Assembly (NCBI RefSeq): GCF_014652455.1
Contig: NZ_BMYV01000001.1
Coordinates: forward strand, 248,001-312,000
DNA from: Litorimonas cladophorae
GTDB lineage: Bacteria; Pseudomonadota; Alphaproteobacteria; Caulobacterales; Maricaulaceae
Length of the DNA: 64,000 nt
Reading direction: 5' to 3'
In this document: one piece after another, positions 1-64,000 of the stretch
Position numbering within the stretch: the stretch's first letter is position 1
Layout of the letters: each line of letters starts with the position of its first letter
Translations under genes and position numbers: made by a program
The notes under the pieces: model-generated
The model's input: the letters and a program-made list of their open reading frames with translations, nothing else
What the model was told of the DNA's origin: nothing
Databases searched by the model: none

Positions 1-2175
1 GTTGGGAAGATGGTGCGTCTGCCGCTCGCAGATCGCCTTATCCCGATCATCACGGATGAATATCCTGATATGGATTTCGGGTCTGGCGCGGTGAAGATTA
101 CGGGCGCGCATGACTTCAATGATTATGAAGTCGCCAAACGCAATGACATTCCGATGTACTCCTTGATGGGGACACGCGGCGAGATGATAGAATCTGAGAT
201 TATGCCCGCAAAATATGTCGGCATGGACCGCTTTGCCGCGCGCAAAGCCGTGGTCGCCGATATTGACGCCGAAGGCCTGCTCATCCGCGTCGAAGATAAG
301 AAAATCATGCAGCCTTATGGCGACCGCTCGGGCGTGGTCATTGAGCCTATGTTGACGGATCAATGGTTTGTCGATGCAGAGAAAATGGCGGAAGATGCCA
401 TGGCCAAGGTCAATGACGGCTCGACCAAATTCGTGCCTGAAAACTGGAAGAAGACCTATGATCACTGGATGGAGAACATCCAGCCCTGGTGTGTCTCTCG
501 CCAGCTGTGGTGGGGACATCAGATTCCAGCATGGTATGGTCCAGCGGTTGACCCAGAAACTAAGGAAATTGACTGGGAGAATCCAAGGGCAAAGTATTTT
601 GTAGCGGATAATGAAGCTAACATGCTGGGTGAAGCTGCCCTCTATTATTCAGCAGCTGAAAACGACCTTACATTTGATGTCGTTGAAGATGATTGTGACT
701 TTAGTTTAGTGGCGCAAGAGCGACGCTTTGATAATATGGTTCCGTTACAACGCGACGCCGACGTCCTAGACACATGGTTTTCTTCGGGCCTTTGGCCGTT
801 CTCCACGCTCGGTTGGCCCGATAGCACCGAAGAGCTGGCGCGCTTCTACCCGACCTCTGTTCTAGTTACCGCCTTTGACATTATCTTCTTCTGGGTGGCG
901 CGGATGATGATGCAGGGTTTGCATTTCATGAAAGACGAAAACGGCGAGGGCGTTGTGCCGTTCGACGACGTCTATATTCATGCGCTGGTCCTGGATGAAG
1001 CGGGCAAGAAAATGTCCAAATCCATCGGCAATACGCTCGACCCGCTCGACCTGATTGACGGCGTTTCTGCAGATACACTCGTTGAGAAACGCACACGCGG
1101 ATTGAAGAATCCAGACAAAGCCCCGCAAATCGCCAAGGCGACACGCAAAGCTTATCCCGATGGGTTCGAACCTTACGGTGCCGACGCGCTGCGCTTTACC
1201 CTCGCGAGCCAAGCGGGGCAGGGACGCAATATCCGCCTTTCTGTTGACCGTATCGCGGGCTATCGTAATTTCGGGACAAAGCTCTGGTCTGCGGCCAGCT
1301 TTGGTCAAATGAATGGTTGCACCCCCGTCGCAGGGTTCGATCCGTCCTCGGCAACATTACCTGTCAATAAATGGATCATTTCCGAAACGGCCAAAACTGC
1401 GATGGAAATTTCGCGCTGTATCGACACTTATCGGTTCAACGATGCGGCAGACGCGGCCTATAAATTCACATGGGACACATTCTGTGCGTGGTATTTGGAA
1501 CTGTCCAAGCCGCTGCTCTCTGGCGAAGACGGAACCGACAAAGACGAGACACGCGCGACATTCGCTTGGGTGCTCGATCAAATCCTGAAACTGCTTCACC
1601 CGTTCATGCCGTTCATCACCGAAGACCTCTGGGCGAAAATTGGAAAAGGACGCGACACGCATCTTATCACAGCCCAATGGCCAACTTACGGCGAAGAGCT
1701 GATCGACGTAGACGCCGTTGCGGAATTGGAGTGGTTACAAACGCTGATCACCAACATTCGTTCGGTGCGCGCGGATATGAATATCCCACCGTCAAAGAAA
1801 GCGCCTCTGCTGCTTTGCGGCGATACGCTTGACCCACGTCTCGAAACTTATGCGCCGCAGCTCTCGCCAATGGCGCGTGTGGAGCATGTTGAGCTGGCGG
1901 CGGCAGTGCCAGAAAATGCGCTGCAAACCGTTGTCGACGGCGTGCAATATGCCATCCCTCTGGCAGGCCTTATCGACATGGATGCCGAGCGCAAACGTCT
2001 CGCGAAGGAAATCGAAAAAGCCCAGTCTGAGATTGAGAAGATCGACCGTAAATTGGGCAATGAAGCCTTTGTCGCCAAAGCCCCCGAAAAGGTCGTCACC
2101 TTGCAAAAGGAACGCCGCGCGGGCTATGCCGCAGAGGTCGAGACCCTACAGGCGGCGCTTGACGGCTTAGGATAA
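1..2175 (+). CDS. valS: Valyl-tRNA synthetase, 5'-truncated by the window edge
   Basis: C-terminal three quarters of a class I aminoacyl-tRNA synthetase that charges tRNA-Val in the cytoplasm. The reading frame is open from base 1, so the true start lies upstream. Visible are the GSGAVKITGAHDFNDYE region of the editing/catalytic core, VSRQLWWGHQIPAWYG, DVLDTWFSSGLWPFSTLGWP, and the KMSKS ATP-binding signature at bases 1009-1023. An anticodon-binding helical domain follows, then a C-terminal charged coiled coil (LAKEIEKAQSEIEKIDRKL) typical of ValRS. The segment between IPAWYG (ending 540) and RDADVLDTW (from 751) is about 70 codons, roughly twice what I remember for this linker, and is more AT-rich than its surroundings. 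Identity is certain. Confidence 0.97.
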   Translation, partial: VGKMVRLPLADRLIPIITDEYPDMDFGSGAVKITGAHDFNDYEVAKRNDIPMYSLMGTRGEMIESEIMPAKYVGMDRFAARKAVVADIDAEGLLIRVEDKKIMQPYGDRSGVVIEPMLTDQWFVDAEKMAEDAMAKVNDGSTKFVPENWKKTYDHWMENIQPWCVSRQLWWGHQIPAWYGPAVDPETKEIDWENPRAKYFVADNEANMLGEAALYYSAAENDLTFDVVEDDCDFSLVAQERRFDNMVPLQRDADVLDTWFSSGLWPFSTLGWPDSTEELARFYPTSVLVTAFDIIFFWVARMMMQGLHFMKDENGEGVVPFDDVYIHALVLDEAGKKMSKSIGNTLDPLDLIDGVSADTLVEKRTRGLKNPDKAPQIAKATRKAYPDGFEPYGADALRFTLASQAGQGRNIRLSVDRIAGYRNFGTKLWSAASFGQMNGCTPVAGFDPSSATLPVNKWIISETAKTAMEISRCIDTYRFNDAADAAYKFTWDTFCAWYLELSKPLLSGEDGTDKDETRATFAWVLDQILKLLHPFMPFITEDLWAKIGKGRDTHLITAQWPTYGEELIDVDAVAELEWLQTLITNIRSVRADMNIPPSKKAPLLLCGDTLDPRLETYAPQLSPMARVEHVELAAAVPENALQTVVDGVQYAIPLAGLIDMDAERKRLAKEIEKAQSEIEKIDRKLGNEAFVAKAPEKVVTLQKERRAGYAAEVETLQAALDGLG

Positions 2176-2197
2176 ATCCATCGCAGGGGCGCAAACC

Positions 2198-3139
2198 ATG
2201 CATCAATTCAACGAGCATCATGCCGAGTTCAAAGGCTTTTCGGCCTTTTACAATGCCGAGATTTTACCCGGTCTGGAGCGTGATGAATCTGCGCGGCTAG
2301 AGGTCATGGAAAAGATCAAAAAGCTGGCCCCCTTAGTTGTGGTGGCGACGCTTATCGGCCTTGCGATTGCCGTATATTTTCGTGCGCCATTCATGGTCTA
2401 TGCGCTCATAACGGGGGTTGGCGTGATGGCGGGCTATGGCGGCGCGCATTATCTGATGACGGATATTAAATCGGGTACGAAGGATAATATCGTCGGCGGC
2501 GTCTGCCGCTTCTTGGGATGGACGTTCGCAGAAAAAATCGAACAACCAGCGAATTTTGAAACCTTCGAATTAATCGGCTTGATCACGAAAAACCATACGC
2601 GATCCAGTTTTGAAGATATGATGGCAGGCGAAGCCCATGGCGCAGATTTTCAATTTTATGAAGCGCATCTAGAACGACGTGAAGGGTCTGGAAAAAACAG
2701 AAAATGGGTGACGAAGTTCCGAGGTCAGCTTCTGGCTCTGAAATTTGACCAAGACTTCCTTGGCAAGACAGTCGTTCTTCGGGATGGCGGTTGGCTGCAA
2801 AGTAAGCAGAAAGGCGACATGAAGCGCGTCGGTCTTGTTGATCCTGTTTTTGAAAAGATTTTCGAAGCCTATGGTACAGACCAAGTCGAAGCGCGCTACC
2901 TTCTCACGCCAACATTCATGCAACGCTTGGTCGACTTAGAAACCTCCGTTAATGGATCGAAAATACGGTTTGGCTTTATCGGCGGGCAGCTTTTGATCGC
3001 GGTTGAAACGGCGAACCGATATGAGCCGGGCTCCATGTTCAAGCCCCTAGTTGAGACAGGCCGTACGCAGAAAATTCTTGATGAAATTGGCGCAATTTAC
3101 GACGTGATCGACGGCGTAATGAAACCTGCGTCACGTTAG
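2198..3139 (+). CDS. DUF3137 family membrane protein
   Basis: 313-residue protein resembling the DUF3137 family, whose function is unknown. It has a cytoplasmic N-terminal helix region rich in charged residues, two closely spaced hydrophobic segments (about residues 44-60 and 64-83), then a soluble domain of about 220 residues containing FxGxxLxLxFDQxFxGKTVVL-like strands and an FGFIGGQLLIAVE segment near the C-terminus. The gene starts 22 bases after valS and is probably cotranscribed or read from a short promoter. No catalytic motif is visible. The family assignment rests on overall layout and recalled motifs, without a profile search. Confidence 0.72.
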   Translation: MHQFNEHHAEFKGFSAFYNAEILPGLERDESARLEVMEKIKKLAPLVVVATLIGLAIAVYFRAPFMVYALITGVGVMAGYGGAHYLMTDIKSGTKDNIVGGVCRFLGWTFAEKIEQPANFETFELIGLITKNHTRSSFEDMMAGEAHGADFQFYEAHLERREGSGKNRKWVTKFRGQLLALKFDQDFLGKTVVLRDGGWLQSKQKGDMKRVGLVDPVFEKIFEAYGTDQVEARYLLTPTFMQRLVDLETSVNGSKIRFGFIGGQLLIAVETANRYEPGSMFKPLVETGRTQKILDEIGAIYDVIDGVMKPASR

Positions 3140-3159
3140 TTCAAAAATACGGCCGTGTT

Positions 3160-3573
3160 CTAAGTCACAATCGTCGCGCCCGGCGCGTCCAAACCTTCGT
3201 ATTGCCAATAAGCCCGAACAATAGAGATGAGGGTTTTTTCTTCGATGTGGAATTCCGCATCTGACACGCTGATTTTCGCGAGCACATCAACGACGGCTTG
3301 CTTGTTGGGCCACTCGGCGAGGCTAAGGATAAGGTGAGTGAGTGCAACGTCCTTGGCTTGGGTGGACCAAGTCTTGTTCAATTCTAATTTATATCCTTCA
3401 AACCACGCTCGAATTTGATCCGCCGAAAGGACCGCCCCAGATTGGTCGGCCAACCCTAATTCTTGAACGCCGCTTACAAAGGCGATGAGTTCTGATTTAT
3501 GGATATGCCCGTCGGCCAAGATCACTTGGGAGAGCAGACGCATCATATTGTCGGTGTCGGCTGAAATAATCAT
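3160..3573 (-). CDS. TerB-like helical protein
   Basis: 137-residue all-helical protein similar to the tellurite-resistance TerB family. The N-terminal half carries the typical pattern MMRLLSQVILADGHIHKSEL, in which D and H residues follow a first helix (often written as VAxADGxIxxxE). The second half repeats a related helix-loop pattern (SVSDAEFHIEEKTLIS). TerB-like proteins are usually cytoplasmic and may bind metal or scaffold membrane complexes; their role outside tellurite operons is unclear. The gene converges on the DUF3137 gene with 20 bases between stops. No other ter genes are present, so tellurite resistance is not implied. Confidence 0.6.
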   Translation of the reverse strand: MIISADTDNMMRLLSQVILADGHIHKSELIAFVSGVQELGLADQSGAVLSADQIRAWFEGYKLELNKTWSTQAKDVALTHLILSLAEWPNKQAVVDVLAKISVSDAEFHIEEKTLISIVRAYWQYEGLDAPGATIVT

Positions 3574-3658
3574 GAACTTAAAATAGCAGAATGGTGGGAT
3601 ATAGGCAGTAGAAAATCTGTATTTGGAAAATAAAATCTATTCACCTCGCTCAATTCCG

Positions 3659-4588
3659 TTATCCGGATAATTCAAATCCCTCTGGTATGGGATAGGCGGG
3701 GTGTTCAACGGGTCTTTCACTGTAAACAGACGGGATAGGGGGTTCGGGGCAAGCCAAAATCTCTCTGAACAGCTCTAATGCCTCTTCATGCGTTACAACG
3801 GGATAATCGATTTCCCAGTTTTTCGGCCGATCGGCGGGATTGGCACGCGCAAGCACCGCGCCCATCAGCGCCAACCTTAAATCAGCCCAATGTTTTGACT
3901 GTGCCCCGCCACGGATAATGGCGTCATAAGGACGATACTCGACATAAATTGTTCGTCGGGCACCGGGTGAATGTTTTGGCTGTGAGCCATGTAGGATCAT
4001 CATATCCTGTACCAGAATATCTCCGGCTTGGGCCGATTGCTCGATCACGCCAGGTATATCCCACCCATGGGATTGCGTTAGTCCCGAAATGTCTTCCAAT
4101 CCGTGCTGCGTCCTTGGAACATAGCGCAGACATCCATCCCCCTCTGGCGCATCATCTAAATAGATTCCGACATTCAGGTAAGGGGCCGATCGATCATGGG
4201 GCGCACCTTGATGCCAAGCGATCAGGGAATGCGGATGTTGATATTTGAACAGGATGTCGGCTTGCATCGGAACGGCCAGTGGTCCGCATATATCCCGTGC
4301 AACCGCAAGCAACGCGGGCGTCGCCAGTAGGTCAAGCAGTGCCTCTGGATCTGTATGAAAAACATTGTCGTAACGCAGTAGTCGCGCGGGGGCGTTTTCG
4401 ATTTCGACGACGCAGGCGCCTGCCATAGGCTCGCCTTGCTCAAAACATTTAATGGCCTCTGCCTCGCGAACGGCGGCGATATCTTGCCAGCGCTGCAACG
4501 TCGACTTTGGGATAGCGTCAGAAAGTAAGGCGTAGCCCTCCGTGGCAAATTGAGTTTGCAGTTCGGGTGTTACGAATGGGTCGGTCAT
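3659..4588 (-). CDS. Phytanoyl-CoA dioxygenase (PhyH)-family protein with HxG iron motif
   Basis: 309-residue double-stranded beta-helix protein of the PhyH group of Fe(II)/2-oxoglutarate oxygenases. Visible are the AWHQGAPHD segment (H126, Q127, G128), GIYLDDAPEGDGCLRYVPRTQH, and the distal LHGSQPKHSPGARRTIYVEYRP (H200 and 2-oxoglutarate-binding R211/R212). The usual family triad is HxD...H; here the Asp position is Gly (codon GGT). In 2-oxoglutarate-dependent halogenases such as SyrB2, WelO5 and BesD the same Asp is Ala or Gly, leaving room for halide. This could therefore be a halogenase-like enzyme, a variant hydroxylase or an inactive homologue. A GTG three bases upstream is an alternative start; ATG at 4588 is chosen. 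It is a single gene with no pathway neighbours. Confidence 0.8.
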   Translation of the reverse strand: MTDPFVTPELQTQFATEGYALLSDAIPKSTLQRWQDIAAVREAEAIKCFEQGEPMAGACVVEIENAPARLLRYDNVFHTDPEALLDLLATPALLAVARDICGPLAVPMQADILFKYQHPHSLIAWHQGAPHDRSAPYLNVGIYLDDAPEGDGCLRYVPRTQHGLEDISGLTQSHGWDIPGVIEQSAQAGDILVQDMMILHGSQPKHSPGARRTIYVEYRPYDAIIRGGAQSKHWADLRLALMGAVLARANPADRPKNWEIDYPVVTHEEALELFREILACPEPPIPSVYSERPVEHPAYPIPEGFELSG

Positions 4589-4790
4589 CACGTTTTTACA
4601 ATCCGCAAAGTCAATATTGGTGTCGTTTCACAATCGATCATACGCATCCTTTTAGGTAAAACCCAGACTGTATAAAGCCGTTTTGGCGAAAGCGTCCTTG
4701 ATTTGGGGCGAACTCGGGTAAACAAGATTTAAATAATTCCTGTAGTCTAGAAGGTATTACGAAGATTTTCGAAGAGAATGATCCCCGCTT

Positions 4791-4818
4791 AAAAAACCCG
4801 TGGTAACTTATACGGGTT
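4791..4818 (-). terminator. Rho-independent terminator for leftward transcripts
   Basis: Inverted repeat AACCCGT (4795-4801) and ACGGGTT (4812-4818) with a 10-base loop. Read leftward the hairpin is followed by four more T residues, giving six T in all; read rightward only CTTTC follows. It therefore best terminates transcripts coming from the DUF2145/xth side or from an RNA in 4819-5162. Confidence 0.6.
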
Positions 4819-5162
4819 CTTTCGGACATGGGACAGGCGGGGCCTCGCTTGCTGGTTTGGGGGACGGTGGGGTTGAGCGTCTGTGTGTGAGAGCGTAGAG
4901 TGAGCCGGACCTTTAGGAGTGAGAGCCGACCCGTCAGTCCAAGTGTCTGAACTCGGGGGTTTATGACTGGCCGCTTCTTCAAAAACCATTGCCGCGTGGC
5001 GAGTTGGCATGACAACCCAACTCTTGATTTTCGCGTAAAACAACATTTCTATTCTGGTATTCCATCGTGAATATCGACCACGCGGACAGTCCCATTCTTT
5101 CGGGAATCGCATTTTGGCAGACGCCCCCAAGTGACGGGAGAGCGGCTGTGAGCGATGTCGCT
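4819..5162 (-). ncRNA. Possible structured non-coding RNA of unknown family
   Basis: This stretch lies between the DUF2145 stop and a leftward terminator. It contains nested inverted repeats: a 7-bp hairpin GAGTTGG/CCAACTC (5001-5007 and 5017-5023, 9-base loop) sits inside an 8-bp pair CCGCGTGG/CCACGCGG (4992-4999 and 5078-5085). The sequence read leftward is strongly pyrimidine-biased in its distal part. A leftward -10-like TGATAAT overlaps the end of the DUF2145 gene near 5168-5174. Long overlapping ORFs exist here but show no recognisable protein features. I checked by eye for tmRNA (ANDN tag, T-loop), RNase P RNA and SRP RNA signatures and found none. It may also be just a structured 3' UTR. 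Confidence 0.3.
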
Positions 5163-5165
5163 TGG

Positions 5166-5966
5166 CTAATTATCAAACATTAAAATATAACTGGCGTCTA
5201 AATGGCCTGAAATGTCGATGAGTTGCGTGAGCGTTCCAAAGGTCGTTGTCAGAACGCGCTCGTCGTGATCATCGAGGATGAGGCGCTCATCAATCATCGG
5301 GCCAAAGTGACGACGCAAGGGCGAAACTTTAAGCTCCGTCGGCGTGATCGTTGCCGCGAGCTTGTTGCGCAACATTTTGCGATCCGTCGTGTCCCAAATC
5401 ACTGCCGCAATTGCGAAGAGCATCAGCTCGTTGCAATTTTGCCAGCGCAAATCGAAGGGGTTGGAAATCAGCGAGTAATCAGCTTGGTGAACGGCCGCAT
5501 ATTTCGGACTTTCGAGCATGTCGAAAAGCTGGTCTTGCATCTGCGCATCAGGGATTAAAATGCCCGCATCGGGTTCTTGTAAAAGGCGCAGAAAATCGGT
5601 TGGGGTGTCGGTGACGAGGGTAGAGCGCAGGCGATTTTCTTCGCCATGATAAAGATTGTAAACATCATATCCGCCTGTCGCATTCCGCCGAAAAAAGGCG
5701 CTATGGGTGAACATCACACCGTCTGGCAGTTTGTCTCGGGTCTGTCCCGCGCGCGAAACAATGGCCAGCTTCACATTTTTGGCGGTCAGTTCGTTCAGAA
5801 TTTGCTGACCGTAATCCTCTAAGGTTTCACGCGGATAAAGCGCGTCGCCAGAATCTGTGGAGGCCGTATATCCTGCGTAAACCGTTCGAATGTGCCACCC
5901 ATATCCGAAGACCGCGACGAGGAGGGCGACGATCAGTCCGACGATGATTTTGGCGCGCAAGCTCAT
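5166..5966 (-). CDS. DUF2145 family exported/membrane-anchored protein
   Basis: About 266 residues beginning MSLRAK, with an N-terminal hydrophobic segment (about residues 6-24) acting as signal or anchor, so the rest is probably periplasmic. Family-like motifs seen: a KLAIVSRAG strand, LPDGVMFTHSAF, YDVYNLYHG, GILIPDAQMQDQL, YSLISNPFDLRWQNCNELML. The NC(N/T)E element with its conserved Cys recalls DUF2145 proteins, whose biochemical role is unknown. The ATG at 5966 is 7 bases after the xth stop; a start at 6005 would overlap xth by 32 bases and add 13 residues before the hydrophobic stretch. It is the last gene of the leftward hsp70-J-xth group. Confidence 0.7.
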   Translation of the reverse strand: MSLRAKIIVGLIVALLVAVFGYGWHIRTVYAGYTASTDSGDALYPRETLEDYGQQILNELTAKNVKLAIVSRAGQTRDKLPDGVMFTHSAFFRRNATGGYDVYNLYHGEENRLRSTLVTDTPTDFLRLLQEPDAGILIPDAQMQDQLFDMLESPKYAAVHQADYSLISNPFDLRWQNCNELMLFAIAAVIWDTTDRKMLRNKLAATITPTELKVSPLRRHFGPMIDERLILDDHDERVLTTTFGTLTQLIDISGHLDASYILMFDN

Positions 5967-5973
5967 CCAGGGT

Positions 5974-6771
5974 CTAAAGGTCGAATTCGCCGACCACAGG
6001 TACATGGTCAGACGGCTTCACGCCTTCGCGGGTCATTTTGTGAATCGCAATGCCTTGCGCGCGGTCAATCGCTTGCGGGGAACAAAGCAAGTGATCAATG
6101 CGAATGCCGAGGTTGTTTTGCCATGCGCCGCCTTGGTAATCCCAGAACGTATATTGCCCGTCGCGGCCATCAAATTGGTCAAATAAGTCATAGAGCCCGA
6201 TATTTCGGATGGCGTGAAAGGCATCTAGGGTTTCTTGGCGGAACAACGCGTCTCCCCACCAACCGTGTGGGTCATGTGTGTCCACAGGACGCGGAATTAC
6301 ATTGTAGTCGCCCGCCAGTACAAGCGGCTCCTCGTGCTTAAGCAGCTCAATCGCATGGGTTCGCAAGCGGTCCATCCAGTCGAGTTTATAGGTGTATTTC
6401 GGACTCTCCATCGGGTTTTCGCCGACGGGGTTACCATTGGGAAGATAAATGGACGCGACGCGGACAGCGCCGCGATCGGTCGACACTAGGGCTTCAATGT
6501 AACGGGCTTGTTCATCCGTGTCGTCACCCGGCAGACCTCGACGGATGTCTTCCATAGGCGTCTTCGAGAGGAGGGCGACGCCGTTGTAACTTTTCTGTCC
6601 GTGGGTTTCGACATTATATCCGAGCGCTTCAATTTCTAAACGCGGGAAGTCCGCATCCACGGTTTTGATTTCTTGCAAACACGCGACGTCAGGTTGCTCA
6701 GCTTCCAGCCAAGCTAGGACAGCGTGCATGCGGGCTTTGATGGAGTTTACATTCCAAGTGGCGATTTTCAT
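5974..6771 (-). CDS. xth: Exodeoxyribonuclease III (AP endonuclease)
   Basis: 265-residue member of the exonuclease III/EEP nuclease superfamily. It cleaves 5' to abasic sites and removes damaged 3' ends during base excision repair. Motifs in order: MKIATWNVNSIKAR (metal-site Asn), CLQEIKT (metal Glu), SYNGVALLS, YLPNGNP, LAGDYNVIP (catalytic Asp/Asn), RIDHLLCS, and the C-terminal PSDHVPVVGEF (catalytic Asp-His). Length is normal for the family. It follows the J-protein gene by 19 bases and precedes the DUF2145 gene, so it is probably cotranscribed with the chaperone pair. Nothing in the sequence suggests loss of activity. Confidence 0.95.
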   Translation of the reverse strand: MKIATWNVNSIKARMHAVLAWLEAEQPDVACLQEIKTVDADFPRLEIEALGYNVETHGQKSYNGVALLSKTPMEDIRRGLPGDDTDEQARYIEALVSTDRGAVRVASIYLPNGNPVGENPMESPKYTYKLDWMDRLRTHAIELLKHEEPLVLAGDYNVIPRPVDTHDPHGWWGDALFRQETLDAFHAIRNIGLYDLFDQFDGRDGQYTFWDYQGGAWQNNLGIRIDHLLCSPQAIDRAQGIAIHKMTREGVKPSDHVPVVGEFDL

Positions 6772-6790
6772 TTGGCAGCTTTCGAAGACG

Positions 6791-7687
6791 TTAGGTCGTC
6801 AGGAGATCGGCAAGAAGGGCGAGGGCTATAAGACCACCCAAGGCTGGCCAAAACCAGCGTGCGAGGATTGAAGGCCCTTGAATGGGAGAGGCAGGCATAT
6901 CGTTGAGGGGCACCGTCCCCATGCGGGACATGTGCATTCGGCGGTTTAACCAGTCGATTTGTGCCGCTTTCTGATAGGTCAAACCACTCACTTGGTCCCA
7001 GCTCATCGTCTTGAAAAGAGAGGCCGCAATTGACGGCGATAGCTTTTGCGGCAGCTTTTCGGGCTGGTCAAAATGCGGTGTGTCAGGATCGTAATAGCCA
7101 TGAAATTTGAGAACCATATCCATCAGTGAATATTCGAAATCGACATAGTCGTCGATGTCGAGTTGACGGGCCTTACGAAATAGATGGTTCCAATTCTCGC
7201 GGTCATTATATCGCGTGTGGCTAAACAGATCGATGATGTCCTGTTGGAGTGGCGGCGTTTGAGGGTCGGATGAACGGCCAAAATCAGCCCCAAGGACATT
7301 TGGAAGAGCCGGCGCATCAAGTGCGGGCGTTCGACCAATGGCATAGCTTGTCGCGCTGGCCGTTTCAGCATCGGGGAGCATATCGCCATAAGTCAAACTA
7401 GGTGCCAGTGCGGCATCGGGGGTCGGCTCCTCGCTCGGACTGTTGCCGTCGATCTCTGAAACGGAAGATGGCGGGCTTTGCTTGGCTTCCCAAGCGGCCT
7501 TTTCTGCCTGCCGCGCCAAGATATTTAAGGCGACATCATGGGCATCCCGCAGTCGCATAAAACCTTCTGGGTCATCCTCCGGACGCGTTTTTTTGAGTTG
7601 GCGGGAGTAGGCAAGCTTCACCGCTTTGCGGTCCTTTGGCGGTTCGTCCAATCCGAGCGTGACAAAATATGGTTGGTGTCGTGCCAT
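6791..7687 (-). CDS. J-domain-like co-chaperone with C-terminal membrane anchor
   Basis: 298 residues. The N-terminus (about 5-60) has a degenerate J domain: YFVTLGLDEP, helix AVKLAYSRQLKK, then RPEDDPEGFMRLRDAHDVA where a canonical J domain has HPD. The RPEDDPxGF motif (from residue 35) is the form I associate with DjlB/DjlC-like partners of HscC-type Hsp70s. A Ser/Pro-rich linker (about 68-150), a mid domain, and one hydrophobic C-terminal segment (about 274-294) follow, suggesting a tail-anchored protein. It lies 3 bases downstream of the Hsp70 gene, which supports a dedicated chaperone pair. The His-to-Arg change at the HPD position should alter classical Hsp70 stimulation, although it is normal for this subgroup. 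Confidence 0.75.
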   Translation of the reverse strand: MARHQPYFVTLGLDEPPKDRKAVKLAYSRQLKKTRPEDDPEGFMRLRDAHDVALNILARQAEKAAWEAKQSPPSSVSEIDGNSPSEEPTPDAALAPSLTYGDMLPDAETASATSYAIGRTPALDAPALPNVLGADFGRSSDPQTPPLQQDIIDLFSHTRYNDRENWNHLFRKARQLDIDDYVDFEYSLMDMVLKFHGYYDPDTPHFDQPEKLPQKLSPSIAASLFKTMSWDQVSGLTYQKAAQIDWLNRRMHMSRMGTVPLNDMPASPIQGPSILARWFWPALGGLIALALLADLLTT

Positions 7688-7690
7688 GAA

Positions 7691-9391
7691 TTAAAACACG
7701 TCCATACGGTCAAGCTCATCAAGAAATTTGACAGCGGCGTCGCGGGCTAACTTGATGTCCGTGTCGTTTTGCTTGCTCAGGACATGTTCGAATTGTACGA
7801 GATTGTGCTCAATCGCGGCCCGAATGTCACCGAGGTGGTTTTCATACGCCGCTTTTAGGCGATTTATAATCGCCGCATTTTCGCCGACATCCCTCGGGTG
7901 AATTTTCAGCTTATCCAACGCTTTTAACCGCTTCGCGATTTCGGCCTGGCTAAGGCTTCCGGGATTTCCTTCAAGAATGAGCTGTTCAGTCTTGCCCGTG
8001 CCAACGACGGTCACCAAGACCTCCAACACGCCCGACACGTCATAGGTGAAACGAATGTCGAAATCCTGATGCTTGTCCTTTTCCTTAGGCAGATTGATCG
8101 TGATCTCGCCGAGCGGGACATTGTCTTCAACGCGTGGGCTTTCGCCCTGATAAACTTGAATGCCGACTTTGTCTTGCCCTGGTCGAATGGTGGAATTTCT
8201 CACCACGCGAGAGGCGGGAATGACGGTATTGCGTTCAATGATGGGTTGGAAATAGCCTGACTCATATTGGTTAGGCCCAACTTCGCGCGCGATATCCGTG
8301 CCTAAGGTGAACGGACAAACGTCTGTCATGACGACATCTTCTAAGGCCTCATGACGGTCCAAAAGGCCCGATTGCACGCCCGTGCCTAAGGCTATGACTT
8401 CGTCTGGATCGATGCTGTGTTCGGGGAATTTCTTGAGCAAGCGCGTTACCATTGCCCGAATAACGGGCATGCGTGTTGCGCCACCGACAAGGATGATGCG
8501 TTCGATGTCCGAACTGCGCAGGCCCGCATCCGAGATCGCGCGCTGCAAAGGCATCCGCATCCGCGATTGCAATTTCTGCGTCAAGTCTTCGAATTTTGCC
8601 CGGTCTAATGTGAGCTCTTTCTCAATTTTTCCTGACAGAAACTTGACCGTGACGTTGGTTTTTTCGGAGAGTGCAACTTTGGCTTTGTTCGCTAGGTCCC
8701 GTAGACGGCCCAAATCTTTGGGCTTCATCTTTTCGCGAGGCGTCTCAAGCTGCGTCAAAAAATAATCCTCAACGGCGGTCGTGAAATCTTCGCCGCCAAG
8801 GAAGGCATCGCCCGCACTTGAGCGGACTTCCATGACGCCGTCGAAAATTTCAAGAATGGACACATCAAACGTCCCGCCGCCTAAATCGATCACGAGAAAG
8901 GTGTTCTCATCTTCCTTGGCCGACAAGCCATAGGCGAGCGCCGCGGCCGTAGGCTCGTTGATGAGGCGTTCGACTTTGAGCCCCGCCATTTTTCCTGCAG
9001 CATAGGTCGCCTTGCGCTGGATATCGTTGAAATAGGCGGGAACAGAAATGATCGCCCGGTCCACAGTCTCACCGAGATATTTTTCTGCATCGGCTTTCAG
9101 CGAACGCAGGACCAAAGCTGATAGGTCTTCGGCTTTGTATTGGGTTTTACCAAGTTGATGTTGCTTGGCGGTGCCCATAGCCCGCTTGAACCGCGCAACA
9201 GTTTTTTCAGGGTGAGTGACTAAACGATGTTTTGCGGCTTCACCGACGATGATATCACCTTGATCGGACAAACCGACGACGGAGGGTGTCAGAAAGCTAC
9301 CCGTTCCATTGGTGATCAGTTTCGGCCCTTCATCGGTGAAGACCGATATGAGCGAATTGGTCGTGCCGAGATCAATACCGACGAGTGCCAT
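7691..9391 (-). CDS. hscC: HscC-type Hsp70 chaperone
   Basis: 566-residue Hsp70-family ATPase. The nucleotide-binding domain shows [13 protein letters not shown] (phosphate 1), [46 protein letters not shown] (phosphate 2) and [16 protein letters not shown] (adenosine motif). The substrate-binding beta domain begins near [11 protein letters not shown], and the helical lid is shorter than in DnaK (566 versus about 640 residues), as in HscC. The paired downstream RPED-type J protein supports HscC over DnaK or HscA. No iron-sulfur biogenesis genes are nearby. It is the first gene of a leftward group; the upstream 161-base gap towards the bicupin gene must hold both divergent promoters. Confidence 0.88.
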
Positions 9392-9552
9392 GAAGCGGAG
9401 CCTTTGAGTGCTAAATTAGACCTGTTTCGTCCCGTCTTGCATGTATGAAGTCAAGACCGCGTAGGGCAATTTTAGTGTCTGAATTTCATCGCGAAAATGT
9501 GTCTACATGCGTCCTCAATTCGGGCTATCAAAACCAGGAATAGGAAGCTGTC

Positions 9553-10209
9553 ATGAATCTAAAAGCCGATTTTAGTCAACGTGTTGCGATAGACACCAAT
9601 GCTATGGATTGGGAAGCGTCGCCTATGGCGGGCGTGGAGCGTCGTAAACTAGACCGTATTGGAGGCGAAGTCGCCCGTGCGACGTCTCTCGTGCGGTATG
9701 CCCCAGAATCCTATTTCAGTGAACACACCCATAGCGGCGGTGAAGAATTCCTAGTTCTCGAGGGTGTTTTTTCTGATGAACATGGCGATTATCCCGCTGG
9801 CACTTATGTGCGCAATCCAATTGGAACCGCGCATAAGCCTCACTCCAAAGACGGATGCGTTATATTTGTAAAACTGCAACAATTCGCACAGACGGATACC
9901 GCACAATTTTCGATCAATACACGCGACGCAGAATTTGGACCCGGGCAGGTTCCCGGGCTGAGTGTTTTGCCGCTCCATAGTCATGAGGGCGAAAGCTGTG
10001 CTTTGGTCCGCTGGGCACCTAGGACACATTTTGCGCCGCACCGGCATTGGGGCGGCGAAGAGATTCTCGTGCTTGAAGGCACGTTCCAAGACGAAATGGG
10101 GGATTACCCGAAAGGCACATGGCTGCGCAGTCCGCATTTGTCTCAACATAATCCCTTCAGCGATGAGGGATGTTTGATCTATGTGAAGACAGGCCATTTA
10201 CCTAATTAA
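9553..10209 (+). CDS. Bicupin protein (ChrR cupin-like)
   Basis: 218 residues with two tandem cupin folds. Each has the same metal-site pattern: EHTHSGGEEFLVLEG in the first half and PHRHWGGEEILVLEG in the second, giving HxH...E ligands, followed by GDYP(A/K)GT(Y/W) and a late His (AHKPHS, SQHNPFS). Both halves resemble the C-terminal cupin of the anti-sigma factor ChrR, but the N-terminal zinc-binding anti-sigma domain is absent, so this is more likely a small-molecule-binding or dioxygenase-like cupin than a sigma regulator. The high similarity between halves points to an internal duplication. Start ATG has a GAAGC-type purine stretch 6-10 bases upstream. Confidence 0.8.
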   Translation: MNLKADFSQRVAIDTNAMDWEASPMAGVERRKLDRIGGEVARATSLVRYAPESYFSEHTHSGGEEFLVLEGVFSDEHGDYPAGTYVRNPIGTAHKPHSKDGCVIFVKLQQFAQTDTAQFSINTRDAEFGPGQVPGLSVLPLHSHEGESCALVRWAPRTHFAPHRHWGGEEILVLEGTFQDEMGDYPKGTWLRSPHLSQHNPFSDEGCLIYVKTGHLPN

Positions 10210-10301
10210 AGTGATCAGAGCCTAGCGGCCCAAAGGCCTTGCAATTTGGGCTTTATCACCACATATCGCGCGGGAAATTACACATAGATAAAGAGCGCAT
10301 T

Positions 10302-11960
10302 ATGGCCCGCCAATTCTGCTATCACATGCAAGGTCTGACGAAGAAATTCGGCAATAAGACCATCCTAGATAACGTTCATCTGTCCTTCTACCCCGACGCC
10401 AAAATTGGCCTGATCGGTGTTAACGGCGCAGGTAAGTCGACTTTGATGAAAGTCATGGCCGGCGTTGATACCGAAGTGACGGGCGAGCATTGGGCCGCCG
10501 AGGGCACGAAAGTTGGTTATTTGCCACAAGAGCCGAAGCTCGACATGGACAAGACGGTTTGGGAGAATGTTATTGAAGGCTGCGAAGATAAGCAAATTTT
10601 TGATGCGTATAACAAAGCTGCCCTGGATATGGCCGAGGAATATACAGACGAGTTGATGGACCAAATGACATCGCTGCAAGAGCAAGTTGATGCGCGCGAT
10701 GCATGGGATATTGATTCCAAAATTGAGATGGCGATGCAGGCCTTGCGTTGTCCGCCAAAAGATAGCCCCGTGACATCACTCTCTGGCGGTGAAGCCCGTC
10801 GCGTAGCTCTGTGTCAGTTACTGCTATCTAAGCCGGATCTTTTGCTTCTTGATGAACCGACCAACCATTTGGATGCGGAGACGGTGGGCTGGCTGGAAAG
10901 CTATTTGGTGAATTACAAAGGCGCGATCATACTGATTACCCATGATCGATACTTCCTCGACAATATCACAAATTGGACCCTCGAAGTGGATCGCGGCAAA
11001 ACATATCCTCATGAAGGCAATTATTCATCTTGGCTGGGCGCGAAAGCTAAGCGCATGGAGCAAGAAGGTCGCGAAGGTGATTCTAAAACGAAAGCTCTGA
11101 AACGCGAATTGGAATGGATCCGCTCTAACCCTAAAGCTCGCCAAACTAAGTCAAAGGCGCGGATCAGCGCGTATGAGGAACTCCGGAACTCGGCCGATAC
11201 AGAAGTCGTCTCACATGCCGAAATCCGTATCCCTATGGGGAACCGCCTCGGCAATATCGTTGTCGAAGCTAATAATGTTTCCAAAGGGTTTGGCGACAAA
11301 CTGCTTATCAAAGACCTGTCTTTCAAACTGCCTCGTGGTGGTATTGTCGGCGTCATCGGTCCGAACGGTGCGGGTAAAACGACATTGTTCAAAATGATCA
11401 CAGGCGAGGAACAGCCTGATGAAGGCACGTTTAAAGTCGGTGAGACGGTTGAACTCGGTTATGTTGATCAGAACCGCGCCGCTCTCGACCCGACTAAGAA
11501 TATTTGGGAAGCGATTTCCGACGGACTAGACATCATCGTTATGGGCAAACGCGAAGTGCCTTCGCGAGCCTATGTCGGATCGTTTAACTTCAAGGGAACA
11601 GACCAACAGAAAAATGTCGGGCAGCTTTCTGGCGGTGAGCGCAACCGCGTGAACCTGGCGAAAATGTTGACTAAGCCGGCGAACTTGCTGCTGCTCGATG
11701 AACCGACCAACGATTTGGACCGCGAAACCTTGTCCTCGCTAGAAATCGCCCTAGAGAAATTCCCAGGATGTGCCGTGGTCATCTCTCATGATCGCTTCTT
11801 CCTTGACCGTGTTGCGACCCACATTCTTGCCTATGAGGGTGACAGCCATGTCGAATGGTTCGAGGGAAACTTCGCGGACTACATCGAGGACAAAAAACGT
11901 CGCCTCGGCCCTGACGCTGACATGCCGAAGAAGCTGAAATTCGTGAAATTTGAACGTTAA
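10302..11960 (+). CDS. ettA: Energy-dependent translational throttle protein EttA
   Basis: 552-residue ABC-F protein with two ATP-binding cassettes and no membrane segments. It binds the ribosomal E site and gates entry into elongation according to ATP/ADP ratio. Cassette 1: GVNGAGKST Walker A, LSGGEARRVAL signature, LLLDEPTNHLDAE Walker B. Cassette 2: GPNGAGKTT, LSGGERNRVNL, LLLDEPTNDLDRE. Between them lies the P-site tRNA interaction motif region with the basic ARQTKSKARISAYEEL segment. The C-terminus (RRLGPDADMPKKLKFVKFER) matches EttA proteins. The start at ATG 10302 (MARQFCYHM) is preferred over the in-frame 10239 start because EttA proteins begin with this short motif. Confidence 0.95.
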   Translation: MARQFCYHMQGLTKKFGNKTILDNVHLSFYPDAKIGLIGVNGAGKSTLMKVMAGVDTEVTGEHWAAEGTKVGYLPQEPKLDMDKTVWENVIEGCEDKQIFDAYNKAALDMAEEYTDELMDQMTSLQEQVDARDAWDIDSKIEMAMQALRCPPKDSPVTSLSGGEARRVALCQLLLSKPDLLLLDEPTNHLDAETVGWLESYLVNYKGAIILITHDRYFLDNITNWTLEVDRGKTYPHEGNYSSWLGAKAKRMEQEGREGDSKTKALKRELEWIRSNPKARQTKSKARISAYEELRNSADTEVVSHAEIRIPMGNRLGNIVVEANNVSKGFGDKLLIKDLSFKLPRGGIVGVIGPNGAGKTTLFKMITGEEQPDEGTFKVGETVELGYVDQNRAALDPTKNIWEAISDGLDIIVMGKREVPSRAYVGSFNFKGTDQQKNVGQLSGGERNRVNLAKMLTKPANLLLLDEPTNDLDRETLSSLEIALEKFPGCAVVISHDRFFLDRVATHILAYEGDSHVEWFEGNFADYIEDKKRRLGPDADMPKKLKFVKFER

Positions 11961-11984
11961 ACGAATTGGTTGCGGGCGAGCGTG

Positions 11985-12611
11985 ATGCACTTCAAAACTA
12001 TCGCGATCACAACCGTCGCTTCTGTCCTTCTGGGATGTAGCGGCGGCACAAATCTGTCATTTCAGTCAGATGCAGATGTCTATCGGTTGCAGGATTTAGA
12101 GTATTATGGGGATCTGATTGAGGCCTATAAAGTGAAGACGGGTACATATCCGTTCTTGGACGAGGCGCAGGACCTCCCTGTCTATTCAGTGATCGCCTCG
12201 CCAGAGCAGATCGATGATGTTCAAGCTTTGCCTTTTCGCCATATTTCGAAGTCGCCAACTCAGTTCTTTCAGGAAATTGAAGCAAAGTTAGGCCGAGCAG
12301 TCGATGAACGGTATGATCCGCAATTCGAACCTGACAGGAAACCGAATTTCTATATCTATAAAGCTGGTGGCGAAGGCTATTTCTTTGCTGTTCACATCAG
12401 TCAGCCTTACGGTTTTGCGCAAGCTGTTGGCCCCGGCTACAACAAGGTAGAGATCAGTAATGTGGCTGGCGGTGATAATTATGCGTCCTCGCCTAAGTCG
12501 CTTTTCGCACATCCATCTTTCAGAGCCGCCGTTGAAGCACCTGTTGCCAAGCCAGGGTTTTTTGACCAGCGCCGCTCACAATATTCGGACTCATACCCGA
12601 CCCTTCCGTAA
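11985..12611 (+). CDS. Predicted lipoprotein of unknown function
   Basis: 208 residues from ATG 11985, or five more from an upstream TTG at 11970. A type II signal peptide is visible: basic MHFK, a hydrophobic core, and the lipobox V-L-L-G-C at Cys18 followed by SGGTN, so a lipid-anchored envelope protein is predicted. The mature part begins with ADVYRLQDLEYYGDLIEAYKVKTGTYPF, a pattern like the helical start of pilin/type II secretion pseudopilin-like domains where a sequence window is checked against 'TGTYP', but no prepilin site exists. The remainder contains FYIYKAGGEGYFFAVH. I do not recognise the family. It lies 24 bases after ettA. Confidence 0.6.
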   Translation: MHFKTIAITTVASVLLGCSGGTNLSFQSDADVYRLQDLEYYGDLIEAYKVKTGTYPFLDEAQDLPVYSVIASPEQIDDVQALPFRHISKSPTQFFQEIEAKLGRAVDERYDPQFEPDRKPNFYIYKAGGEGYFFAVHISQPYGFAQAVGPGYNKVEISNVAGGDNYASSPKSLFAHPSFRAAVEAPVAKPGFFDQRRSQYSDSYPTLP

Positions 12612-12655
12612 CCAGATTGCCGCACACAGATTCGAGCGGCCATTAAGATGTTTTT

Positions 12656-14416
12656 ATGCCCTGCGTGATATGCGGCAGCATGGAATTGCTTCAGATACTC
12701 TTATCTTACCTGTCTCAGCATTTTACAGGGCTGAGCTATCGGACCTATTGGGTGTTCTTAATGAGCGCTTTGGGCATGGCGTTTTGGCTCTATATTCGCC
12801 AATCGGGCAAGGACTGGTCTCTGTCTGGTGCCATCCAATACATTTTCCCCAAATCCGTTTGGCTGCATAAATCGTCACGCGTTGATTATGCTTATTTCCT
12901 GATCAATGCTTTCGTGATGCTTTTGGTTTTCACGCCGCTGATCCTAAAAGTTTATCCCGCGACAGTCGAAGCAGGTTTGGCCGCAGCGTCGACGATTGGG
13001 TTGCCGTCTTTCAATGCGCCTTTCGCGGGTGCCGCTGTTTTCTACTTTTTCGCTTTCGTGTTGATCACGGATTTCATGATCTTTTTTAGCCACTGGTTGA
13101 TGCATAAGGTGCCTTTCCTCTGGCAGTTTCACAAGGTGCATCATGCGGCGGAAGTCTTGAACCCGATGACGCTCTATCGCCAACATCCTGTCGACCTCAT
13201 CCTAACGGGTGTTTTGGTCGGTTTAGGGACGGCAATTGTTCATGTGCTCTTTACGCATATTTTCTCACAGCCCTTCTCATTGCTAACGTTTGGCGGGCTA
13301 AATGCGATTACGCTGGCCTTCTATCTTGGAGGTTACAATCTGCGTCATTCCCATATTCGCCTTTCCTTTGGCCCCGTTCTCGACCGCTTTTTAATCAGTC
13401 CAGAACAACATCAACTGCATCATTCTTGCGTTGAAGCGCATTTCGACAAAAATATGGGATTGATTTTCGCGGTCTGGGACCGTCTGTTTCGTACCCATTA
13501 CATTCCTGCAAAGGCTGAAGAGATCGTTTTGGGATTGCCTGACGGAGAAGCGAAAGAATTCTCAAGCGTCTATGCGTGTTACATGCTGCCCTTTCGCAAG
13601 GCGGCCAAATCCAACAAGCTCGCGTTAACCGCTCTCGCAATTTGCGGAATGGGTATCTCCTCGACAGCGTTTGCTGTGGGGCGATATGTTCCTCCCAGCT
13701 TGCATTTGGAAGAACTGACATGGACCGAGGTTCAAAAGGCCGAAGCCGAAGGCTATCGTTCCGTTATCATTCCAACAGGCGGCACAGAGCAAGGTGGTGC
13801 GCATGTGGTCTTAGGCAAACACAATCAAATCATTCGATACACTGCAGAGGCCATTGCGAAACGTCACGGAAATACGCTTGTGGCCCCCGTCATGGCCTAT
13901 GTCCCTGAGGGTGGAATATCGCCCCAAACGGGTCATATGCGCTACTCAGGAACGTTGACCGTCCGCGAAGACGTTTTTCAAATGATACTGGAAGATACAG
14001 CGCTCAGCTTGTTCTCCCATGGGTTTGATACCGTCTATATTTTGGGTGACAGCGGCGACAGCGTAGCTGCGCAGGATAAAGCCGAGGCCGCCATCAGCGC
14101 AAAGCTACGGTCAGGTCAGAAAATCATACATTTGGATGAATATTATCTCGCCAATGGTCAATTTGACCACCTGCTAGCTGAGGGATACCAACCAGAAGCT
14201 ATCGGTTATCATGCGGGCTTGCGAGACACTTCAGAGCTGATGGCTGTGTCGCCAGATGGTGTTCGCAAACCTGCACAACGACAAACAACACAAACAAAAG
14301 GCGCGACAGGCGCCTATTGGAAGGCCAATCCCGAAATTGGGCAGAAAATGCTGGAGCTGAAAATTGAAGCGGCTTTGAAACAAATTTCTAAAACTGAGAC
14401 GCTTGACTTTGAATAG
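12656..14416 (+). CDS. Fusion of sterol desaturase-like membrane domain and creatininase-like domain
   Basis: 586 residues. Residues about 30-315 form a multi-span fatty acid hydroxylase/sterol desaturase domain with di-iron histidine clusters: HWLMH (146-150), HKVHH (159-163), RHSH (230-233) and HQLHH (252-256). Residues about 321-340 look like an internal signal peptide (LALTALAICGMGISSTAFA). Residues about 345-575 form a creatininase-family domain with GGTEQGGAHVVLGKHN at the metal-binding site, where the usual GTD ends as KHN, and later ILGDSGDS, EYYLANGQ and GYHAGLRDTSEL. The junction suggests an ancestral exported creatininase-like protein joined in frame to a desaturase, placing the second domain beyond the membrane. 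ATG 12680 is an alternative start. Function is unknown. Confidence 0.75.
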   Translation: MPCVICGSMELLQILLSYLSQHFTGLSYRTYWVFLMSALGMAFWLYIRQSGKDWSLSGAIQYIFPKSVWLHKSSRVDYAYFLINAFVMLLVFTPLILKVYPATVEAGLAAASTIGLPSFNAPFAGAAVFYFFAFVLITDFMIFFSHWLMHKVPFLWQFHKVHHAAEVLNPMTLYRQHPVDLILTGVLVGLGTAIVHVLFTHIFSQPFSLLTFGGLNAITLAFYLGGYNLRHSHIRLSFGPVLDRFLISPEQHQLHHSCVEAHFDKNMGLIFAVWDRLFRTHYIPAKAEEIVLGLPDGEAKEFSSVYACYMLPFRKAAKSNKLALTALAICGMGISSTAFAVGRYVPPSLHLEELTWTEVQKAEAEGYRSVIIPTGGTEQGGAHVVLGKHNQIIRYTAEAIAKRHGNTLVAPVMAYVPEGGISPQTGHMRYSGTLTVREDVFQMILEDTALSLFSHGFDTVYILGDSGDSVAAQDKAEAAISAKLRSGQKIIHLDEYYLANGQFDHLLAEGYQPEAIGYHAGLRDTSELMAVSPDGVRKPAQRQTTQTKGATGAYWKANPEIGQKMLELKIEAALKQISKTETLDFE

Positions 14417-14438
14417 CCCGATAGCGTCTCTTACCTCT

Positions 14439-16334
14439 ATGAAACGTTCGCTTTGTCTCTCTCTCTTCTGTCTTTCTGCTTGTGCGCAAACCGCCGCAGA
14501 GGCGTCGCCGCCACCTCCAATCATTGTTGATCAGTTTGGCTATTTGCCTGCGCTAGACAAGATTGCAGTTGTTAAAGACCCGAAAGTTGGGTTTGATGCA
14601 GGGCGTTCTTTCACCCCAAGCCAGAACTATGGGGTTGTGAACCTCGGTACTGGGAAAGTGGTCTTTACAGGGGCGCCCTTGGCGTGGCGGGGTGGGGACA
14701 CGGATGCCGCCTCAGGCGATCGTATTTGGCACTTTGATTTTTCTGAAGTTAAAACACCAGGTACCTATGTCGTCCGCGACATGGCTCTGGGGGTGGATAG
14801 CTACGCTTTCGAAATTTCGCCGACGGTTTACACGCCTGTTCTAAAGACGGCATTCAAAACACTATACTTGCAACGCGCGGGATTTGAGAAGCGCGCGCCT
14901 TTTGTTTCGACGGCCTTTGCCGACAAAGCCAGTCATCTGGGAAAAGGGCAGGATACGGAAGCCCGCCTATTCAGCGATATGGACAATCCAGAGACCGCAC
15001 GCGATTTGCGTGGTGGATGGTATGATGCGGGGGACTATAATAAATATACGAGCTGGACGGCCAATTACGTGACATGGTTGCTGGCCGCCTATCTCGAAAA
15101 TCCAAGTGTTTGGACTGATGATTTCGGCATCCCTGAGTCAGGCAATGGCACACCAGATATTCTGGATGAAGTCAAATGGGGTCTCGATTGGTTAGAGCGC
15201 ATGCAGAACGACGACGGGGCAATGCTCTCTGTGATGAGCCTAGATAGCGCGTCTCCCCCTTCGGCCGCGAAAGGTCCTAGTCGCTATGGTCCGCCAAACT
15301 CTTCGGCGACCCTGACGTCTGCAGGCGCATTCGCTATGGCTGCAAAGGTTTATACGGATGTGCGAGGTTTTGATGAAGCGACCAGACGATATGCCGAACG
15401 GGCCTATAAGGCATGGCGCTGGGTTGAAGCGAACCCGCGTGTGAAATTCTACAATAATGACGCGCGAAGTGGTTCCGAAGGTTTGGCAGCGGGACAACAA
15501 GAAGTCGAAGCTGACCGCATGGGTAAGAAAATGCTCATTTCTGCGATACATATGTCAGCTTTAACGGGCGACAGCTATTTCAATGAAATCGTTGAAAAGC
15601 TCTATCGCCAAGTTAACCCGATGGACGCTGGCGTCCCCAACGGGTTCGAGGGGACAATGGCTTACGATATGCTATATTATGCTCGCCAACCTCAAACCCC
15701 GAAACGTTTCGCGGCTCGCATCAAACGTGACTACGTCACCAAAGTCCTGAATGGGTATAATGCATGGCCGGCCGTGGCGAACGTGGAAGATCCTTATCGC
15801 GCGTTTTCTGATGGGTATTGGTGGGGCAGTAATTCGAACAAAATGCGTCGCGCGCAAGTTTTTACCCAAGCGATCGTGGCAGATGTTGGTGAGGCTCCGA
15901 AGCAAGATTACCTGAATGCTGGTGCAGGATATTTGCATTATATTCACGGTGTGAACCCACTCAATAAGACGTATTTATCCAACATGGGGGGGCAGGGCGC
16001 AGAAAACTCGGTTACAGAATTTTACCACAATTGGTTCGCCGATGGCACGGATTGGGATCGTGTCGGAACATCGAAATATGGTCCAGCGCCCGGATTTCTC
16101 GTCGGTGGACCCAATGATAGTTATGAACGCGACGGCTGTTGCGCCGATGTCTGCGGCGGGTTTGGCGCAAAAATGTGTGAAATCCCGGTGAAGTCGCCGC
16201 CCACGGGCCAACCGCCTGCGAAGTCCTATGCCGATTTCAATGAAGGCTGGCCGATCAATAGTTGGTCAGTCACAGAGAACTCAAATAGTTATCAAATCAA
16301 CTATCTCAGGGTGCTCTCTAAATACGCGCGCTAA
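14439..16334 (+). CDS. Glycoside hydrolase family 9 glucanase, lipoprotein
   Basis: 631 residues from ATG 14439. The signal has a lipobox L-S-A-C at Cys15, predicting an outer-membrane lipoprotein. Next comes an N-terminal immunoglobulin-like domain typical of GH9 (IIVDQFGYLP... to about 125), then an (alpha/alpha)6 barrel. Catalytic features: DAGDYNKY (D196 and D199, base/nucleophilic water), HGVNPLNKTYLS substrate loop, and the general acid E613 in WSVTENS near the C-terminus. A Cys-rich loop (GCCADVCGG..MC) precedes it. GH9 enzymes cut beta-1,4 glucans or oligosaccharides. An alternative start at 14403 would overlap the previous stop. It may feed glucosides to the oxidation cluster at 27-37 kb, but that link is inference. 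Confidence 0.93.
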   Translation: MKRSLCLSLFCLSACAQTAAEASPPPPIIVDQFGYLPALDKIAVVKDPKVGFDAGRSFTPSQNYGVVNLGTGKVVFTGAPLAWRGGDTDAASGDRIWHFDFSEVKTPGTYVVRDMALGVDSYAFEISPTVYTPVLKTAFKTLYLQRAGFEKRAPFVSTAFADKASHLGKGQDTEARLFSDMDNPETARDLRGGWYDAGDYNKYTSWTANYVTWLLAAYLENPSVWTDDFGIPESGNGTPDILDEVKWGLDWLERMQNDDGAMLSVMSLDSASPPSAAKGPSRYGPPNSSATLTSAGAFAMAAKVYTDVRGFDEATRRYAERAYKAWRWVEANPRVKFYNNDARSGSEGLAAGQQEVEADRMGKKMLISAIHMSALTGDSYFNEIVEKLYRQVNPMDAGVPNGFEGTMAYDMLYYARQPQTPKRFAARIKRDYVTKVLNGYNAWPAVANVEDPYRAFSDGYWWGSNSNKMRRAQVFTQAIVADVGEAPKQDYLNAGAGYLHYIHGVNPLNKTYLSNMGGQGAENSVTEFYHNWFADGTDWDRVGTSKYGPAPGFLVGGPNDSYERDGCCADVCGGFGAKMCEIPVKSPPTGQPPAKSYADFNEGWPINSWSVTENSNSYQINYLRVLSKYAR

Positions 16335-16337
16335 ATC

Positions 16338-16357
16338 ATATAAAGATTTTTTTATAT
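16338..16357. promoter_or_regulatory. Palindrome upstream of ArsR-methyltransferase gene, candidate operator
   Basis: Perfect inverted repeat ATATAAA-N6-TTTATAT, 32 bases before the ATG of the ArsR-type regulator. ArsR regulators bind AT-rich dyads of this size, so autoregulation together with metF is plausible. Assignment is inference; the AT-rich gap after the GH9 stop could contain such a dyad by chance. Confidence 0.45.
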
Positions 16358-16389
16358 ACATTTTGATTGCGAGTGGCTAGAGCGATTCC

Positions 16390-17352
16390 ATGGACGTTAC
16401 TGCCACATTGTTAAAGACGCTGGGTCATCCTGATCGGCTACGTATCTTGGCGCTTTTAAGCCAAGGCGAGTTGACCGTTAGTGAGCTCGTGGATATTTTG
16501 GGGTTATCGCAACCGCGCGTGACACAATATATAAAATCTCTTGAACAAGCGGGTGTCGTTGAGCGGATGCGAGAGGGCAGCTGGGTCTTTGCCCGCCTGA
16601 AACGAGGGCATGATCACTCTACCGCAATTGTCGGAGCGACCTTGGCAGCATTGCCTGCTCACCATGAGGTGTTATCCGCTGACTCAGAGCGGCTGATAAA
16701 AGTCCGCGCGGATCGATCTCGCCAAGCGGAAGCGTTTTTTACCTCTGTTGCCAATGACCAAGGTCAGCTTGGCCATGAATACCTGCCGCAAGCTGATATC
16801 GAGGCTGCCTTACTTGACCTGCTTCCGGCAAGGACTTTTGAGCGTATGGTCGATCTGGGAACAGGTACAGGGCGTATGCTCAAGTTATTTGCTCCGCACA
16901 TCCGCAGCGGTATCGGCGTAGACGACAGCGTCGAAATGTTGCGCGTCGCCCGCCACATCCTCTCCGATGACGCCTTCACACATGTGTCCGTCCAGCAGGC
17001 CGATCTACACGACGCCCCCCTTAAAGACGGATCGGCTGATCTAGTCACACTGCATCAGGTGCTTCACTTTTTGGAAGATCCGTCGCGCGCCGTCCAAGAG
17101 GCCGCGCGACTGTTGAGTGCGAAGGGGCATATTCTGATTACAGATTTTGCATCACATGAATTGGAAAACTATCGCGAGGATTATGCTCATCGCCGATTAG
17201 GTTTTACCCAAGAGGATATGGCGCAATTTCTGGCTGACGCAGGCTTTGATCTAGTTACGACGCGAACATTGCCCGCTGCCAACACCGCCACGCCTGATGT
17301 GAAAGTCTGGCACGCAATCCCATCTAGCTCTGCTTTCTTAGCAACAGGATAA
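16390..17352 (+). CDS. ArsR-family regulator fused to SAM-dependent methyltransferase
   Basis: 320 residues. An N-terminal winged helix of the ArsR type (residues about 1-90; LKTLGHPDRLRILALLSQGELTVSELVDILGLSQPRVTQYIKSL split by the recognition helix) lacks the metal-binding Cys pairs of arsenic sensors. It is followed by a class I methyltransferase domain with motif I VDLGTGTGRMLKLF (about 155-168), an acidic VD, and an HQVLHFLEDP motif. This architecture is common in Alphaproteobacteria beside methionine-cycle genes, where sensing of S-adenosylmethionine or S-adenosylhomocysteine is plausible. metF starts 4 bases after the stop, so it is probably an operon with its regulator. A perfect AT-rich dyad sits upstream. 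Confidence 0.85.
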   Translation: MDVTATLLKTLGHPDRLRILALLSQGELTVSELVDILGLSQPRVTQYIKSLEQAGVVERMREGSWVFARLKRGHDHSTAIVGATLAALPAHHEVLSADSERLIKVRADRSRQAEAFFTSVANDQGQLGHEYLPQADIEAALLDLLPARTFERMVDLGTGTGRMLKLFAPHIRSGIGVDDSVEMLRVARHILSDDAFTHVSVQQADLHDAPLKDGSADLVTLHQVLHFLEDPSRAVQEAARLLSAKGHILITDFASHELENYREDYAHRRLGFTQEDMAQFLADAGFDLVTTRTLPAANTATPDVKVWHAIPSSSAFLATG

Positions 17353-17356
17353 TCGA

Positions 17357-18298
17357 ATGAATGCTCGTCTGCCATTACGTGACCCGAACGCTCCCGTCGG
17401 CGCCATTGCGCGCGCGTCGGCAGAGGCGCCCGACCTAAAAGTTAGCTTCGAGTTTTTTCCACCGAAGACGCAGAAAATGGAAGATAAGCTCTGGGCATCG
17501 ATTGAAAAACTTGCGCCATTGTCTCCCGATTTCGTCTCGGTTACCTACGGCGCAGGCGGCTCCACGCGGGAGCGCACTCATCGAACTGTCGCGCGCATGG
17601 TTGAGGAGACGCCTTTCGCACCTGCAGCGCATCTGACCTGTGTCGGCGCAAGTCGGGCCGAGATTGACGAGGTTGCGCAGGCTTATTGGGACGCTGGCGT
17701 TCGTCACATTGTCGCCCTGCGAGGGGATCCTCCAAATGGAATCGGTGAGCCTTATGCACCTCATCCTGACGGCTATGCCTATGCTAATGATCTCACTGAG
17801 GGCCTCAAAAAAATTGCTGATTTTGAGGTCTCCGTTTCCGCCTATCCGGAACAACATCCTGAAAGCTCTAATTGGTCCGTTGAGATTGATAATCTGAAAA
17901 GAAAGATTGATTCAGGCGCAACCCGAGCCATCACGCAATTCTTCTTTTCGCCAGATGTTTTTTGGCGTTTTCAAGATCGGGTTCTCGATGCGGGTATTTC
18001 AATCCCCATTGTCCCAGGCCTTATGCTTCAGCCAAATTTTAATGGATTGGCGCGCATGTCTAAGATGTGCGGTGTGTCTGTGCCGGCTTGGTATGCTGGG
18101 CTTTTTGACGGATTGGACAATGATCCTACTACGCGAGATATGCTAACGGCCACCTTGGCCGCGGAGTTGACGGCTGAGTTAAGGGACAGAGGCGTTGACC
18201 ACTTTCATTTATACACCTTAAACCGGGCGGAAATTGCGTCCTCTGTTGGGCGTATATTAGGGCTGCATCAGCGGCAAAAACCGGAGTCGGTGGCATGA
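17357..18298 (+). CDS. metF: 5,10-methylenetetrahydrofolate reductase
   Basis: 313-residue FAD-dependent TIM-barrel enzyme that reduces 5,10-methylene-THF to 5-methyl-THF for methionine synthesis. Seen: KVSFEFFPPKT with the catalytic Glu near the N-terminus, FVSVTYGAGGSTRERT, HLTCVGASRAEIDE, IVALRGDPP, SVSAYPEQHPES, GATRAITQFFF, and PIVPGLMLQPNF. Length is about that of the E. coli enzyme with a slightly longer N-terminus. It lies immediately behind the ArsR-methyltransferase gene and overlaps the next gene by an ATGA junction (18295-18298), so translation of the downstream NTF2-like protein is coupled to it. No metH or metE is in the window. Confidence 0.96.
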   Translation: MNARLPLRDPNAPVGAIARASAEAPDLKVSFEFFPPKTQKMEDKLWASIEKLAPLSPDFVSVTYGAGGSTRERTHRTVARMVEETPFAPAAHLTCVGASRAEIDEVAQAYWDAGVRHIVALRGDPPNGIGEPYAPHPDGYAYANDLTEGLKKIADFEVSVSAYPEQHPESSNWSVEIDNLKRKIDSGATRAITQFFFSPDVFWRFQDRVLDAGISIPIVPGLMLQPNFNGLARMSKMCGVSVPAWYAGLFDGLDNDPTTRDMLTATLAAELTAELRDRGVDHFHLYTLNRAEIASSVGRILGLHQRQKPESVA

Positions 18299-18786
18299 TG
18301 AAGAATCCAAGAAACTTACTGATTTTTGCTGTATTGGGCGGGATAGTCGGCACTGGGCTCGGGCTCGCCGTTGGGCGATTTAGCGCTTTACAAACGTCGA
18401 CGTGGGACGAGAAAGTCGATCTTCCACAAGTAATCGCTGTTTTAGATCGTCAGGAGGAGGCGTGGAACTCGGGGGATATTGACGGCTATATGCAAGGCTA
18501 CGTTAAAGCGGATACCCTTCGATTTGCGTCTGGTGGGACGATCACAAATGGTTGGCAAACTACGTTAGATCGTTATCAGCGACGCTACCCAGATCGCGCT
18601 GCGATGGGTAAACTAACTACTGAAAACTTCGAGATCAACGTCATTGATGCTGACGACGCTCTGGTCTTTGGATCGTGGGAGCTGGAACGTGAGTCTGATA
18701 ATCCGCGCGGGCTCTACACACTTCATCTCAAGAAAATTGATGGAGTTTGGGTGGTCATCTCTGACCACACAAGCTCAGCAGAATAA
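18295..18786 (+). CDS. Membrane-anchored NTF2-like protein (DUF4440 type)
   Basis: 163 residues. An N-terminal hydrophobic segment (about 8-28, LLIFAVLGGIVGTGLGLAVG) serves as anchor or signal. The remainder resembles the SnoaL/NTF2-like DUF4440 fold: helix VIAVLDRQEEAWNSGDIDGYMQGY, then strands TLRFASGGTITNGWQTTLDRYQRRYP, DDALVFGSWEL and GLYTLHLKKIDGVWVVISDHTS. These cone-shaped folds bind small hydrophobic ligands or act as enzymes; no catalytic residues can be assigned. The start codon overlaps the metF stop (ATGA), indicating translational coupling. It converges with ilvE 20 bases away. Confidence 0.78.
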   Translation: MMKNPRNLLIFAVLGGIVGTGLGLAVGRFSALQTSTWDEKVDLPQVIAVLDRQEEAWNSGDIDGYMQGYVKADTLRFASGGTITNGWQTTLDRYQRRYPDRAAMGKLTTENFEINVIDADDALVFGSWELERESDNPRGLYTLHLKKIDGVWVVISDHTSSAE

Positions 18787-18806
18787 GACGTTGTCCGGCA
18801 ACTAGT

Positions 18807-19691
18807 CTAAACGCCAATATCGATTTTCCCGCGCACGCAATCGTCATAATCGGACGCGAGCGCGTGGCAAACTTCGCCAACAGTATAATGCATGCCATCA
18901 ATTTCGCGGACTGGCGTAACCTCTGCCGCTGTCCCAACGACGAAACACTCGTCAAAATGCGGTAGTTCAGACGGATGAATGTCCCGTTTGTGAACTTTGT
19001 AACCGCGTAGTGCTGCAAGGCGACAAACCGTGTCGTGCGTGATGCCTTCCAAAAGTATATCGTTGGTCGGAGTATGTAACTCGCCATCACGCACAAAGAA
19101 GATGTGCGCGCCCGTGCACTCTGCAACGCGACCTTTGAAATCATACATTAATGCGTCATCCCAGCCTGTAGCTTGGGCTTTATCTTTTGCCAGCGTGCAG
19201 ATCATGTAGAGACCCGCCGCTTTAGATTTGCAGGGCGCTGAACGTGGGTCTGGGCGAATCCAGTCCGAGATACAAAGGCGAATGCCTTTCATCTTGTCTG
19301 AGAAATAGCTGCCCCAATGCCAGGCAGCGACACCAAAATGAATTTGGTTGTTCTTAGACGCGACACCCATCATATTCGAGCCGCGCCAAGCGAAAGGACG
19401 AAGGTAAGCATCTTCTAGACCTGTCTTTGCCAGTGTATCGAGACAGGCTTGATCGATTTCTTCCAAAGAATAGGGGATTTTGTAGCCGAGCAAGTCAGCT
19501 GAATTCATCAAACGCTTGCTGTGATCAGTCAGACGAAAGACCTTGCCCTCATAGGCGCGGTTTCCTTCGAATACGCAGGAACCATAATGTAGAGAGTGGG
19601 TGAGCACGTGGATTTTCGTTTCGCGCCAATCGACGAATTCGCCGTCCAACCAGATGTGCCCGTCGCGGTCATGATAGGCTTTTTCGATCAT
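18807..19691 (-). CDS. ilvE: Branched-chain amino acid aminotransferase
   Basis: 294-residue fold-type IV PLP aminotransferase catalysing the last step of leucine, isoleucine and valine synthesis. Seen: IWLDGEFVDW, HVLTHSLHYGSCVFEGNRAY, YLRPFAWRGSNMMGV, the SKAAGLY segment with predicted PLP-lysine K157, DALMYDFKGRVAECTGAHIFFV with the conserved Glu, and GITHDTVCRLA. The length fits the bacterial class. A 126-base gap separates it from the divergent response regulator; promoters for both must lie there. The ilvE-response regulator neighbourhood is seen in other Alphaproteobacteria, usually with a MarR-family gene between, which is absent here. Confidence 0.95.
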   Translation of the reverse strand: MIEKAYHDRDGHIWLDGEFVDWRETKIHVLTHSLHYGSCVFEGNRAYEGKVFRLTDHSKRLMNSADLLGYKIPYSLEEIDQACLDTLAKTGLEDAYLRPFAWRGSNMMGVASKNNQIHFGVAAWHWGSYFSDKMKGIRLCISDWIRPDPRSAPCKSKAAGLYMICTLAKDKAQATGWDDALMYDFKGRVAECTGAHIFFVRDGELHTPTNDILLEGITHDTVCRLAALRGYKVHKRDIHPSELPHFDECFVVGTAAEVTPVREIDGMHYTVGEVCHALASDYDDCVRGKIDIGV

Positions 19692-19817
19692 CGTGTTTCT
19701 CTCTTGAATCCAGCGGTGAGGTGCAGGTGTCTTGCCAGCGCTTCAGTTACAAGCCATTTAACATCTATGCCAGATAAAAAAAGTTCGAAGATTAGACGAT
19801 TAGGGAGCAAATAGGGC

Positions 19818-20516
19818 ATGAGTACCACATATCTTGATCGCGCAGATATTCATGTTCTCATCATTGATGACGATGACCGTATCCGGGACTTACTTTCTCG
19901 CTATCTGATTAAGCAGGGATACCGCGCCAGCGCAGCTGCGAACGCAGATGAAGCCCGCCAGAAAATGAGTGGGTTAAAGTACGACCTTTTGATTATCGAC
20001 ATCATGATGCCCGGCGAAGACGGGTTGAGCTTGACCAAATCGCTACGTGAGCATCACGATGTTCCTATTATTCTTCTGACGGCGTTAGGTGAAGCGGATC
20101 AACGGATCGCAGGATTGCGCTCAGGCGCCGACGATTACCTTGCGAAACCGTTCGAACCTGAAGAGCTTCTTCTTCGGATTGATAACGTCTTTCGTCGTTC
20201 GGGAAAGGCCCAAACCGCGGATAAAGTCGTCTTCGGCCCCTATGAATATGATTTAACCAAAAGTCTTTTGCGCAAGAATGGAAAGCAGATGAAACTGACA
20301 ACTGGCGAACAGACGCTTCTTTCTTTGCTGGCAGGTCAAGCTGGAGCCGTGGTGTCACGCTATATTTTGTCGGAGAATATCAAGGCGCAATCCGAGCGCG
20401 CTGTCGATGTGCAAATGACACGCTTACGACGCAAGTTGGAGGATGACACATCCGAGCCGCAATTCCTTTTGACCGTTCGCGGCGAGGGGTACCGTTTGGT
20501 GTCTGACGCGGTTTAG
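19818..20516 (+). CDS. OmpR-family response regulator
   Basis: 232 residues. Receiver domain (about 12-125): acidic pocket DDDD at 17-20, phosphoacceptor D61 in LLIIDIMMPGEDG, T88, and K110 in YLAKPF. C-terminal winged helix (about 135-232) with FGPYEYDLTKSLLRKNG, LTTGEQTLLSLLA, recognition helix SERAVDVQMTRLRRKLE and the wing VRGEGYRLV. All residues needed for phosphorylation-dependent DNA binding are present. An AGGGAG ribosome binding site lies about 11 bases upstream. The kinase gene begins 6 bases after the stop, so this is a two-component operon. It resembles PetR-like regulators next to ilvE in other Alphaproteobacteria, but target genes are unknown. Confidence 0.92.
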   Translation: MSTTYLDRADIHVLIIDDDDRIRDLLSRYLIKQGYRASAAANADEARQKMSGLKYDLLIIDIMMPGEDGLSLTKSLREHHDVPIILLTALGEADQRIAGLRSGADDYLAKPFEPEELLLRIDNVFRRSGKAQTADKVVFGPYEYDLTKSLLRKNGKQMKLTTGEQTLLSLLAGQAGAVVSRYILSENIKAQSERAVDVQMTRLRRKLEDDTSEPQFLLTVRGEGYRLVSDAV

Positions 20517-20522
20517 ACTTTC

Positions 20523-21824
20523 ATGGCTTTTTCGCTCAGAAATGTTCTTCCAAAGTCAATATTTTGGCGAGCGTTTCTAATTATCATTTTGCCAATCGTT
20601 GTCATGCAGATGTTGGTGGCTTGGTTCTTTTTCAATGCGCATTGGGCGCGTGTTACGTCGAGTCTGTCCGATTCTGTTGCGGCGGATGTCGCGGTGGCGA
20701 CTCAATTGTTTCGCCAGGACCCGACGCTGGAAAACGCGAATAAATTGGACGCCTTGCTTCGTCCTGACATGGAGTTGTCTGTGGTCCTGCGATCAGGGGA
20801 TGTCTTGCCTATCTCGAATAGGAAATCATTTTTCTCCAATTTGGACAGAACGTTACGTAAGAGTCTTACAGAAGCCGTTGATGTCCCGTTCTGGTTCGAT
20901 ACCACACGATATCCCAACCACATTGATATCCGTGTTCAGGTCGATCAGGGCGTGTTGCGCTTTGTCGCGGCGCGTGAACGTGTATTTGCACCGACTGGGT
21001 TCGTGTTCATTTTTTGGTTGATTACGGCGACCGTTGTCCTTTCCGTCATCTCCATTCTATTCATTCGACGTCAGTCGGATCCCATTCGAGAGTTGGCCGA
21101 CGCAGCAGCCGCCTTTGGTAAAGGGCAAGATATTTCCGGGTTTAAACCGCGCGGCGCATCAGAGGTGCGAATGGCGGGGCAGAGTTTCCTGAAAATGCGA
21201 CGCCGAATTGGTCGACATTTGGAACAGCGCACTCTCATGTTGGCTGGGGTTTCACATGATCTCCGGACACCCTTGACGCGGTTGAAACTGCAACTCGCAA
21301 TGCAAGATGATAACGAAGATACGCGGGCGGCTCGACGCGATGTAGATGAAATGGACGCCATGTTGTCGGGCTATCTGGACTTCGCGCGCGGCATGGGAGA
21401 GGAAAAGCCCCATACCGTCAGTTTGACTGACTTTGTTGCGAGCGCGGTTAAAGGGCGACAAGTAACTGTGGAGCCTTTTGAGGAGTTAGAAATATCTATA
21501 CGGCCAGTAATGCTGCGTCGGTGCCTTGTGAATCTCATCAACAATGCCCGTAAATACGCAAGTATTTGCCTTCTTTCGGTGCAAGAGCGTGGCGGAGATC
21601 TGCTCATAACCGTTGATGATGATGGGCCCGGTATTCCAGAGTCGCAACGGCAAGCCGTTTTCAAAGCTTTTCAACGGCTGGATGATGCCCGAAATCAGAA
21701 TATCGAAGGTGTCGGATTGGGCCTATCGATTGCCCAAGATATTGCGCAACTGCACGGAGGCACGATAATTTTAGGAGATAGTGAACTGGGCGGATTACGC
21801 GCGACTTTACGCCTTCCGCTGTAA
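20523..21824 (+). CDS. Sensor histidine kinase (EnvZ-like)
   Basis: 433 residues. Two membrane segments (about 16-37 and 158-181) flank a periplasmic sensor region of about 120 residues with no recognised fold. HAMP follows (RRQSDPIRELADAAAAFGKG), then HisKA with the phosphorylated H245 in LAGVSHDLRTPLTRLKL, and HATPase_c with the N box LVNLINNARKYA, DDDGPGIPESQR (G1) and GVGLGLSIAQDIAQLHGG (G2). The HDLRTPLTR motif is typical of EnvZ-type kinases. It is paired with the OmpR-type regulator 6 bases upstream. It converges on proC with 2 bases between stops. The signal sensed cannot be read from sequence. Confidence 0.93.
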   Translation: MAFSLRNVLPKSIFWRAFLIIILPIVVMQMLVAWFFFNAHWARVTSSLSDSVAADVAVATQLFRQDPTLENANKLDALLRPDMELSVVLRSGDVLPISNRKSFFSNLDRTLRKSLTEAVDVPFWFDTTRYPNHIDIRVQVDQGVLRFVAARERVFAPTGFVFIFWLITATVVLSVISILFIRRQSDPIRELADAAAAFGKGQDISGFKPRGASEVRMAGQSFLKMRRRIGRHLEQRTLMLAGVSHDLRTPLTRLKLQLAMQDDNEDTRAARRDVDEMDAMLSGYLDFARGMGEEKPHTVSLTDFVASAVKGRQVTVEPFEELEISIRPVMLRRCLVNLINNARKYASICLLSVQERGGDLLITVDDDGPGIPESQRQAVFKAFQRLDDARNQNIEGVGLGLSIAQDIAQLHGGTIILGDSELGGLRATLRLPL

Positions 21825-21826
21825 AC

Positions 21827-22636
21827 CTATTCCGCAAGCTGTTTAGCACGAGCAAACGCGGCTCTGACGACGGCGATAATAAGCTTCGAAAGCCCCATTT
21901 CGCCCATCAAGACATCCAATGCAGCTTGGGTCGTCCCGTTGGGTGAAGTTACATTTTTCCGCAGCGTCGCGGGGCTTTCATCTGAGGCATCAAGTAATTT
22001 TGCCGAGCCAATGACTGTTTCACGCGCGAGTTTCGCCGCTACATCTGCTGGTAATCCTAAGTCTTTTGCACCCGCCTCTAAGGCTTCGACCAAATGGAAT
22101 ACATAAGCTGGGCCAGAACCTGAGACAGCGGTAACAGCATTTAGCGCGGCTTCGCTGTCAACACGGACAACCTCGCCGCCGGATTTGAGCAGGTTTTCAG
22201 CGATAAGAATTGTCTCGGGCGCAATATTTGGGTCTACGTAAATAGCGCTGATGCCAGCACCGATGGCAGCTGGCGTGTTTGGCATGGCTCGAATGACGAC
22301 GCGCCCGCCAAAAGCTTGGTCTAGCTTCTGAAGGCTTGTTCCCGCCAAAATCGAAACGATCAAAGCTGTTGGAGATAAGACTGCGCCGAGGGGCTCACCG
22401 ATTTTCTCAAAAAGCTGAGGTTTCACAGCAAGTAGAACGACTCGCACAGATCGTGGGATGTCTGCGGGATCCGTGATGTGTTTTGCACCTCGTTCAATGG
22501 CATAGACTGCCTGCGGGCCGGGAGCGGGGTCTAAAATCACGATTTTACGAGGCGGAATTAAGCCCGAATCCAGCCAGCCGCTGAGCAAGGCGCCGCCCAT
22601 CTTTCCAGCCCCGATAAGAAGATGCGTTGCGGCCAT
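21827..22636 (-). CDS. proC: Pyrroline-5-carboxylate reductase
   Basis: 269-residue NAD(P)H-dependent enzyme that makes proline from pyrroline-5-carboxylate. The N-terminal Rossmann motif HLLIGAGKMGGALLSGWL is intact, followed by VLLAVKPQ, SILAGTSLQKL, VIRAMPNTPAAIGAGISAI, and the dimerisation/catalytic ALNAVTAVSGSGPAYVFHLVEAL and the C-terminal VTSPNGTTQAALDVL with its conserved Thr-rich loop. Length is normal. Its ATG overlaps the stop of the YbjN gene by one base (TAATG), so the two are translationally coupled, an order I recall from other Alphaproteobacteria. Confidence 0.96.
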   Translation of the reverse strand: MAATHLLIGAGKMGGALLSGWLDSGLIPPRKIVILDPAPGPQAVYAIERGAKHITDPADIPRSVRVVLLAVKPQLFEKIGEPLGAVLSPTALIVSILAGTSLQKLDQAFGGRVVIRAMPNTPAAIGAGISAIYVDPNIAPETILIAENLLKSGGEVVRVDSEAALNAVTAVSGSGPAYVFHLVEALEAGAKDLGLPADVAAKLARETVIGSAKLLDASDESPATLRKNVTSPNGTTQAALDVLMGEMGLSKLIIAVVRAAFARAKQLAE

Positions 22637-23169
22637 TACGGATGTGCCGCGAGATCAACGAGGGCGCTGGTGAGAGCGTCCTCCGGTGATTTTCCAGCCC
22701 AAATCACATATTGGCAGGCTGGGTAGCCGCGCTCTGCGGCGTCTAGAGCATGGGCCAACATATCCATCCCCTGTTCGGTCCCCAACTTCGCACCGCCTCT
22801 GAAAGAGGCCGCGTCGCGATATACTAAACACCGCTTCTTGTCCCAATAATCGAAATGCCCTGATGCAAGACGTTCGTTGAGGAGGCTCATCAAACGACAA
22901 ATATCGTCAGACCGACCGCCAGGCATCCGACCTTCGAATAAAAGAAAGACTTGGATTTGTTCGGTTGCTGCATTCCAAGTGAGTGAGACTTCATGCTCGC
23001 ACCAAAGGCCCGGGAGGCTGATTTGTAATTCATTGATGTCGACCTGCTCATGGTCATACCCTTCGGCCACGCAGATGCGCGTGAACACCTCTAGCGGATT
23101 TTGGCGAACCCCGAGTGCGCCCGAAAGGCTCGGGCTGGGTCGTAAATGGCGTTGATCAGCGTAAGACAT
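22636..23169 (-). CDS. YbjN-family protein
   Basis: 177 residues from ATG 23169, which has AGGA four bases upstream; a GTG at 23205 would add 12 residues but lacks a ribosome binding site. The sequence fits the YbjN/type III secretion chaperone-like fold: NPLEVFTRICVAEGYDHEQVD, ELQISLPGLWCEHEVSLTWN, QVFLLFEGRMPGGRSDDICRLMSLLNERLASGHFDYW split over several strands and helices, and a C-terminal helix ending before DLAAHP. YbjN proteins have been linked to stress responses and motility in enterobacteria, but their mechanism is unknown. It is coupled to proC. Confidence 0.82.
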   Translation of the reverse strand: MSYADQRHLRPSPSLSGALGVRQNPLEVFTRICVAEGYDHEQVDINELQISLPGLWCEHEVSLTWNAATEQIQVFLLFEGRMPGGRSDDICRLMSLLNERLASGHFDYWDKKRCLVYRDAASFRGGAKLGTEQGMDMLAHALDAAERGYPACQYVIWAGKSPEDALTSALVDLAAHP

Positions 23170-23421
23170 GTAATCCTGATGAATCGTTTTAGCTTTTGAT
23201 GACACGCTATGTGCATTCGCGATTCTGGCAAGGGCGCAGGCTTTAACGCGTGTTGATAACCGAAAATAGCTGGGGTTATCCGTGCGATAACGTCAAATTT
23301 AGGCTGTCATTGCAAGTAAGGCGGCTGCCGTAGGGGCCGAATTACGTCTTCGGCGAAGATATGGACGAGTGTTCAGAACTGTATGGTGGGAGGCGCAGGG
23401 ATGCCAGCTTTGAAAGACGGG

Positions 23422-24024
23422 CTAAGTCGGCGGTTCCCAAGCAGGATGTTTTCTCATTATCGCCGCAAACAAGTCGGATTGAACACACTTTGTGAGCCAG
23501 CTCTGCAGGTTTAGGACATCCCTTGTTTCGAACCACCATTCTGGTTCTACGGCCGCAAACTGGCGGACAAAGGGAAAACTGGCCATATCATCGGGGCCGA
23601 GCTCCGTACCTGATAGGTAAGCTGTACTGTCGAGGCGGTGATCCAATAGCTTCAGAGCCGCTACCGCCTCGCCACGGTGGCTTAAATCAATGTCCCCGCG
23701 CTTGGCGGTCTCATCGTAACGTGAGGCATATTTATACCGGTCAAGATGATGTTTAAACGGTCCGTCAATAGCACGGGTGATCTCCGAGGCGATGCTAGCG
23801 CCAGGCAATGCCCACCGCATAATGTCCAGACTTTCGTCTAAAACCCGGCCGTCGTCGCGGATGAAAACGGGTACAGAACCTTTGGGAGAGATGTCCAACA
23901 TGTGTTGGGGTTTATTGCGGAGGAGAACTTCTCGATGCTCATAGTCAATGCCTGCGGTATGAAGCGCCATACGGGCGCGCATCGCATAGGGGCACCGACG
24001 AAAACTATATAAAACCGGATGCAA
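23422..24024 (-). CDS. Glutathione S-transferase-like protein
   Basis: 200 residues. The N-terminal thioredoxin fold begins LYSFRRCPYAMRARMAL with the CPYA motif (C11), followed by EVLLRNKPQHMLDISPKGSVPVF (cis-Pro loop) and the DESLDIMRW glutathione-binding ES pair. The helical C-terminal domain includes GPDDMASFPFVRQF. The start is TTG at 24024, directly after the trhO stop (TAA TTG); the next ATG would delete the CPYA motif, so TTG is favoured. Cotranscription with trhO is very likely. Substrate is unknown; the family includes glutaredoxin-2-like and dehalogenating enzymes. Confidence 0.88.
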   Translation of the reverse strand: MHPVLYSFRRCPYAMRARMALHTAGIDYEHREVLLRNKPQHMLDISPKGSVPVFIRDDGRVLDESLDIMRWALPGASIASEITRAIDGPFKHHLDRYKYASRYDETAKRGDIDLSHRGEAVAALKLLDHRLDSTAYLSGTELGPDDMASFPFVRQFAAVEPEWWFETRDVLNLQSWLTKCVQSDLFAAIMRKHPAWEPPT

Positions 24025-24939
24025 TTATTCGGCCTTGCGCCCGATATGCAAGTCACCTCGCGCACGAGCCAAGGAAATTTGCTTCTGTCGTTCAGCAAAT
24101 GCCGCCTTTTGCTCGAATGTCATTTCATTGTGGCAATGATGACAAGACACGCCTTTTTCATAGGCTGCGAGTAATTTGTCTGCTTCGGTAATGGGGCGGC
24201 GACAGGCGAAACATTGATCATATTCCGACTCTGCTAAGCCATGTGTCACCGCTACGCGTTGATCAAAAACGAAACAATCTCCCTCCCATAAGCTTGATTT
24301 TTCATCTTGCGTTTCAAGGTATTTGAGAATGCCACCTTTGAGATGATAAACGTCATCAAAGCCATTCTCCAACATGAATGAAGAGGCTTTCTCACAGCGA
24401 ATACCGCCAGTACAAAACATTGCGACTTTGGGTTTGTTGATTTTGTCACGATTCGCGTCGACCCAAGCGGGGAATTCGCGGAAGGTGCTCGTCTCTGGAT
24501 TCACAGCCCCTTTAAAGGTGCCAATGCCAACTTCATAATCGTTGCGGGTGTCAATCAGGATTGTATCGGGGTCTGTGATCAGGTCGTTCCACTCCGCAGG
24601 GTCCACATAAGTCCCGACGGTCTTATTCGGGTCAACGCCTTCGACACCCATTGTCACGATTTCCCGTTTTAACCTGACTTTCATTCGGTAGAACGGCATC
24701 TCAGACGCGTTTGAGAATTTTACATCCAGATCGTTCAGACGAGGGTCCGCTCGCAGAAAGGAAATGACGGCATCAATCGACTGTTTTGGACCAGCAATCG
24801 TGCCATTTATGCCTTCTTGCGCCAGTAATAGTGTGCCCTTCGCGCCCACCAAATCGCACATATTCTGCAAAGGCTCGCGGAGCTTCACGTAATCGGAGAG
24901 TGTCGTAAATTTATAGAGTGCAGCGACGTGAAAGGTCAT
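24025..24939 (-). CDS. trhO: tRNA uridine(34) hydroxylase, rhodanese-like (YceA)
   Basis: 304 residues. TrhO makes 5-hydroxyuridine at tRNA position 34 in an oxygen-dependent reaction. Structure visible: an N-terminal acylphosphatase-like domain ([26 protein letters not shown]), a central rhodanese domain with [19 protein letters not shown] and the catalytic loop [11 protein letters not shown] (C176), and a C-terminal region with two CxxC pairs (C243/C246 and C266/C269) as a probable zinc site. Length is slightly less than the E. coli protein. The GST gene follows without a gap. Confidence 0.94.
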
Positions 24940-24980
24940 GACCGCGATCTAGGTTTGTCGGATAAGTTCGTCAAGCCGCA

Positions 24981-25448
24981 CTAGCGGCTCGGGGTCACCG
25001 GCTCTGGCTCCGTTATACTGGAAATCGCATTTTGATATATTGGGAAATCTTCTATTTGCTGGATCAATCGGTCTGACACACCCTGACGCCGCATCAGGTC
25101 GCGCATTGAGTTCTTAATAATATTTGGGTTATTGCACGTTTTGGCGACCATCTTCAGGTCTTTTATGCCTTGCCCTTGCGTGAGTTCTTTCTCCAAACTT
25201 TTCAGCGCCCGTGAGAGAGAATACATCTGAATTGGACCAGGTGTCTTACCAGCAGACCAAGTTTTCGAAGCTTTACTCAAAGTGCGGAACGACGATTTCG
25301 CGCGCTTTTCTATCCGGTTGATGGCGGTCTCAGCGCGGGGTGCGATCCATTCTGATGAACAAATGACTGCGGGGTCAGGGGTAGAGGCGCAGGCGCTCAA
25401 TAACGCTGCAGTGGAAGTGAGGATGAGAGAGCGGAGAAAAAATTTCAT
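24981..25448 (-). CDS. Small predicted lipoprotein of unknown function
   Basis: 155 residues. The signal peptide has a basic-hydrophobic start and a lipobox L-S-A-C at Cys20 (AALLSACASTPD). The mature protein is basic and helical: PRAETAINRIEKRAKSSFRTL, SLSRALKSLEKELT, LKMVAKTCNNPNIIKNSMRDLM. One Cys pair (VICSSEW and KTCNNP) could form a disulfide. I do not recognise a family. It lies 41 bases upstream of trhO in the same orientation, so may be read with it. Confidence that it is a real gene comes from the clean lipoprotein signal. Confidence 0.65.
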   Translation of the reverse strand: MKFFLRSLILTSTAALLSACASTPDPAVICSSEWIAPRAETAINRIEKRAKSSFRTLSKASKTWSAGKTPGPIQMYSLSRALKSLEKELTQGQGIKDLKMVAKTCNNPNIIKNSMRDLMRRQGVSDRLIQQIEDFPIYQNAISSITEPEPVTPSR

Positions 25449-25604
25449 GTTTGTGGCATAGTTGAGTGCGCCAGTACTATCAAGTCAGCTGAACGGAGAA
25501 CAAGTCCAACCAGAGGCGCAGGAAATCTAGAAGCTTGTTGCATGCGTGCGGTAAGCTCCCTACAAAAATTCAGGGAAATGGGCACTCGGTAAAAAGGTAT
25601 ACAT

Positions 25605-27269
25605 ATGGCCGGCGCTGCGACAGCCATACCGTCAGACGCGATAAGTTCCGAAGAGGGTGACCTCGTCAGAGCCGAGTTAGAGCGTTTATGCAACGATCCG
25701 CTTTTCCGCGACACGACCCGAATGAAGCGTTTTCTCCGATACGTCACAGAAGAAACGCTTGCGGGTAGAGGCGGGCGATTAAAAGGCTACGTCATCGGCG
25801 TTGAGGTTTTTGACCGTCCTGATGATTTCGATCCGCAAGCCGATACAATCGTTCGTGTGCAAGCAGGGCAGCTTCGGCGTCGTTTAGACCTGTATTATGC
25901 TGAGCGTGGTCAAGACGCGGAGGTCAGGATTCTTGTGCCTAAAGGGCGTTATGCTCCAACATTCGAAATTCGACAATCGCCCGATATCGAAACAGAGGCC
26001 GACCCCGAAGGCTTTTATCGACCGACGAATGCCGAGACGTCTGATCCACGACCCTGCATAGCCGTCATGACCTTAGATGACTTATCGCCGAAGCCAAAAA
26101 ATGGAGAACCACGCTTCGCAGACGGGGTCTCAGCAGAGATTGTAAACGCACTCGTGCAATTTCGTTCGATGCGAATTATTACCTTGGGTCCCACAGTGAC
26201 GGCCATATCGTCAGGGCGATCTGTGCGTGAGGTGGGTGCTGAATACGGGGCTGACTTTATTCTATCAGGAAGCGTTCGGCGTGACGGTCAAGTTTTTCGT
26301 GTCACCGTCAGCTTGATACGTTGCCTTACAGGAGAGCATCTTTTCTCGCGTGTCTACGATCGCGAGTTCCAGCCAGGTGGCCTGTTTAATTTACAGGAGG
26401 AAATCGCGTCCTATACGGCGGCCGCTGTGGCGGCTCCTTACGGGGCAGTGAATAGATACAACAGACTGAGCTCTGATGGTCGGCAGGACTCGATGGCCGC
26501 TTATAATTGTGTGCTACGATATTACGATATCAAATTATCGCCGACGCGCAATCAGGCTGAGGCCTTGATGCACGATGTTACCCGCGTCACGGAATCCCAA
26601 CCTGATTTCTCCACTGGTTGGGCTATCCGATCTCTAATGAATGTATTTATGGCGACGCAATGTTTGCCGCCAGAAAACATTGAAGTGCGATTGAATGAAG
26701 CGAAGCGAACAGCGCGTCGGGCGTTGAGTGTCGATGGTCAAAATGCCATGGGTTATTATGCTCTGTTTCAAGCCTATTTCCATCAAGGGCGGTTTGATGA
26801 CGCGGATCGGATGATTCGTCGCGCATTGTCTTTAAACCCGAATGACTATTCCAAGCTGGCCTATTACGCGATTTGTTTGGCGTTGCGAGGTGAAATGGAA
26901 CGGGCTTCGATTATGCAATCGGCGGCTTTGCGGCTGATTGGCCGTGCGCCAACCTGGTATCACTTGCCGCAAATGATCGTCGACTTTTCTGAGAAACGCT
27001 ATGACTCGGTGGCGGGTTTAGTTGAGAAAGGCCTCGCTGATACACCCGCTATATTTTATTTGTTTGGTCTTTCCGCAAAGGCTTACTTAGGGGAGGTGGA
27101 AGAAACACGCGCGATTATAGACGCCGTTCTCGCCGCGAATCCAAACTACCAAGCCGAAGCCTCTATATCGATCGAACTATGGCATTTAGAGCCGAAACTT
27201 GCGCGGCAGGTTTATGACGGTTTGGCCTTGGCTGGTCTTGACATCACGAGTCTAAAATCGTCTATCTAA
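25605..27269 (+). CDS. TPR protein with N-terminal winged-helix-like and TolB/FlgO-like domains
   Basis: 554 residues. The N-terminal 120 residues follow a pattern common in large families annotated as adenylate cyclase-like or TPR regulators: RMKRFLRYVTEETLAGRGGRLKGYVIGVEVF, then DFDPQADTIVRVQAGQLRRRLDLYYAERG and VPKGRYAPTFE. A central domain (about 145-280) resembles TolB/FlgO N-terminal folds (FADGVSAEIVNALVQF, DFILSGSVRRDGQVFRVTVSLI). The C-terminal half is tetratricopeptide-like (NAMGYYALFQAYFHQGRFDDADRMIRRALSLNPND split across repeats). No catalytic cyclase residues are seen. The gene ends 86 bases before the sugar-oxidation cluster on the same strand, so it might regulate it. The start ATG lies in a CATATG context. 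Confidence 0.7.
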   Translation: MAGAATAIPSDAISSEEGDLVRAELERLCNDPLFRDTTRMKRFLRYVTEETLAGRGGRLKGYVIGVEVFDRPDDFDPQADTIVRVQAGQLRRRLDLYYAERGQDAEVRILVPKGRYAPTFEIRQSPDIETEADPEGFYRPTNAETSDPRPCIAVMTLDDLSPKPKNGEPRFADGVSAEIVNALVQFRSMRIITLGPTVTAISSGRSVREVGAEYGADFILSGSVRRDGQVFRVTVSLIRCLTGEHLFSRVYDREFQPGGLFNLQEEIASYTAAAVAAPYGAVNRYNRLSSDGRQDSMAAYNCVLRYYDIKLSPTRNQAEALMHDVTRVTESQPDFSTGWAIRSLMNVFMATQCLPPENIEVRLNEAKRTARRALSVDGQNAMGYYALFQAYFHQGRFDDADRMIRRALSLNPNDYSKLAYYAICLALRGEMERASIMQSAALRLIGRAPTWYHLPQMIVDFSEKRYDSVAGLVEKGLADTPAIFYLFGLSAKAYLGEVEETRAIIDAVLAANPNYQAEASISIELWHLEPKLARQVYDGLALAGLDITSLKSSI

Positions 27270-27283
27270 TGACAGCGTTGTCA
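27270..27283. promoter_or_regulatory. LacI-type palindromic operator candidate
   Basis: Perfect dyad TGACA-GCGT-TGTCA with a central CpG and even symmetry, the usual shape of LacI-family operators. It begins one base after the stop of the TPR gene and 85 bases before the first gene of the sugar cluster. A TTGAAA (27300-27305) with a weak GATAGC 17 bases on could be the promoter downstream. No LacI regulator is encoded in this window. Confidence 0.45.
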
Positions 27284-27354
27284 CAGTAAGGCGCGCGACT
27301 TGAAAATTTTTGGTAAGATCGGGATAGCCGACGACCAGTTGAGGGGATTTTGTA

Positions 27355-28512
27355 ATGAGCTCAAGGGCGTCATCAAAACAACCAAGCCCTGCTAATCCCG
27401 TTCGGATGGGTATGGTGGGCGGCGGCGAGGGAGCCTTCATTGGCGCTGTGCACCGCTGGGCCGCGCGGTTAGATGGTGAGATTCAATTAGTCTGCGGCGC
27501 ATTTTCTCGTGATCCCGAAAACACTGCCCGAACAGGCGCGTCGCTAGGTCTAAATGCGGACCGTTGTTACGCGGATTATGTAGAGATGATGCGCGCGGAG
27601 GCAGCTTTGCCAGCAGATGAACGCATGGAGTTCGTCGCCATTGTTACGCCAAACCATGTCCATTTCCCCGTTGCAAAAGCCGCGCTAGAGGCAGGCTTTC
27701 ATGTTTTGTCTGACAAGCCCGCGACCCTGAATGTTGCCGAAGCGAAAGCCCTGCGCGACATTGTCTCTGAAAACCCACACCTCGCATATGGTTTGACACA
27801 TACTTATCTGGGCTATCCGTTGGTCGGTGAAGCACGGCGAATTATTGAGGCTGGCGGCATAGGTAAGGTGCGCAAGGTTTTCGTCGAATATATCCAAGGC
27901 TGGCTAGCAACTGAGCTCGAAAATAAGCAAGCAGATTGGCGCACCGATCCCGCGAAGTCGGGTGGATCAGGGTGTATGGGGGACATCGGGACCCACGCTC
28001 ACAACTTGGCTGAGTTCATGACGCGTAAGAAAATCACCCATGTTGCTGCAGATTTGACGACCTTTGTGGACGGACGTCGTTTGGACGATGACGGCTCTGC
28101 TCTTTTCCGTATGGAAGACGGCGTGAAGGGTACTTTGTCGGCCTCTCAAATCTGCGTCGGAAAAGAGAACACGCTGTCGATCCGGATCTACGGTGAAACG
28201 GGTGGATTGGAGTGGCATCAGGAAGAGCCCAACACGCTGCTTCGGACCTATGCTGATAAGCCAACGGAAATCCTGCGCGCGGGCCAAGGCTATTTATCTG
28301 AAGGGGCGCAAGCTGGCTTCCGTACGCCGCCCGGCCATCCCGAAGGATATTTAGAGGCTTTTGCCAATGTATACCGCGAATTTGCGCAAGCGCTGCGAAA
28401 TGAGGGTGCGGTCGCAACGGGCATAGATGGGGCCGTGCGCGGCATGGCCTTCGTGGACGCGCTTTTAGAGTCTTCCGCAAATAATTCCGAATGGACTGAA
28501 ATTAAAACATGA
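27355..28512 (+). CDS. Gfo/Idh/MocA-family oxidoreductase
   Basis: 385 residues. The N-terminal Rossmann fold has [23 protein letters not shown], followed by the [29 protein letters not shown] element with the conserved K-P of this family, and the catalytic region [19 protein letters not shown] with a GDIGTH motif. The C-terminal alpha/beta domain contains [29 protein letters not shown]. These enzymes oxidise or reduce sugars using NAD(P). GAGGGGA lies before the start. It heads the cluster together with a TIM-barrel isomerase 10 bases downstream, a pair often found in keto-sugar and inositol-type catabolism. Exact substrate unknown. Confidence 0.9.
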
Positions 28513-28522
28513 GAAACTCGCT

Positions 28523-29575
28523 ATGAAAACACTCAAAGGCCCTGGAATATTTCTCGCGCAATTCATGGGTGATGCGCCCTTCGACACACTCGAAAATGCG
28601 TGCAAGTGGATGGCTGATGCGGGCTATAAAGGGGTTCAACTTCCGTCTGATAATCCTGTTGTTATGGATCTAAAATTGGCGGCGGAAAGCCAAGATTATT
28701 GCGACGATTTGAAGGGCCGCATTGCGGAATGCGGGTTGGAAATCACAGAGCTTTCCACCCATATCCAAGGGCAACTCGTTGCCGTTCATCCAGCTTACGA
28801 CACAGCGTTTGATGCGTTTGCGCCCGAACATTTGCACGGAAAACCAACGGACCGTCAGGAATGGGCTGTTCAACAAGTTAAATATGCGGCAACCGCGTCG
28901 CGCCGTTTGGGTCTTGATCGCAGTGTGTCCTTTCCGGGCGCGCTAGTCTGGCCGTATATGTATCCGTGGCCACAACGCCCGGCGGGACTCGTTGAAGAGG
29001 GGTTCGCAGAGTTGGCGCGTCGGTGGCGTCCGATCCTCGATCATTATGAGGATGAGGGTGTTGATGTTTGCTATGAAATTCACCCGGGTGAAGATCTTCA
29101 CGATGGTGTGACATTTGAGCGCTTCTTGGCCGAGGTCGATAACCACCCACGCTGCAACATTCTCTATGACCCGTCGCATTTTGTGTTGCAGCAGCTCGAT
29201 TACCTTGCCTTCATTGATCACTACCATGACCGTATCAAAATGTTCCATGTGAAGGATGCGGAATTCCGGCCAAATGGGAAATCGGGCATTTATGGCGGAT
29301 ATCAGAGTTGGGTTGATCGCCCTGGACGTTTCCGTTCACTTGGTGACGGACAGGTCGATTTCAAAGGCATCTTCTCGAAACTGGCCGCCTATGATTTCGA
29401 TGGTTGGGCCGTTGTGGAGTGGGAATGTGCGTTGAAACATAATCAAGACGGAGCGCGCGAAGGCGCACAATTTGTCAATGATCATATCATTCGCGTAACA
29501 GACAAAGCGTTTGACGACTTCGCGGGTGGCAAAGCGGATAAAGAAACAAACCGGAAGATGCTTGGCCTGTCATAA
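28523..29575 (+). CDS. Sugar phosphate isomerase/epimerase-like TIM barrel, cytoplasmic
   Basis: 350 residues of the xylose isomerase-like TIM-barrel superfamily (AP_endonuc_2 fold). Metal-ligand positions are recognisable: CYEIHPGE (Glu), NILYDPSHF (Asp, His), MFHVKDAEF (His, Asp) and AVVEWECAL (Glu). It has no signal peptide, unlike the second isomerase at the end of the cluster. Family members epimerise or isomerise sugars, and some cleave or rearrange 3-keto-glycosides. Pairing with a Gfo/Idh/MocA oxidoreductase 10 bases upstream fits a keto-sugar pathway. The precise reaction cannot be read from the sequence. Confidence 0.88.
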   Translation: MKTLKGPGIFLAQFMGDAPFDTLENACKWMADAGYKGVQLPSDNPVVMDLKLAAESQDYCDDLKGRIAECGLEITELSTHIQGQLVAVHPAYDTAFDAFAPEHLHGKPTDRQEWAVQQVKYAATASRRLGLDRSVSFPGALVWPYMYPWPQRPAGLVEEGFAELARRWRPILDHYEDEGVDVCYEIHPGEDLHDGVTFERFLAEVDNHPRCNILYDPSHFVLQQLDYLAFIDHYHDRIKMFHVKDAEFRPNGKSGIYGGYQSWVDRPGRFRSLGDGQVDFKGIFSKLAAYDFDGWAVVEWECALKHNQDGAREGAQFVNDHIIRVTDKAFDDFAGGKADKETNRKMLGLS

Positions 29576-29616
29576 AGCCAACGCTGAAGGATCGAATTAA
29601 AATTAAGGGGAAAGAC

Positions 29617-30879
29617 ATGGTTGCTGTAACTGCGGGAGGGTCCGAGGACCTAAGGCCGAATAGATTGTTTGTTCTAAGTTGTGTCGCGCTTTGCGTCACG
29701 GCGATGACCTTCGCGATCCGCGCTGGGATGCTTAATGATCTTGGTGCAGAGTTTGCTCTCACCAAAAAGCAACTCGGCTGGACTGCAGGGATGGCGTTTT
29801 TCGGATTTCCAGTTGCAACGGTCTTGGGCGGACTAATTTATAACGCAACAGGCCCACGCTTGATCATGATTTTTGCGTTCATCGGACATTTGGTTGGTTT
29901 GGCTCTAACCATTTTCGCGGGTGGTTTCTGGGGCTTGATGATTTCAACTTTCCTTGTTGGTTTCGCGAATGGCTCTGTTGAGGCGGCTTGTAACCCAATG
30001 ATTGCAACGATGTATTCCAACGATAAAACAACGATGCTGAACAAGTTTCATGTTTGGTTCCCTGGTGGTATCGTCGTCGGCTCCTTGGCTGCGCTGGCGA
30101 TAAAGTCATTGTTTGGTGGCGATGGACGTCCAACATGGCAGTTGGAAATTGCAATTATGATTATCCCCACACTCATTTATGGCTGGATGATTTTCACGAC
30201 GAAATTTCCAGATGTGGCGTTAGATAAATCGGATGAGACCGACACGGGCAAAAACCTCAAAGCGATGATTTCTCCGCTTTTCATCGGCATCGCAATCTTG
30301 ATGACGATCACAGCAACAACGGAATTAGGTACGCAGCAATGGGTCGGTTCACTGCTTGAAAGTTCTGGCGCAAACCCATTGATTATACTGGCAATCGTAA
30401 CCGGATTGATGGCAGTTGGACGCTATTTCGCGGGGCCACTGGTCCATGCTCTCAATCCTGTTGGCGTTTTGTTGTTCTCCGCCGTTATGACCACACTCGG
30501 AGTTTTCCTCCTGTCAATCGCAACAGGTGGAATGACTTATGTTGCGGCAATCGTGTTTGCGATTGGCGTCTGTTACTTCTGGCCGACGATGATCGGCTTC
30601 GTGTCTGAATACCTGCCAAAAACTGGCGCACTGGGCATGTCGATTGTCGGCGGTGCAGGCATGCTCGGGCTATTTGCTTGGACACCTGTCATCGGTGGGT
30701 GGATCGATGCCGCAACCGCTAAAGCGGAAGCGGCTGGCTTAGAAGGGAATGCTGTAACGCTTATGGCGGGGCAGGATACTTTGAGCAAAATTCTGATTTT
30801 TCCGATTGTTCTAACCGTCGCGTTCGCGATTTTGTTCGTTCTTCGCAAGCGTTTCACTTTGGAGGCCGCAAATGACTAA
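29617..30879 (+). CDS. MFS transporter, probably for sugar or sugar acid
   Basis: 420 residues with about twelve hydrophobic segments and a central loop (DVALDKSDETDTGKNLKAM) between the six-helix halves. Helix patterns: CVALCVTAMTFAIRAGML, AGMAFFGFPVATVLGG, a short GPRLIMI loop, FLVGFANGSVEAACNPMIATMY and YLPKTGALGMSIVGGAGMLG. The fold resembles FucP/nucleoside-type transporters of this superfamily. AGGGGAAA precedes the ATG. It lies between the isomerase and the dehydrogenase subunits, and its stop overlaps the next gene by 8 bases if that gene starts at 30872, so uptake of the cluster's substrate or product is the likely role. Confidence 0.87.
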   Translation: MVAVTAGGSEDLRPNRLFVLSCVALCVTAMTFAIRAGMLNDLGAEFALTKKQLGWTAGMAFFGFPVATVLGGLIYNATGPRLIMIFAFIGHLVGLALTIFAGGFWGLMISTFLVGFANGSVEAACNPMIATMYSNDKTTMLNKFHVWFPGGIVVGSLAALAIKSLFGGDGRPTWQLEIAIMIIPTLIYGWMIFTTKFPDVALDKSDETDTGKNLKAMISPLFIGIAILMTITATTELGTQQWVGSLLESSGANPLIILAIVTGLMAVGRYFAGPLVHALNPVGVLLFSAVMTTLGVFLLSIATGGMTYVAAIVFAIGVCYFWPTMIGFVSEYLPKTGALGMSIVGGAGMLGLFAWTPVIGGWIDAATAKAEAAGLEGNAVTLMAGQDTLSKILIFPIVLTVAFAILFVLRKRFTLEAAND

Positions 30880-30886
30880 TTCTTTT

Positions 30887-31450
30887 ATGTCTAACCGTCG
30901 TGATGCCATTAAAGCCATGTTGGCAATCTCCGCTGCTGGCGCATTGGCGGCGTGTAAAGCCGGTGGCGAGGCCAATGATGCCGCTCAACCCCGAGGTCTT
31001 GTCGGCGGGCCAAAGCTAACCGCATCTGAAATGGCGTTAGTAGGAGCCTTAGCGCAGACGATTATCCCAAAAACTGAAACAGCTGGTGCGGTCGAGGCTG
31101 GCGTTCCCGCTGTTTTGCAAACGCTCTTTACAGAGTGGGGCGACGATAATTACCGCATGTATTGGCGCGAAGGTCTGAAAAATCTAGAGCAGCATTTCCT
31201 CCAAACTGGAGGCCAGAATTTTGCGAAAATGGTGCCCTCTCAACAGGCGAACCTGCTCGGAAAATATGATGCGAAGGCTTACGCGGAATCTGGCTTCGAC
31301 AATTTCTACAAAGATATGAAATCAACTATCGCGACGGCCTATTACATGTCGGAGCCCGGCGCGACGGAAGAGCTCGCATATGAACCTGTGCCGGGAGAGT
31401 TCAAAGGCTGCGTGCCGCTTTCCGATCAACCTAAGACGTGGGCAACATAA
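30887..31450 (+). CDS. Gluconate 2-dehydrogenase subunit 3-like small subunit, Tat-exported
   Basis: 187 residues from ATG 30887, or 192 from 30872. A twin-arginine signal is visible (SNRRDAIKAMLAISAAGALAACKA), with a Cys that could also be a lipobox (LAAC). The mature part matches the subunit III/gamma family that partners GMC flavoproteins: LTASEMALVGALAQTIIPKTETAGAVEAGVP, then a helical domain with YRMYWREGLKNLEQ and a C-terminal YEPVPGEFKGCVPL. In bacterial FAD-glucose dehydrogenases this subunit carries the catalytic subunit across the membrane. Here one small subunit precedes three GMC genes, none of which has its own signal peptide. No cytochrome c subunit is present nearby. Confidence 0.88.
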   Translation: MSNRRDAIKAMLAISAAGALAACKAGGEANDAAQPRGLVGGPKLTASEMALVGALAQTIIPKTETAGAVEAGVPAVLQTLFTEWGDDNYRMYWREGLKNLEQHFLQTGGQNFAKMVPSQQANLLGKYDAKAYAESGFDNFYKDMKSTIATAYYMSEPGATEELAYEPVPGEFKGCVPLSDQPKTWAT

Positions 31451-31452
31451 TC

Positions 31453-33162
31453 ATGGCAGATTTCGACGTAATTGTAGTTGGGTCCGGAATGTCGGGCGGC
31501 TGGGTCGCAAAAGAGCTTTGTGAGCGCGGATTTAAAGTCGCCGTGATAGAGCGCGGACGTCAGATCACACCCGAAAAAGACTATACGGATATGGTCGACC
31601 CTTGGGATACGCCAAACCTTGATCGAACGTCTGACGAGGACAAAGCAAAGCACCCCATTCAACACACGGTTTACGCTTTTAATCAAAACACCAAGCAATA
31701 TTGGGTTGACGACAATAAGCATCCATATGAGGTTGCAGATGGCACAAGCTATGGCTGGCTTCGCGGATACCAAACTGGCGGTCGTTCCATCATGTGGGGC
31801 CGTCAAAGCTACCGCATGTCTGAAATCGATTTTGAAGCGAATAAGAAAGACGGTCACGGCGTTGATTGGCCTGTGCGTTATAAAGACATCGAGCCTTGGT
31901 ATGACAAGGTCGAATATTTCGCAGGTATTAGCGGGTCCGAAGAGGGTCTTGATATTCTTCCTGACGGCGTCTTCCAACCGCCGCACGAGCTCACCTGTGC
32001 TGAACTTGAATTCAAAGCTCGCGTTGAAGCAAAATTCCCCGGGCGTAAGGTCATTCCTGGCCGCGTTGCAAACCTGACGAAGCCTACGCCAGAGCAAATC
32101 GCACTGGGTCGCGGGCAATGCCAAGCGCGTGACCTTTGCTACCGCGGCTGCTCATTCGGTGCATATTTCAATTCGAATGTGGCAACTTTGCCAGCGGCGA
32201 AGCGTACAGGTAATCTAACCATGATTACCGATACGGCTGTTCTGAAGGTCGATCACGATATGGAGACAGGCCGAGCAACGGGCGTGCAAACCATCAACGT
32301 CAACACAAAGGAAAAGAAAACCATCACGGCTCGTGTTGTATTCCTGAATGCGTCGACCATTGCGACGACAATGATTTTGTTGAATTCCGCGCATGAAGGT
32401 GCGCCAAATGGTCTAGCCAATAGTTCAGGACAACTTGGCAAGAACCTGATGGATCACGTGGCTGGCGCGGGCGCCGCCGCTACTATGCCGGGGTTTGAGG
32501 ACAAATATCACTACGGAAAACGACCCAATGGATTCTACATCCCGCGCTTCCGCAACCATACAGAAGAGAGCACAGACTCTGTGCGTGGCTATGGGTATCA
32601 GGGCCGAATTTATCGCGAAACCTGGCAGTCTAACGTCGGTCAATCGGGTATCGGCGAAGACTATAAAGACGCAAACCGCAAACCGGGTCCGTGGAGTGTT
32701 GGTATCGTTGCCTTCTGCGAGATCCTTCCGGATGAGCGCAACACGGTGACCCTGCATCCAACGAAAAAGGATGAATGGGGTATGCCTATCCCCGTGATTA
32801 ATCAGAAACATCGTGAGAACGAAGTGGCTCTGATGAAGCACGCGACGCGCGACACCAAGGCCATGTTAGAGGCAGCGGGTATGATCGTCCATTATACCGA
32901 CAACCCAGATGATATCACGGCAGAGAATATGTCTGCCCCAGGACGCGGAATCCATGAAATGGGTACAGCGCGGATGGGGCGTGATCCAAAAACGTCGGTT
33001 CTGAACCAATGGAACCAAAGCTGGGACGTAGAAAACTTGTTCATTACAGATGGCAGCTTCATGACGTCTGGCGGGTGTCAAAACCCATCCATTACCTACA
33101 TGGCGTTTTCAGCCCGCGCGGCGGATTACGCGGCTAAACTGATGGAATCTGGTAAGCTGTAA
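31453..33162 (+). CDS. GMC-family FAD dehydrogenase, paralog 1 of 3
   Basis: 569 residues. The FAD Rossmann motif starts at residue 7 (IVVGSGMSGGWVAKELCERG). GGRS(I)MWGR is the second FAD contact. C223, C229 and C233 form CX5CX3C, the spacing I recall for the 3Fe-4S cluster of bacterial FAD-glucose dehydrogenase catalytic subunits. The catalytic His is in GIHEMGTARMG and the Asn in CQNPSITYM near the C-terminus. No signal peptide is present; export on the Tat-bearing small subunit directly upstream (3 bases between stop and start) is likely. Its stop overlaps the next start (TAATG). The substrate is probably a sugar, glycoside or polyol hydroxyl group. Confidence 0.92.
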   Translation: MADFDVIVVGSGMSGGWVAKELCERGFKVAVIERGRQITPEKDYTDMVDPWDTPNLDRTSDEDKAKHPIQHTVYAFNQNTKQYWVDDNKHPYEVADGTSYGWLRGYQTGGRSIMWGRQSYRMSEIDFEANKKDGHGVDWPVRYKDIEPWYDKVEYFAGISGSEEGLDILPDGVFQPPHELTCAELEFKARVEAKFPGRKVIPGRVANLTKPTPEQIALGRGQCQARDLCYRGCSFGAYFNSNVATLPAAKRTGNLTMITDTAVLKVDHDMETGRATGVQTINVNTKEKKTITARVVFLNASTIATTMILLNSAHEGAPNGLANSSGQLGKNLMDHVAGAGAAATMPGFEDKYHYGKRPNGFYIPRFRNHTEESTDSVRGYGYQGRIYRETWQSNVGQSGIGEDYKDANRKPGPWSVGIVAFCEILPDERNTVTLHPTKKDEWGMPIPVINQKHRENEVALMKHATRDTKAMLEAAGMIVHYTDNPDDITAENMSAPGRGIHEMGTARMGRDPKTSVLNQWNQSWDVENLFITDGSFMTSGGCQNPSITYMAFSARAADYAAKLMESGKL

Positions 33163-34862
33163 TGGCGGACTTTGACGCAATCGTCGTCGGGTCTGGTATC
33201 TCTGGCGGTTGGGTTGCAAAGGAACTCTGTGAACGCGGGTTGAAAGTCTGCGTTCTAGAGCGGGGGCGTCCGATAGACCCTTCGAAAGATTATTCGGATC
33301 ATCTCGACCCCTGGGAAAAGCCAAACTTTGACCGTATTTCCGATGCTGATATGGAGCGCGATTTTTTCGTGCAAGGTCAATATTATGCTCTGAAAGAAAG
33401 TAACAAACATCTCTTCCTGACAGATAGGGAACAACCCTATGAGCGCGCACCAAATCAGTCTTTCAATTGGCGGCGTGGTAACTATGTCGGCGGCAGGTCA
33501 TTACTTTGGGGCCGGGCTGTTTACCGTCTCTCCAACAATGATTTCGAAGCGAATAAGCTGGACGGAGAGGGCGTTGATTGGCCAGTTCGCTATAAAGACA
33601 TTGCGCCGTGGTACGACCACGTTGAGAAGTTTATTGGCGTAGCTGGCGACAGAGATGGGGTTCCGCAAGTCCCCGATGGTGAGCATTTTCTTCCTGCTTT
33701 TGAACATACCTGCGTTGAAACGGATTTGAAGAAAAAACTCGAGACACTCTATCCAGAACGCAAGCTCATTATGGGGCGGGTCGCTCATTTAACCCATCTC
33801 TCTGACGAACAAATTGCGCTCGGGCGGGGCAAATGTCAGGCGCGAAATCTGTGTTTTCACGGATGCAGCTATGGGGCTTATTTCAGCTCAGTGTCAGCCA
33901 CGCTCCCCGCGGCGAAAAGAACAGGCAACTTAACGCTCATTTCTAACGCAGTGGTTAGTCGCCTTGTCTTTGATAAAAATAAAAACCGCATAACGGGTGT
34001 GGAAGTGGTCGATCGCGACACGGGCGCTGGAACGACACACACAGCAAAGATTGTTTTCCTGAATGCTTCGACCATTGGGTCGACTTTGATTCTCCTGAAT
34101 TCGGCGACCGAAGATATGCCCACTGGACTAAGCAATGGTTCCGATCAATTGGGACGGAATTTGATGGACCATGTTAAGGGGACCATGGTTCAAGGCACAT
34201 CCGATGATTTCCAAGATAGATACGTGTTCGGTCGTCGGCCAATTGGCGGTTATATTCCTCGCTATCGAAATTTTCCGAAGCATGTTGAAACTTATAAACG
34301 TGGATGGGGATACCAAGTCTATTCTGGACGCGGTCGCTGGAATGGCAACTCGGCAGGAATCGGGCAAGTATTTAAGTCTCAAAACCAGACGCCTGGTCCT
34401 TGGTCGATCGTTCTACATGCTTTTGGTGAATGCCTTCCAAATGAGAGCAACCGCGTGATCGCTCATGCCACTAAGGTCGATAAATGGGGTCAGCCGATTG
34501 CTGTTGTCGATTTGAAACTCGGGAAGAATGAAGAAGCTATAATGCGGGCTGCGCATCAAGATGCCATTGATATTTTAACCGATGCAGGCATGCGAAACCT
34601 ATACGAAATTCAAAAGCCTGAAAATAATTTGAACGGAATTAGCGGGGCGGTCCATGAAATGGGGACCGCGCGAATGGGACATAACCCGAAAACCTCTGTC
34701 CTAAACAGGTGGAATCAATCACATGAGATTCCTAATTTATTCATTACGGATGGGTCGTTCATGACATCCTCGGCCACTCAAAATCCGTCATTAACCTATA
34801 TGGCATTTTCTGCGCGGGCCGCTAATTACGCGGCTGATCTGCTGCAATCGGGCGCGCTCTAA
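33162..34862 (+). CDS. GMC-family FAD dehydrogenase, paralog 2 of 3
   Basis: 566 residues with the same architecture as its neighbours: VVGSGISGGWVAKELCERG, GGRSLLWGR, the CX5CX3C motif at C225, C231 and C235 (GKCQARNLCFHGC), VHEMGTARMG with the catalytic His, and TQNPSLTYM with the Asn. Differences from paralogs 1 and 3 include SHEIPNLFITDGS where the others have a Trp-Asp pair, and a His in the motif's FHGC. This is just ahead of the active-site end and could alter substrate range. Start and stop both overlap neighbours by one base, so synthesis of the three is coupled. Confidence 0.92.
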   Translation: MADFDAIVVGSGISGGWVAKELCERGLKVCVLERGRPIDPSKDYSDHLDPWEKPNFDRISDADMERDFFVQGQYYALKESNKHLFLTDREQPYERAPNQSFNWRRGNYVGGRSLLWGRAVYRLSNNDFEANKLDGEGVDWPVRYKDIAPWYDHVEKFIGVAGDRDGVPQVPDGEHFLPAFEHTCVETDLKKKLETLYPERKLIMGRVAHLTHLSDEQIALGRGKCQARNLCFHGCSYGAYFSSVSATLPAAKRTGNLTLISNAVVSRLVFDKNKNRITGVEVVDRDTGAGTTHTAKIVFLNASTIGSTLILLNSATEDMPTGLSNGSDQLGRNLMDHVKGTMVQGTSDDFQDRYVFGRRPIGGYIPRYRNFPKHVETYKRGWGYQVYSGRGRWNGNSAGIGQVFKSQNQTPGPWSIVLHAFGECLPNESNRVIAHATKVDKWGQPIAVVDLKLGKNEEAIMRAAHQDAIDILTDAGMRNLYEIQKPENNLNGISGAVHEMGTARMGHNPKTSVLNRWNQSHEIPNLFITDGSFMTSSATQNPSLTYMAFSARAANYAADLLQSGAL

Positions 34863-36547
34863 TGCCTGACTTTGATGCGATCGTCGTGGGGTCAGGGATG
34901 TCTGGCGGATGGTCTGCAAAAGAGCTGTGTGAGCGTGGTTTAAAAACTCTCGTGCTTGAGCGCGGTCCCGATATTGATCCCGCCAAAGACTACTCGGACA
35001 TGCAGGATCCGTGGGATAGGAAGTATCTCGACCGTGTACGGCCAGAAGAAGCCAATCGAGATTACGCCATTCAAAAAGACGTCTATGTTTTCTATGAATC
35101 GACCAAGCACCTGTGGGCGAATGACAGAATTTACCCTTACACCACGGCACCTGGAACGGATTATCAATGGTTGCGCGGACATCACGTCGGCGGTCGATCC
35201 CTGACATGGGCGCGCATGTCATTCCGTTTTTCGGACCATGATTTCAAAGCCAATAAAGCCGACGGCATAGGCGTCGATTGGCCCATTCGATACGCTGATC
35301 TGGAACCTTGGTACGATAAGGTAGAAGAATTTGTTGGTGTGTCCGGCTCTAGGGAGGGTCTCGGCCAATTGCCCGATGGGAAGTTTCTGCCGCCCTTCGA
35401 AATGGACTGCGCAGAAAAGCTATTAAAGCAAAAAATGGCGGAGCATTTTCCTGAGCGGACCATGATGGTTGGTCGCGTCGCGAATTTGAAACGCGCGACG
35501 GAAGAACATTTGGCGCTCGGTCGTGGAACCTGTCAGGCGCGAAATGCGTGTTTCCGCGGATGTTCTTTTGGCGCTTATTACAGTTCCAATTCTGCATCTT
35601 TGCCCGCGGCTAGAAACACAGGAAACCTGACACTCAAACCTGACTCAATCGTCCACAGCCTTATCTATGACAAGGAAACCAAACGCGTTTCGGGCGTTCG
35701 GGTCATTGACCGCGTGTCGAAGGCGACAACGACCTACACGGCCAAGATCGTTTTCCTAAACGCGTCGGCTATTGCTACAGCCGCTATTCTTCTCAATTCG
35801 ACATCAGACACCTTTAAAACAGGACTCGCAAATCGCTCTGATCAAGTCGGGCGAAACCTGATGGATCATGTTGCTGGTGCTTTAGTTCACGCCAAAATTG
35901 ATGGTCTGGAAGATCGTTATTATTCGGGCCGTCGTCCGATCTGCGGTTACATTCCACGATACCGAAATTACCCTGAATACACCGAAGACTATAAGCGCGG
36001 CTTTGCCTTTCAGGTCTACACGCAGCGTGGGCGCTGGGACGCAAATGCGTCTGGAATTGGCGCCGATTATAAGGCCCGACAAGCCAAACCTGGCGAATGG
36101 GCGATCACGCTGGACACCTATGGTGAGGTGCTGCCTAATCCGAATAACCGCGTGACCTTGTCTACCACCAAGGATCAGTGGGGGTTGGCGGTGCCGCATA
36201 TGGATGCGACGATGGGGCCAAACGAGATGGCACTGATGCAAGCTGGGTCTGATGACGCCGTCGACATCCTAACCAAAGCGGGATTTCGTGATATTCGGCA
36301 AGACAAAGTCAAACCGACCCCGCCTGGAAATCGCATTCACGAAATGGGGACAGCTCGCATGGGCCGCGACCCCAAAACAAGCGTTTTGAATAAATGGAAT
36401 CAAGCTTGGGATGTCCCGAATTTGTTCATCACCGACGGAGCCTGCATGACGTCATCGGCGATCCAGAACCCGTCAATCACCTATATGGCGCTGTCTGCGC
36501 GGGCCGCAAATCACGCGGCAGATTTGTTAGAAAGAGGAGAGCTGTGA
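34862..36547 (+). CDS. GMC-family FAD dehydrogenase, paralog 3 of 3
   Basis: 561 residues. FAD motif VVGSGMSGGWSAKELCERG, GGRSLTWAR (Ala replaces the Gly of the other two at the WGR position), CX5CX3C at C224, C230 and C234, RIHEMGTARMG with catalytic His and IQNPSITYM with Asn. It is clearly derived by tandem duplication with its two neighbours. The stop (TGA 36545-36547) overlaps the ATG of the following exported isomerase. It presumably uses the same small subunit and electron acceptor as the other two. Catalytic residues are intact, so no copy looks decayed. Confidence 0.92.
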   Translation: MPDFDAIVVGSGMSGGWSAKELCERGLKTLVLERGPDIDPAKDYSDMQDPWDRKYLDRVRPEEANRDYAIQKDVYVFYESTKHLWANDRIYPYTTAPGTDYQWLRGHHVGGRSLTWARMSFRFSDHDFKANKADGIGVDWPIRYADLEPWYDKVEEFVGVSGSREGLGQLPDGKFLPPFEMDCAEKLLKQKMAEHFPERTMMVGRVANLKRATEEHLALGRGTCQARNACFRGCSFGAYYSSNSASLPAARNTGNLTLKPDSIVHSLIYDKETKRVSGVRVIDRVSKATTTYTAKIVFLNASAIATAAILLNSTSDTFKTGLANRSDQVGRNLMDHVAGALVHAKIDGLEDRYYSGRRPICGYIPRYRNYPEYTEDYKRGFAFQVYTQRGRWDANASGIGADYKARQAKPGEWAITLDTYGEVLPNPNNRVTLSTTKDQWGLAVPHMDATMGPNEMALMQAGSDDAVDILTKAGFRDIRQDKVKPTPPGNRIHEMGTARMGRDPKTSVLNKWNQAWDVPNLFITDGACMTSSAIQNPSITYMALSARAANHAADLLERGEL

Positions 36548-37446
36548 TGCTGTCACGACGTTTATTCATGGGCGGGACGGCCGCTGCACTCGGACTGGTC
36601 GCTTGCCAAGGTAGATTGCCATCTGAAGCCATAGAGGTCGGGTCGCGAAAGCTGAATAAAATTGGACTTCAAACTTATACCCTTCGCGAGATATTCGAAG
36701 ATGATCCCGTCGGGACGCTGAAAATGATCAAAGATGTTGGTTATGATTACGTCGAACTAAACGGACGGAACTTTTCTGAACGCTCGGCCAAAGACATGAT
36801 CGGGATGGTCAAAGATGCAGGTCTTTACTGCCCGGCGACGCATTACAGTCTTGAGGGTGTGAGAGATGACTTTGCGAAAACCGTCAGAGACGCGCAAGAC
36901 TTAGGCGTTGACTACATGATCGTGCCTTGGATCGGTGAGGAAAGTCGATCTGTTGAAGGTTACAAATCAATCGCGGCGATGTTCAATGAGCGCGGGCGCC
37001 AAGCGCGCGATGAGGGCTTTAAGCTGGCCTATCATAATCATCAGTTTGAGTTCTTTGATCTAGGTGGCGGCGTGAATGGCATGGATATTTTGCTCAATGA
37101 GACTGATCCAGATCGTCTGGACTTTGAGCTTGATCTGTTCTGGGCAAAATTAGAGTTGGATGACATTCCGAGCTTCATGCGAGCGCATCCAGGGCGGTTC
37201 AAACTGGCGCATGTGAAAGACATGAAGGGTGATCCGACCAAGTGGAAAAACAGTGTCGATTTTGACGCGATTAAATCTGACTTGATGGTCAATGTGGGAG
37301 AGGGCGATATGCCCTTTGAAAGTTATTTCGCGTTGAATGACATTTCAGGCATGGAATATTTCATCATGGAACATGACAATCCGCCAAAGCCGTTCCGGGG
37401 GTCCGTAAAACAAAGTTTTGATGCTGCGCGCGCGATGAGATTCTAA
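36547..37446 (+). CDS. Exported sugar phosphate isomerase/epimerase-like TIM barrel
   Basis: 299 residues. The N-terminus is a twin-arginine signal (LSRRLFMGGTAAALGLVAC) with a possible lipobox Cys, so the enzyme acts in the periplasm or is membrane-anchored. The TIM barrel shows metal-ligand positions: LAYHNHQFEFF (His, Glu), LDFELDLFW (Asp), FKLAHVKDM (His, Asp), and YFIMEHDNP (Glu). It begins exactly at the GMC 3 stop (TGATG). Coexport with the GMC dehydrogenases suggests it works on their oxidised product, for example rearranging or cleaving a keto-glycoside. That role is inference. It is the last gene of the cluster and converges on the CAP gene. Confidence 0.85.
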   Translation: MLSRRLFMGGTAAALGLVACQGRLPSEAIEVGSRKLNKIGLQTYTLREIFEDDPVGTLKMIKDVGYDYVELNGRNFSERSAKDMIGMVKDAGLYCPATHYSLEGVRDDFAKTVRDAQDLGVDYMIVPWIGEESRSVEGYKSIAAMFNERGRQARDEGFKLAYHNHQFEFFDLGGGVNGMDILLNETDPDRLDFELDLFWAKLELDDIPSFMRAHPGRFKLAHVKDMKGDPTKWKNSVDFDAIKSDLMVNVGEGDMPFESYFALNDISGMEYFIMEHDNPPKPFRGSVKQSFDAARAMRF

Positions 37447-37460
37447 TCTAAAGAGCGCGT

Positions 37461-38201
37461 CTAATTCGCTCCTGTAAAGGCATTCTCGGGAAACGGGTCG
37501 GCGACAAGCATCGCCCAATAGGTCGAATAGGTTGTGGTGGGTTCATAGACGAGAGCCAGTCCAAATTCCGTGACATCATCGCGCAGCAAATTGGCATTAT
37601 GCCCTGGCGATTTCTTCCACGCCTTGAAAACCGCGTCCCAACTCATCTGGCCTGTGGCGACATTCTCGCCTGCAATCGTGAAGTAATAGCCTTGGCGTTG
37701 AATGCGGTCGCCGTGGCCAGATCCGTCACTGCCAGTGTGACTGATCGTACCCGACGACGCGAGATCACGGGCGTGGACTTCGGAGGCGAGGTTTAGCTTC
37801 TCATTATAATGCAGGGTATGCAAACCTTTGGACGCGCGATAAGCATTTAGATCTGACAGTGCTTGATCGAAGTCCAAGCTTTCGGGCGGGACGCGTGGGA
37901 AGACAGCGTTTTCACCAAATCCATTATTAAGCCGACAGAACATCTCGGGTTTTGTGACATCGGGCTGATATATAACGGTGCCGCGACAGGTCTGGCTATC
38001 GGCTTTGCACAAGGCTTCGCACCTTTCGACAGAGGTTACGGTTTCGACTTTATAAGTGCCGTCATCTTCATCCAGTAAAGCTTGGCTCGCGCTTTCAGCG
38101 CGGGGCGTGCCAATATAGGGGTCTGCAAAAGCAAGTCCTGCCGTGATCGTAAAGGCTACCAGCGTGGCCGTAGTTCCTATTGCCCAGTGTCGTATTCCCA
38201 T
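37461..38201 (-). CDS. Secreted protein with PAN/Apple-like and CAP domains
   Basis: 246 residues. A signal peptide ends about residue 26 (GLAFA|DPYIG). A short PAN/Apple-like Cys-rich domain follows (ERCEALCKADSQTCRG...FCRLNN, four to five Cys). The C-terminal CAP (SCP/YkwD) domain carries ALSDLNAYRASKGLHTLHYNEKLNLASEVHARDLASSGTISHTGSDGSGHGDRI split over helices, AGENVATGQMSWDAVFKAW, SPGHNANLL and FGLALVYEP, including the conserved His/Glu cavity residues. Related CAP proteins bind lipids or act on the cell surface; the function of this one is not known. A 121-base gap to the PBP gene upstream contains no other gene. Confidence 0.85.
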   Translation of the reverse strand: MGIRHWAIGTTATLVAFTITAGLAFADPYIGTPRAESASQALLDEDDGTYKVETVTSVERCEALCKADSQTCRGTVIYQPDVTKPEMFCRLNNGFGENAVFPRVPPESLDFDQALSDLNAYRASKGLHTLHYNEKLNLASEVHARDLASSGTISHTGSDGSGHGDRIQRQGYYFTIAGENVATGQMSWDAVFKAWKKSPGHNANLLRDDVTEFGLALVYEPTTTYSTYWAMLVADPFPENAFTGAN

Positions 38202-38322
38202 GACGTCAACTTATAAATCGATCCAAATTTTCAAAGGTAGAATGACAGCCTAAACCCTAACGATCGGTTCAAAATCGATTAATTCTTGGTCAGGTTAACT
38301 TAATCAGGATAGGCCGTTGACC

Positions 38323-40314
38323 CTAGCGTCCTGCGCCTGTCTGCGCACTGCCGCCGCCAGCGGCCATGTCGCGTTCTTGAATGAAGGCTTCCCCCAAACC
38401 TTCATAAAAAGTCGCCAGCGCTTGCGCGCGGGCATCATCAATATTGGGATCGGGGGCAGAGAGCGCGGCATTGGGCAGCCCTTTATGCGCGGCACGCATA
38501 TAGTCTTTCCACACATCGACCGGCAGCAAACCGCCCGTGACTTTCCGCATGGAGGAGTTGTCGTCATTACCAAGCCAAACGCCCGTGGTGAGTTGCGCGG
38601 TAAAACCGACGAACCATGCATCGCGGTAATCTTGTGACGTTCCCGTCTTTCCGCCCGCTTGACGATTGCCAAGACGCGCGCCGTGACCTGTGCCCGTGTC
38701 GATAACATCGCGGAGCATGGATGTCATTTGACGCGCATAGGGTACGGGATAAACTCGACGGCCTGCGACCGTGCGGCGTTTATAAAGCGGTGCACCAGAC
38801 GTGTTGCGAATTTCCGTGATCATATGCGTGGGCCGTAAAAGCCCTTCATTGGCAAAGACAGAATAAGCGCGTGTCATTTCGACGAGCGTGACTTCAGATG
38901 ACCCAAGCGCGAGGGAGTATTCGGGCCGCAATTCGCTGTCGATGCCAAAACGTTTGGCGAGAGATGCGACTTGCGACGGGCCAACTTCTGCCGTGACCTG
39001 CGCGGCAATGGTGTTGATCGAAAGCTTTAAAGCTTCGCGCACCGTCATCGGCCCGCGATAGCGACGCGTGTAATTTTCTGGGGCCCAATTCCCAATCTGT
39101 GTGGGCTGGTCGATCCTGACCGTTCCAGGGGTGAATCCGTGTTCGAGGGCTGCGGCGTAAGCAAAGGTTTTGAAACTAGAGCCTGGTTGTCGTTTGGCTT
39201 GTTCGGCGCGGTTGAATTTCGACGTCTGATAATCCCGCCCGCCAACGAGGGCCAAGACCGCGCCCGTGGCATTGTCGATAGAGACAATGGCGCCTTCACT
39301 GACTTTCTTCCGTGTGGCCGATTTGACAAGCATATCTTCCAAAGCCGATTGCGCGATTTTTTGGCGTTCCGTATCAATCGTTGTTGTAATGATCAGATCC
39401 TTTTGACCATCGGTGACTAGCGTAGGTGCCTGTTCCGCAATCATGTCGAAGATATATCCGATCGCATTTTCATCAATCAGGGGCTCGGCGTCTTCGGCAA
39501 TGATCGGCGGGTTATCTAGCGCTTCCTGCTGCTGCGCCATGGTGATCATGTCATTGGCGACCATGCGCTGGAGCACGAGTTTAGAACGTGTCACCGCGCG
39601 GTCGTAATGTTGCGTTGGATTATAACGCGATGGGGCTTGAGGCAGACCCGCCAACAATGCGGCCTCGGCGAGGTTGATCTCTTTCGCTGACTTGCCGAAA
39701 TATTTCTGCGCGGCGGCTTCGACGCCAAAAACGCGCGGCCCCATTGGAATACGGTTGATATAAAGCTCGAGGATTTCAGGCTTGGACAATACGGCTTCCA
39801 TGTCCCGCGCGAGGACAGCTTCTTGGAATTTCCGGCGGTAAGACTTCTCAGGCGACAACACGATGTTCTTGACCAGTTGCTGCGTCAGTGTCGATCCGCC
39901 TTGGGTCTTCTCACCTGCGCGGGTGTTCTCGAACAGGGCGCGGAGGATCGCTTTGTTGTCGATACCGGCGTGTTGATAAAACCGCTCGTCCTCAATCGCG
40001 AGAAAGGCATCCCCAACATAGCTCGGCATTTGGCCGAGTTTCAGAGGTGCGCCAATATAAGGTCCTCGATGGCCGATCTCTTTCCCGTCCTTATCCAGCA
40101 GGGTAATCGTCGGTTGCAGGTTCAACTCCCACATCGTTCGCTTATCGGGCAGGGAGGGTAAATCCTTGAGCAAATAATAGCGCGTCTGGAAATACCCGAC
40201 GGCCGTAACGCCGCAAAGGATCGCCAAAATCAACAACCAAATCGCACGCCGTTTGCGCTTGCGATTATCATTCGCCACCGCTTGCGGGTTTATGTCAGCA
40301 CGAAATGTTGGCAT
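38323..40314 (-). CDS. Class A penicillin-binding protein (peptidoglycan glycosyltransferase/transpeptidase)
   Basis: 663 residues: one N-terminal membrane anchor (about 24-42) and two periplasmic domains. GT51 transglycosylase with EDERFYQHAG (catalytic E108), GGSTLTQQLVKN and ILELYINRIPMG. Transpeptidase with SxxK at S379-K382 (GSSFK), SxN at S432-N434 (LSIN), and KTGT at 556-559. The Pro/Gln-rich tail ends GSAQTGAGR. It makes and cross-links peptidoglycan. Length is short for PBP1A (about 800), closer to PBP1C/MtgA-fused forms in Alphaproteobacteria, so exact orthology is left open. It starts divergently 29 bases from the YcgN gene. Confidence 0.94.
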   Translation of the reverse strand: MPTFRADINPQAVANDNRKRKRRAIWLLILAILCGVTAVGYFQTRYYLLKDLPSLPDKRTMWELNLQPTITLLDKDGKEIGHRGPYIGAPLKLGQMPSYVGDAFLAIEDERFYQHAGIDNKAILRALFENTRAGEKTQGGSTLTQQLVKNIVLSPEKSYRRKFQEAVLARDMEAVLSKPEILELYINRIPMGPRVFGVEAAAQKYFGKSAKEINLAEAALLAGLPQAPSRYNPTQHYDRAVTRSKLVLQRMVANDMITMAQQQEALDNPPIIAEDAEPLIDENAIGYIFDMIAEQAPTLVTDGQKDLIITTTIDTERQKIAQSALEDMLVKSATRKKVSEGAIVSIDNATGAVLALVGGRDYQTSKFNRAEQAKRQPGSSFKTFAYAAALEHGFTPGTVRIDQPTQIGNWAPENYTRRYRGPMTVREALKLSINTIAAQVTAEVGPSQVASLAKRFGIDSELRPEYSLALGSSEVTLVEMTRAYSVFANEGLLRPTHMITEIRNTSGAPLYKRRTVAGRRVYPVPYARQMTSMLRDVIDTGTGHGARLGNRQAGGKTGTSQDYRDAWFVGFTAQLTTGVWLGNDDNSSMRKVTGGLLPVDVWKDYMRAAHKGLPNAALSAPDPNIDDARAQALATFYEGLGEAFIQERDMAAGGGSAQTGAGR

Positions 40315-40343
40315 TCTCTCCTTTGCCCCCTAAAGGGCGCGTT

Positions 40344-40829
40344 ATGACTCAGACACCTAAGCCCCAATCTACTCAAGAGCTAGCCTTTTGGAAAACCAAA
40401 AATATGGCGGAAATGAGCCGTGAGGAATGGGAAAGCCTCTGTGATAGCTGCGGTAAGTGTTGTTGCATCCGTTTGGAAGACGAAGATACAGGCGCAATCT
40501 ACATTACAGATGTGGCGTGCAAGCTGTTCAATCCCGAAACCTGTCGGTGCGGGGATTACGCCAATCGCTCCAAATTGGTGCCTGATTGCGTGACGCTGAC
40601 GCCCGTCAATGTCAGCCAGCTGAAATGGATGCCGCAGACTTGTGCCTATCGCCTCGTCTCGGAAGGCAAAGACCTGCCAGAGTATCACCATCTTGTCTCA
40701 GGCTCGCGCGACACTATCCATGAGGTCGGTATGAGCGTCCAAGACGCGGTGACGAGCGAAGTCTTGGTCGACGAAGATGATATTCCTACACGGATCGTCA
40801 TCTGGCCGGGTGAACCTGATATTGTTTAA
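40344..40829 (+). CDS. YcgN-family cysteine cluster protein
   Basis: 161 residues from ATG 40344. Contains the conserved cluster of Cys residues: LCDSCGKCCCIRLED near residues 32-45, DVACKLF, CRCGDY, VPDCVTL and QTCAYRL, as in UPF0260/YkgJ-type zinc or iron-chelating proteins. Length matches family members of about 150 residues. Function is unknown. An upstream in-frame start at 40305 would overlap the divergent PBP start and is disfavoured. The promoter for both divergent genes must fit within about 30 bases plus overlap. Confidence 0.88.
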   Translation: MTQTPKPQSTQELAFWKTKNMAEMSREEWESLCDSCGKCCCIRLEDEDTGAIYITDVACKLFNPETCRCGDYANRSKLVPDCVTLTPVNVSQLKWMPQTCAYRLVSEGKDLPEYHHLVSGSRDTIHEVGMSVQDAVTSEVLVDEDDIPTRIVIWPGEPDIV

Positions 40830-41405
40830 CCATCGACGTTACCCGATAGGGTTTGCCCCGAAGGGGATAGCGGCGATGCTCTATCGGGCGCCGGCATAGG
40901 TCGAGGGACACGCAAATGTCCGCCACGCACGCAACCTCATGCCTAGTCATTGCAAGGCTCGACCTTGCAATCCACAAGTCAGTTACCTGTGGATCACAAG
41001 AACAGGTCTTGTGAAGACGAAGAGAGAGGTGGGGCGATTTAGCCACCTTTCTGCGTTTCGCGCCGCAGAACCATTTCGGTTCCTGTATCTCGTAGTCTGG
41101 AAAAATGTCCCGAGTGACGGGATGTTCGCGAGTGTATTCTAGGGTCCAGCGGAACTGGAAAAGCTTGGTTTTGGTTTTCGACCCCGAAGGGACACTCGCG
41201 ACGACGCCTTTTTCCAAGATTGGCCGAGCTACGCAGTCGAGGCGTAAACAGCTCACAATCCGCCACCCAGATTGACCGACATTACCCGATCTCCCCCAAT
41301 GACAAGCGCCGCTTCTTTCCGATCAGATCAATGTGCACATGACCGCCCGTTGAAAGAAGACAGCTTTAAAATGACACAGAATCCGAAAGCGGGGAGACGA
41401 TTGTT
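40830..41405. other. Intergenic region rich in small palindromes
   Basis: 576 bases without a convincing gene. It contains several short hairpins, among them the pair listed separately, CCCCGAAGGGG (40857-40867), TCCAG...CTGGA near 41145-41159 and CTGCG...CGCAG near 41051-41069. ORFs on the minus strand lack a ribosome binding site and any protein motif. The stretch may be made of degraded intergenic repeats of the kind common in Alphaproteobacteria, next to which the IS1595-like element inserted. Confidence 0.5.
40950..41014. repeat. Pair of perfect palindromes, intergenic repeat type
   Basis: First palindrome 40950-40970: arms TTGCAAGG and CCTTGCAA with a 5-base centre. Second palindrome 40994-41014: arms TCACAAGA and TCTTGTGA with a 5-base centre. 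The context GTCATTGCAAGG...CAATCCAC resembles the widespread alphaproteobacterial intergenic palindrome of the GTCATTGC...GCAATCCA type. They could act as transcription terminators or be selfish repeat remnants. Confidence 0.6.
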
Positions 41406-41413
41406 GAATTTTG
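41406..41413. repeat. Left 8-bp target-site duplication
   Basis: GAATTTTG immediately outside the left inverted repeat; the same eight bases follow the right inverted repeat at 44118-44125. An 8-bp duplication is the size known for IS1595-family transposition. Confidence 0.85.
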
Positions 41414-41438
41414 GGCGTATATATACTTGACAAACCCA
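41414..41438 (+). repeat. Left terminal inverted repeat (IRL)
   Basis: Reads GGCGTATATATACTTGACAA then ACCCA inward. It pairs with the right repeat, GGCGTATGTGTCTTTGACAA then ACCCA. The two share the outer GGCGTAT and the inner TTGACAAACCCA block. The inner block includes a perfect TTGACA. Confidence 0.85.
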
Positions 41439-41454
41439 CCGCATCTGGTATCTA
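41427..41454 (+). promoter_or_regulatory. Transposase promoter overlapping IRL
   Basis: TTGACA at 41427-41432 and TATCTA at 41449-41454 with a 16-base spacer. The transposase ATG at 41461 lies only 6 bases after the -10, so a transcript would be nearly leaderless. Having the -35 inside the inverted repeat lets the transposase bind its own promoter region. Confidence 0.5.
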
Positions 41455-41460
41455 GAATGC

Positions 41461-42468
41461 ATGAGCATCCTATCTAAGCCATTCTTTCACAATGAAGCCG
41501 CCGCCTTTGAGTATCTCGAAGGTCTGATCTGGGGCGATAAGCCCGTATGCCCAAAGTGCGGAAACACTGAAAAGAAGATTTACGCGCTAGAGGGTGTTCG
41601 ATCTAAGGCTTCTAAAAAGAACCCTAATGGCGTGGAGCGGCACGGCCTAAAGAAGTGTGGCGCATGTCGCAAGCAGTTTACTGTACGTGTCGGCACTGTT
41701 TTTGAAAGCTCTCACGTCCCTTTGCACAAGTGGTTGCAAGCCGCTTATCTAATGATGTCCAGCAAGAAGGGTATCAGCTCCAAACAGCTAGAGCGCACAT
41801 TGGAAGTCACTTACAAGACGGCGTGGTTTATGTCTCACCGCTTGCGTGAAGCTATGGCGTCTAACGCTATGCCACCGATGGGCGGCGAAGGTTCTATTGT
41901 CGAAGCTGACGAAACATATTTTGGCAACAAGTTGAGCCTCAAAGCCCGTGCCAAACTGCCCCGCATCATTACTCGCGACGAAAACGGCCATATTCTAAGC
42001 TCTAAGCCGAACCCAGCCGTGTATCACAACAAGCATATCATCGTATCGCTTGTTGAGCGTGGCGGCTCTGTGCGTTCGTTTAAAGTTGATAGCGCGACGG
42101 TTTCTAATGTCGCTAAGATCGTCACCGAAAACGTTGATCGCCAGACGCATCTTATGACTGACGAAAGCAAGCTATACACTCGCGTAGGCGCTCAATACGC
42201 GAACCATGAGTTCGTGACACATAGCCACAAAGAATACGCACGTGGCAACGTCACGACGAACACAATCGAAGGCTATTTCAGTATCTTTAAACGCGGCATG
42301 AAAGGCGTGTATCAGCATTGTTCTGAGAAGCATCTACACCGCTATCTCGCTGAATACGACTTCCGCTATAACAACCGTGAACGCCTCGGCGTCAATGACA
42401 TAGAACGGACGGCAAACGCCTTGCAGGGTATCGTAGGCAAGCGTTTGACGTATCATGGGCCTAACTAA
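41461..42468 (+). CDS. IS1595-family transposase
   Basis: 335 residues. N-terminal zinc ribbon CPKC (C30, C33) with CGAC (C66, C69), followed by a helix-turn-helix-like region (GISSKQLERTLEVTYKTAWFMSHRLREAM split around 104-132). The ISXO2-like catalytic domain has D150 in EADETYFG, D234 in LMTDESKLY, then N267 and E270 in NTIEGYFSIFKRGMKG, and the late YNNRERLG. This fits the D-D-N/E arrangement of IS1595 transposases. The gene is intact with no frameshift. Its start lies 23 bases inside the inverted repeat. Confidence 0.95.
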   Translation: MSILSKPFFHNEAAAFEYLEGLIWGDKPVCPKCGNTEKKIYALEGVRSKASKKNPNGVERHGLKKCGACRKQFTVRVGTVFESSHVPLHKWLQAAYLMMSSKKGISSKQLERTLEVTYKTAWFMSHRLREAMASNAMPPMGGEGSIVEADETYFGNKLSLKARAKLPRIITRDENGHILSSKPNPAVYHNKHIIVSLVERGGSVRSFKVDSATVSNVAKIVTENVDRQTHLMTDESKLYTRVGAQYANHEFVTHSHKEYARGNVTTNTIEGYFSIFKRGMKGVYQHCSEKHLHRYLAEYDFRYNNRERLGVNDIERTANALQGIVGKRLTYHGPN

Positions 42469-42531
42469 AAAGACGCCAGTAAAAGGCGAAGTGCAATATA
42501 AATTCGACTTCTAAGTCGCCCCTTTAGGTGG

Positions 42532-42549
42532 TGAGTCATTTTGACTCAC
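42532..42549. repeat. Perfect inverted repeat inside the insertion element
   Basis: GTGAGTCA and TGACTCAC with two T between. A further GTGAGTC lies at 42591-42597. Located just behind the transposase gene; may act as a binding site for an element-encoded protein or as a weak terminator. Confidence 0.55.
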
Positions 42550-42597
42550 TACAAACTGTTAACTTGACCTCAACCAATTATTGACTACTTGTGAGTC

Positions 42598-42670
42598 GCG
42601 GCCCTTACTTAGTGATAAGACCCCTCGGGCGCTTCCTAACGGATAGCTAAGCTGCGGGCCGCTCTTTTTT
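42598..42670 (+). terminator. Long stem-loop with T run behind transposase
   Basis: GCGGCCC (42598-42604) pairs with GGGCCGC (42656-42662), 51-base loop, followed by TCTTTTTT. It could end the rightward transposase transcript before the convergent DUF3800 gene, whose stop is at 42673. The unusually long loop makes a simple intrinsic terminator less certain. Confidence 0.4.
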
Positions 42671-42672
42671 CC

Positions 42673-43332
42673 TTAATAGTAATGATGAGTACCACGGGCG
42701 AATAAGTCATATTCCCGTCGAACTTTGTTTTCAATTATGTCGTATGACCTAGTGTCGTCACGCTCCCATTTTCTCTGGATTGCCCATGCGCAATAATCTG
42801 CGATTTGCAAGCATGGGTCGGCTTGTGAAGGGGGAAATGATGTTTCCCAAGTCTTCCCTCTAATAGTTTGCTGCATGACGTCGTTAACGGCGCTTGTGTA
42901 GACAGCTTGACCTTTTTTAGTGCCAATGGCGGCTGCGGAGATCATGGCTTCATCATGCCCATACATCAGCGCGGGGCCAATTGTCTTAAGATGATAAAAC
43001 CATGCATATTTATAAAATCTATCATTTGTGGTGCGAGTTTGAGGCTGTGCTTTAGATTTCTCTAGGATTGTAACATCAATCCTAAATTCGTGGTGGGATA
43101 AGAGTTCAAAAACCTCATCCCTTACCTCTTGTTTGTCTTGAGTGCAGTGGAACATGTGGTGCTTTACAGGCATCTTGCGCCATATCATATCTCGCCTTAA
43201 GTCTTGTAGTGCCGTACCTAAGTCACAATCTGTCATGGTGACAGTGCAGACAATAAAGTAACGACTGGCCCGTTCGTTACGCTTAAAAACGAAACAACCC
43301 GCTTCGTCGGAAAAAATGTAAGCCCTACTCAT
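42673..43332 (-). CDS. DUF3800 domain protein, transposon passenger
   Basis: 219 residues from ATG 43332. The start MSRAYIFSDEAGCFVF holds the acidic Asp-Glu motif typical of DUF3800, and the C-terminal QIADYCAWAIQRKWERDDTRSYDIIENKV holds a second acidic/Lys motif. DUF3800 proteins are predicted RNase H-fold nuclease-like proteins found on mobile elements; no activity is established to my knowledge. An in-frame start at 43371 would overlap the divergent small ORF. The gene is inside the IS1595-like element and points towards the transposase. It may be a defence, addiction or transposition-assisting gene. Confidence 0.85.
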   Translation of the reverse strand: MSRAYIFSDEAGCFVFKRNERASRYFIVCTVTMTDCDLGTALQDLRRDMIWRKMPVKHHMFHCTQDKQEVRDEVFELLSHHEFRIDVTILEKSKAQPQTRTTNDRFYKYAWFYHLKTIGPALMYGHDEAMISAAAIGTKKGQAVYTSAVNDVMQQTIRGKTWETSFPPSQADPCLQIADYCAWAIQRKWERDDTRSYDIIENKVRREYDLFARGTHHYY

Positions 43333-43479
43333 ATGCCTAAAAACCAAACCCAAATCGAAAAATTCAAACAAACAGCCCGTGAGCTAGAGTGCGATGAATC
43401 CGAACGAGGCTTTGCTGAAAAACTCAAACGAATCGCAAAACCACAAGATGCACCTATAAAGGGTGAATCGCAGGGCTAA
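43333..43479 (+). CDS. 48-residue basic/acidic helical ORF, transposon passenger
   Basis: 48 residues, MPKNQTQIEKFKQTARELEC onwards to KGESQG. The pattern EKFKxxARELECDESERGFAEKLKRIAK is helical and charged, and resembles short proteins I recall beside DUF3800 genes on IS1595-type elements. Its ATG abuts the divergent DUF3800 start (CATATG, starts at 43332 and 43333), so a shared regulatory region or leaderless transcripts must be assumed. It could be a partner or antitoxin-like protein of DUF3800; this is inference. Confidence 0.55.
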   Translation: MPKNQTQIEKFKQTARELECDESERGFAEKLKRIAKPQDAPIKGESQG

Positions 43480-43586
43480 GTCGAGTCGCCTAGCAGATAG
43501 GCTGTTGAGAACACAGTGTGAACATTGTTGCGCCTCACGCGCGAATCGCTTATTAAGCTTGGGTAAGGGGAGAAAAGGTTGATAAT

Positions 43587-44033
43587 ATGGCTCAGGCCAA
43601 CACCGTTTTTTTAGTTCAGATTCATTTAAAAAAGAAAATAGAGGATAGCCCCGAAGTAATAGCTCACATCGGTAAGAGCATTCTCCACAGCGTCTTAGAC
43701 GCTACCGACAATCCTATGACCTTGTCTTTCGTTGTGGTTGCCCGAGGCAATGCGCAATCAATCCTCAAGCGTTATGAAGGGATCTCCAACCATGAGGGCG
43801 TTCACAACGTTAGGGTTTTGACTACCAACCCAAACAACGCTTCCAGTCTCGGTATGCTGGACCCAATCGGACCCAAGTTGGAGATGGCTTGGCGGCGTGT
43901 TAGTGAGGGACGTCAAACCGAAAAGCTCATTCAGCGAAACGGAGCGTCCAAGCGCCAAGTTAAGCGCGCACTTCGAAAGTCTGGCGTGTCCAGCCGCACT
44001 GGACGTAAACAGCCGCAAAACGCGGATAAGTGA
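43587..44033 (+). CDS. 148-residue protein of unknown function, transposon passenger
   Basis: 148 residues with a strong ribosome binding site (AAGGGGAGAAAAGG) upstream. The N-terminal part looks like a small alpha/beta domain (VFLVQIHLKKK, MTLSFVVVARGN, VHNVRVLTTNPNN). The C-terminal 50 residues are very basic (RRVSEGRQTEKLIQRNGASKRQVKRALRKSGVSSRTGRK), suggesting nucleic acid binding. I do not recognise the family. It is the last gene before the right inverted repeat. Confidence 0.7.
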   Translation: MAQANTVFLVQIHLKKKIEDSPEVIAHIGKSILHSVLDATDNPMTLSFVVVARGNAQSILKRYEGISNHEGVHNVRVLTTNPNNASSLGMLDPIGPKLEMAWRRVSEGRQTEKLIQRNGASKRQVKRALRKSGVSSRTGRKQPQNADK

Positions 44034-44092
44034 TAGTTTAGCTTTCATACCCCTACCTCTAGCAGGTGAGGGTAAAGAAAGATTCTTATTAA

Positions 44093-44117
44093 TGGGTTTG
44101 TCAAAGACACATACGCC
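44093..44117 (-). repeat. Right terminal inverted repeat (IRR)
   Basis: Read inward on the minus strand: GGCGTATGTGTCTTTGACAA then ACCCA. It matches the left repeat at the outer 7 and inner 12 bases, with mismatches in the middle. Confidence 0.85.
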
Positions 44118-44125
44118 GAATTTTG
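44118..44125. repeat. Right 8-bp target-site duplication
   Basis: GAATTTTG immediately outside the right inverted repeat, identical to 41406-41413. Confidence 0.85.
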
Positions 44126-44249
44126 TTATAAGTCCATGAAATCGTTGAATTTAGTTTTTCCGAAAAGCGGGAAAGACTTTCGAAACGAACGAGCAATTTC
44201 CTTCGGTTAGGCCTAGGCTAAGGTCTAACCACATGTTACGATTTTGGCA

Positions 44250-44792
44250 TCACCCATGACGAAGGCGTCCAATATTTAGGGCGTTCAAAACCGTCTGTTT
44301 GGCGCTGGTCGTCAGACTGCGGCCCGCACTGGGTGATCTGCCTTTCGGGGTTTGAGCGCCGAACCAGAGTAGGGCGAAAAGGCCCCAATGGATGACATAA
44401 TTGGCGGGGAACATGGGCAGTACGAATTCAATTTTAACCGCGGTAGACCAACCACTTTCTGTTCGAGTTGTGGTTTGTAATTCATGCCAAAAACCAGCAT
44501 CGAAAATCATAATACTCATATAAGGGGAGAGGTGAAGAGCGTAGGTGCCGATTATGACCGACGGTAACCAAAAAATAGCGCACCAGACAAGTGTCCGCTT
44601 CTTTCGGCCCACAGTCTGGAATCTCTTCCAGAGCATAGTGAAAAGTACGAGTAATATCACCAAGTAAAAGGCCACAGATAGGTCTGAATAGTCATTAGCC
44701 TTGCTGGCGCGCAGATACATAGATGCTGCGACAGTTAGGAAGTAGGCATGGATTAGAAGTAGCCCGCTTAATACAAATGTCTTCTTGCTCAT
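44250..44792 (-). CDS. Small integral membrane protein of unknown function
   Basis: 180 residues from ATG 44792 (GAGG just upstream); a GTG at 44825 would add 11 residues. Four hydrophobic segments: FVLSGLLLIHAYFLTVAASM, LSVAFYLVILLVLFTMLW, LVWCAIFWLPSVIIGTYALHL and VIHWGLFALLWFGA, separated by basic cytoplasmic loops (KRFQTVGRKKRT). The C-terminal tail is Ser/Arg/Lys-rich. The family is not recognised. It lies 125 bases outside the right end of the insertion element and is probably an original chromosomal gene. Confidence 0.6.
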   Translation of the reverse strand: MSKKTFVLSGLLLIHAYFLTVAASMYLRASKANDYSDLSVAFYLVILLVLFTMLWKRFQTVGRKKRTLVWCAIFWLPSVIIGTYALHLSPYMSIMIFDAGFWHELQTTTRTESGWSTAVKIEFVLPMFPANYVIHWGLFALLWFGAQTPKGRSPSAGRSLTTSAKQTVLNALNIGRLRHG

Positions 44793-44825
44793 ATCCTCAA
44801 GGACTATCTCAACGTCTACGTTCAC

Positions 44826-45127
44826 TCATAGCTTTATGCGCGTGATTTTACGAATAGGTTATGGGTGGCGTGATTTGGGAAATGGCGGGTTTCTTGGTTA
44901 AGATCATGTTTCAGATAAGGGTTTGCCGAGACGACTCTCTGGGTAATATGTGCGTAGTTGCAAATCATTCGCATTTATAATCGAAGTTTCAGTAATTTAG
45001 GGTAAAGGGTAGCCTGTAAAACCCTTACAAAAGCGTCAGATTGTCCGTTGCAATGCCCCCTTTGCGGCAATAGGTTCCGGCCCAAATGCGGACCTCTCTG
45101 AGTCTGCCGATTTTTGTGTGCGAGTTT
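44826..45127 (+). promoter_or_regulatory. Leader and promoter region of the nuo operon
   Basis: 302 bases without a gene. It contains a perfect TATAAT (44976-44981) with no good -35 at 16-18 bases, about 150 bases before nuoA. An inverted repeat AAGGGT (45005-45010) and ACCCTT (45021-45026) with a 10-base loop follows and would lie in the 5' UTR. Promoter call is tentative. Confidence 0.4.
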
Positions 45128-45493
45128 ATGACCAATTTCCTCATTGGATACCTGCCAGTTGTCATTCTTTTCGGAATTGCTCTGGTGTTGTCTCTCCTCT
45201 TTTTGTTGGTCCCTGCGGTCATCGCGCCAAAGGATCCTGATTTTGAGAAAGTCTCGACATATGAGTGTGGCTTCAACGCCTTTGATGACTCGCGCATGAA
45301 GTTTGATGTGCGGTTTTATTTGGTCGCCATTCTTTTCATTATCTTTGATATCGAAGTCGCGTTTCTGTTCCCATATGCTGTGTCGCTTGAGTCGATGACG
45401 TGGGGCGCGTGGCTAATCGTGATGATCTTCCTTGCAGAGCTGGCCGCTGGTTTGGCCTATGCGTGGAAAATCGGTGCGTTGGATTGGGAATAG
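45128..45493 (+). CDS. nuoA: NADH-quinone oxidoreductase subunit A
   Basis: 121 residues with three transmembrane segments. The start is ATG 45128 ([10 protein letters not shown]); the in-frame start at 45086 adds 14 residues without support. Conserved parts: [43 protein letters not shown] split across helix 2, which includes the loop Cys that lies near the quinone site. NuoA is a membrane-arm subunit of complex I at the junction with the hydrophilic arm. It is the first gene of the operon, and nuoB follows after 11 bases. Confidence 0.96.
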
Positions 45494-45504
45494 GGAGCAG
45501 CACA

Positions 45505-46056
45505 ATGGTACTCGTAAACCCAAATGGCGACGTTGGCACACCAGCGTATAATCCAAAACAACATGACGTTGGTTTTTCGGGCTTGTCCGATCAACTGGCC
45601 GACAAAGGCTTTATTACTGCGGCGTCCGATGATTTGATTACATGGGCGCGTACGGGGTCTTTGATGTGGATGACTTTCGGTCTGGCCTGTTGCGCCGTTG
45701 AAATGATGCAGGCGTCTATGCCGCGTTATGACGTCGAGCGGTTCGGCTTTGCGCCGCGTGCGTCCCCCCGTCAGTCCGACGTGATGATCGTTGCGGGTAC
45801 GCTGACCAATAAAATGGCCCCAGCGCTGCGCAAGGTTTACGACCAAATGCCAAATCCGCGTTACGTGATTTCAATGGGCAGCTGCGCCAATGGCGGCGGC
45901 TATTACCATTACTCCTACGCCGTTGTGCGGGGCTGTGACCGTATTGTGCCTGTCGATATTTACGTGCCTGGGTGCCCACCGACCGCGGAAGCACTGGTTT
46001 ACGGCATTTTGCAATTGCAGAAGAAAATCCGCCGCGAAGGCAATATTGAGCGCTAG
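45505..46056 (+). CDS. nuoB: NADH-quinone oxidoreductase subunit B (N2 cluster)
   Basis: 183 residues from ATG 45505, preceded by AGGGAG. It carries the terminal N2 [4Fe-4S] cluster ligands: the adjacent Cys pair in [33 protein letters not shown] and [11 protein letters not shown]. The subunit passes electrons to quinone at the NuoB/NuoD interface. An earlier in-frame start at 45400 would overlap nuoA and lacks family support. nuoC follows after 30 bases. Confidence 0.97.
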
Positions 46057-46086
46057 GTTAGCGCGCGACAAAAGCGAAAAGAGCTC

Positions 46087-46680
46087 ATGGAAGATCTCAA
46101 AGACCATATCGAAAGCCAACTCGGCGAGGCGATTAACAGCGCGACAGTTGCCTTTGGTGAGCTGACGCTGAACGCTCGTCGTGCGGAAATTCTGACCGTG
46201 TTGACGTTCCTGCGCGATGATCCGATTTGCAAATTCACGCAGTTGATTGACATTGCGGGTGTTGATTACCCGTCTCGCGCGCGCCGTTTTGAGGTCGTCT
46301 ATCACATGCTATCAATGGCGCAGAACACGCGCATTCGTATCAAGATCACGACGGATGAAGATACGCCCGTGCTGAGCTCGGCTGCGATTTTCCCGAATGC
46401 TGATTGGTATGAGCGCGAAGCCTTCGATATGTATGGTATTGCGTTTGAAAACCATCCTGACTTACGCCGTATCCTTACGGATTATGGTTTTGAGGGCTAT
46501 CCCTTACGCAAAGACTTCCCGCTCTCTGGCTTTGTCGAAGTGCGCTATGACGAAGGCCGTAAAGCCGTTGTCTACGAACCCGTCAACCTGCCGCAAGAAT
46601 ACAGAAGCTTCGACTTCATGAACCCCTGGGAAGGCGGAAAATATGATCTGCCGGGTGATGAAAAAGCGGAAGCGAAATAA
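46087..46680 (+). CDS. nuoC: NADH-quinone oxidoreductase subunit C
   Basis: 197 residues, unfused to NuoD. Signatures: [22 protein letters not shown] and the hallmark [39 protein letters not shown] split around the domain, followed by the tail with DFMNPWEG. The subunit stabilises the peripheral arm together with NuoB and NuoD. The next nuo gene, nuoD, is nearly 2 kb away because three non-nuo genes intervene. Confidence 0.96.
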
Positions 46681-46688
46681 GGGTCTTA

Positions 46689-47501
46689 ATGATGCGAAGT
46701 TTTTTGAAGGCATGGATCGTAACGAGCGCAAGTGTGGCGGCCGCTAGTTCTGCGGCAGCGCAAACGCCGTTGTTTGACGCGCTTCCAACTTTGGATGAAA
46801 GCCGCGGTTTTGACGCAGACCGCGCACAGCTTTGTTTGCTTGGTGCCAAGGTCGTTGAGAAGGCGGCTGACTATGATTTGATCAAACCGGATTCGACGAA
46901 ATATTTGCGAGCTGTAGAGGCTGGGCCAAAACTTGAGCTCATCTTGCAGGACCGCACGCAGACAGATGTAATTTTCCAAAACCGCATTGATGCCGTTAAA
47001 TCGGAATATGCGCTGTTCCAGGCGGCGGATAAAAAAGAACGCAAGCGTCTTTTCAAATTAGCTAAGGATTCGAATAAGCGTTGCGGGAAACCTATGCAGC
47101 GCACGAAGGTTAAGAATATTGGCTTAACCAATGAAAAAGCGGCGCTAATCACGGGCGTGAACGCCGATACGGCGCGTCTTTGCTATGCAATCGCGTCGGA
47201 GAAAGCGGGAACGAGTCTCGCAGGTTTGATTGACTCGCTGATCCAAGCTTCGACGTGGAATAAGGTCTACATCCAAGCGCGTCACCGCGAAGGTGCGCCG
47301 CAAGATGAGTTGATTGAAAATCTCAAAATTGCTGATGAAAAAGTGGCGCTGAAATCTGCGGATAAAGATGTCGTGTTGGGTTTGTACGAAACGTGCGGCG
47401 AAAAATATGAGCGCGCGACATTTGAGCATAAGTTGAACCAACCTGCTGCGTCTGAGGATGGCGAAATGCCAGGGCCCGTCAGCTTGGTTGATTGGGATTA
47501 G
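46689..47501 (+). CDS. Exported protein of unknown function with internal Cys repeat, inserted in nuo operon
   Basis: 270 residues with a signal peptide cleaved near ASSAAAQ|TPLF. Mature sequence contains two related halves: DRAQLCLLGAKVVEKAADYD...NKRCGKP and DTARLCYAIASEKAGTSL...YETCGEKY. Each half begins with a D-x-x-x-x-C helix and ends in a C-G pair, suggesting an intramolecular disulfide in each. No family is recognised. It starts 9 bases after nuoC and the next gene begins 4 bases after it, so it is co-transcribed with complex I genes. It may be a periplasmic factor or simply a passenger of the operon. Confidence 0.7.
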   Translation: MMRSFLKAWIVTSASVAAASSAAAQTPLFDALPTLDESRGFDADRAQLCLLGAKVVEKAADYDLIKPDSTKYLRAVEAGPKLELILQDRTQTDVIFQNRIDAVKSEYALFQAADKKERKRLFKLAKDSNKRCGKPMQRTKVKNIGLTNEKAALITGVNADTARLCYAIASEKAGTSLAGLIDSLIQASTWNKVYIQARHREGAPQDELIENLKIADEKVALKSADKDVVLGLYETCGEKYERATFEHKLNQPAASEDGEMPGPVSLVDWD

Positions 47502-47504
47502 GGC

Positions 47505-48356
47505 TTGCGCACTCACCTGACATATCGGTCCGCATTGGCGTCTGTCGGCACGCTTTGTCTAGCGGCGACGGCTGTCAGCTGTGCGCCTTCCAGCGCGAAT
47601 GATATTCCCGCCGTTATAGATCATCGTTTCGATCTGTTGCCGTATAATATGCCGAATTTGCTGGCATCCGACGCCAAGAGATGCCGGATTGTGGGTAACC
47701 TTCTGGCTGGTGAAAAGTTCAGTGATAATGAGCTTGTCCAGCGTGCGACTGAGACGGGCATGGAGCTATGGCGTCATATCGGACGCGAGTTTTTGGATGC
47801 TGACGATGTTGGCGACGTACTCCCATTCGGAGGCGATAAGCGCGCGGTTGAATCGATTTTGCCGAAACTACCCACGCCATCGGCCACGGGCGAAGCGTGT
47901 GGGGAGTACACAGGGGCGATCGTCGTTCAGACTGGGTTTTTGAGCATTCGTGAAAGCCTTAATATGGCCGAAGCGACCGATCCGACGATTTGGGAAAAGA
48001 TGGGCCGAACAAGGGCTGAACTCGATTCTGGATTGAATTTGATTGAGGCGCAGGCCTCAGAATTGGGTGGCGCGTCCATTGCAGATAAAGTTTCCTGCGT
48101 TGCGATCTATCATGCGAACAAAATGACGGATCCGTCTTTAGCCGCTTATTCTAATATCTGGATGACGTCTCTGGTCTCCGCGATCCAAGATGGTCAGGTT
48201 GCGCCAGATGATATCCGGGCTCAAAGCGAATATTGGCGTGCACTCGCTAATAATGGTGTAGAAGGTCTGACGAAACTCAGCGGATATGAGGCGCAGAATG
48301 CGTCTTGTGAAGCGCAAGTTGATCAGGCTGTCTCTGCGCAGGCGGAGGGTACATAA
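47505..48356 (+). CDS. Predicted lipoprotein related to the preceding Cys-repeat protein
   Basis: 283 residues from a TTG start at 47505. The signal peptide ends in a lipobox-like TAVSC at Cys26 (CAPSSAND). The mature part again has two Cys-flanked segments: DAKRCRIVGNLLAGEKFSDNELV...GEACGEYTGA and KVSCVAIYHANKMTD...NASCEAQVD. This resembles the halves of the previous protein, so the two genes may be distant duplicates. The family is unknown. It overlaps the following 70-residue gene by one base. Confidence 0.62.
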   Translation: MRTHLTYRSALASVGTLCLAATAVSCAPSSANDIPAVIDHRFDLLPYNMPNLLASDAKRCRIVGNLLAGEKFSDNELVQRATETGMELWRHIGREFLDADDVGDVLPFGGDKRAVESILPKLPTPSATGEACGEYTGAIVVQTGFLSIRESLNMAEATDPTIWEKMGRTRAELDSGLNLIEAQASELGGASIADKVSCVAIYHANKMTDPSLAAYSNIWMTSLVSAIQDGQVAPDDIRAQSEYWRALANNGVEGLTKLSGYEAQNASCEAQVDQAVSAQAEGT

Positions 48357-48568
48357 TGGGTGCTGATATTGGAGTCGTTCAGCTATTGGTGGTGCTTGCC
48401 GTCATAGCTGTGCAAATTGTTCCGTTTTGGAAAATATTTCCCAGAGCGGGGTGGTCGCCTTGGATGAGTTTATTGATGGTAGTTCCTTTGCTAAATCTCG
48501 TCGTGCTTTACGTTTTAGCTTTTAAGGCTTGGCCCATGGATCATTTTAAGAGTGAGGCATTCGCATAA
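48356..48568 (+). CDS. 70-residue membrane protein, inserted in nuo operon
   Basis: Two hydrophobic segments ([19 protein letters not shown] and [21 protein letters not shown]) joined by a short loop ([11 protein letters not shown]). The IFxRAGxSPWxxLxxxVPLxNL pattern is common in small membrane proteins and domains found in many bacteria. Its start overlaps the previous stop and its stop overlaps the nuoD start, so translation is coupled through the operon. Function unknown. Confidence 0.65.
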
Positions 48569-49764
48569 TGACCACCACTGAAGCTATCGTAAACGGTAAT
48601 GAGCGTAATTTCACGATCAACTTTGGTCCGCAGCATCCCGCGGCGCATGGTGTTTTGCGCCTTGTGTTGGAGTTGGAAGGCGAAGTTGTAGAGCGCGTAG
48701 ACCCACATATCGGCTTGCTGCATCGCGGCACTGAAAAGCTGATGGAGCATAAAACCTATTTGCAGGCGCTGCCCTATTTGGATCGTCTGGATTATGTCTC
48801 GCCGATGAACCAAGAGCATGCGTTCTGTCTCGCGATCGAAAAGCTCGCTGATATTGGCGTGCCGCGCCGGGCGTCATTCATTCGTGTGCTGTACTCTGAA
48901 ATCGGCCGTATTCTCTCCCATCTGCTCAACATTACAACGCAAGCCATGGACGTCGGCGCGTTGACGCCGCCGCTGTGGGGCTTCGAAGAGCGCGAAAAGT
49001 TGATGGTGTTTTATGAGCGCGCTTGCGGGTCCCGCATGCACGCCAATTACTTCCGTCCCGGCGGTGTCCATCAGGACCTTCCCGAAGCTTTGATCGCAGA
49101 TATTTACGCGTGGTGTGAGCAATTCCCAGAGAAGCTACAAGATATTGAAACGCTGTTGACTGAAAACCGTATTTTCAAACAGCGCAACGTCGATATCGGT
49201 GTCGTGACTGAGGCCGATTGCCACGAGCGGGGGTTCTCTGGCGTTTTGATCCGTGGGTCGGGTCTGGCGTGGGATTTACGTCGTAACCAGCCTTACGAAG
49301 TTTACTCCGAGCTCGATTTCAAAATCCCACTCGGCAAAAATGGCGATTGCTATGACCGCTACCTCTGCCGTGTCGAAGAAATGTATGAGTCTGTGAAGAT
49401 CATGAAGCAGTGCATCGAAATGATGCCTGTGGGTCCGGTCATGACGCAGGATAGCAAGGTCGCGCCACCGCGCCGTGCCGAGATGAAGCAAAGCATGGAA
49501 GCGCTGATCCATCACTTTAAACTTTACACAGAGGGCGTACATGTCCCTGCGGGTGAGGTCTATTCGTGTGTCGAAGCGCCTAAGGGCGAGTTTGGCGTTT
49601 ATTTAGTCTCCGATGGCTCGAACAAGCCGTATCGGGTAAAGCTTCGCGCGCCAGGTTTCCCGCATTTGGCGGCGATGGATTACCTGAATCGCGGTCATAT
49701 GCTGGCGGACGTCTCCGCGATCCTCGGCTCGCTTGATATCGTTTTCGGGGAGATCGACCGATGA
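48568..49764 (+). CDS. nuoD: NADH-quinone oxidoreductase subunit D
   Basis: 398 residues. Conserved: [63 protein letters not shown]-like turn [25 protein letters not shown](R/K)xQPYE-like region, and [17 protein letters not shown]. NuoD forms the quinone-binding site with NuoB and descends from hydrogenase large subunits, but it lacks the hydrogenase NiFe Cys ligands. Start overlaps the small membrane protein and its stop overlaps the next small gene by 4 bases. Confidence 0.97.
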
Positions 49765-49964
49765 GTGATCCGTTGAAGAAAACATATATGGATTATTTGG
49801 CTCTGGGCTATCAAGTTGTCTCCGCCTATCACGCCGACGGATTTCACGTTCAAGTGCTGCAATCAGACGATGATGTCGTCATCGCGCACATGCCGCATGG
49901 CAAAATTATCGAAGACGGTTTCATGATGGATCAAGATGTTCGGATCACAAGGTTTATGAAATGA
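49761..49964 (+). CDS. 67-residue protein of unknown function, inserted in nuo operon
   Basis: Soluble 67-residue protein, [20 protein letters not shown] then [21 protein letters not shown]. It looks like a small beta-rich fold and contains no Cys or membrane segment. ATGA overlaps join it to both nuoD (49761-49764) and nuoE (49961-49964). It was not recognised. Confidence 0.6.
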
Positions 49965-51064
49965 GTGCGCAACGCATGGCCCTGAAACAGCCTGAGAGCT
50001 TTATGTTCTCGGCTGAGGCTGAAAAAGAAATTGATATGTGGGTGGCGAAATACCCCGCGGATCGTCAGCGTTCGGCGCTGATACCTGCGCTTTGGATCGC
50101 CCAGAAGGATGCGGGCGGCTGGCTTCCAGAGGTGACCATGCGGGCTGTGGCTGATAAACTCGGCATGGCCTATATCCGCGTCTACGAAGTCGCGACATTT
50201 TATACGATGTATAATCTTGCCCCTGTGGGTGAGCATTTCGTTCAACTTTGCGGTACAACGCCGTGTTGGTTGCGCGGGTCGGACGATTTGAAAGCTGTCA
50301 TGCAGCGCCGTGTCGGCAATCAAAATGTGATTTCTGCGGATGGCAAGCTTAGCTGGCTGGAAGTCGAATGTTTGGGCGCTTGCTCGAACGCGCCGATGGT
50401 TCAAATCTCGAATGCCGATGGCGACCATTATTACGAAGATCTGACAGCGGAAAGTTTCGACGCGCTACTGGATAAATTGGTTGCGGGTGAAAAACCTGAG
50501 CCGGGTCCGCAAAATTCGCGCCACACGTCAGAGCCTGAGGGCGGGGCGACTGTCTTGATAGACGCGTCAATCTACAAGCCGGGCCGCAAGCTGACGAAGC
50601 TTCCGAACCAAGGTAAAAAAGTCGAGATTGTTCGTCACGCGGGTGATCCAAAAGGCAAACGTGCGACCAAATCCGGCACGGCGTCTAAATCTGCTGAAGC
50701 CATGCCAAAGGCCGCCAAGCCGAAGGCCGCGACAGAGCCCAATCCCAAGCCGAAATCTGCCGCGACGCCGAAGCTTAAGGCGACCAAGCCCGTTGCTAAG
50801 GCGGCGCCAAAAGTCCTTTACACAGACGGTCCAACAGATGGCACGCCAGATGATCTGAAAGTTATCAAAGGTGTAGGTCCTGTATTCGAGCGTGAGCTGA
50901 ACGAAAAAGGCATCTATTACTATCGCCAAATCGGTGCCTGGAAAGCCGCCGATGTGAAAATGGTCGAAGCCGAAGCCCTGTCGCGTTTCCCAGGTCGCAT
51001 CAAACGCGATGAATGGGTCAAGCAAGCTAAGGCACTCGCTAAAGCTGCGGCAAAGAAGGCCTAA
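49961..51064 (+). CDS. nuoE: NADH-quinone oxidoreductase subunit E with long C-terminal extension
   Basis: 367 residues, about twice the usual length. The N-terminal thioredoxin-like domain has the N1a [2Fe-2S] ligands C97 and C102 (LCGTTPC) and C137 and C141 (CLGACSNAPM). From about residue 185 an Ala/Lys/Pro-rich linker (KSAEAMPKAAKPKAATEPNP and similar) leads to a helix-hairpin-helix-like domain at about 295-367, DDLKVIKGVGPVFERELNEK then a C-terminal basic tail. Alphaproteobacterial NuoE proteins with such a domain occur. The domain resembles one in ribosomal or DNA-binding proteins; its role in complex I is unknown. Confidence 0.94.
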   Translation: MSAQRMALKQPESFMFSAEAEKEIDMWVAKYPADRQRSALIPALWIAQKDAGGWLPEVTMRAVADKLGMAYIRVYEVATFYTMYNLAPVGEHFVQLCGTTPCWLRGSDDLKAVMQRRVGNQNVISADGKLSWLEVECLGACSNAPMVQISNADGDHYYEDLTAESFDALLDKLVAGEKPEPGPQNSRHTSEPEGGATVLIDASIYKPGRKLTKLPNQGKKVEIVRHAGDPKGKRATKSGTASKSAEAMPKAAKPKAATEPNPKPKSAATPKLKATKPVAKAAPKVLYTDGPTDGTPDDLKVIKGVGPVFERELNEKGIYYYRQIGAWKAADVKMVEAEALSRFPGRIKRDEWVKQAKALAKAAAKKA

Positions 51065-51065
51065 G

Positions 51066-51272
51066 ATGTTCGGTACGAAATACACACTCGTGACGGCAGT
51101 GTTGATGACCATGGCGTCATTGGCATGGGGATTTAATCTCTATATTGCGTCCAAAGCGGGTGATGTACCGATGTCAAATATAATCGTTGTTGTTCTTTTC
51201 GCTGTGCTCGCAGCAGGCTATTGGACCGCGTATTTCCGCAAGAAAAACACTGAAAAAGCTGGGACAGAATAG
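51066..51272 (+). CDS. 68-residue membrane protein, inserted in nuo operon
   Basis: Starts at ATG 51066, one base after the nuoE stop. Two hydrophobic segments ([23 protein letters not shown] and [20 protein letters not shown]) followed by a charged tail ([11 protein letters not shown]). No family recognised. nuoF follows two bases after the stop, so it is read within the operon. Confidence 0.62.
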
Positions 51273-51274
51273 CT

Positions 51275-52582
51275 ATGGCTGACCTCCTCAGAGACGAAGA
51301 CCGGATTTTCAAAAATCTTTATGGTCTCCATGATTGGAAACTCGATGGCGCGCGGCAACGCGGCGCTTGGGAAGGCACAGCGGCGATGCTGGGTCAGGGC
51401 CGTGACTGGATTATTGATCAAGTCAAAGCCTCTGGCCTTCGCGGTCGCGGCGGTGCGGGTTTCCCAACGGGTCTAAAATGGTCCTTTATGCCAAAAGAAG
51501 TTGGCAATCGTCCGCATTACCTCGTCGTGAACGCCGATGAGTCAGAGCCTGGTACCTGTAAAGACCGTGAAATGATGCGTCATGACCCGCATCTGCTTAT
51601 CGAGGGATGCCTCGTTGCGTCTTTCGCCATGCAAGCCAATGCCTGTTACATTTATCTACGCGGGGAATATGTCCTCGAACGCAACCGTTTGCAGGCCGCA
51701 ATTGATGAAGCTTACGCGGCAGGTCTCGTCGGCAAGAACGCTTGTGGCTCTGGATTTGATTTCGATATTTACATGCATCACGGTGCAGGTGCTTATATTT
51801 GCGGCGAAGAAACCGCGCTGCTTGAAAGCCTTGAAGGTAAAAAAGGCCAGCCCCGCTTGAAGCCACCGTTCCCAGCGAATGCCGGCCTCTATGGTTGTCC
51901 AACAACCGTGAATAATGTTGAATCTATCGCCGTTGTGCCGACAATCCTGCGCAAAGGTGCAGATTGGTTCAGCAGCTTTGGTCGTGACAACAACAAGGGC
52001 ACCAAGGTCTTTTCGATCTCTGGACACGTCAATCGTCCCTGCAATGTCGAAGAAGCCATGTCGATCCCGATGAAGCAACTTCTTGAGCATCATGCGGGTG
52101 GCGTGCGCGGTGGATGGGATAACCTCAAATGCGTTATTCCGGGTGGTTCGTCTGTTCCGCTCTTGCCAAAAGAGATTTGCGATACCGTCCTGATGGACTT
52201 TGACGCGCTGCGTGAACATCAATCTGGTTTGGGCACCGCGGCAGTTATCGTCATGGATCAATCCACCGATGTTGTGAAAGCCATCGCGCGCCTGAGCTAT
52301 TTCTATAAACATGAAAGCTGTGGCCAATGTACACCGTGTCGTGAAGGCACGGGTTGGATGTGGCGCGTGATGGAACGCATGGTTGTTGGCAACGCCAAAA
52401 CATCCGAGATTGATATGCTCCTTGATGTGACGAAACAGATCGAAGGCCATACAATTTGCGCCCTCGGCGACGCGGCGGCTTGGCCAATCCAAGGCTTGAT
52501 CCGTCACTTCCGTCCAGAGATTGAAGAGCGCATCAACCTATATCGTAACGATAAGCCTGTATTCGTGCAGGCGGCGGAGTAA
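51275..52582 (+). CDS. nuoF: NADH-quinone oxidoreductase subunit F
   Basis: 435 residues. NADH/FMN-binding: [37 protein letters not shown], the glycine-rich [17 protein letters not shown], and [16 protein letters not shown]. The N3 [4Fe-4S] cluster ligands lie in [18 protein letters not shown] plus a later Cys in [14 protein letters not shown]. It accepts electrons from NADH. It is positioned in the canonical place after nuoE, separated only by a 68-residue gene. Confidence 0.97.
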
Positions 52583-52586
52583 GATC

Positions 52587-53042
52587 ATGGATGGTAAAAT
52601 TTTAGACTATGATTTTGATCGTCATATCGGCGTGATTTCGGGGTCGGATGGACAACGTTATAAATTTACAGGCGGCGAGTTTAAGTCCAAATCGGGACCG
52701 CCGCGCGCGGGTTTGCCTGTCGATTTTGATCCGCTCGAAGGTAATGTTGCGATGGGCGTTTATCCCATGGCTGGGGCGTCGCATGTTGCGCCTGGCGGTA
52801 AAGATAAAATCGTGGCTGCGTTGCTGGCGTTCTTCCTAGGCGGTTTGGGCATTCATAAATTTTACCTCGGCAAAACTTCGGCTGGCGTCATTATGCTCCT
52901 CTGCGGAACAATTGGATGGTTGTTGATCCTCCCGGGCCTTATCATCTGTCTGATCGCGTTCATCGAGGCCATCATATATCTTGTGAAAGACAACCAAGCT
53001 TTCCAAGACGACTATGTGTACGGCACTAAGAGTTGGTTCTAA
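52587..53042 (+). CDS. TM2-domain membrane protein, inserted in nuo operon
   Basis: 151 residues from ATG 52587, 5 bases after the nuoF stop. The N-terminal 60 residues form a small beta domain (GKILDYDFDRHIGVISGSDGQRYKF) like a cold-shock/OB element. The C-terminal TM2 domain follows: KIVAALLAFFLGGLGIHKFYLGKTSAGVIMLL then LPGLIICLIAFIEAIIYLV. TM2 proteins are widespread with unknown roles. A start at 52521 would overlap nuoF and is not supported. Confidence 0.8.
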   Translation: MDGKILDYDFDRHIGVISGSDGQRYKFTGGEFKSKSGPPRAGLPVDFDPLEGNVAMGVYPMAGASHVAPGGKDKIVAALLAFFLGGLGIHKFYLGKTSAGVIMLLCGTIGWLLILPGLIICLIAFIEAIIYLVKDNQAFQDDYVYGTKSWF

Positions 53043-53054
53043 GGGTTTCCTCTG

Positions 53055-53276
53055 ATGAGTGATAAAGCCAAACAGATAATTGCCTTCACTACAGGTGCCA
53101 TTGTTGGCATTGTTGTCTTCGGTATTGTGAAGACGATTATTGCAAATATGTTGGGCGGAAATCCAGCGGGCGCGATTTTAGGTGGCGCAGTTGGCGGCGC
53201 AATCGGAGCAATCGTGTTCTTCTTCGTAAATAAGTTTATGGCTTCAGTGCTTAAAGTTCCAGAGTTGGGAAAATGA
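53055..53276 (+). CDS. 73-residue Gly-rich membrane protein, inserted in nuo operon
   Basis: Two hydrophobic segments with many small residues (IAFTTGAIVGIVVFGIVKTI and AILGGAVGGAIGAIVFFFVN), a glycine-zipper-like pattern, and a short basic end. It overlaps the nuoG start by 4 bases (ATGA). Function unknown. Confidence 0.6.
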   Translation: MSDKAKQIIAFTTGAIVGIVVFGIVKTIIANMLGGNPAGAILGGAVGGAIGAIVFFFVNKFMASVLKVPELGK

Positions 53277-55378
53277 CCGATCTCCGCAAATTAAATATTG
53301 ATGGCACTGAATATGAAGTGCCCGCCGATTACACGCTGATGCAGGCGTGTGAGGAATATGGCGGCGCCGAAATTCCGCGTTTCTGTTACCATGAGCGCCT
53401 ATCCGTGGCGGGTAACTGCCGCATGTGTCTGGTCGAGTGGGTTGGCGCGCCCAAGCCGCAAGCTTCTTGTGCGCTGCAAGTCAAAGACATGCGTCCGAAC
53501 CGTGACGGTACACCCGCCAATATCCGCACAAATACTGAAGTCGTGAAAAAAGCCCGCGAAGGCGTCATGGAATTCCTGCTGATCAATCATCCGCTGGATT
53601 GCCCAATCTGCGACCAAGGTGGCGAGTGCGATTTGCAAGATCAAGCCATGGGCTATGGCCGTGACGCCACGCGTTTCGAAGAAAACAAACGCGCCGTTGA
53701 CGACAAACATATGGGCCCATTGGTCAATACGGTCATGACGCGCTGTATCCAATGTACGCGTTGTGTACGCTTCATCACCGAAGTTGCCGGCGTCCAAGAG
53801 ATTGGCCTCGTTAATCGTGGTGAGAATGCCGAGATCACAACATATCTTGAAAAGTCACTGACATCTGAAATGTCGGGCAACGTAATTGATCTGTGTCCTG
53901 TTGGGGCGCTGACATCCAAGCCTTACGCGTTTAACGCCCGGCCTTGGGAGCTTGATAAGGTCGATTCCATCGACGTAATGGACGCCGTTGGTTGTAACAT
54001 CCGCGTCGATAGCCGGCGCGATGCGGTTCTTCGCATTCTTCCCGTCACCAATGATGACGTGAACGAGGAATGGATTTCCGACAAAACACGGTTCGTCTGG
54101 GACGGTCTTGCGCGTCAACGTTTGGACCGCCCGTTCATTCGTAAAGACGGTAAACTTCAACCTGCCAATTGGGACGAAGCGCTAGCCGTTGTTGCCGAAA
54201 AGCTTTCCGCTGATCCGTCGCGTATCGCTGCAATCGCAGGTGATCTCTGTGACGCCGAGTCGATGAAAGCGCTCAAAGACCTGATGGACTCGCTGGGCGT
54301 TCGTAACATTGACTGTCGCCAAGATGGATCATTGATTGGGGAAGGTCCGCGACAAAGCTATCTCTTCAATACGACAATCTCTGGCATTGAAGATGCCGAC
54401 GCGATCTTGTTGATCGGGACGAACCCGCGCCATGAAGCGCCATTGATCAACACACGTATTCGCAAGACTTGGATCGACGGCAACTTAGAAATTGGCCTGA
54501 TCGGCGAAGCGGCTGATTTGACCTACACCGTTGACCATGTTGGTACATCGGCTGCCGACGTTGCGACTTTCGCGAAATCTAAATCTGGTTTTGCCAAGAC
54601 ATTCAAAGCCGCCAAGAATCCTGTCATTATTGTTGGGGCTGCGGCGCTGCGCGGTGAAGCTGGTTTGGCTTTACTCGAAGCGATCGGACAGTTGGCTAAA
54701 TCTGTCAATTTGGTGCGCGACGACTTTAACGGCTTTAACGTTCTACACAGTGCAGCCTCCCGCGTTGGCGGTCTGGATATGGGCTTCATCCCAGGTGAGG
54801 GCGGTCTGGCGACGGATGCTATTCTTGATGCCGCGCAACAAGGTGCGATCGAAACCGTCTACCTCATGGGCGCGGATGAGCTGGATACGTCCAAACTCAA
54901 AGACGCATTCGTGATTTACCAAGGTCATCACGGGGATAACGGCGCGCATGTCGCCGATGTTATCCTGCCGGGTGCCGCCTACACTGAAAAATCTGGCCTC
55001 TATGTTAATATGGAAGGCCGCGTGCAGCTTTCATCGCGCGCTGTCGCGCCCAAGGGCGAAGCAAAAGAAGACTGGGCGATCATTCGCGCATTGTCGGCCA
55101 AAATGAACCGGGTCTTGCCTTATGATAGTCTCGAAGCGCTGCGCGTGAAGCTTATGGATGATTGTCCAAGTTTCTTGTCAATCGACTCTGCGCCGAGCCT
55201 TGAAGCCTTCGACCCGACCACACTGGGCAAAGCCGGCGAACTCTCAACGGACATGTTGAAGAACCCGATTGCTGATTTCTATATGACCAACCCTATCGCG
55301 CGCGCCTCCAACGTTATGGCGGAATGTTCAGCGGTGATTGCTGGTTTAAATCCGGAACTAAATGAGGCCGCGGAATGA
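53273..55378 (+). CDS. nuoG: NADH-quinone oxidoreductase subunit G
   Basis: 701 residues. N-terminal [2Fe-2S] ferredoxin domain with [20 protein letters not shown] and a fourth Cys in QASCAL (N1b); the HxxxC [4Fe-4S] N5 in [21 protein letters not shown]4 ligands in [19 protein letters not shown] and DLCPVGAL. The molybdopterin-oxidoreductase-like domain follows but is inactive in this role. Shorter than E. coli NuoG (about 900), as in other Alphaproteobacteria. Stop overlaps nuoH by 4 bases. Confidence 0.97.
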
Positions 55379-56496
55379 CCCCCGTCATGCAAACCACAAC
55401 TGATGTGGCATTGGCCGCAACAGATGAGCGCAATTGGGTTATCTGGAGCCTGTTGAAAACAGGGCAGGTCCTGCTGTTTGTCCTAACGCTGGCTTTGCTT
55501 GTGGCCGCGCTTGTCTTGGCTGACCGTAAAATTTGGGCCGCCGTGCAAATGCGCCGGGGTCCGAACGTGGTTGGAGCTTTTGGTCTGCTTCAGACTATGG
55601 CCGATGCGCTGAAGTTCTTCTTCAAAGAGATTGTTATTCCAGCTGGATCAGACAAATTTCTCTTTATTCTCGCGCCAATCATCGGCTTGGTCATGGCGTT
55701 TGCGGCTTGGGCCGTTGTGCCTGTCGCGCCAGGTTGGGTCATTTCCGACATTAATATTGGCGTTCTCTACGTCCTCGCGCTGTCGTCCTTGGGTGTCTAC
55801 GGCATCATTATTGGCGGTTGGGCGTCCAACTCGAAATACCCATTCATGGGCGCGTTGCGCTCTGCGGCACAAATGGTGTCTTACGAAGTCTCGATTGGTT
55901 TCATCATTCTAACGGTGATCTTCCTGAGTGGTTCAATGAACTTGACGACAATTGTCGATTCGCAGGGCCCTGGAATTTTCAATTGGAACATGTTCTTGCT
56001 CAACCCATTCGGCGACTATGGCTGGCGGATTCTCCTGATTGCGCCGATCATGTTTTACATGGGTGTTCTGTTCTTTATCAGTGCCTTAGCGGAAACAAAT
56101 CGTCCGCCATTTGATCTTCCGGAAGCGGAATCTGAATTGGTTGCGGGTTATCAGGTTGAGTATTCATCTACCCCTTTCCTGATGTTCTTCTTTGCCGAAT
56201 ATGTGAACATCATGTTGTTGTCGGCGATGATGACGATCCTGTTCTTAGGTGGATGGCACGCCCCGATTAACGTGTCTTTGCCCTTTGGTTTGCAAGTGCC
56301 GCCATTCTTTTGGTTCTTCCTGAAGACAGCCTTCATTTTCTTCATGTTCGCCATGGTGAAAGCCATCGTCCCGCGTTACCGCTATGACCAGCTGATGCGT
56401 TTGGGGTGGAAAGTCTTCCTGCCAACTGCGCTTGTCGCTGTCGCATTGGTGTCAACCTTTGTAGTGGCCGCCAATAACTTTGGGTGGAACGCATAA
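55375..56496 (+). CDS. nuoH: NADH-quinone oxidoreductase subunit H
   Basis: 373-residue membrane subunit with about eight or more hydrophobic helices. Conserved: [43 protein letters not shown] and the quinone-site loop [28 protein letters not shown] split in two parts. It forms the quinone tunnel and the first proton-pathway elements. Its stop overlaps the ATG of nuoI by one base. Confidence 0.97.
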
Positions 56497-56984
56497 TGAG
56501 CCGTATCAAGCAAGTCATCCGCGCCGCATTCCTGCTGGAATTTATCTCGGCTTTCGTTCTGGCGATGAAATATTTCGTTCGCCCAAAGGTCACGATCAAC
56601 TACCCGTTTGAAAAAGGTCCGATCTCTCCGCGTTTCCGCGGCGAGCATGCGCTGCGCCGTTATCCATCGGGCGAAGAACGGTGTATCGCCTGTAAGCTTT
56701 GCGAAGCGATCTGCCCCGCGCAAGCCATTGTCATTGAATCAGAGCCACGGACTGACGGGTCACGCCGCACCACGCGCTATGATATTGATATGGTCAAATG
56801 TATCTATTGCGGTCTTTGCCAGGAAGCCTGCCCCGTTGACGCGATTGTCGAAGGTCCAAACTATGAGTTTGCGACGGAGACACGCGAAGAGCTGTATTAC
56901 GACAAAGAAAAACTACTCTCGAATGGTGATCGTTGGGAAACTGAGATCGCAAAAAATCTAGCCTTGGACGCGCCCTACCGCTAG
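56496..56984 (+). CDS. nuoI: NADH-quinone oxidoreductase subunit I
   Basis: 162 residues from ATG 56496. Two [4Fe-4S] motifs, [16 protein letters not shown] and [16 protein letters not shown], carry clusters N6a and N6b that lie just before N2. The N-terminal amphipathic helix ([19 protein letters not shown]) contacts the membrane arm. A start at 56484 would lie inside nuoH. nuoJ follows after 33 bases. Confidence 0.97.
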
Positions 56985-57017
56985 GGGCTCGACAACTTAC
57001 CGCAGGACACTCGAATC

Positions 57018-57617
57018 GTGCTCATCGCTATCACATTCTATCTCATGGCCTTCACCGCCGTTGCTGCTGCCTTTATGGTCGTGGCGTCGCGCAATCCTGT
57101 GCATTCGGTGATGTACCTCATTCTGACATTCTTCTCTGCAGCAGGGTTGTTTATTTTGATGGGCGCGGAGTTTATCGCGCTGCTATTGGTCATGGTCTAT
57201 GTCGGCGCGGTTGCGGTGCTGTTCCTCTTTGTCGTGATGATGTTGGACGTTGATTTCGTAGAGTTGAAACAGGGATTTCTTCAATACATCGGTATCGGGG
57301 CGACTGTCGCGTTAATTTTGCTGGCTGAAATGATCATGGTGGGCGCCGTTTACTTCACGGGTGAGAGCAAGACAGTTGTACCCACCGACCCGAACACAAC
57401 CAACCTCGAGGCATTTGGCCAAGTTCTTTACACAGATTACGCGGGCGCTTTCGAAGCGGCAGGCTTGATATTGTTGGTCGCCTTGATCGGTGCTGTAGTC
57501 TTGACCTTGCGCGAGCGCAAAGGGGTTCGGACACAGAATGCTGCGAAACAAATGTCACGCACACGCGAGGACGGTGTCGAGTTGATCGATATCGAACCTG
57601 GCCAAGGCTTAGGATAA
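57018..57617 (+). CDS. nuoJ: NADH-quinone oxidoreductase subunit J
   Basis: 199 residues from a GTG start. Five hydrophobic segments, with the conserved third helix FIALLLVMVYVGAVAVLFLFVVMMLD that carries the pi-bulge in complex I structures, preceded by RNPVHSVMYLILTFFSAAGLFI. The tail is soluble and polar (RERKGVRTQNAAKQMSRTRE). nuoK follows after 20 bases. Confidence 0.95.
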   Translation: MLIAITFYLMAFTAVAAAFMVVASRNPVHSVMYLILTFFSAAGLFILMGAEFIALLLVMVYVGAVAVLFLFVVMMLDVDFVELKQGFLQYIGIGATVALILLAEMIMVGAVYFTGESKTVVPTDPNTTNLEAFGQVLYTDYAGAFEAAGLILLVALIGAVVLTLRERKGVRTQNAAKQMSRTREDGVELIDIEPGQGLG

Positions 57618-57637
57618 AGAAAGGGTAGGGGGATAAA

Positions 57638-57964
57638 ATGCTTATCGGTTTACACCATTACCTCATCGTTGCGGCGATCCTGTTCACTATTGGTGTGTTC
57701 GGGATCTTCGTGAATCGAAAGAACGTCATCATCATTTTGATGTGCGTTGAACTCATCCTTTTGGCCGTGAATATCAACTTCGTTGCGTTCTCGACCCATA
57801 TGGCACCCGCCGCAGGCGCGGACCCGATTGCGGGTCAGATTTTTGCCTTGTTCATTTTGACGGTTGCCGCAGCAGAAGCCGCTGTTGGTCTGGCCATTCT
57901 CGTTGTTTACTTCCGCAATCGCGGCAACATCGCGGTCGAAAACATCGACCTGATGAAGGGGTAG
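57638..57964 (+). CDS. nuoK: NADH-quinone oxidoreductase subunit K
   Basis: 108 residues, three helices. Carries the proton-pathway Glu residues in [20 protein letters not shown] and [28 protein letters not shown]-rich ribosome binding site upstream (AAGGGTAGGGGG). nuoL follows after 4 bases. Confidence 0.96.
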
Positions 57965-57968
57965 GGCC

Positions 57969-60053
57969 GTGTATCAATTAATCGTTTTCGCGCCACTTCT
58001 CGGTGCGATAATTGCGGGCGTAGCCGGCACACGCTTCGGGTCACAGATTCTCAGCGCGACCTTATCAAAAATCATCACGACGGGACTTTTGTTCCTGTCT
58101 GCGATTTTGTCATGGGTTGTTTTCATGGGCGTTGGTTTTGGCGACTCGCCTGACCAAACCATTCAACTTTTCCGTTGGATGGAAGTTGGCGACATGAAAG
58201 CCGACTGGGCGTTGAAAATTGATACATTGACCGCCGTGATGTTGGTCGTTGTGAACTCGGTATCCGCACTCGTCCATCTCTATAGTTGGGGCTATATGAG
58301 CGACGATAAATATCAGCCGCGCTTCTTTGCTTATCTGTCTCTATTCACCTTCGCCATGTTGATGTTGGTGACGTCCGATAACTTCATCCAACTGTTCTTT
58401 GGTTGGGAAGGCGTGGGCCTCGCAAGTTATTTGCTCATCGGGTATTATTACAAAAAGCCATCGGCCAATGCCGCTGCGATCAAAGCCTTTGTCACCAACC
58501 GCGTGGGCGATGTTGGCCTTGCATTGGGCATTATGACCATTTTCCTGATGTTCGGGTCGGTAAACTTTGACGTTGTCTTCGCAGCCCTCGAGGGCGGGGC
58601 AGACACGACGCTGCCGTTCTTGGGCGGTGAGTTTAACGCAATCGAATTGATCGCTTTTCTTTTATTCATTGGTGCGATGGGTAAATCCGCGCAATTTGTT
58701 CTGCACGTTTGGTTGCCAGACGCGATGGAAGGTCCAACGCCTGTTTCTGCGTTGATCCATGCTGCGACCATGGTCACGGCTGGCGTCTTCCTCGTGTGCC
58801 GCGCGCATCCGATTTTCGAGCTGGCGCCATTTACCTCCGGTTTCATTACGACGGTCGGAGCCTTTACTGCGCTCTTCGCTGCATCGGTTGCTTTGGTGCA
58901 AAATGATATTAAGCGCGTCATCGCTTATTCAACCTGTTCGCAGCTGGGCTACATGTTCTTCGCTGCTGGCGTCGGCGCTTACAACGCAGCGATGTTCCAT
59001 CTCTTCACTCACGCGTTTTTTAAGGCGTTGTTGTTCCTCTGTGCGGGTTCGGTCATTCACGCTCTGCACCACGAACAGGATATGCGCAAAATGGGCGGTA
59101 TCTGGCGCAAAGTGCCTTGGACTTACGGCGCTATGATTATCGGCACATTGGCGATTACGGGAATTGGTATCCCAGGCAGCTATACGTGGGGCTTTGCAGG
59201 ATTTTTCTCCAAAGACGCGATTATCGAAGCGGCTTATTCGGCACGCGGAAGTTCAGATGCGGCGATCTTTGCCTTCTGGATTGGTATCACTGCCGCCTTG
59301 ATGACAAGCTTCTATAGCTGGCGTCTCATCTTCATGACCTTCCACGGAAAATTCCGTGGTGATCAGCATACATTGGATCACGCACATGAGAGCCCATGGA
59401 ACATGCGGGCGCCGTTGGTTCTGCTTTCCCTGGGCGCAATCTTTGCAGGCGCGATCTTCCATAAGTACTTCATGAAAGATTACGGCGCGTTCTGGCATGG
59501 CGCTCTGCCAGGTGTGGCGGGCGATCATCACGCCGCTATTTCCAATACGCTCTATGCGGCCGCCGAAACTACCGCGTCAGATGCGACATACGGAAAGTAT
59601 GAGTCCAAAGGATTTATTGATTGGTTGCTGTTCCGCCCTGTCCACGGATATCCGTTCTGGGTACTGCTCTTACCCTTAGTGGCATCCGTCACGGGCTTTG
59701 TGATTGCTTACTTCATGTATATTCGCGGCAGTGTTCAAGCCAAAATCGATCACATTCGGGAAACAGGCGGATCACCGCTCTATAATTTCTTACTGAACAA
59801 GTGGTATATTGACGAGCTTTATGACGCGACTGTTGTTCGTGGAACACGAAAGCTCGGCGATCTTTTCTGGAAAGTCGGGGATGTTCGGATCATCGATGGT
59901 CTGGGTCCAAATGGTGTTGCGAAATTCGCATCGGGGGCCGCCAAGCGCGTTTCCAAATTCCAGACAGGTTATCTGTATCACTACGCCTTTGTTATGTTGC
60001 TAGGCGTCGCATTCCTCATTTTAGTCGCGTTCCGCGGCACGACGGGAGGATAG
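57969..60053 (+). CDS. nuoL: NADH-quinone oxidoreductase subunit L
   Basis: 694 residues from a GTG start, with about 15 hydrophobic helices. Antiporter-like core: [18 protein letters not shown] (conserved Glu), [35 protein letters not shown] (Lys and His on the proton path, split in two), [19 protein letters not shown] and [23 protein letters not shown] long C-terminal amphipathic helix region follows ([14 protein letters not shown] ...). Identity is certain. Confidence 0.97.
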
Positions 60054-60057
60054 GGTC

Positions 60058-61593
60058 ATGTTAGAAAATCTCCCAATCCTAAGTTTGATCACATTCATTC
60101 CCCTAGCAGGGGCCCTTATGCTCGCATTATTTGCGTGGTGGGGAAAACCTGAAGGCCGTGAACAGCTGGAGCGCAATGCGCCTCGCGCTGCGTTAGTGAT
60201 TTCTATCGCCGTTTTCATCCTTGCCCTGATTATGACATTGGACTTTGATAGCGCGAAAGCGGGTTTCCAATTCATGGAAGACACGCCTTGGCTTGGCGGC
60301 GGTATTGAATACCGCGTCGGCGTTGACGGTATTTCCGTTCTCTTCGTCTTATTGACAGCGTTCCTCACGCCGTTTTGTATTCTGGCATCCATGACATCCG
60401 TCAAAAAGCGTATGTTGGAATATATGATTGCCTTCTTGGTCTTGGAGACCTTGATGATCGGTGTTTTTGTGGCGCTCGATTTGATCTTATTCTATCTGTT
60501 CTTCGAAGCTGTCCTCATCCCGATGTTTATTATAATCGGTGTTTGGGGCGGCAAAAACCGCGTTTATGCGTCCTATAAGTTCTTTCTCTACACGCTCTTG
60601 GGGTCGGTTTTGATGCTGGCTGCGATCCTCTGGATCTACAATTACAGCGGCGTTCAACTGGGTGAACGGACGACCGACATGCGGGTTCTGATAGAAGAGC
60701 TCAATATTCCAGGCGGCGCGCAGACGTGGCTGTGGTTAGCGTTCTTCGCCAGCTTCGCCGTAAAGATGCCTATGTGGCCAGTTCACACATGGCTACCGGA
60801 TGCTCACGTTGAAGCGCCAACGGCGGGTTCCGTCATTCTTGCCGCGATCCTTCTGAAGCTGGGTGGTTATGGTTTCTTGCGGTTCTCTATTCCATTATTT
60901 CCAGAGGCGTCACTGAGCTTAGCCCCTGTGATTTTTTGGATGTCGATTATCGCCATTATCTATACATCACTCGTCGCCTATCGTCAGAATGATATGAAGA
61001 AGCTGATCGCTTATTCGTCCATTGCGCATATGGGCTTTGTGACCATGGGTATCTTCACATTCAATATGCAGGGTATTCAGGGCGGCATTTTCCAAATGCT
61101 CAGCCATGGTATTATCTCTGGCGCGCTCTTTTTCTGCGTCGGCGTAATCTATGACCGTATGCACACGCGAGAAATTGCGTTTTACGGCGGTCTCGTTAGT
61201 AAGATGCCAGTCTATGCTGCGTTCTTCCTACTCTTTACGATGGCAAATGTCGGCCTGCCTGGCACCTCGGGATTTGTTGGTGAAATCCTGACCATGGTCG
61301 GTGCTTATCAGGTCAATCCTTGGATCGCTTTTGGTGCGGCTCTCGGCATGATCCTCTCCGCCGTTTATGCGCTTCATCTGTATCGTGCGGTTATCTTCGG
61401 CGAAGTCGTCAATGAGAAGCTCGACAATATTCTCGACGTAACGCGGACAGAAGTTTTCATCCTCGGCACTTTGGCGTTTTTCACCATTTTGCTCGGTGTC
61501 TATCCGTCTCTAATCACAGATGTGACAGCGGCATCCGTCGACAAGTTGATCTCTGATTTCAATGCGGCGCAGATCGCGGCAGGAGTGAAGTAA
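60058..61593 (+). CDS. nuoM: NADH-quinone oxidoreductase subunit M
   Basis: 511 residues, antiporter-like subunit. [43 protein letters not shown] (Glu), [40 protein letters not shown] (Lys, His path, split), [18 protein letters not shown] and [26 protein letters not shown]. Last base of its stop overlaps the nuoN start (TAATG). Confidence 0.97.
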
Positions 61594-63035
61594 TGTTTCA
61601 AACTCTATCGACATTCTTGCCGGAACTGTTTCTGGCGCTCTCCGCATCGCTCCTCCTTGGTTTTGGCCTATCAAAGACCAACGACCGTTCTGTCATTGTC
61701 CGTTACATCTCTGTGGGTGTTCTCGTCGTCTTCGCTTTCATGGGGTATGTTTTAGACCGTCCCGATGGCGTGTCCTTTTCGGGTCTGCTGTTTAACAATG
61801 ACTTCAGTGATTTCTTGAAAGCGATCATCGGACTTTCGGCAGCGGCGGCCTTGATGCTCTCGAAGAATTATTTCCAGAAGGAAAGCCTCGACCGCTACGA
61901 ATTCTCCGTCCTGACCCTCTATGCTGTTCTCGGCATGTCGATCATGGTTTCTGCGAACAATCTGTTGGCGATGTATATCGGTATCGAAATGCAATCGCTC
62001 GCTTTGTATATCTTGGCTGCGTTTAACCGCGATAGTTTGCGAGCCTCGGAAGCGGGTCTGAAATATTTTGTACTGGGTGCGTTGTCTTCGGGCTTGCTGC
62101 TTTATGGTGCGTCGTTGATCTACGGCTTCACTGGCTCACTCGACTTTGAAACTATCCGCGCCAGCATTGCCCTTACAGGTCCAACGACAGGTATCATTGC
62201 GGGCATGGTCTTCTTGCTCTGCGGTTTGGCTTTCAAAATCTCGGCGGCACCGTTCCACATGTGGACGCCCGATGTTTATGAGGGCTCTCCCACGCCTGTC
62301 ACAGGTTTCTTTGCGGCGGCACCTAAGCTCGCAGCCATGGCCATCATCACACGTCTCTTGATCGTGCCTTTCGGTGACATCATCGGTCAGTGGCAACAAG
62401 TCATCGTGGTTCTCGCGGTTCTATCTATGGTCGTCGGCGCATTGGGCGCGATTATGCAGACCAATATTAAACGTCTGATGGCCTATTCCTCCATCGCGAA
62501 TATGGGCTACGCGCTTGTGCCTTTGGCAGCGGGTACCGTGGCTGGCGTTCAAGGCATGCTTGTCTTCATGACGATTTATATCATCACCGTAATCGGCGTC
62601 TTTGCGATTATCCTGCAAATGCGTCTGCGTAATGGCATGGTCGAGCAAGTCAGCGACCTCTCTGGTCTGTCCAAGTCCAATCCGGGCATGGCCTTTGGAT
62701 TGACGATGCTCATGGTGTCTTTGATCGGTATTCCACCTTGGTTGGGCTTCTTCGGTAAGCTATTTGCCTTTGTGCCCGCTGTCGAAGCTGGCCTTCTCTG
62801 GCTCGTCGTTGTTGCGCTTGTCGCTTCGGTGATCAGTGCGTTCTATTATCTCCGCATTATCAAAACGATGTGGTTTGACGAACCCAACCGCGAGTTCATT
62901 CGGGCGCCGCGCACAACGCGCGTCATTGCGATTGCCTCAATCCTTTTGGTTATTCCGGTTTTGATCTTGCCTGGACTTTCGGGTGCGGCCCTTGGGCTCG
63001 CCGATTCCGCAGCTCAAGCTCTGTTTGCGCAGTAG
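61593..63035 (+). CDS. nuoN: NADH-quinone oxidoreductase subunit N
   Basis: 480-residue membrane subunit, last gene of the operon. Conserved helix 5 MYIGIEMQSLALYILAAFNRDSLRASEAGLKYFVLGALSSG (Glu, Lys; split), AAPFHMWTPDVYEGSPTPVTGFFAAAPK and TNIKRLMAYSSIANMGYAL. Then PPWLGFFGKLF. birA begins 29 bases after its stop. Confidence 0.96.
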   Translation: MFQTLSTFLPELFLALSASLLLGFGLSKTNDRSVIVRYISVGVLVVFAFMGYVLDRPDGVSFSGLLFNNDFSDFLKAIIGLSAAAALMLSKNYFQKESLDRYEFSVLTLYAVLGMSIMVSANNLLAMYIGIEMQSLALYILAAFNRDSLRASEAGLKYFVLGALSSGLLLYGASLIYGFTGSLDFETIRASIALTGPTTGIIAGMVFLLCGLAFKISAAPFHMWTPDVYEGSPTPVTGFFAAAPKLAAMAIITRLLIVPFGDIIGQWQQVIVVLAVLSMVVGALGAIMQTNIKRLMAYSSIANMGYALVPLAAGTVAGVQGMLVFMTIYIITVIGVFAIILQMRLRNGMVEQVSDLSGLSKSNPGMAFGLTMLMVSLIGIPPWLGFFGKLFAFVPAVEAGLLWLVVVALVASVISAFYYLRIIKTMWFDEPNREFIRAPRTTRVIAIASILLVIPVLILPGLSGAALGLADSAAQALFAQ

Positions 63036-63064
63036 GCGTCTCAGGCTGGTAAAAGAGCCGAAAC

Positions 63065-63799
63065 GTGAAGTTCTTCCAATATGAGGCCCTCGGCAGCACA
63101 AGTGTCGAGGCCGATAGGTTGTTTGACTCAGGCGAAGCTCCGGCCTTTTGGGTAAGAGCCGATCAGCAAACGGCGGGTCGCGGACGACGCGGGCGCGAAT
63201 GGTCTTCGCCGAAAGGGAATTTCTACGGCACTGCCTGTTACGCATTTGACGGAAAGCCCAATGAGGCGGCGAAGTTGAGCTTTGTGGCCGCGATCGCGGT
63301 CGCGAAAACCTTAAATGCCTACACCCTCACATCCGAGCCGACTCTAAAATGGCCAAATGACGTTCTGATAGACGGTCGTAAGATCGCGGGTCTCTTGTTA
63401 GAGGCGAAGCCCGGGCGCGTGTTAATCGGGATTGGTATCAACTTGATCTCCCATCCGGACGGCGGGAACGTTCCGCCCACGCATCTATTGGAACATATGG
63501 ATCCTGCCGTTCTCAATTCGGAAGAGCCAGAGTTCACAGGCGTGGAGGGGGTTCTTGCCATTCTCGCACGTGAATTTGATCAAGCCTTCCGCCGTCACCT
63601 GGCCTATGGGTTTTCTGCTACCCGTGCCGATTGGACGGCACTGTCCAAAGGAATCCCTGGTCCTGTCACGGTTCGCTTGCCCGACGAAACCTTCACTGGC
63701 GAGGCGCAGAGCCTTCTTGAAAACGGAGCGTTGCGCGTTGTCGCAGGGGATGGCACGATACGGGACGTCCACGCTGGCGATGTCTTTTCTGGAAGCTGA
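63065..63799 (+). CDS. birA: Biotin-[acetyl-CoA-carboxylase] ligase
   Basis: 244 residues from a GTG start. It lacks the N-terminal helix-turn-helix of E. coli BirA, so it is a monofunctional (group I) ligase that biotinylates carboxylase carrier proteins. Motifs: QTAGRGRRGREWSSPKGN (biotinyl-AMP binding loop), LKWPNDVLIDGRKIAGLLLEAK (Lys/Asp of the active site) and GIGINL. The C-terminal SH3-like domain follows. coaX begins 4 bases after the stop, an arrangement common in Alphaproteobacteria. Confidence 0.95.
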   Translation: MKFFQYEALGSTSVEADRLFDSGEAPAFWVRADQQTAGRGRRGREWSSPKGNFYGTACYAFDGKPNEAAKLSFVAAIAVAKTLNAYTLTSEPTLKWPNDVLIDGRKIAGLLLEAKPGRVLIGIGINLISHPDGGNVPPTHLLEHMDPAVLNSEEPEFTGVEGVLAILAREFDQAFRRHLAYGFSATRADWTALSKGIPGPVTVRLPDETFTGEAQSLLENGALRVVAGDGTIRDVHAGDVFSGS

Positions 63800-63803
63800 T
63801 TGA

Positions 63804-64000
63804 ATGTTACTCGCGATTGATAACGGCAATACGAACATCCTATTCGCCATTCACGATATGAAGTCGGAGTGGCTGTTCGAATGGCGTATTGCGACCGACC
63901 CAGCGCGCACTGCCGATGAGTATGCGGTGTGGTTTCATCAGCTAATGTGCATGGTGGGGTTGGAGTTCAACAATATCTCGGCCTGTGTGATTTCTTCAGT
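63804..64000 (+). CDS. coaX: Type III pantothenate kinase, 3'-truncated by the window edge
   Basis: First about 65 residues of CoaX, which phosphorylates pantothenate in coenzyme A synthesis. The start [18 protein letters not shown] is the ASKHA-type phosphate motif with DxGNT, and [10 protein letters not shown] follows as in the family. The start ATG is 4 bases after birA. The frame is open to the window end, so the C-terminus lies beyond. Confidence 0.94.

Follow-up and report, generated by a model that had tools for sequence, protein, structure and literature searches.

An IS1595-family element of Litorimonas cladophorae with a conserved small gene and probably exchangeable, toxin- or defence-like cargo

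Small elements with a single transposase are usually viewed as selfish and poor in cargo. The stretch of Litorimonas cladophorae DNA analysed here, hereafter called the window (64,000 nucleotides), contains a short element in which three open reading frames accompany the transposase, and this raises the question of whether these genes form an integral part of the element or are replaceable contents. The original prediction had described a recent insertion, with the three ORFs as one integral cargo set.

An end search and profile searches identified positions 41414-44117 of the window as a 2704-bp element of the IS1595 family. The left terminal inverted repeat, GGCGTATATATACTTGACAAACCCA (41414..41438, + strand), and the right one, reading inward as GGCGTATGTGTCTTTGACAAACCCA (44093..44117, − strand), match at 21 of 25 positions, or at 82 % over 28 nt in a second comparison. 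They are bordered by a perfect 8-bp target duplication, GAATTTTG, at 41406..41413 and 44118..44125, so that the predicted coordinates, near-matching repeats and duplication were all recovered when end pairs were searched exhaustively. The runner-up pair around the transposase was far poorer (14 of 25 positions matching, 7/8 repeat), which argues against the ends and duplication having arisen by chance. A target duplication of 8 bp is a trait of the IS1595 family, and the window element has both this and the inverted ends expected of a member. The duplication had also been taken to show that the element moved as one unit; it does support a single insertion event, but not the arrival of the present gene set with that event. 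The insertion may be recent: the two nearest relatives examined, G307 and G287 (nuoA 98 % and 92 % identical), lack the element, but a clean empty site was not obtained, since the intergenic DNA around the site could not be aligned across the insertion point in either genome, and that of G093 aligned on the nuoA side only. In the nine contigs of its own genome the window copy was the single match to the element, and no copy of the transposase alone with the same ends was found.

The transposase (41461..42468, + strand, 335 amino acids) has a zinc ribbon and an ISXO2-like DDE domain, both above curated cut-offs (PF12760, 41.5 bits, cut-off 25.4; PF12762, 108.9 bits, cut-off 27), and matches NF033547 with 187 bits (cut-off 75), which places it in the IS1595 family. 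D150, D234 and E270 are invariant among 20 aligned sequences. A frameshift product extending past the stop codon was considered and dropped, as the short tails are similar only within subgroups. Downstream lie a gene for a DUF3800 protein of 219 amino acids (42673..43332, − strand; ATG at 43332, with a longer TTG start at 43371), an ORF of 48 codons (43333..43479, + strand), the ATG of which abuts that of the DUF3800 gene (CATATG), and a putative gene of 148 codons (43587..44033, + strand). The region between the transposase and the small ORF is hereafter called slot A, and that between the small ORF and the right end slot B.

Cargo had been regarded as unusual for an element of this size, a view that the relatives contradict: the 92 distinct elements that could be delimited (that of the window and 91 relatives) are all 1.9-4.0 kb long, and each has the room for an ORF of 130 or more codons 3' of the transposase and contains at least one. 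Ends with a perfect 8-bp duplication were found in 36 of 40 relatives from the same order and in 58 of the best 80 relatives from a scan of the whole collection (1.9-4.0 kb in both sets). Eleven of the 22 undelimited members of the latter set reach a contig edge within 1.6 kb; for 11 of the best 80, downstream room was present and yet ends were not found. An element of 1869 bp on a Pseudosulfitobacter plasmid (L188, duplication 7/8) was considered as a cargo-free form and rejected, having extra short ORFs in slot B. In a sister clade (38-42 % identity) the duplication was perfect in 4 of 10 elements, and a fifth had 7/8 inside a poly-A run. The window element has non-transposase genes between its ends which vary among relatives, as in transporter insertion sequences (tIS), a term used in passages of PMC11891212 and PMC7986276 for IS elements with passenger genes, IS1595 members included. 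On the sequence evidence, it is probably an IS1595-family tIS with constant ends, transposase and peptide and two exchangeable slots, the window version carrying a toxin- or defence-like module of a DUF3800 protein and an RNA.

Both slots vary in content. No cargo cluster was common to the two members in 112 of 140 transposase pairs with more than 70 % identity. When 12 chosen element pairs were compared, the left block with the transposase was common to all 12, the small-ORF stretch to 11 and the right end to nine, the remainder being unalignable. Where elements have cargo in common, the cargo proteins are mostly less similar to each other than the transposases are (117 of 121 pairs of proteins), so some of the cargo scored as different may be diverged rather than exchanged. 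Cargo also differed in three of four pairs inserted at the same site (L061/L063, L040/L044 and L044/L046). These same-site differences could also have arisen without exchange in place, if different elements had inserted repeatedly into a preferred target, an explanation we consider a serious possibility, at somewhat below an even chance. L039 lies in reverse orientation at the same locus, so the same-site pairs could be separate hot-spot insertions; the target flanks repeat the tip of the end as a palindrome in 14 of 15 elements of the CCTAA-tip group and 4 of 4 of the CACGA-tip group; and the left blocks of L061 and L063 are more alike (95.7 %) than their flanks (88-91 %). Repeated insertion leaves unexplained, however, the near-identical transposase and small-ORF blocks around unlike cargo, for which replacement is needed at some point. 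In the tIS reading favoured here, slot contents would be replaced, most simply by homologous recombination within the blocks that relatives have in common, namely the transposase, the peptide gene and the right end; this might also happen at a site where an element already resides. The cargo genes would be dispensable for transposition.

The small ORF behaves differently from the slot contents. Its profile, built from HMMs iterated on the same elements as those counted, matches 90 of the 92 distinct elements, 78 of 80 among those that contributed no seed, and gave five matches in 854,612 bp of flank. Differences by codon position (90/75/158 and 31/26/73) demonstrate coding constraint. The peptide of about 48 residues is charged, with two predicted short helices, and against solved structures its profile matched nothing below E 0.5. 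Its identity follows that of the transposase (r = 0.54, 0 of 2000 permutations; partial r 0.53) much more closely than it follows the cargo (partial r 0.11). Within the order, six of 32 matches, three of them strong, lie without a recognisable transposase. The small ORF belongs to the lineage backbone, together with the inverted ends and the transposase, and not to the window cargo set. The predicted integral set of three does not hold: the 148-codon ORF, the slot B content of the window, is an orphan (no family match and no good relative found), and DUF3800 kin occur away from IS1595.

Alternatively, the peptide could be an antitoxin or regulator of the adjoining cargo gene, each pair being toxin-antitoxin-like and the peptide cargo, not backbone. 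In many elements, as in the window, the small ORF directly adjoins the largest cargo ORF or overlaps it: head-to-head pairs of type 2 share a 2-nt start-codon overlap in 18 of 20 cases, and overlaps of 4 nt are seen in four pairs arranged tail to tail and in three on the same strand. The cargo is rich in RNase-like families, and a weak but above-chance link with cargo is found for the small ORF (r 0.145, 2 of 2000 permutations; partial r 0.11) and for the transposase (r 0.099, 8 of 2000). Against this, the small ORF tracks the transposase, and one peptide family adjoins unlike cargo (DUF3800, PIN, BstA, PD-Lambda-5) in several gene arrangements. Moreover, five DUF3800 relatives outside IS1595 (L184, L185, L190, L228 and L229) have no small ORF in the examined stretch; at a sixth, L189, the contig ends at the place expected for it. 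The antitoxin explanation is thus unlikely, and as a backbone gene the peptide may rather assist or regulate transposition.

A scan of 139 cargo proteins gave 26 DUF3800 and 11 PIN proteins, as well as matches to the PADLOC models PDC-M04A, BstA, HEC-09 and DUF3800_VII, and the cargo of L161 includes both genes of the two-gene PD-Lambda-5 system, that of L122 BstA. The best E values were 3.7e-164 (PD-Lambda-5_A) and 5.8e-119 (BstA). None of these PADLOC models was matched in 139 control ORFs from the flanks, which matched 18 other PADLOC families; when 20 cargo proteins were scanned one by one, 11 gave no match to PADLOC. A HEPN identity for ten slot-B proteins, based on an invariant R-x4-H, was not retained: Pfam (one member scanned) and the PDB gave no confirmation, and the profile of the Rx4H cargo cluster matched no solved structure below E 0.5. 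Of the defence, addiction or transposition-assisting roles originally suggested, a defence or addiction flavour is favoured by the lineage cargo, and we read the lineage as one that may shuttle toxin- or defence-like modules. That the window is one frozen accident, an ordinary IS1595 element with chance passengers and no constant second gene, is very improbable given the small ORF in nearly all elements and the cargo skew to DUF3800, PIN and certain defence models relative to the flanks, even though passengers in IS1595 elements are already known from the tIS passages cited and sister-clade elements (2.2-3.0 kb) had the small ORF in 0 of 10.

The DUF3800 assignment in slot A of the window was upheld by a real but modest match to PF12686 (32.7 bits, gathering score 21), and the only PADLOC match in the window was DUF3800_VII (E 9.9e-9). 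Foldseek with the AlphaFold model (pLDDT 68.7, pTM 0.72) found nothing at E ≤ 0.001, the best match being NurA (E 0.026), with several weak integrase, RNase H and Argonaute matches, and solved structures yielded nothing below E 0.5 for the profile of window-type DUF3800 proteins. D9, E10, D172 and D179 are invariant in an alignment of only three sequences. In PMC10910872 a DUF3800 domain is reported to have a predicted RNase H fold, and a link to putative ncRNAs is cited. The window protein is probably an RNase-H-like nuclease.

Just past the stop codon of the DUF3800 gene, on the opposite strand, lies a structured RNA (42598..42662, + strand; model match 42588-42676), a relative of the Rfam family DUF3800-IX, followed by a T-rich run. 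Compensatory changes support 11 of 16 base pairs in seven sequences, and the RNA model alone gave three matches in 385 genomes, each adjoining a DUF3800 relative. L190 scored 35.5 bits (E 3.9e-4) against RF02968 (DUF3800-IX), below the gathering score of 36.8 bits; this score was not reached by the window element, which matched nothing in Rfam up to E = 5, nor did the elements of eight relatives match Rfam at gathering scores. The pair also occurs away from IS1595. If the predicted cargo were integral, it should not be found in relatives outside the element; the DUF3800 part was found so at six places, the five above and L189, judged by the missing nearby IS1595 transposase, but the 148-codon ORF was absent there. 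Slot A of the window holds a two-part module, a DUF3800 protein and a DUF3800-IX-type RNA read toward its gene. The pair is most likely an RNA-controlled nuclease, toxin- or defence-like, which may favour retention of the element or protect the host.

Known DUF3800-type RNAs (RF02968, DUF3800-IX; RF02969, DUF3800-I) likewise adjoin a DUF3800 domain, but the window RNA lacks an Rfam match and the window pair is transposon cargo. IS1595-family tIS named in passages of PMC11891212 and PMC5704250 are ISNha5, with a regulator gene, tISCpe8, a lincomycin resistance element according to a reference title in PMC5704250, and MTnSag1. They share with the window element an IS1595 transposase, inverted ends and passenger genes between them, whereas in the window lineage all delimited members have cargo, and the lineage has a second constant gene and two variable slots. 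Cargo of related elements matches models of the PADLOC anti-phage systems BstA, PD-Lambda-5, PD-Lambda-2, HEC-09 and PDC-M04, unlike that of the window itself, with DUF3800_VII as its sole match. Tn7-like transposons have a multi-gene machinery, in contrast to the one transposase and one small peptide within 2-4 kb of the window lineage. As carriers of defence systems (PMC8649781), such transposons resemble it in that one backbone transports diverse cargo, defence genes among it. Among the literature matches listed, titles and abstract openings gave no description of this IS1595 lineage.

A common alphaproteobacterial lineage thus appears to keep its mobility genes and vary toxin- or defence-like modules, so that new defence genes might be discovered in it through guilt by association; unfamiliar cargo adjoining the signature small ORF is a candidate source. 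The pattern also raises the testable question of the role of the small peptide, and the DUF3800-RNA pair provides a compact system for probing the role of DUF3800-type RNAs. More tentatively, the lineage might be a cassette platform across Alphaproteobacteria, integron-like with one transposase, in which the small gene is the hinge between two slots and toxin or defence modules are swapped in place within an element of 2-4 kb; the window module would then be a DUF3800 nuclease system under RNA control, and its RNA would represent a new class.

Two features had been overlooked in the original prediction, the conservation of the ORF at 43333-43479 and the structured RNA at 42598-42662.

The IS1595-family element occupies window positions 41414-44117 and was found by direct reading and a search of its ends to be flanked on both sides by GAATTTTG. 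Its inverted ends match at 21 of 25 positions, and the runner-up in an exhaustive search of end pairs had 14/25 matching positions and a 7/8 duplication, so the inverted repeats and perfect 8-bp duplication of the original prediction are confirmed. The transposase is, by its sequence, a clear IS1595 member, and a search of its own genome returned one match, the window copy. Transposition by a DDE transposase acting at the ends is the established route for this family, and the duplication fits it. TTGACA-like blocks, reading inwards, were seen by eye at 41427-41432 and at the right end, and in many relatives; they could be -35 boxes for the genes at each end. The flanks outside the duplication (41379-41405 and 44139-44180) have imperfect repeats in common (GTTGAATTT and CCGAAAGCGGG-like stretches), and homology with two relatives ends at 41379.

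Transposase matches with E ≤ 1e-40 were found in 71 of 299 genomes of the order, its own genome counted. Forty of the listed places, mostly the best ones, were taken with flanks, and 36 of these had ends and a perfect 8-bp duplication, spanning 2.0-3.5 kb. A scan of the whole collection confirmed at least 570 relatives, the best 80 of which were analysed, all under alphaproteobacterial names, from genera which we take to belong to that class. Ends and a perfect duplication were present in 58 of these 80 (1.9-4.0 kb); among the remaining 22, the contig ends no more than 1.6 kb from the transposase match in 11 and continues past that distance in the other 11. When three duplicates were dropped, 92 distinct elements remained, including that of the window, the smallest being 1894 bp. 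Downstream of the transposase every one of the 92 has an ORF of 130 codons or more, so in this IS1595 lineage carrying cargo is normal, and not unusual as had been supposed. Passenger genes in IS1595 elements, called transporter insertion sequences (tIS), are already known. A lineage-wide second constant gene, two variable slots, a skew towards toxin and defence genes and the RNA described below were not found among the literature matches listed.

The second constant gene is a small ORF of about 48 codons (window 43333-43479, forward strand). Among 12 chosen pairs of aligned elements, the left end and transposase form a common block in all 12, the small-ORF stretch is common to 11 (joined to the left block in loci L062/L163 and missing in L031/L032) and the right end to nine. 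Since the remainder does not align, two slots were defined, slot A from the transposase to the small ORF and slot B from there to the right end, with the cargo as their contents. Pairs with transposase identity above 70 % had a cargo cluster in common in 28 of 140 cases, clusters being formed by BLAST single linkage with orphans counted as different. The transposases of L061 and L063 are 98 % identical, and one element carries DUF3800, the other PIN and its partner. The window element and L031 have 76 % transposase identity, 79 % DNA identity in the small ORF and an identical 26-bp right end, yet no BLAST similarity at 1e-4 links their DUF3800 proteins, each of which passes the Pfam cut-off. 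DUF3800 of the window type occurs in L152 (50 %) and L112 (46 %), with transposases 53 % and 59 % identical to that of the window. Of 121 protein pairs from elements with cargo in common, 117 were less similar than the corresponding transposases; fast divergence thus adds to the cargo contrast, which counts against pure exchange.

Four pairs lie at the same site in the same orientation, with the same duplication and both flanks aligned (for L061/L063 the right-flank alignment begins 24 bp out), and the cargo cluster differs in three of them. Exchange in place would produce this, as would re-insertion at a hot spot, an alternative to be taken seriously because L039 lies in the L040 locus in reverse orientation. 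L037, L039, L040, L042, L044, L046 and L163 have similar flanks in related genomes, some reversed, with different cargo, meaning that one locus is struck repeatedly. In 14 of 15 elements with CCTAA tips and 4/4 with CACGA tips (junctions of L037-L049, L151 and L043-L052), the tip recurs as a palindrome in the DNA beyond the duplication, in the forms TAGG-N8-CCTA and GTG-N8-CAC, so that insertion regenerates the target at both ends. Such a palindrome was present on both sides in 25 of the 92 elements (null about 0.08 for one side).

Two profiles, one for each small-ORF type, started from six seeds apiece and were iterated on the same elements; they matched 90 of the 92 elements (type 1, 69; type 2, 23; two matched by both), including 78 of the 80 that gave no seed. 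In L174, one of the two misses, a similar ORF was seen by eye. Five matches occurred in 854,612 bp of flank, the cargo regions totalling 162,736 bp. In the sister IS1595 clade (L215-L224; 38-42 % transposase identity) none of the ten loci had a match to the small ORF. Four of these elements have a perfect duplication and, at 2.2-2.9 kb, a size similar to those of the window lineage; a fifth, of 3.0 kb, has a 7/8 duplication within a poly-A run. Differences by codon position were 90/75/158 in nine close pairs and 31/26/73 in four, and because they favour third positions the small ORF is, on this sequence evidence, a gene. The AlphaFold model of the peptide has two short helices (pLDDT 71.9, pTM 0.32).

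Searched against 150 genomes of the order, the type-1 profile had 32 matches, spread over 26 genomes; by coordinate comparison, 25 lay less than 3 kb from a transposase match, one was near a transposase fragment and six were near no transposase. In Mantel tests on 69 type-1 elements with 2000 permutations, small-ORF identity followed transposase identity (r 0.54, 0/2000; partial 0.53 given cargo) and was weakly linked to cargo (r 0.145, 2/2000; partial 0.11 given transposase), as was the transposase (r 0.099, 8/2000). There is about an even chance that the peptide is a backbone factor working with the transposase or on expression of the element. It is unlikely to be an antitoxin-like cargo partner, and conservation mainly as a shared block where exchange occurs is equally doubtful. 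Relative to the largest cargo ORF, scored in the 90 elements with a small ORF, type 1 was head-to-head in 25, on the same strand after it in 21, tail-to-tail in 21 and before it in two; type 2 was head-to-head in 20 and after it in one. A 2-nt start-codon overlap was found in 18 of these 20; the choice of the nearest possible start biases such distances downwards. The small-ORF ATG of the window, at 43333, abuts the ATG of DUF3800 (43332-43330).

The cargo scan covered 139 of the 176 ORFs of at least 100 aa, or 139 of the 145 of at least 130 aa. The 25 Pfam families listed of 44 include DUF3800 (26), PIN (11), SocA_Panacea (3), PIN_10, NYN and HNH (2 each), and the 25 PADLOC families listed of 72 include PDC-M04A (6 and 4), BstA, HEC-09 and DUF3800_VII (3 each). 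Among 139 of 616 flank ORFs, taken as control, 18 PADLOC families were found and none of PDC-M04A, BstA, HEC-09, DUF3800_VII or PD-Lambda-5_A/_B; the Pfam families were mainly housekeeping, with DUF3800 and PIN absent from the 25 listed of 191. SufE (5) and ROS/MUCR (4) recur among these flank ORFs. Single-protein PADLOC scans of 20 cargo proteins gave nine with a match at 1e-3 and 11 without. Ten slot-B proteins have an invariant R-x4-H, a motif of HEPN RNases, and are putatively HEPN-like. PADLOC placed both PD-Lambda-5_A and PD-Lambda-5_B in L161, a 3.6-kb Mesorhizobium element; PD-Lambda-5 and PD-Lambda-2 protected E. coli from phage, according to PMC9519451.

The window DUF3800 gene lies in slot A (42673-43332, reverse strand). 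Its close relatives are rare, occurring in 3/299 genomes of the order, its own counted, and in three plasmid and three phage records. Past its stop codon, alignment and folding delimit a structured RNA at 42598-42662, placed on the strand opposite DUF3800 because of G-U pairs. This stretch aligns with L152 and L112 in the same fold, and at 4 of the 20 pairs both partners change. A similar hairpin was seen by eye in the same place beside DUF3800 relatives with no IS1595 nearby in L184 (Ruegeria), L185 (Phaeobacter), L189 and L190, and all seven sequences together, the distant ones aligned by MAFFT only, have compensatory changes at 11 of 16 pairs. The RNA model R1 matched L189 (5e-12) and L190 (0.011), L184 at no better than E 0.9, and not the stretch of L185. 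The window RNA had no Rfam match; L190 scored 35.5 bits against DUF3800-IX, just below the 36.8 cut-off. R1 alone, searched in 385 genomes of the class, gave three matches, in the window and in genomes G388 and G552, in each case adjoining DUF3800 relatives (41 % and 54-65 % for G388 and G552). For these last two, neither an IS1595 transposase nor the small ORF was seen up to about 5 kb away.

The gap that follows the transposase measures 50-260 nt in 15 members of the large DUF3800 cluster, and in 11 of them it reached z ≤ -2.5 on folding. The same level was attained by one of three window-type elements (the window, at -2.66) and by two of 11 others, of which one again carries DUF3800. Such folding could also come from terminators between convergent genes. 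The DUF3800 protein model was of moderate quality (pLDDT 68.7). Structural comparison gave weak matches at best, several RNase H-like folds among them; an RNase H fold is predicted for DUF3800 in PMC10910872. There is about an even chance that the DUF3800-RNA pair is a nuclease that its own RNA restrains or guides, and it might serve as cargo for addiction or defence. L185 4799-4876, close to the DUF3800 gene of Phaeobacter, matched Rfam istR below the cut-off (32.9 of 45 bits).
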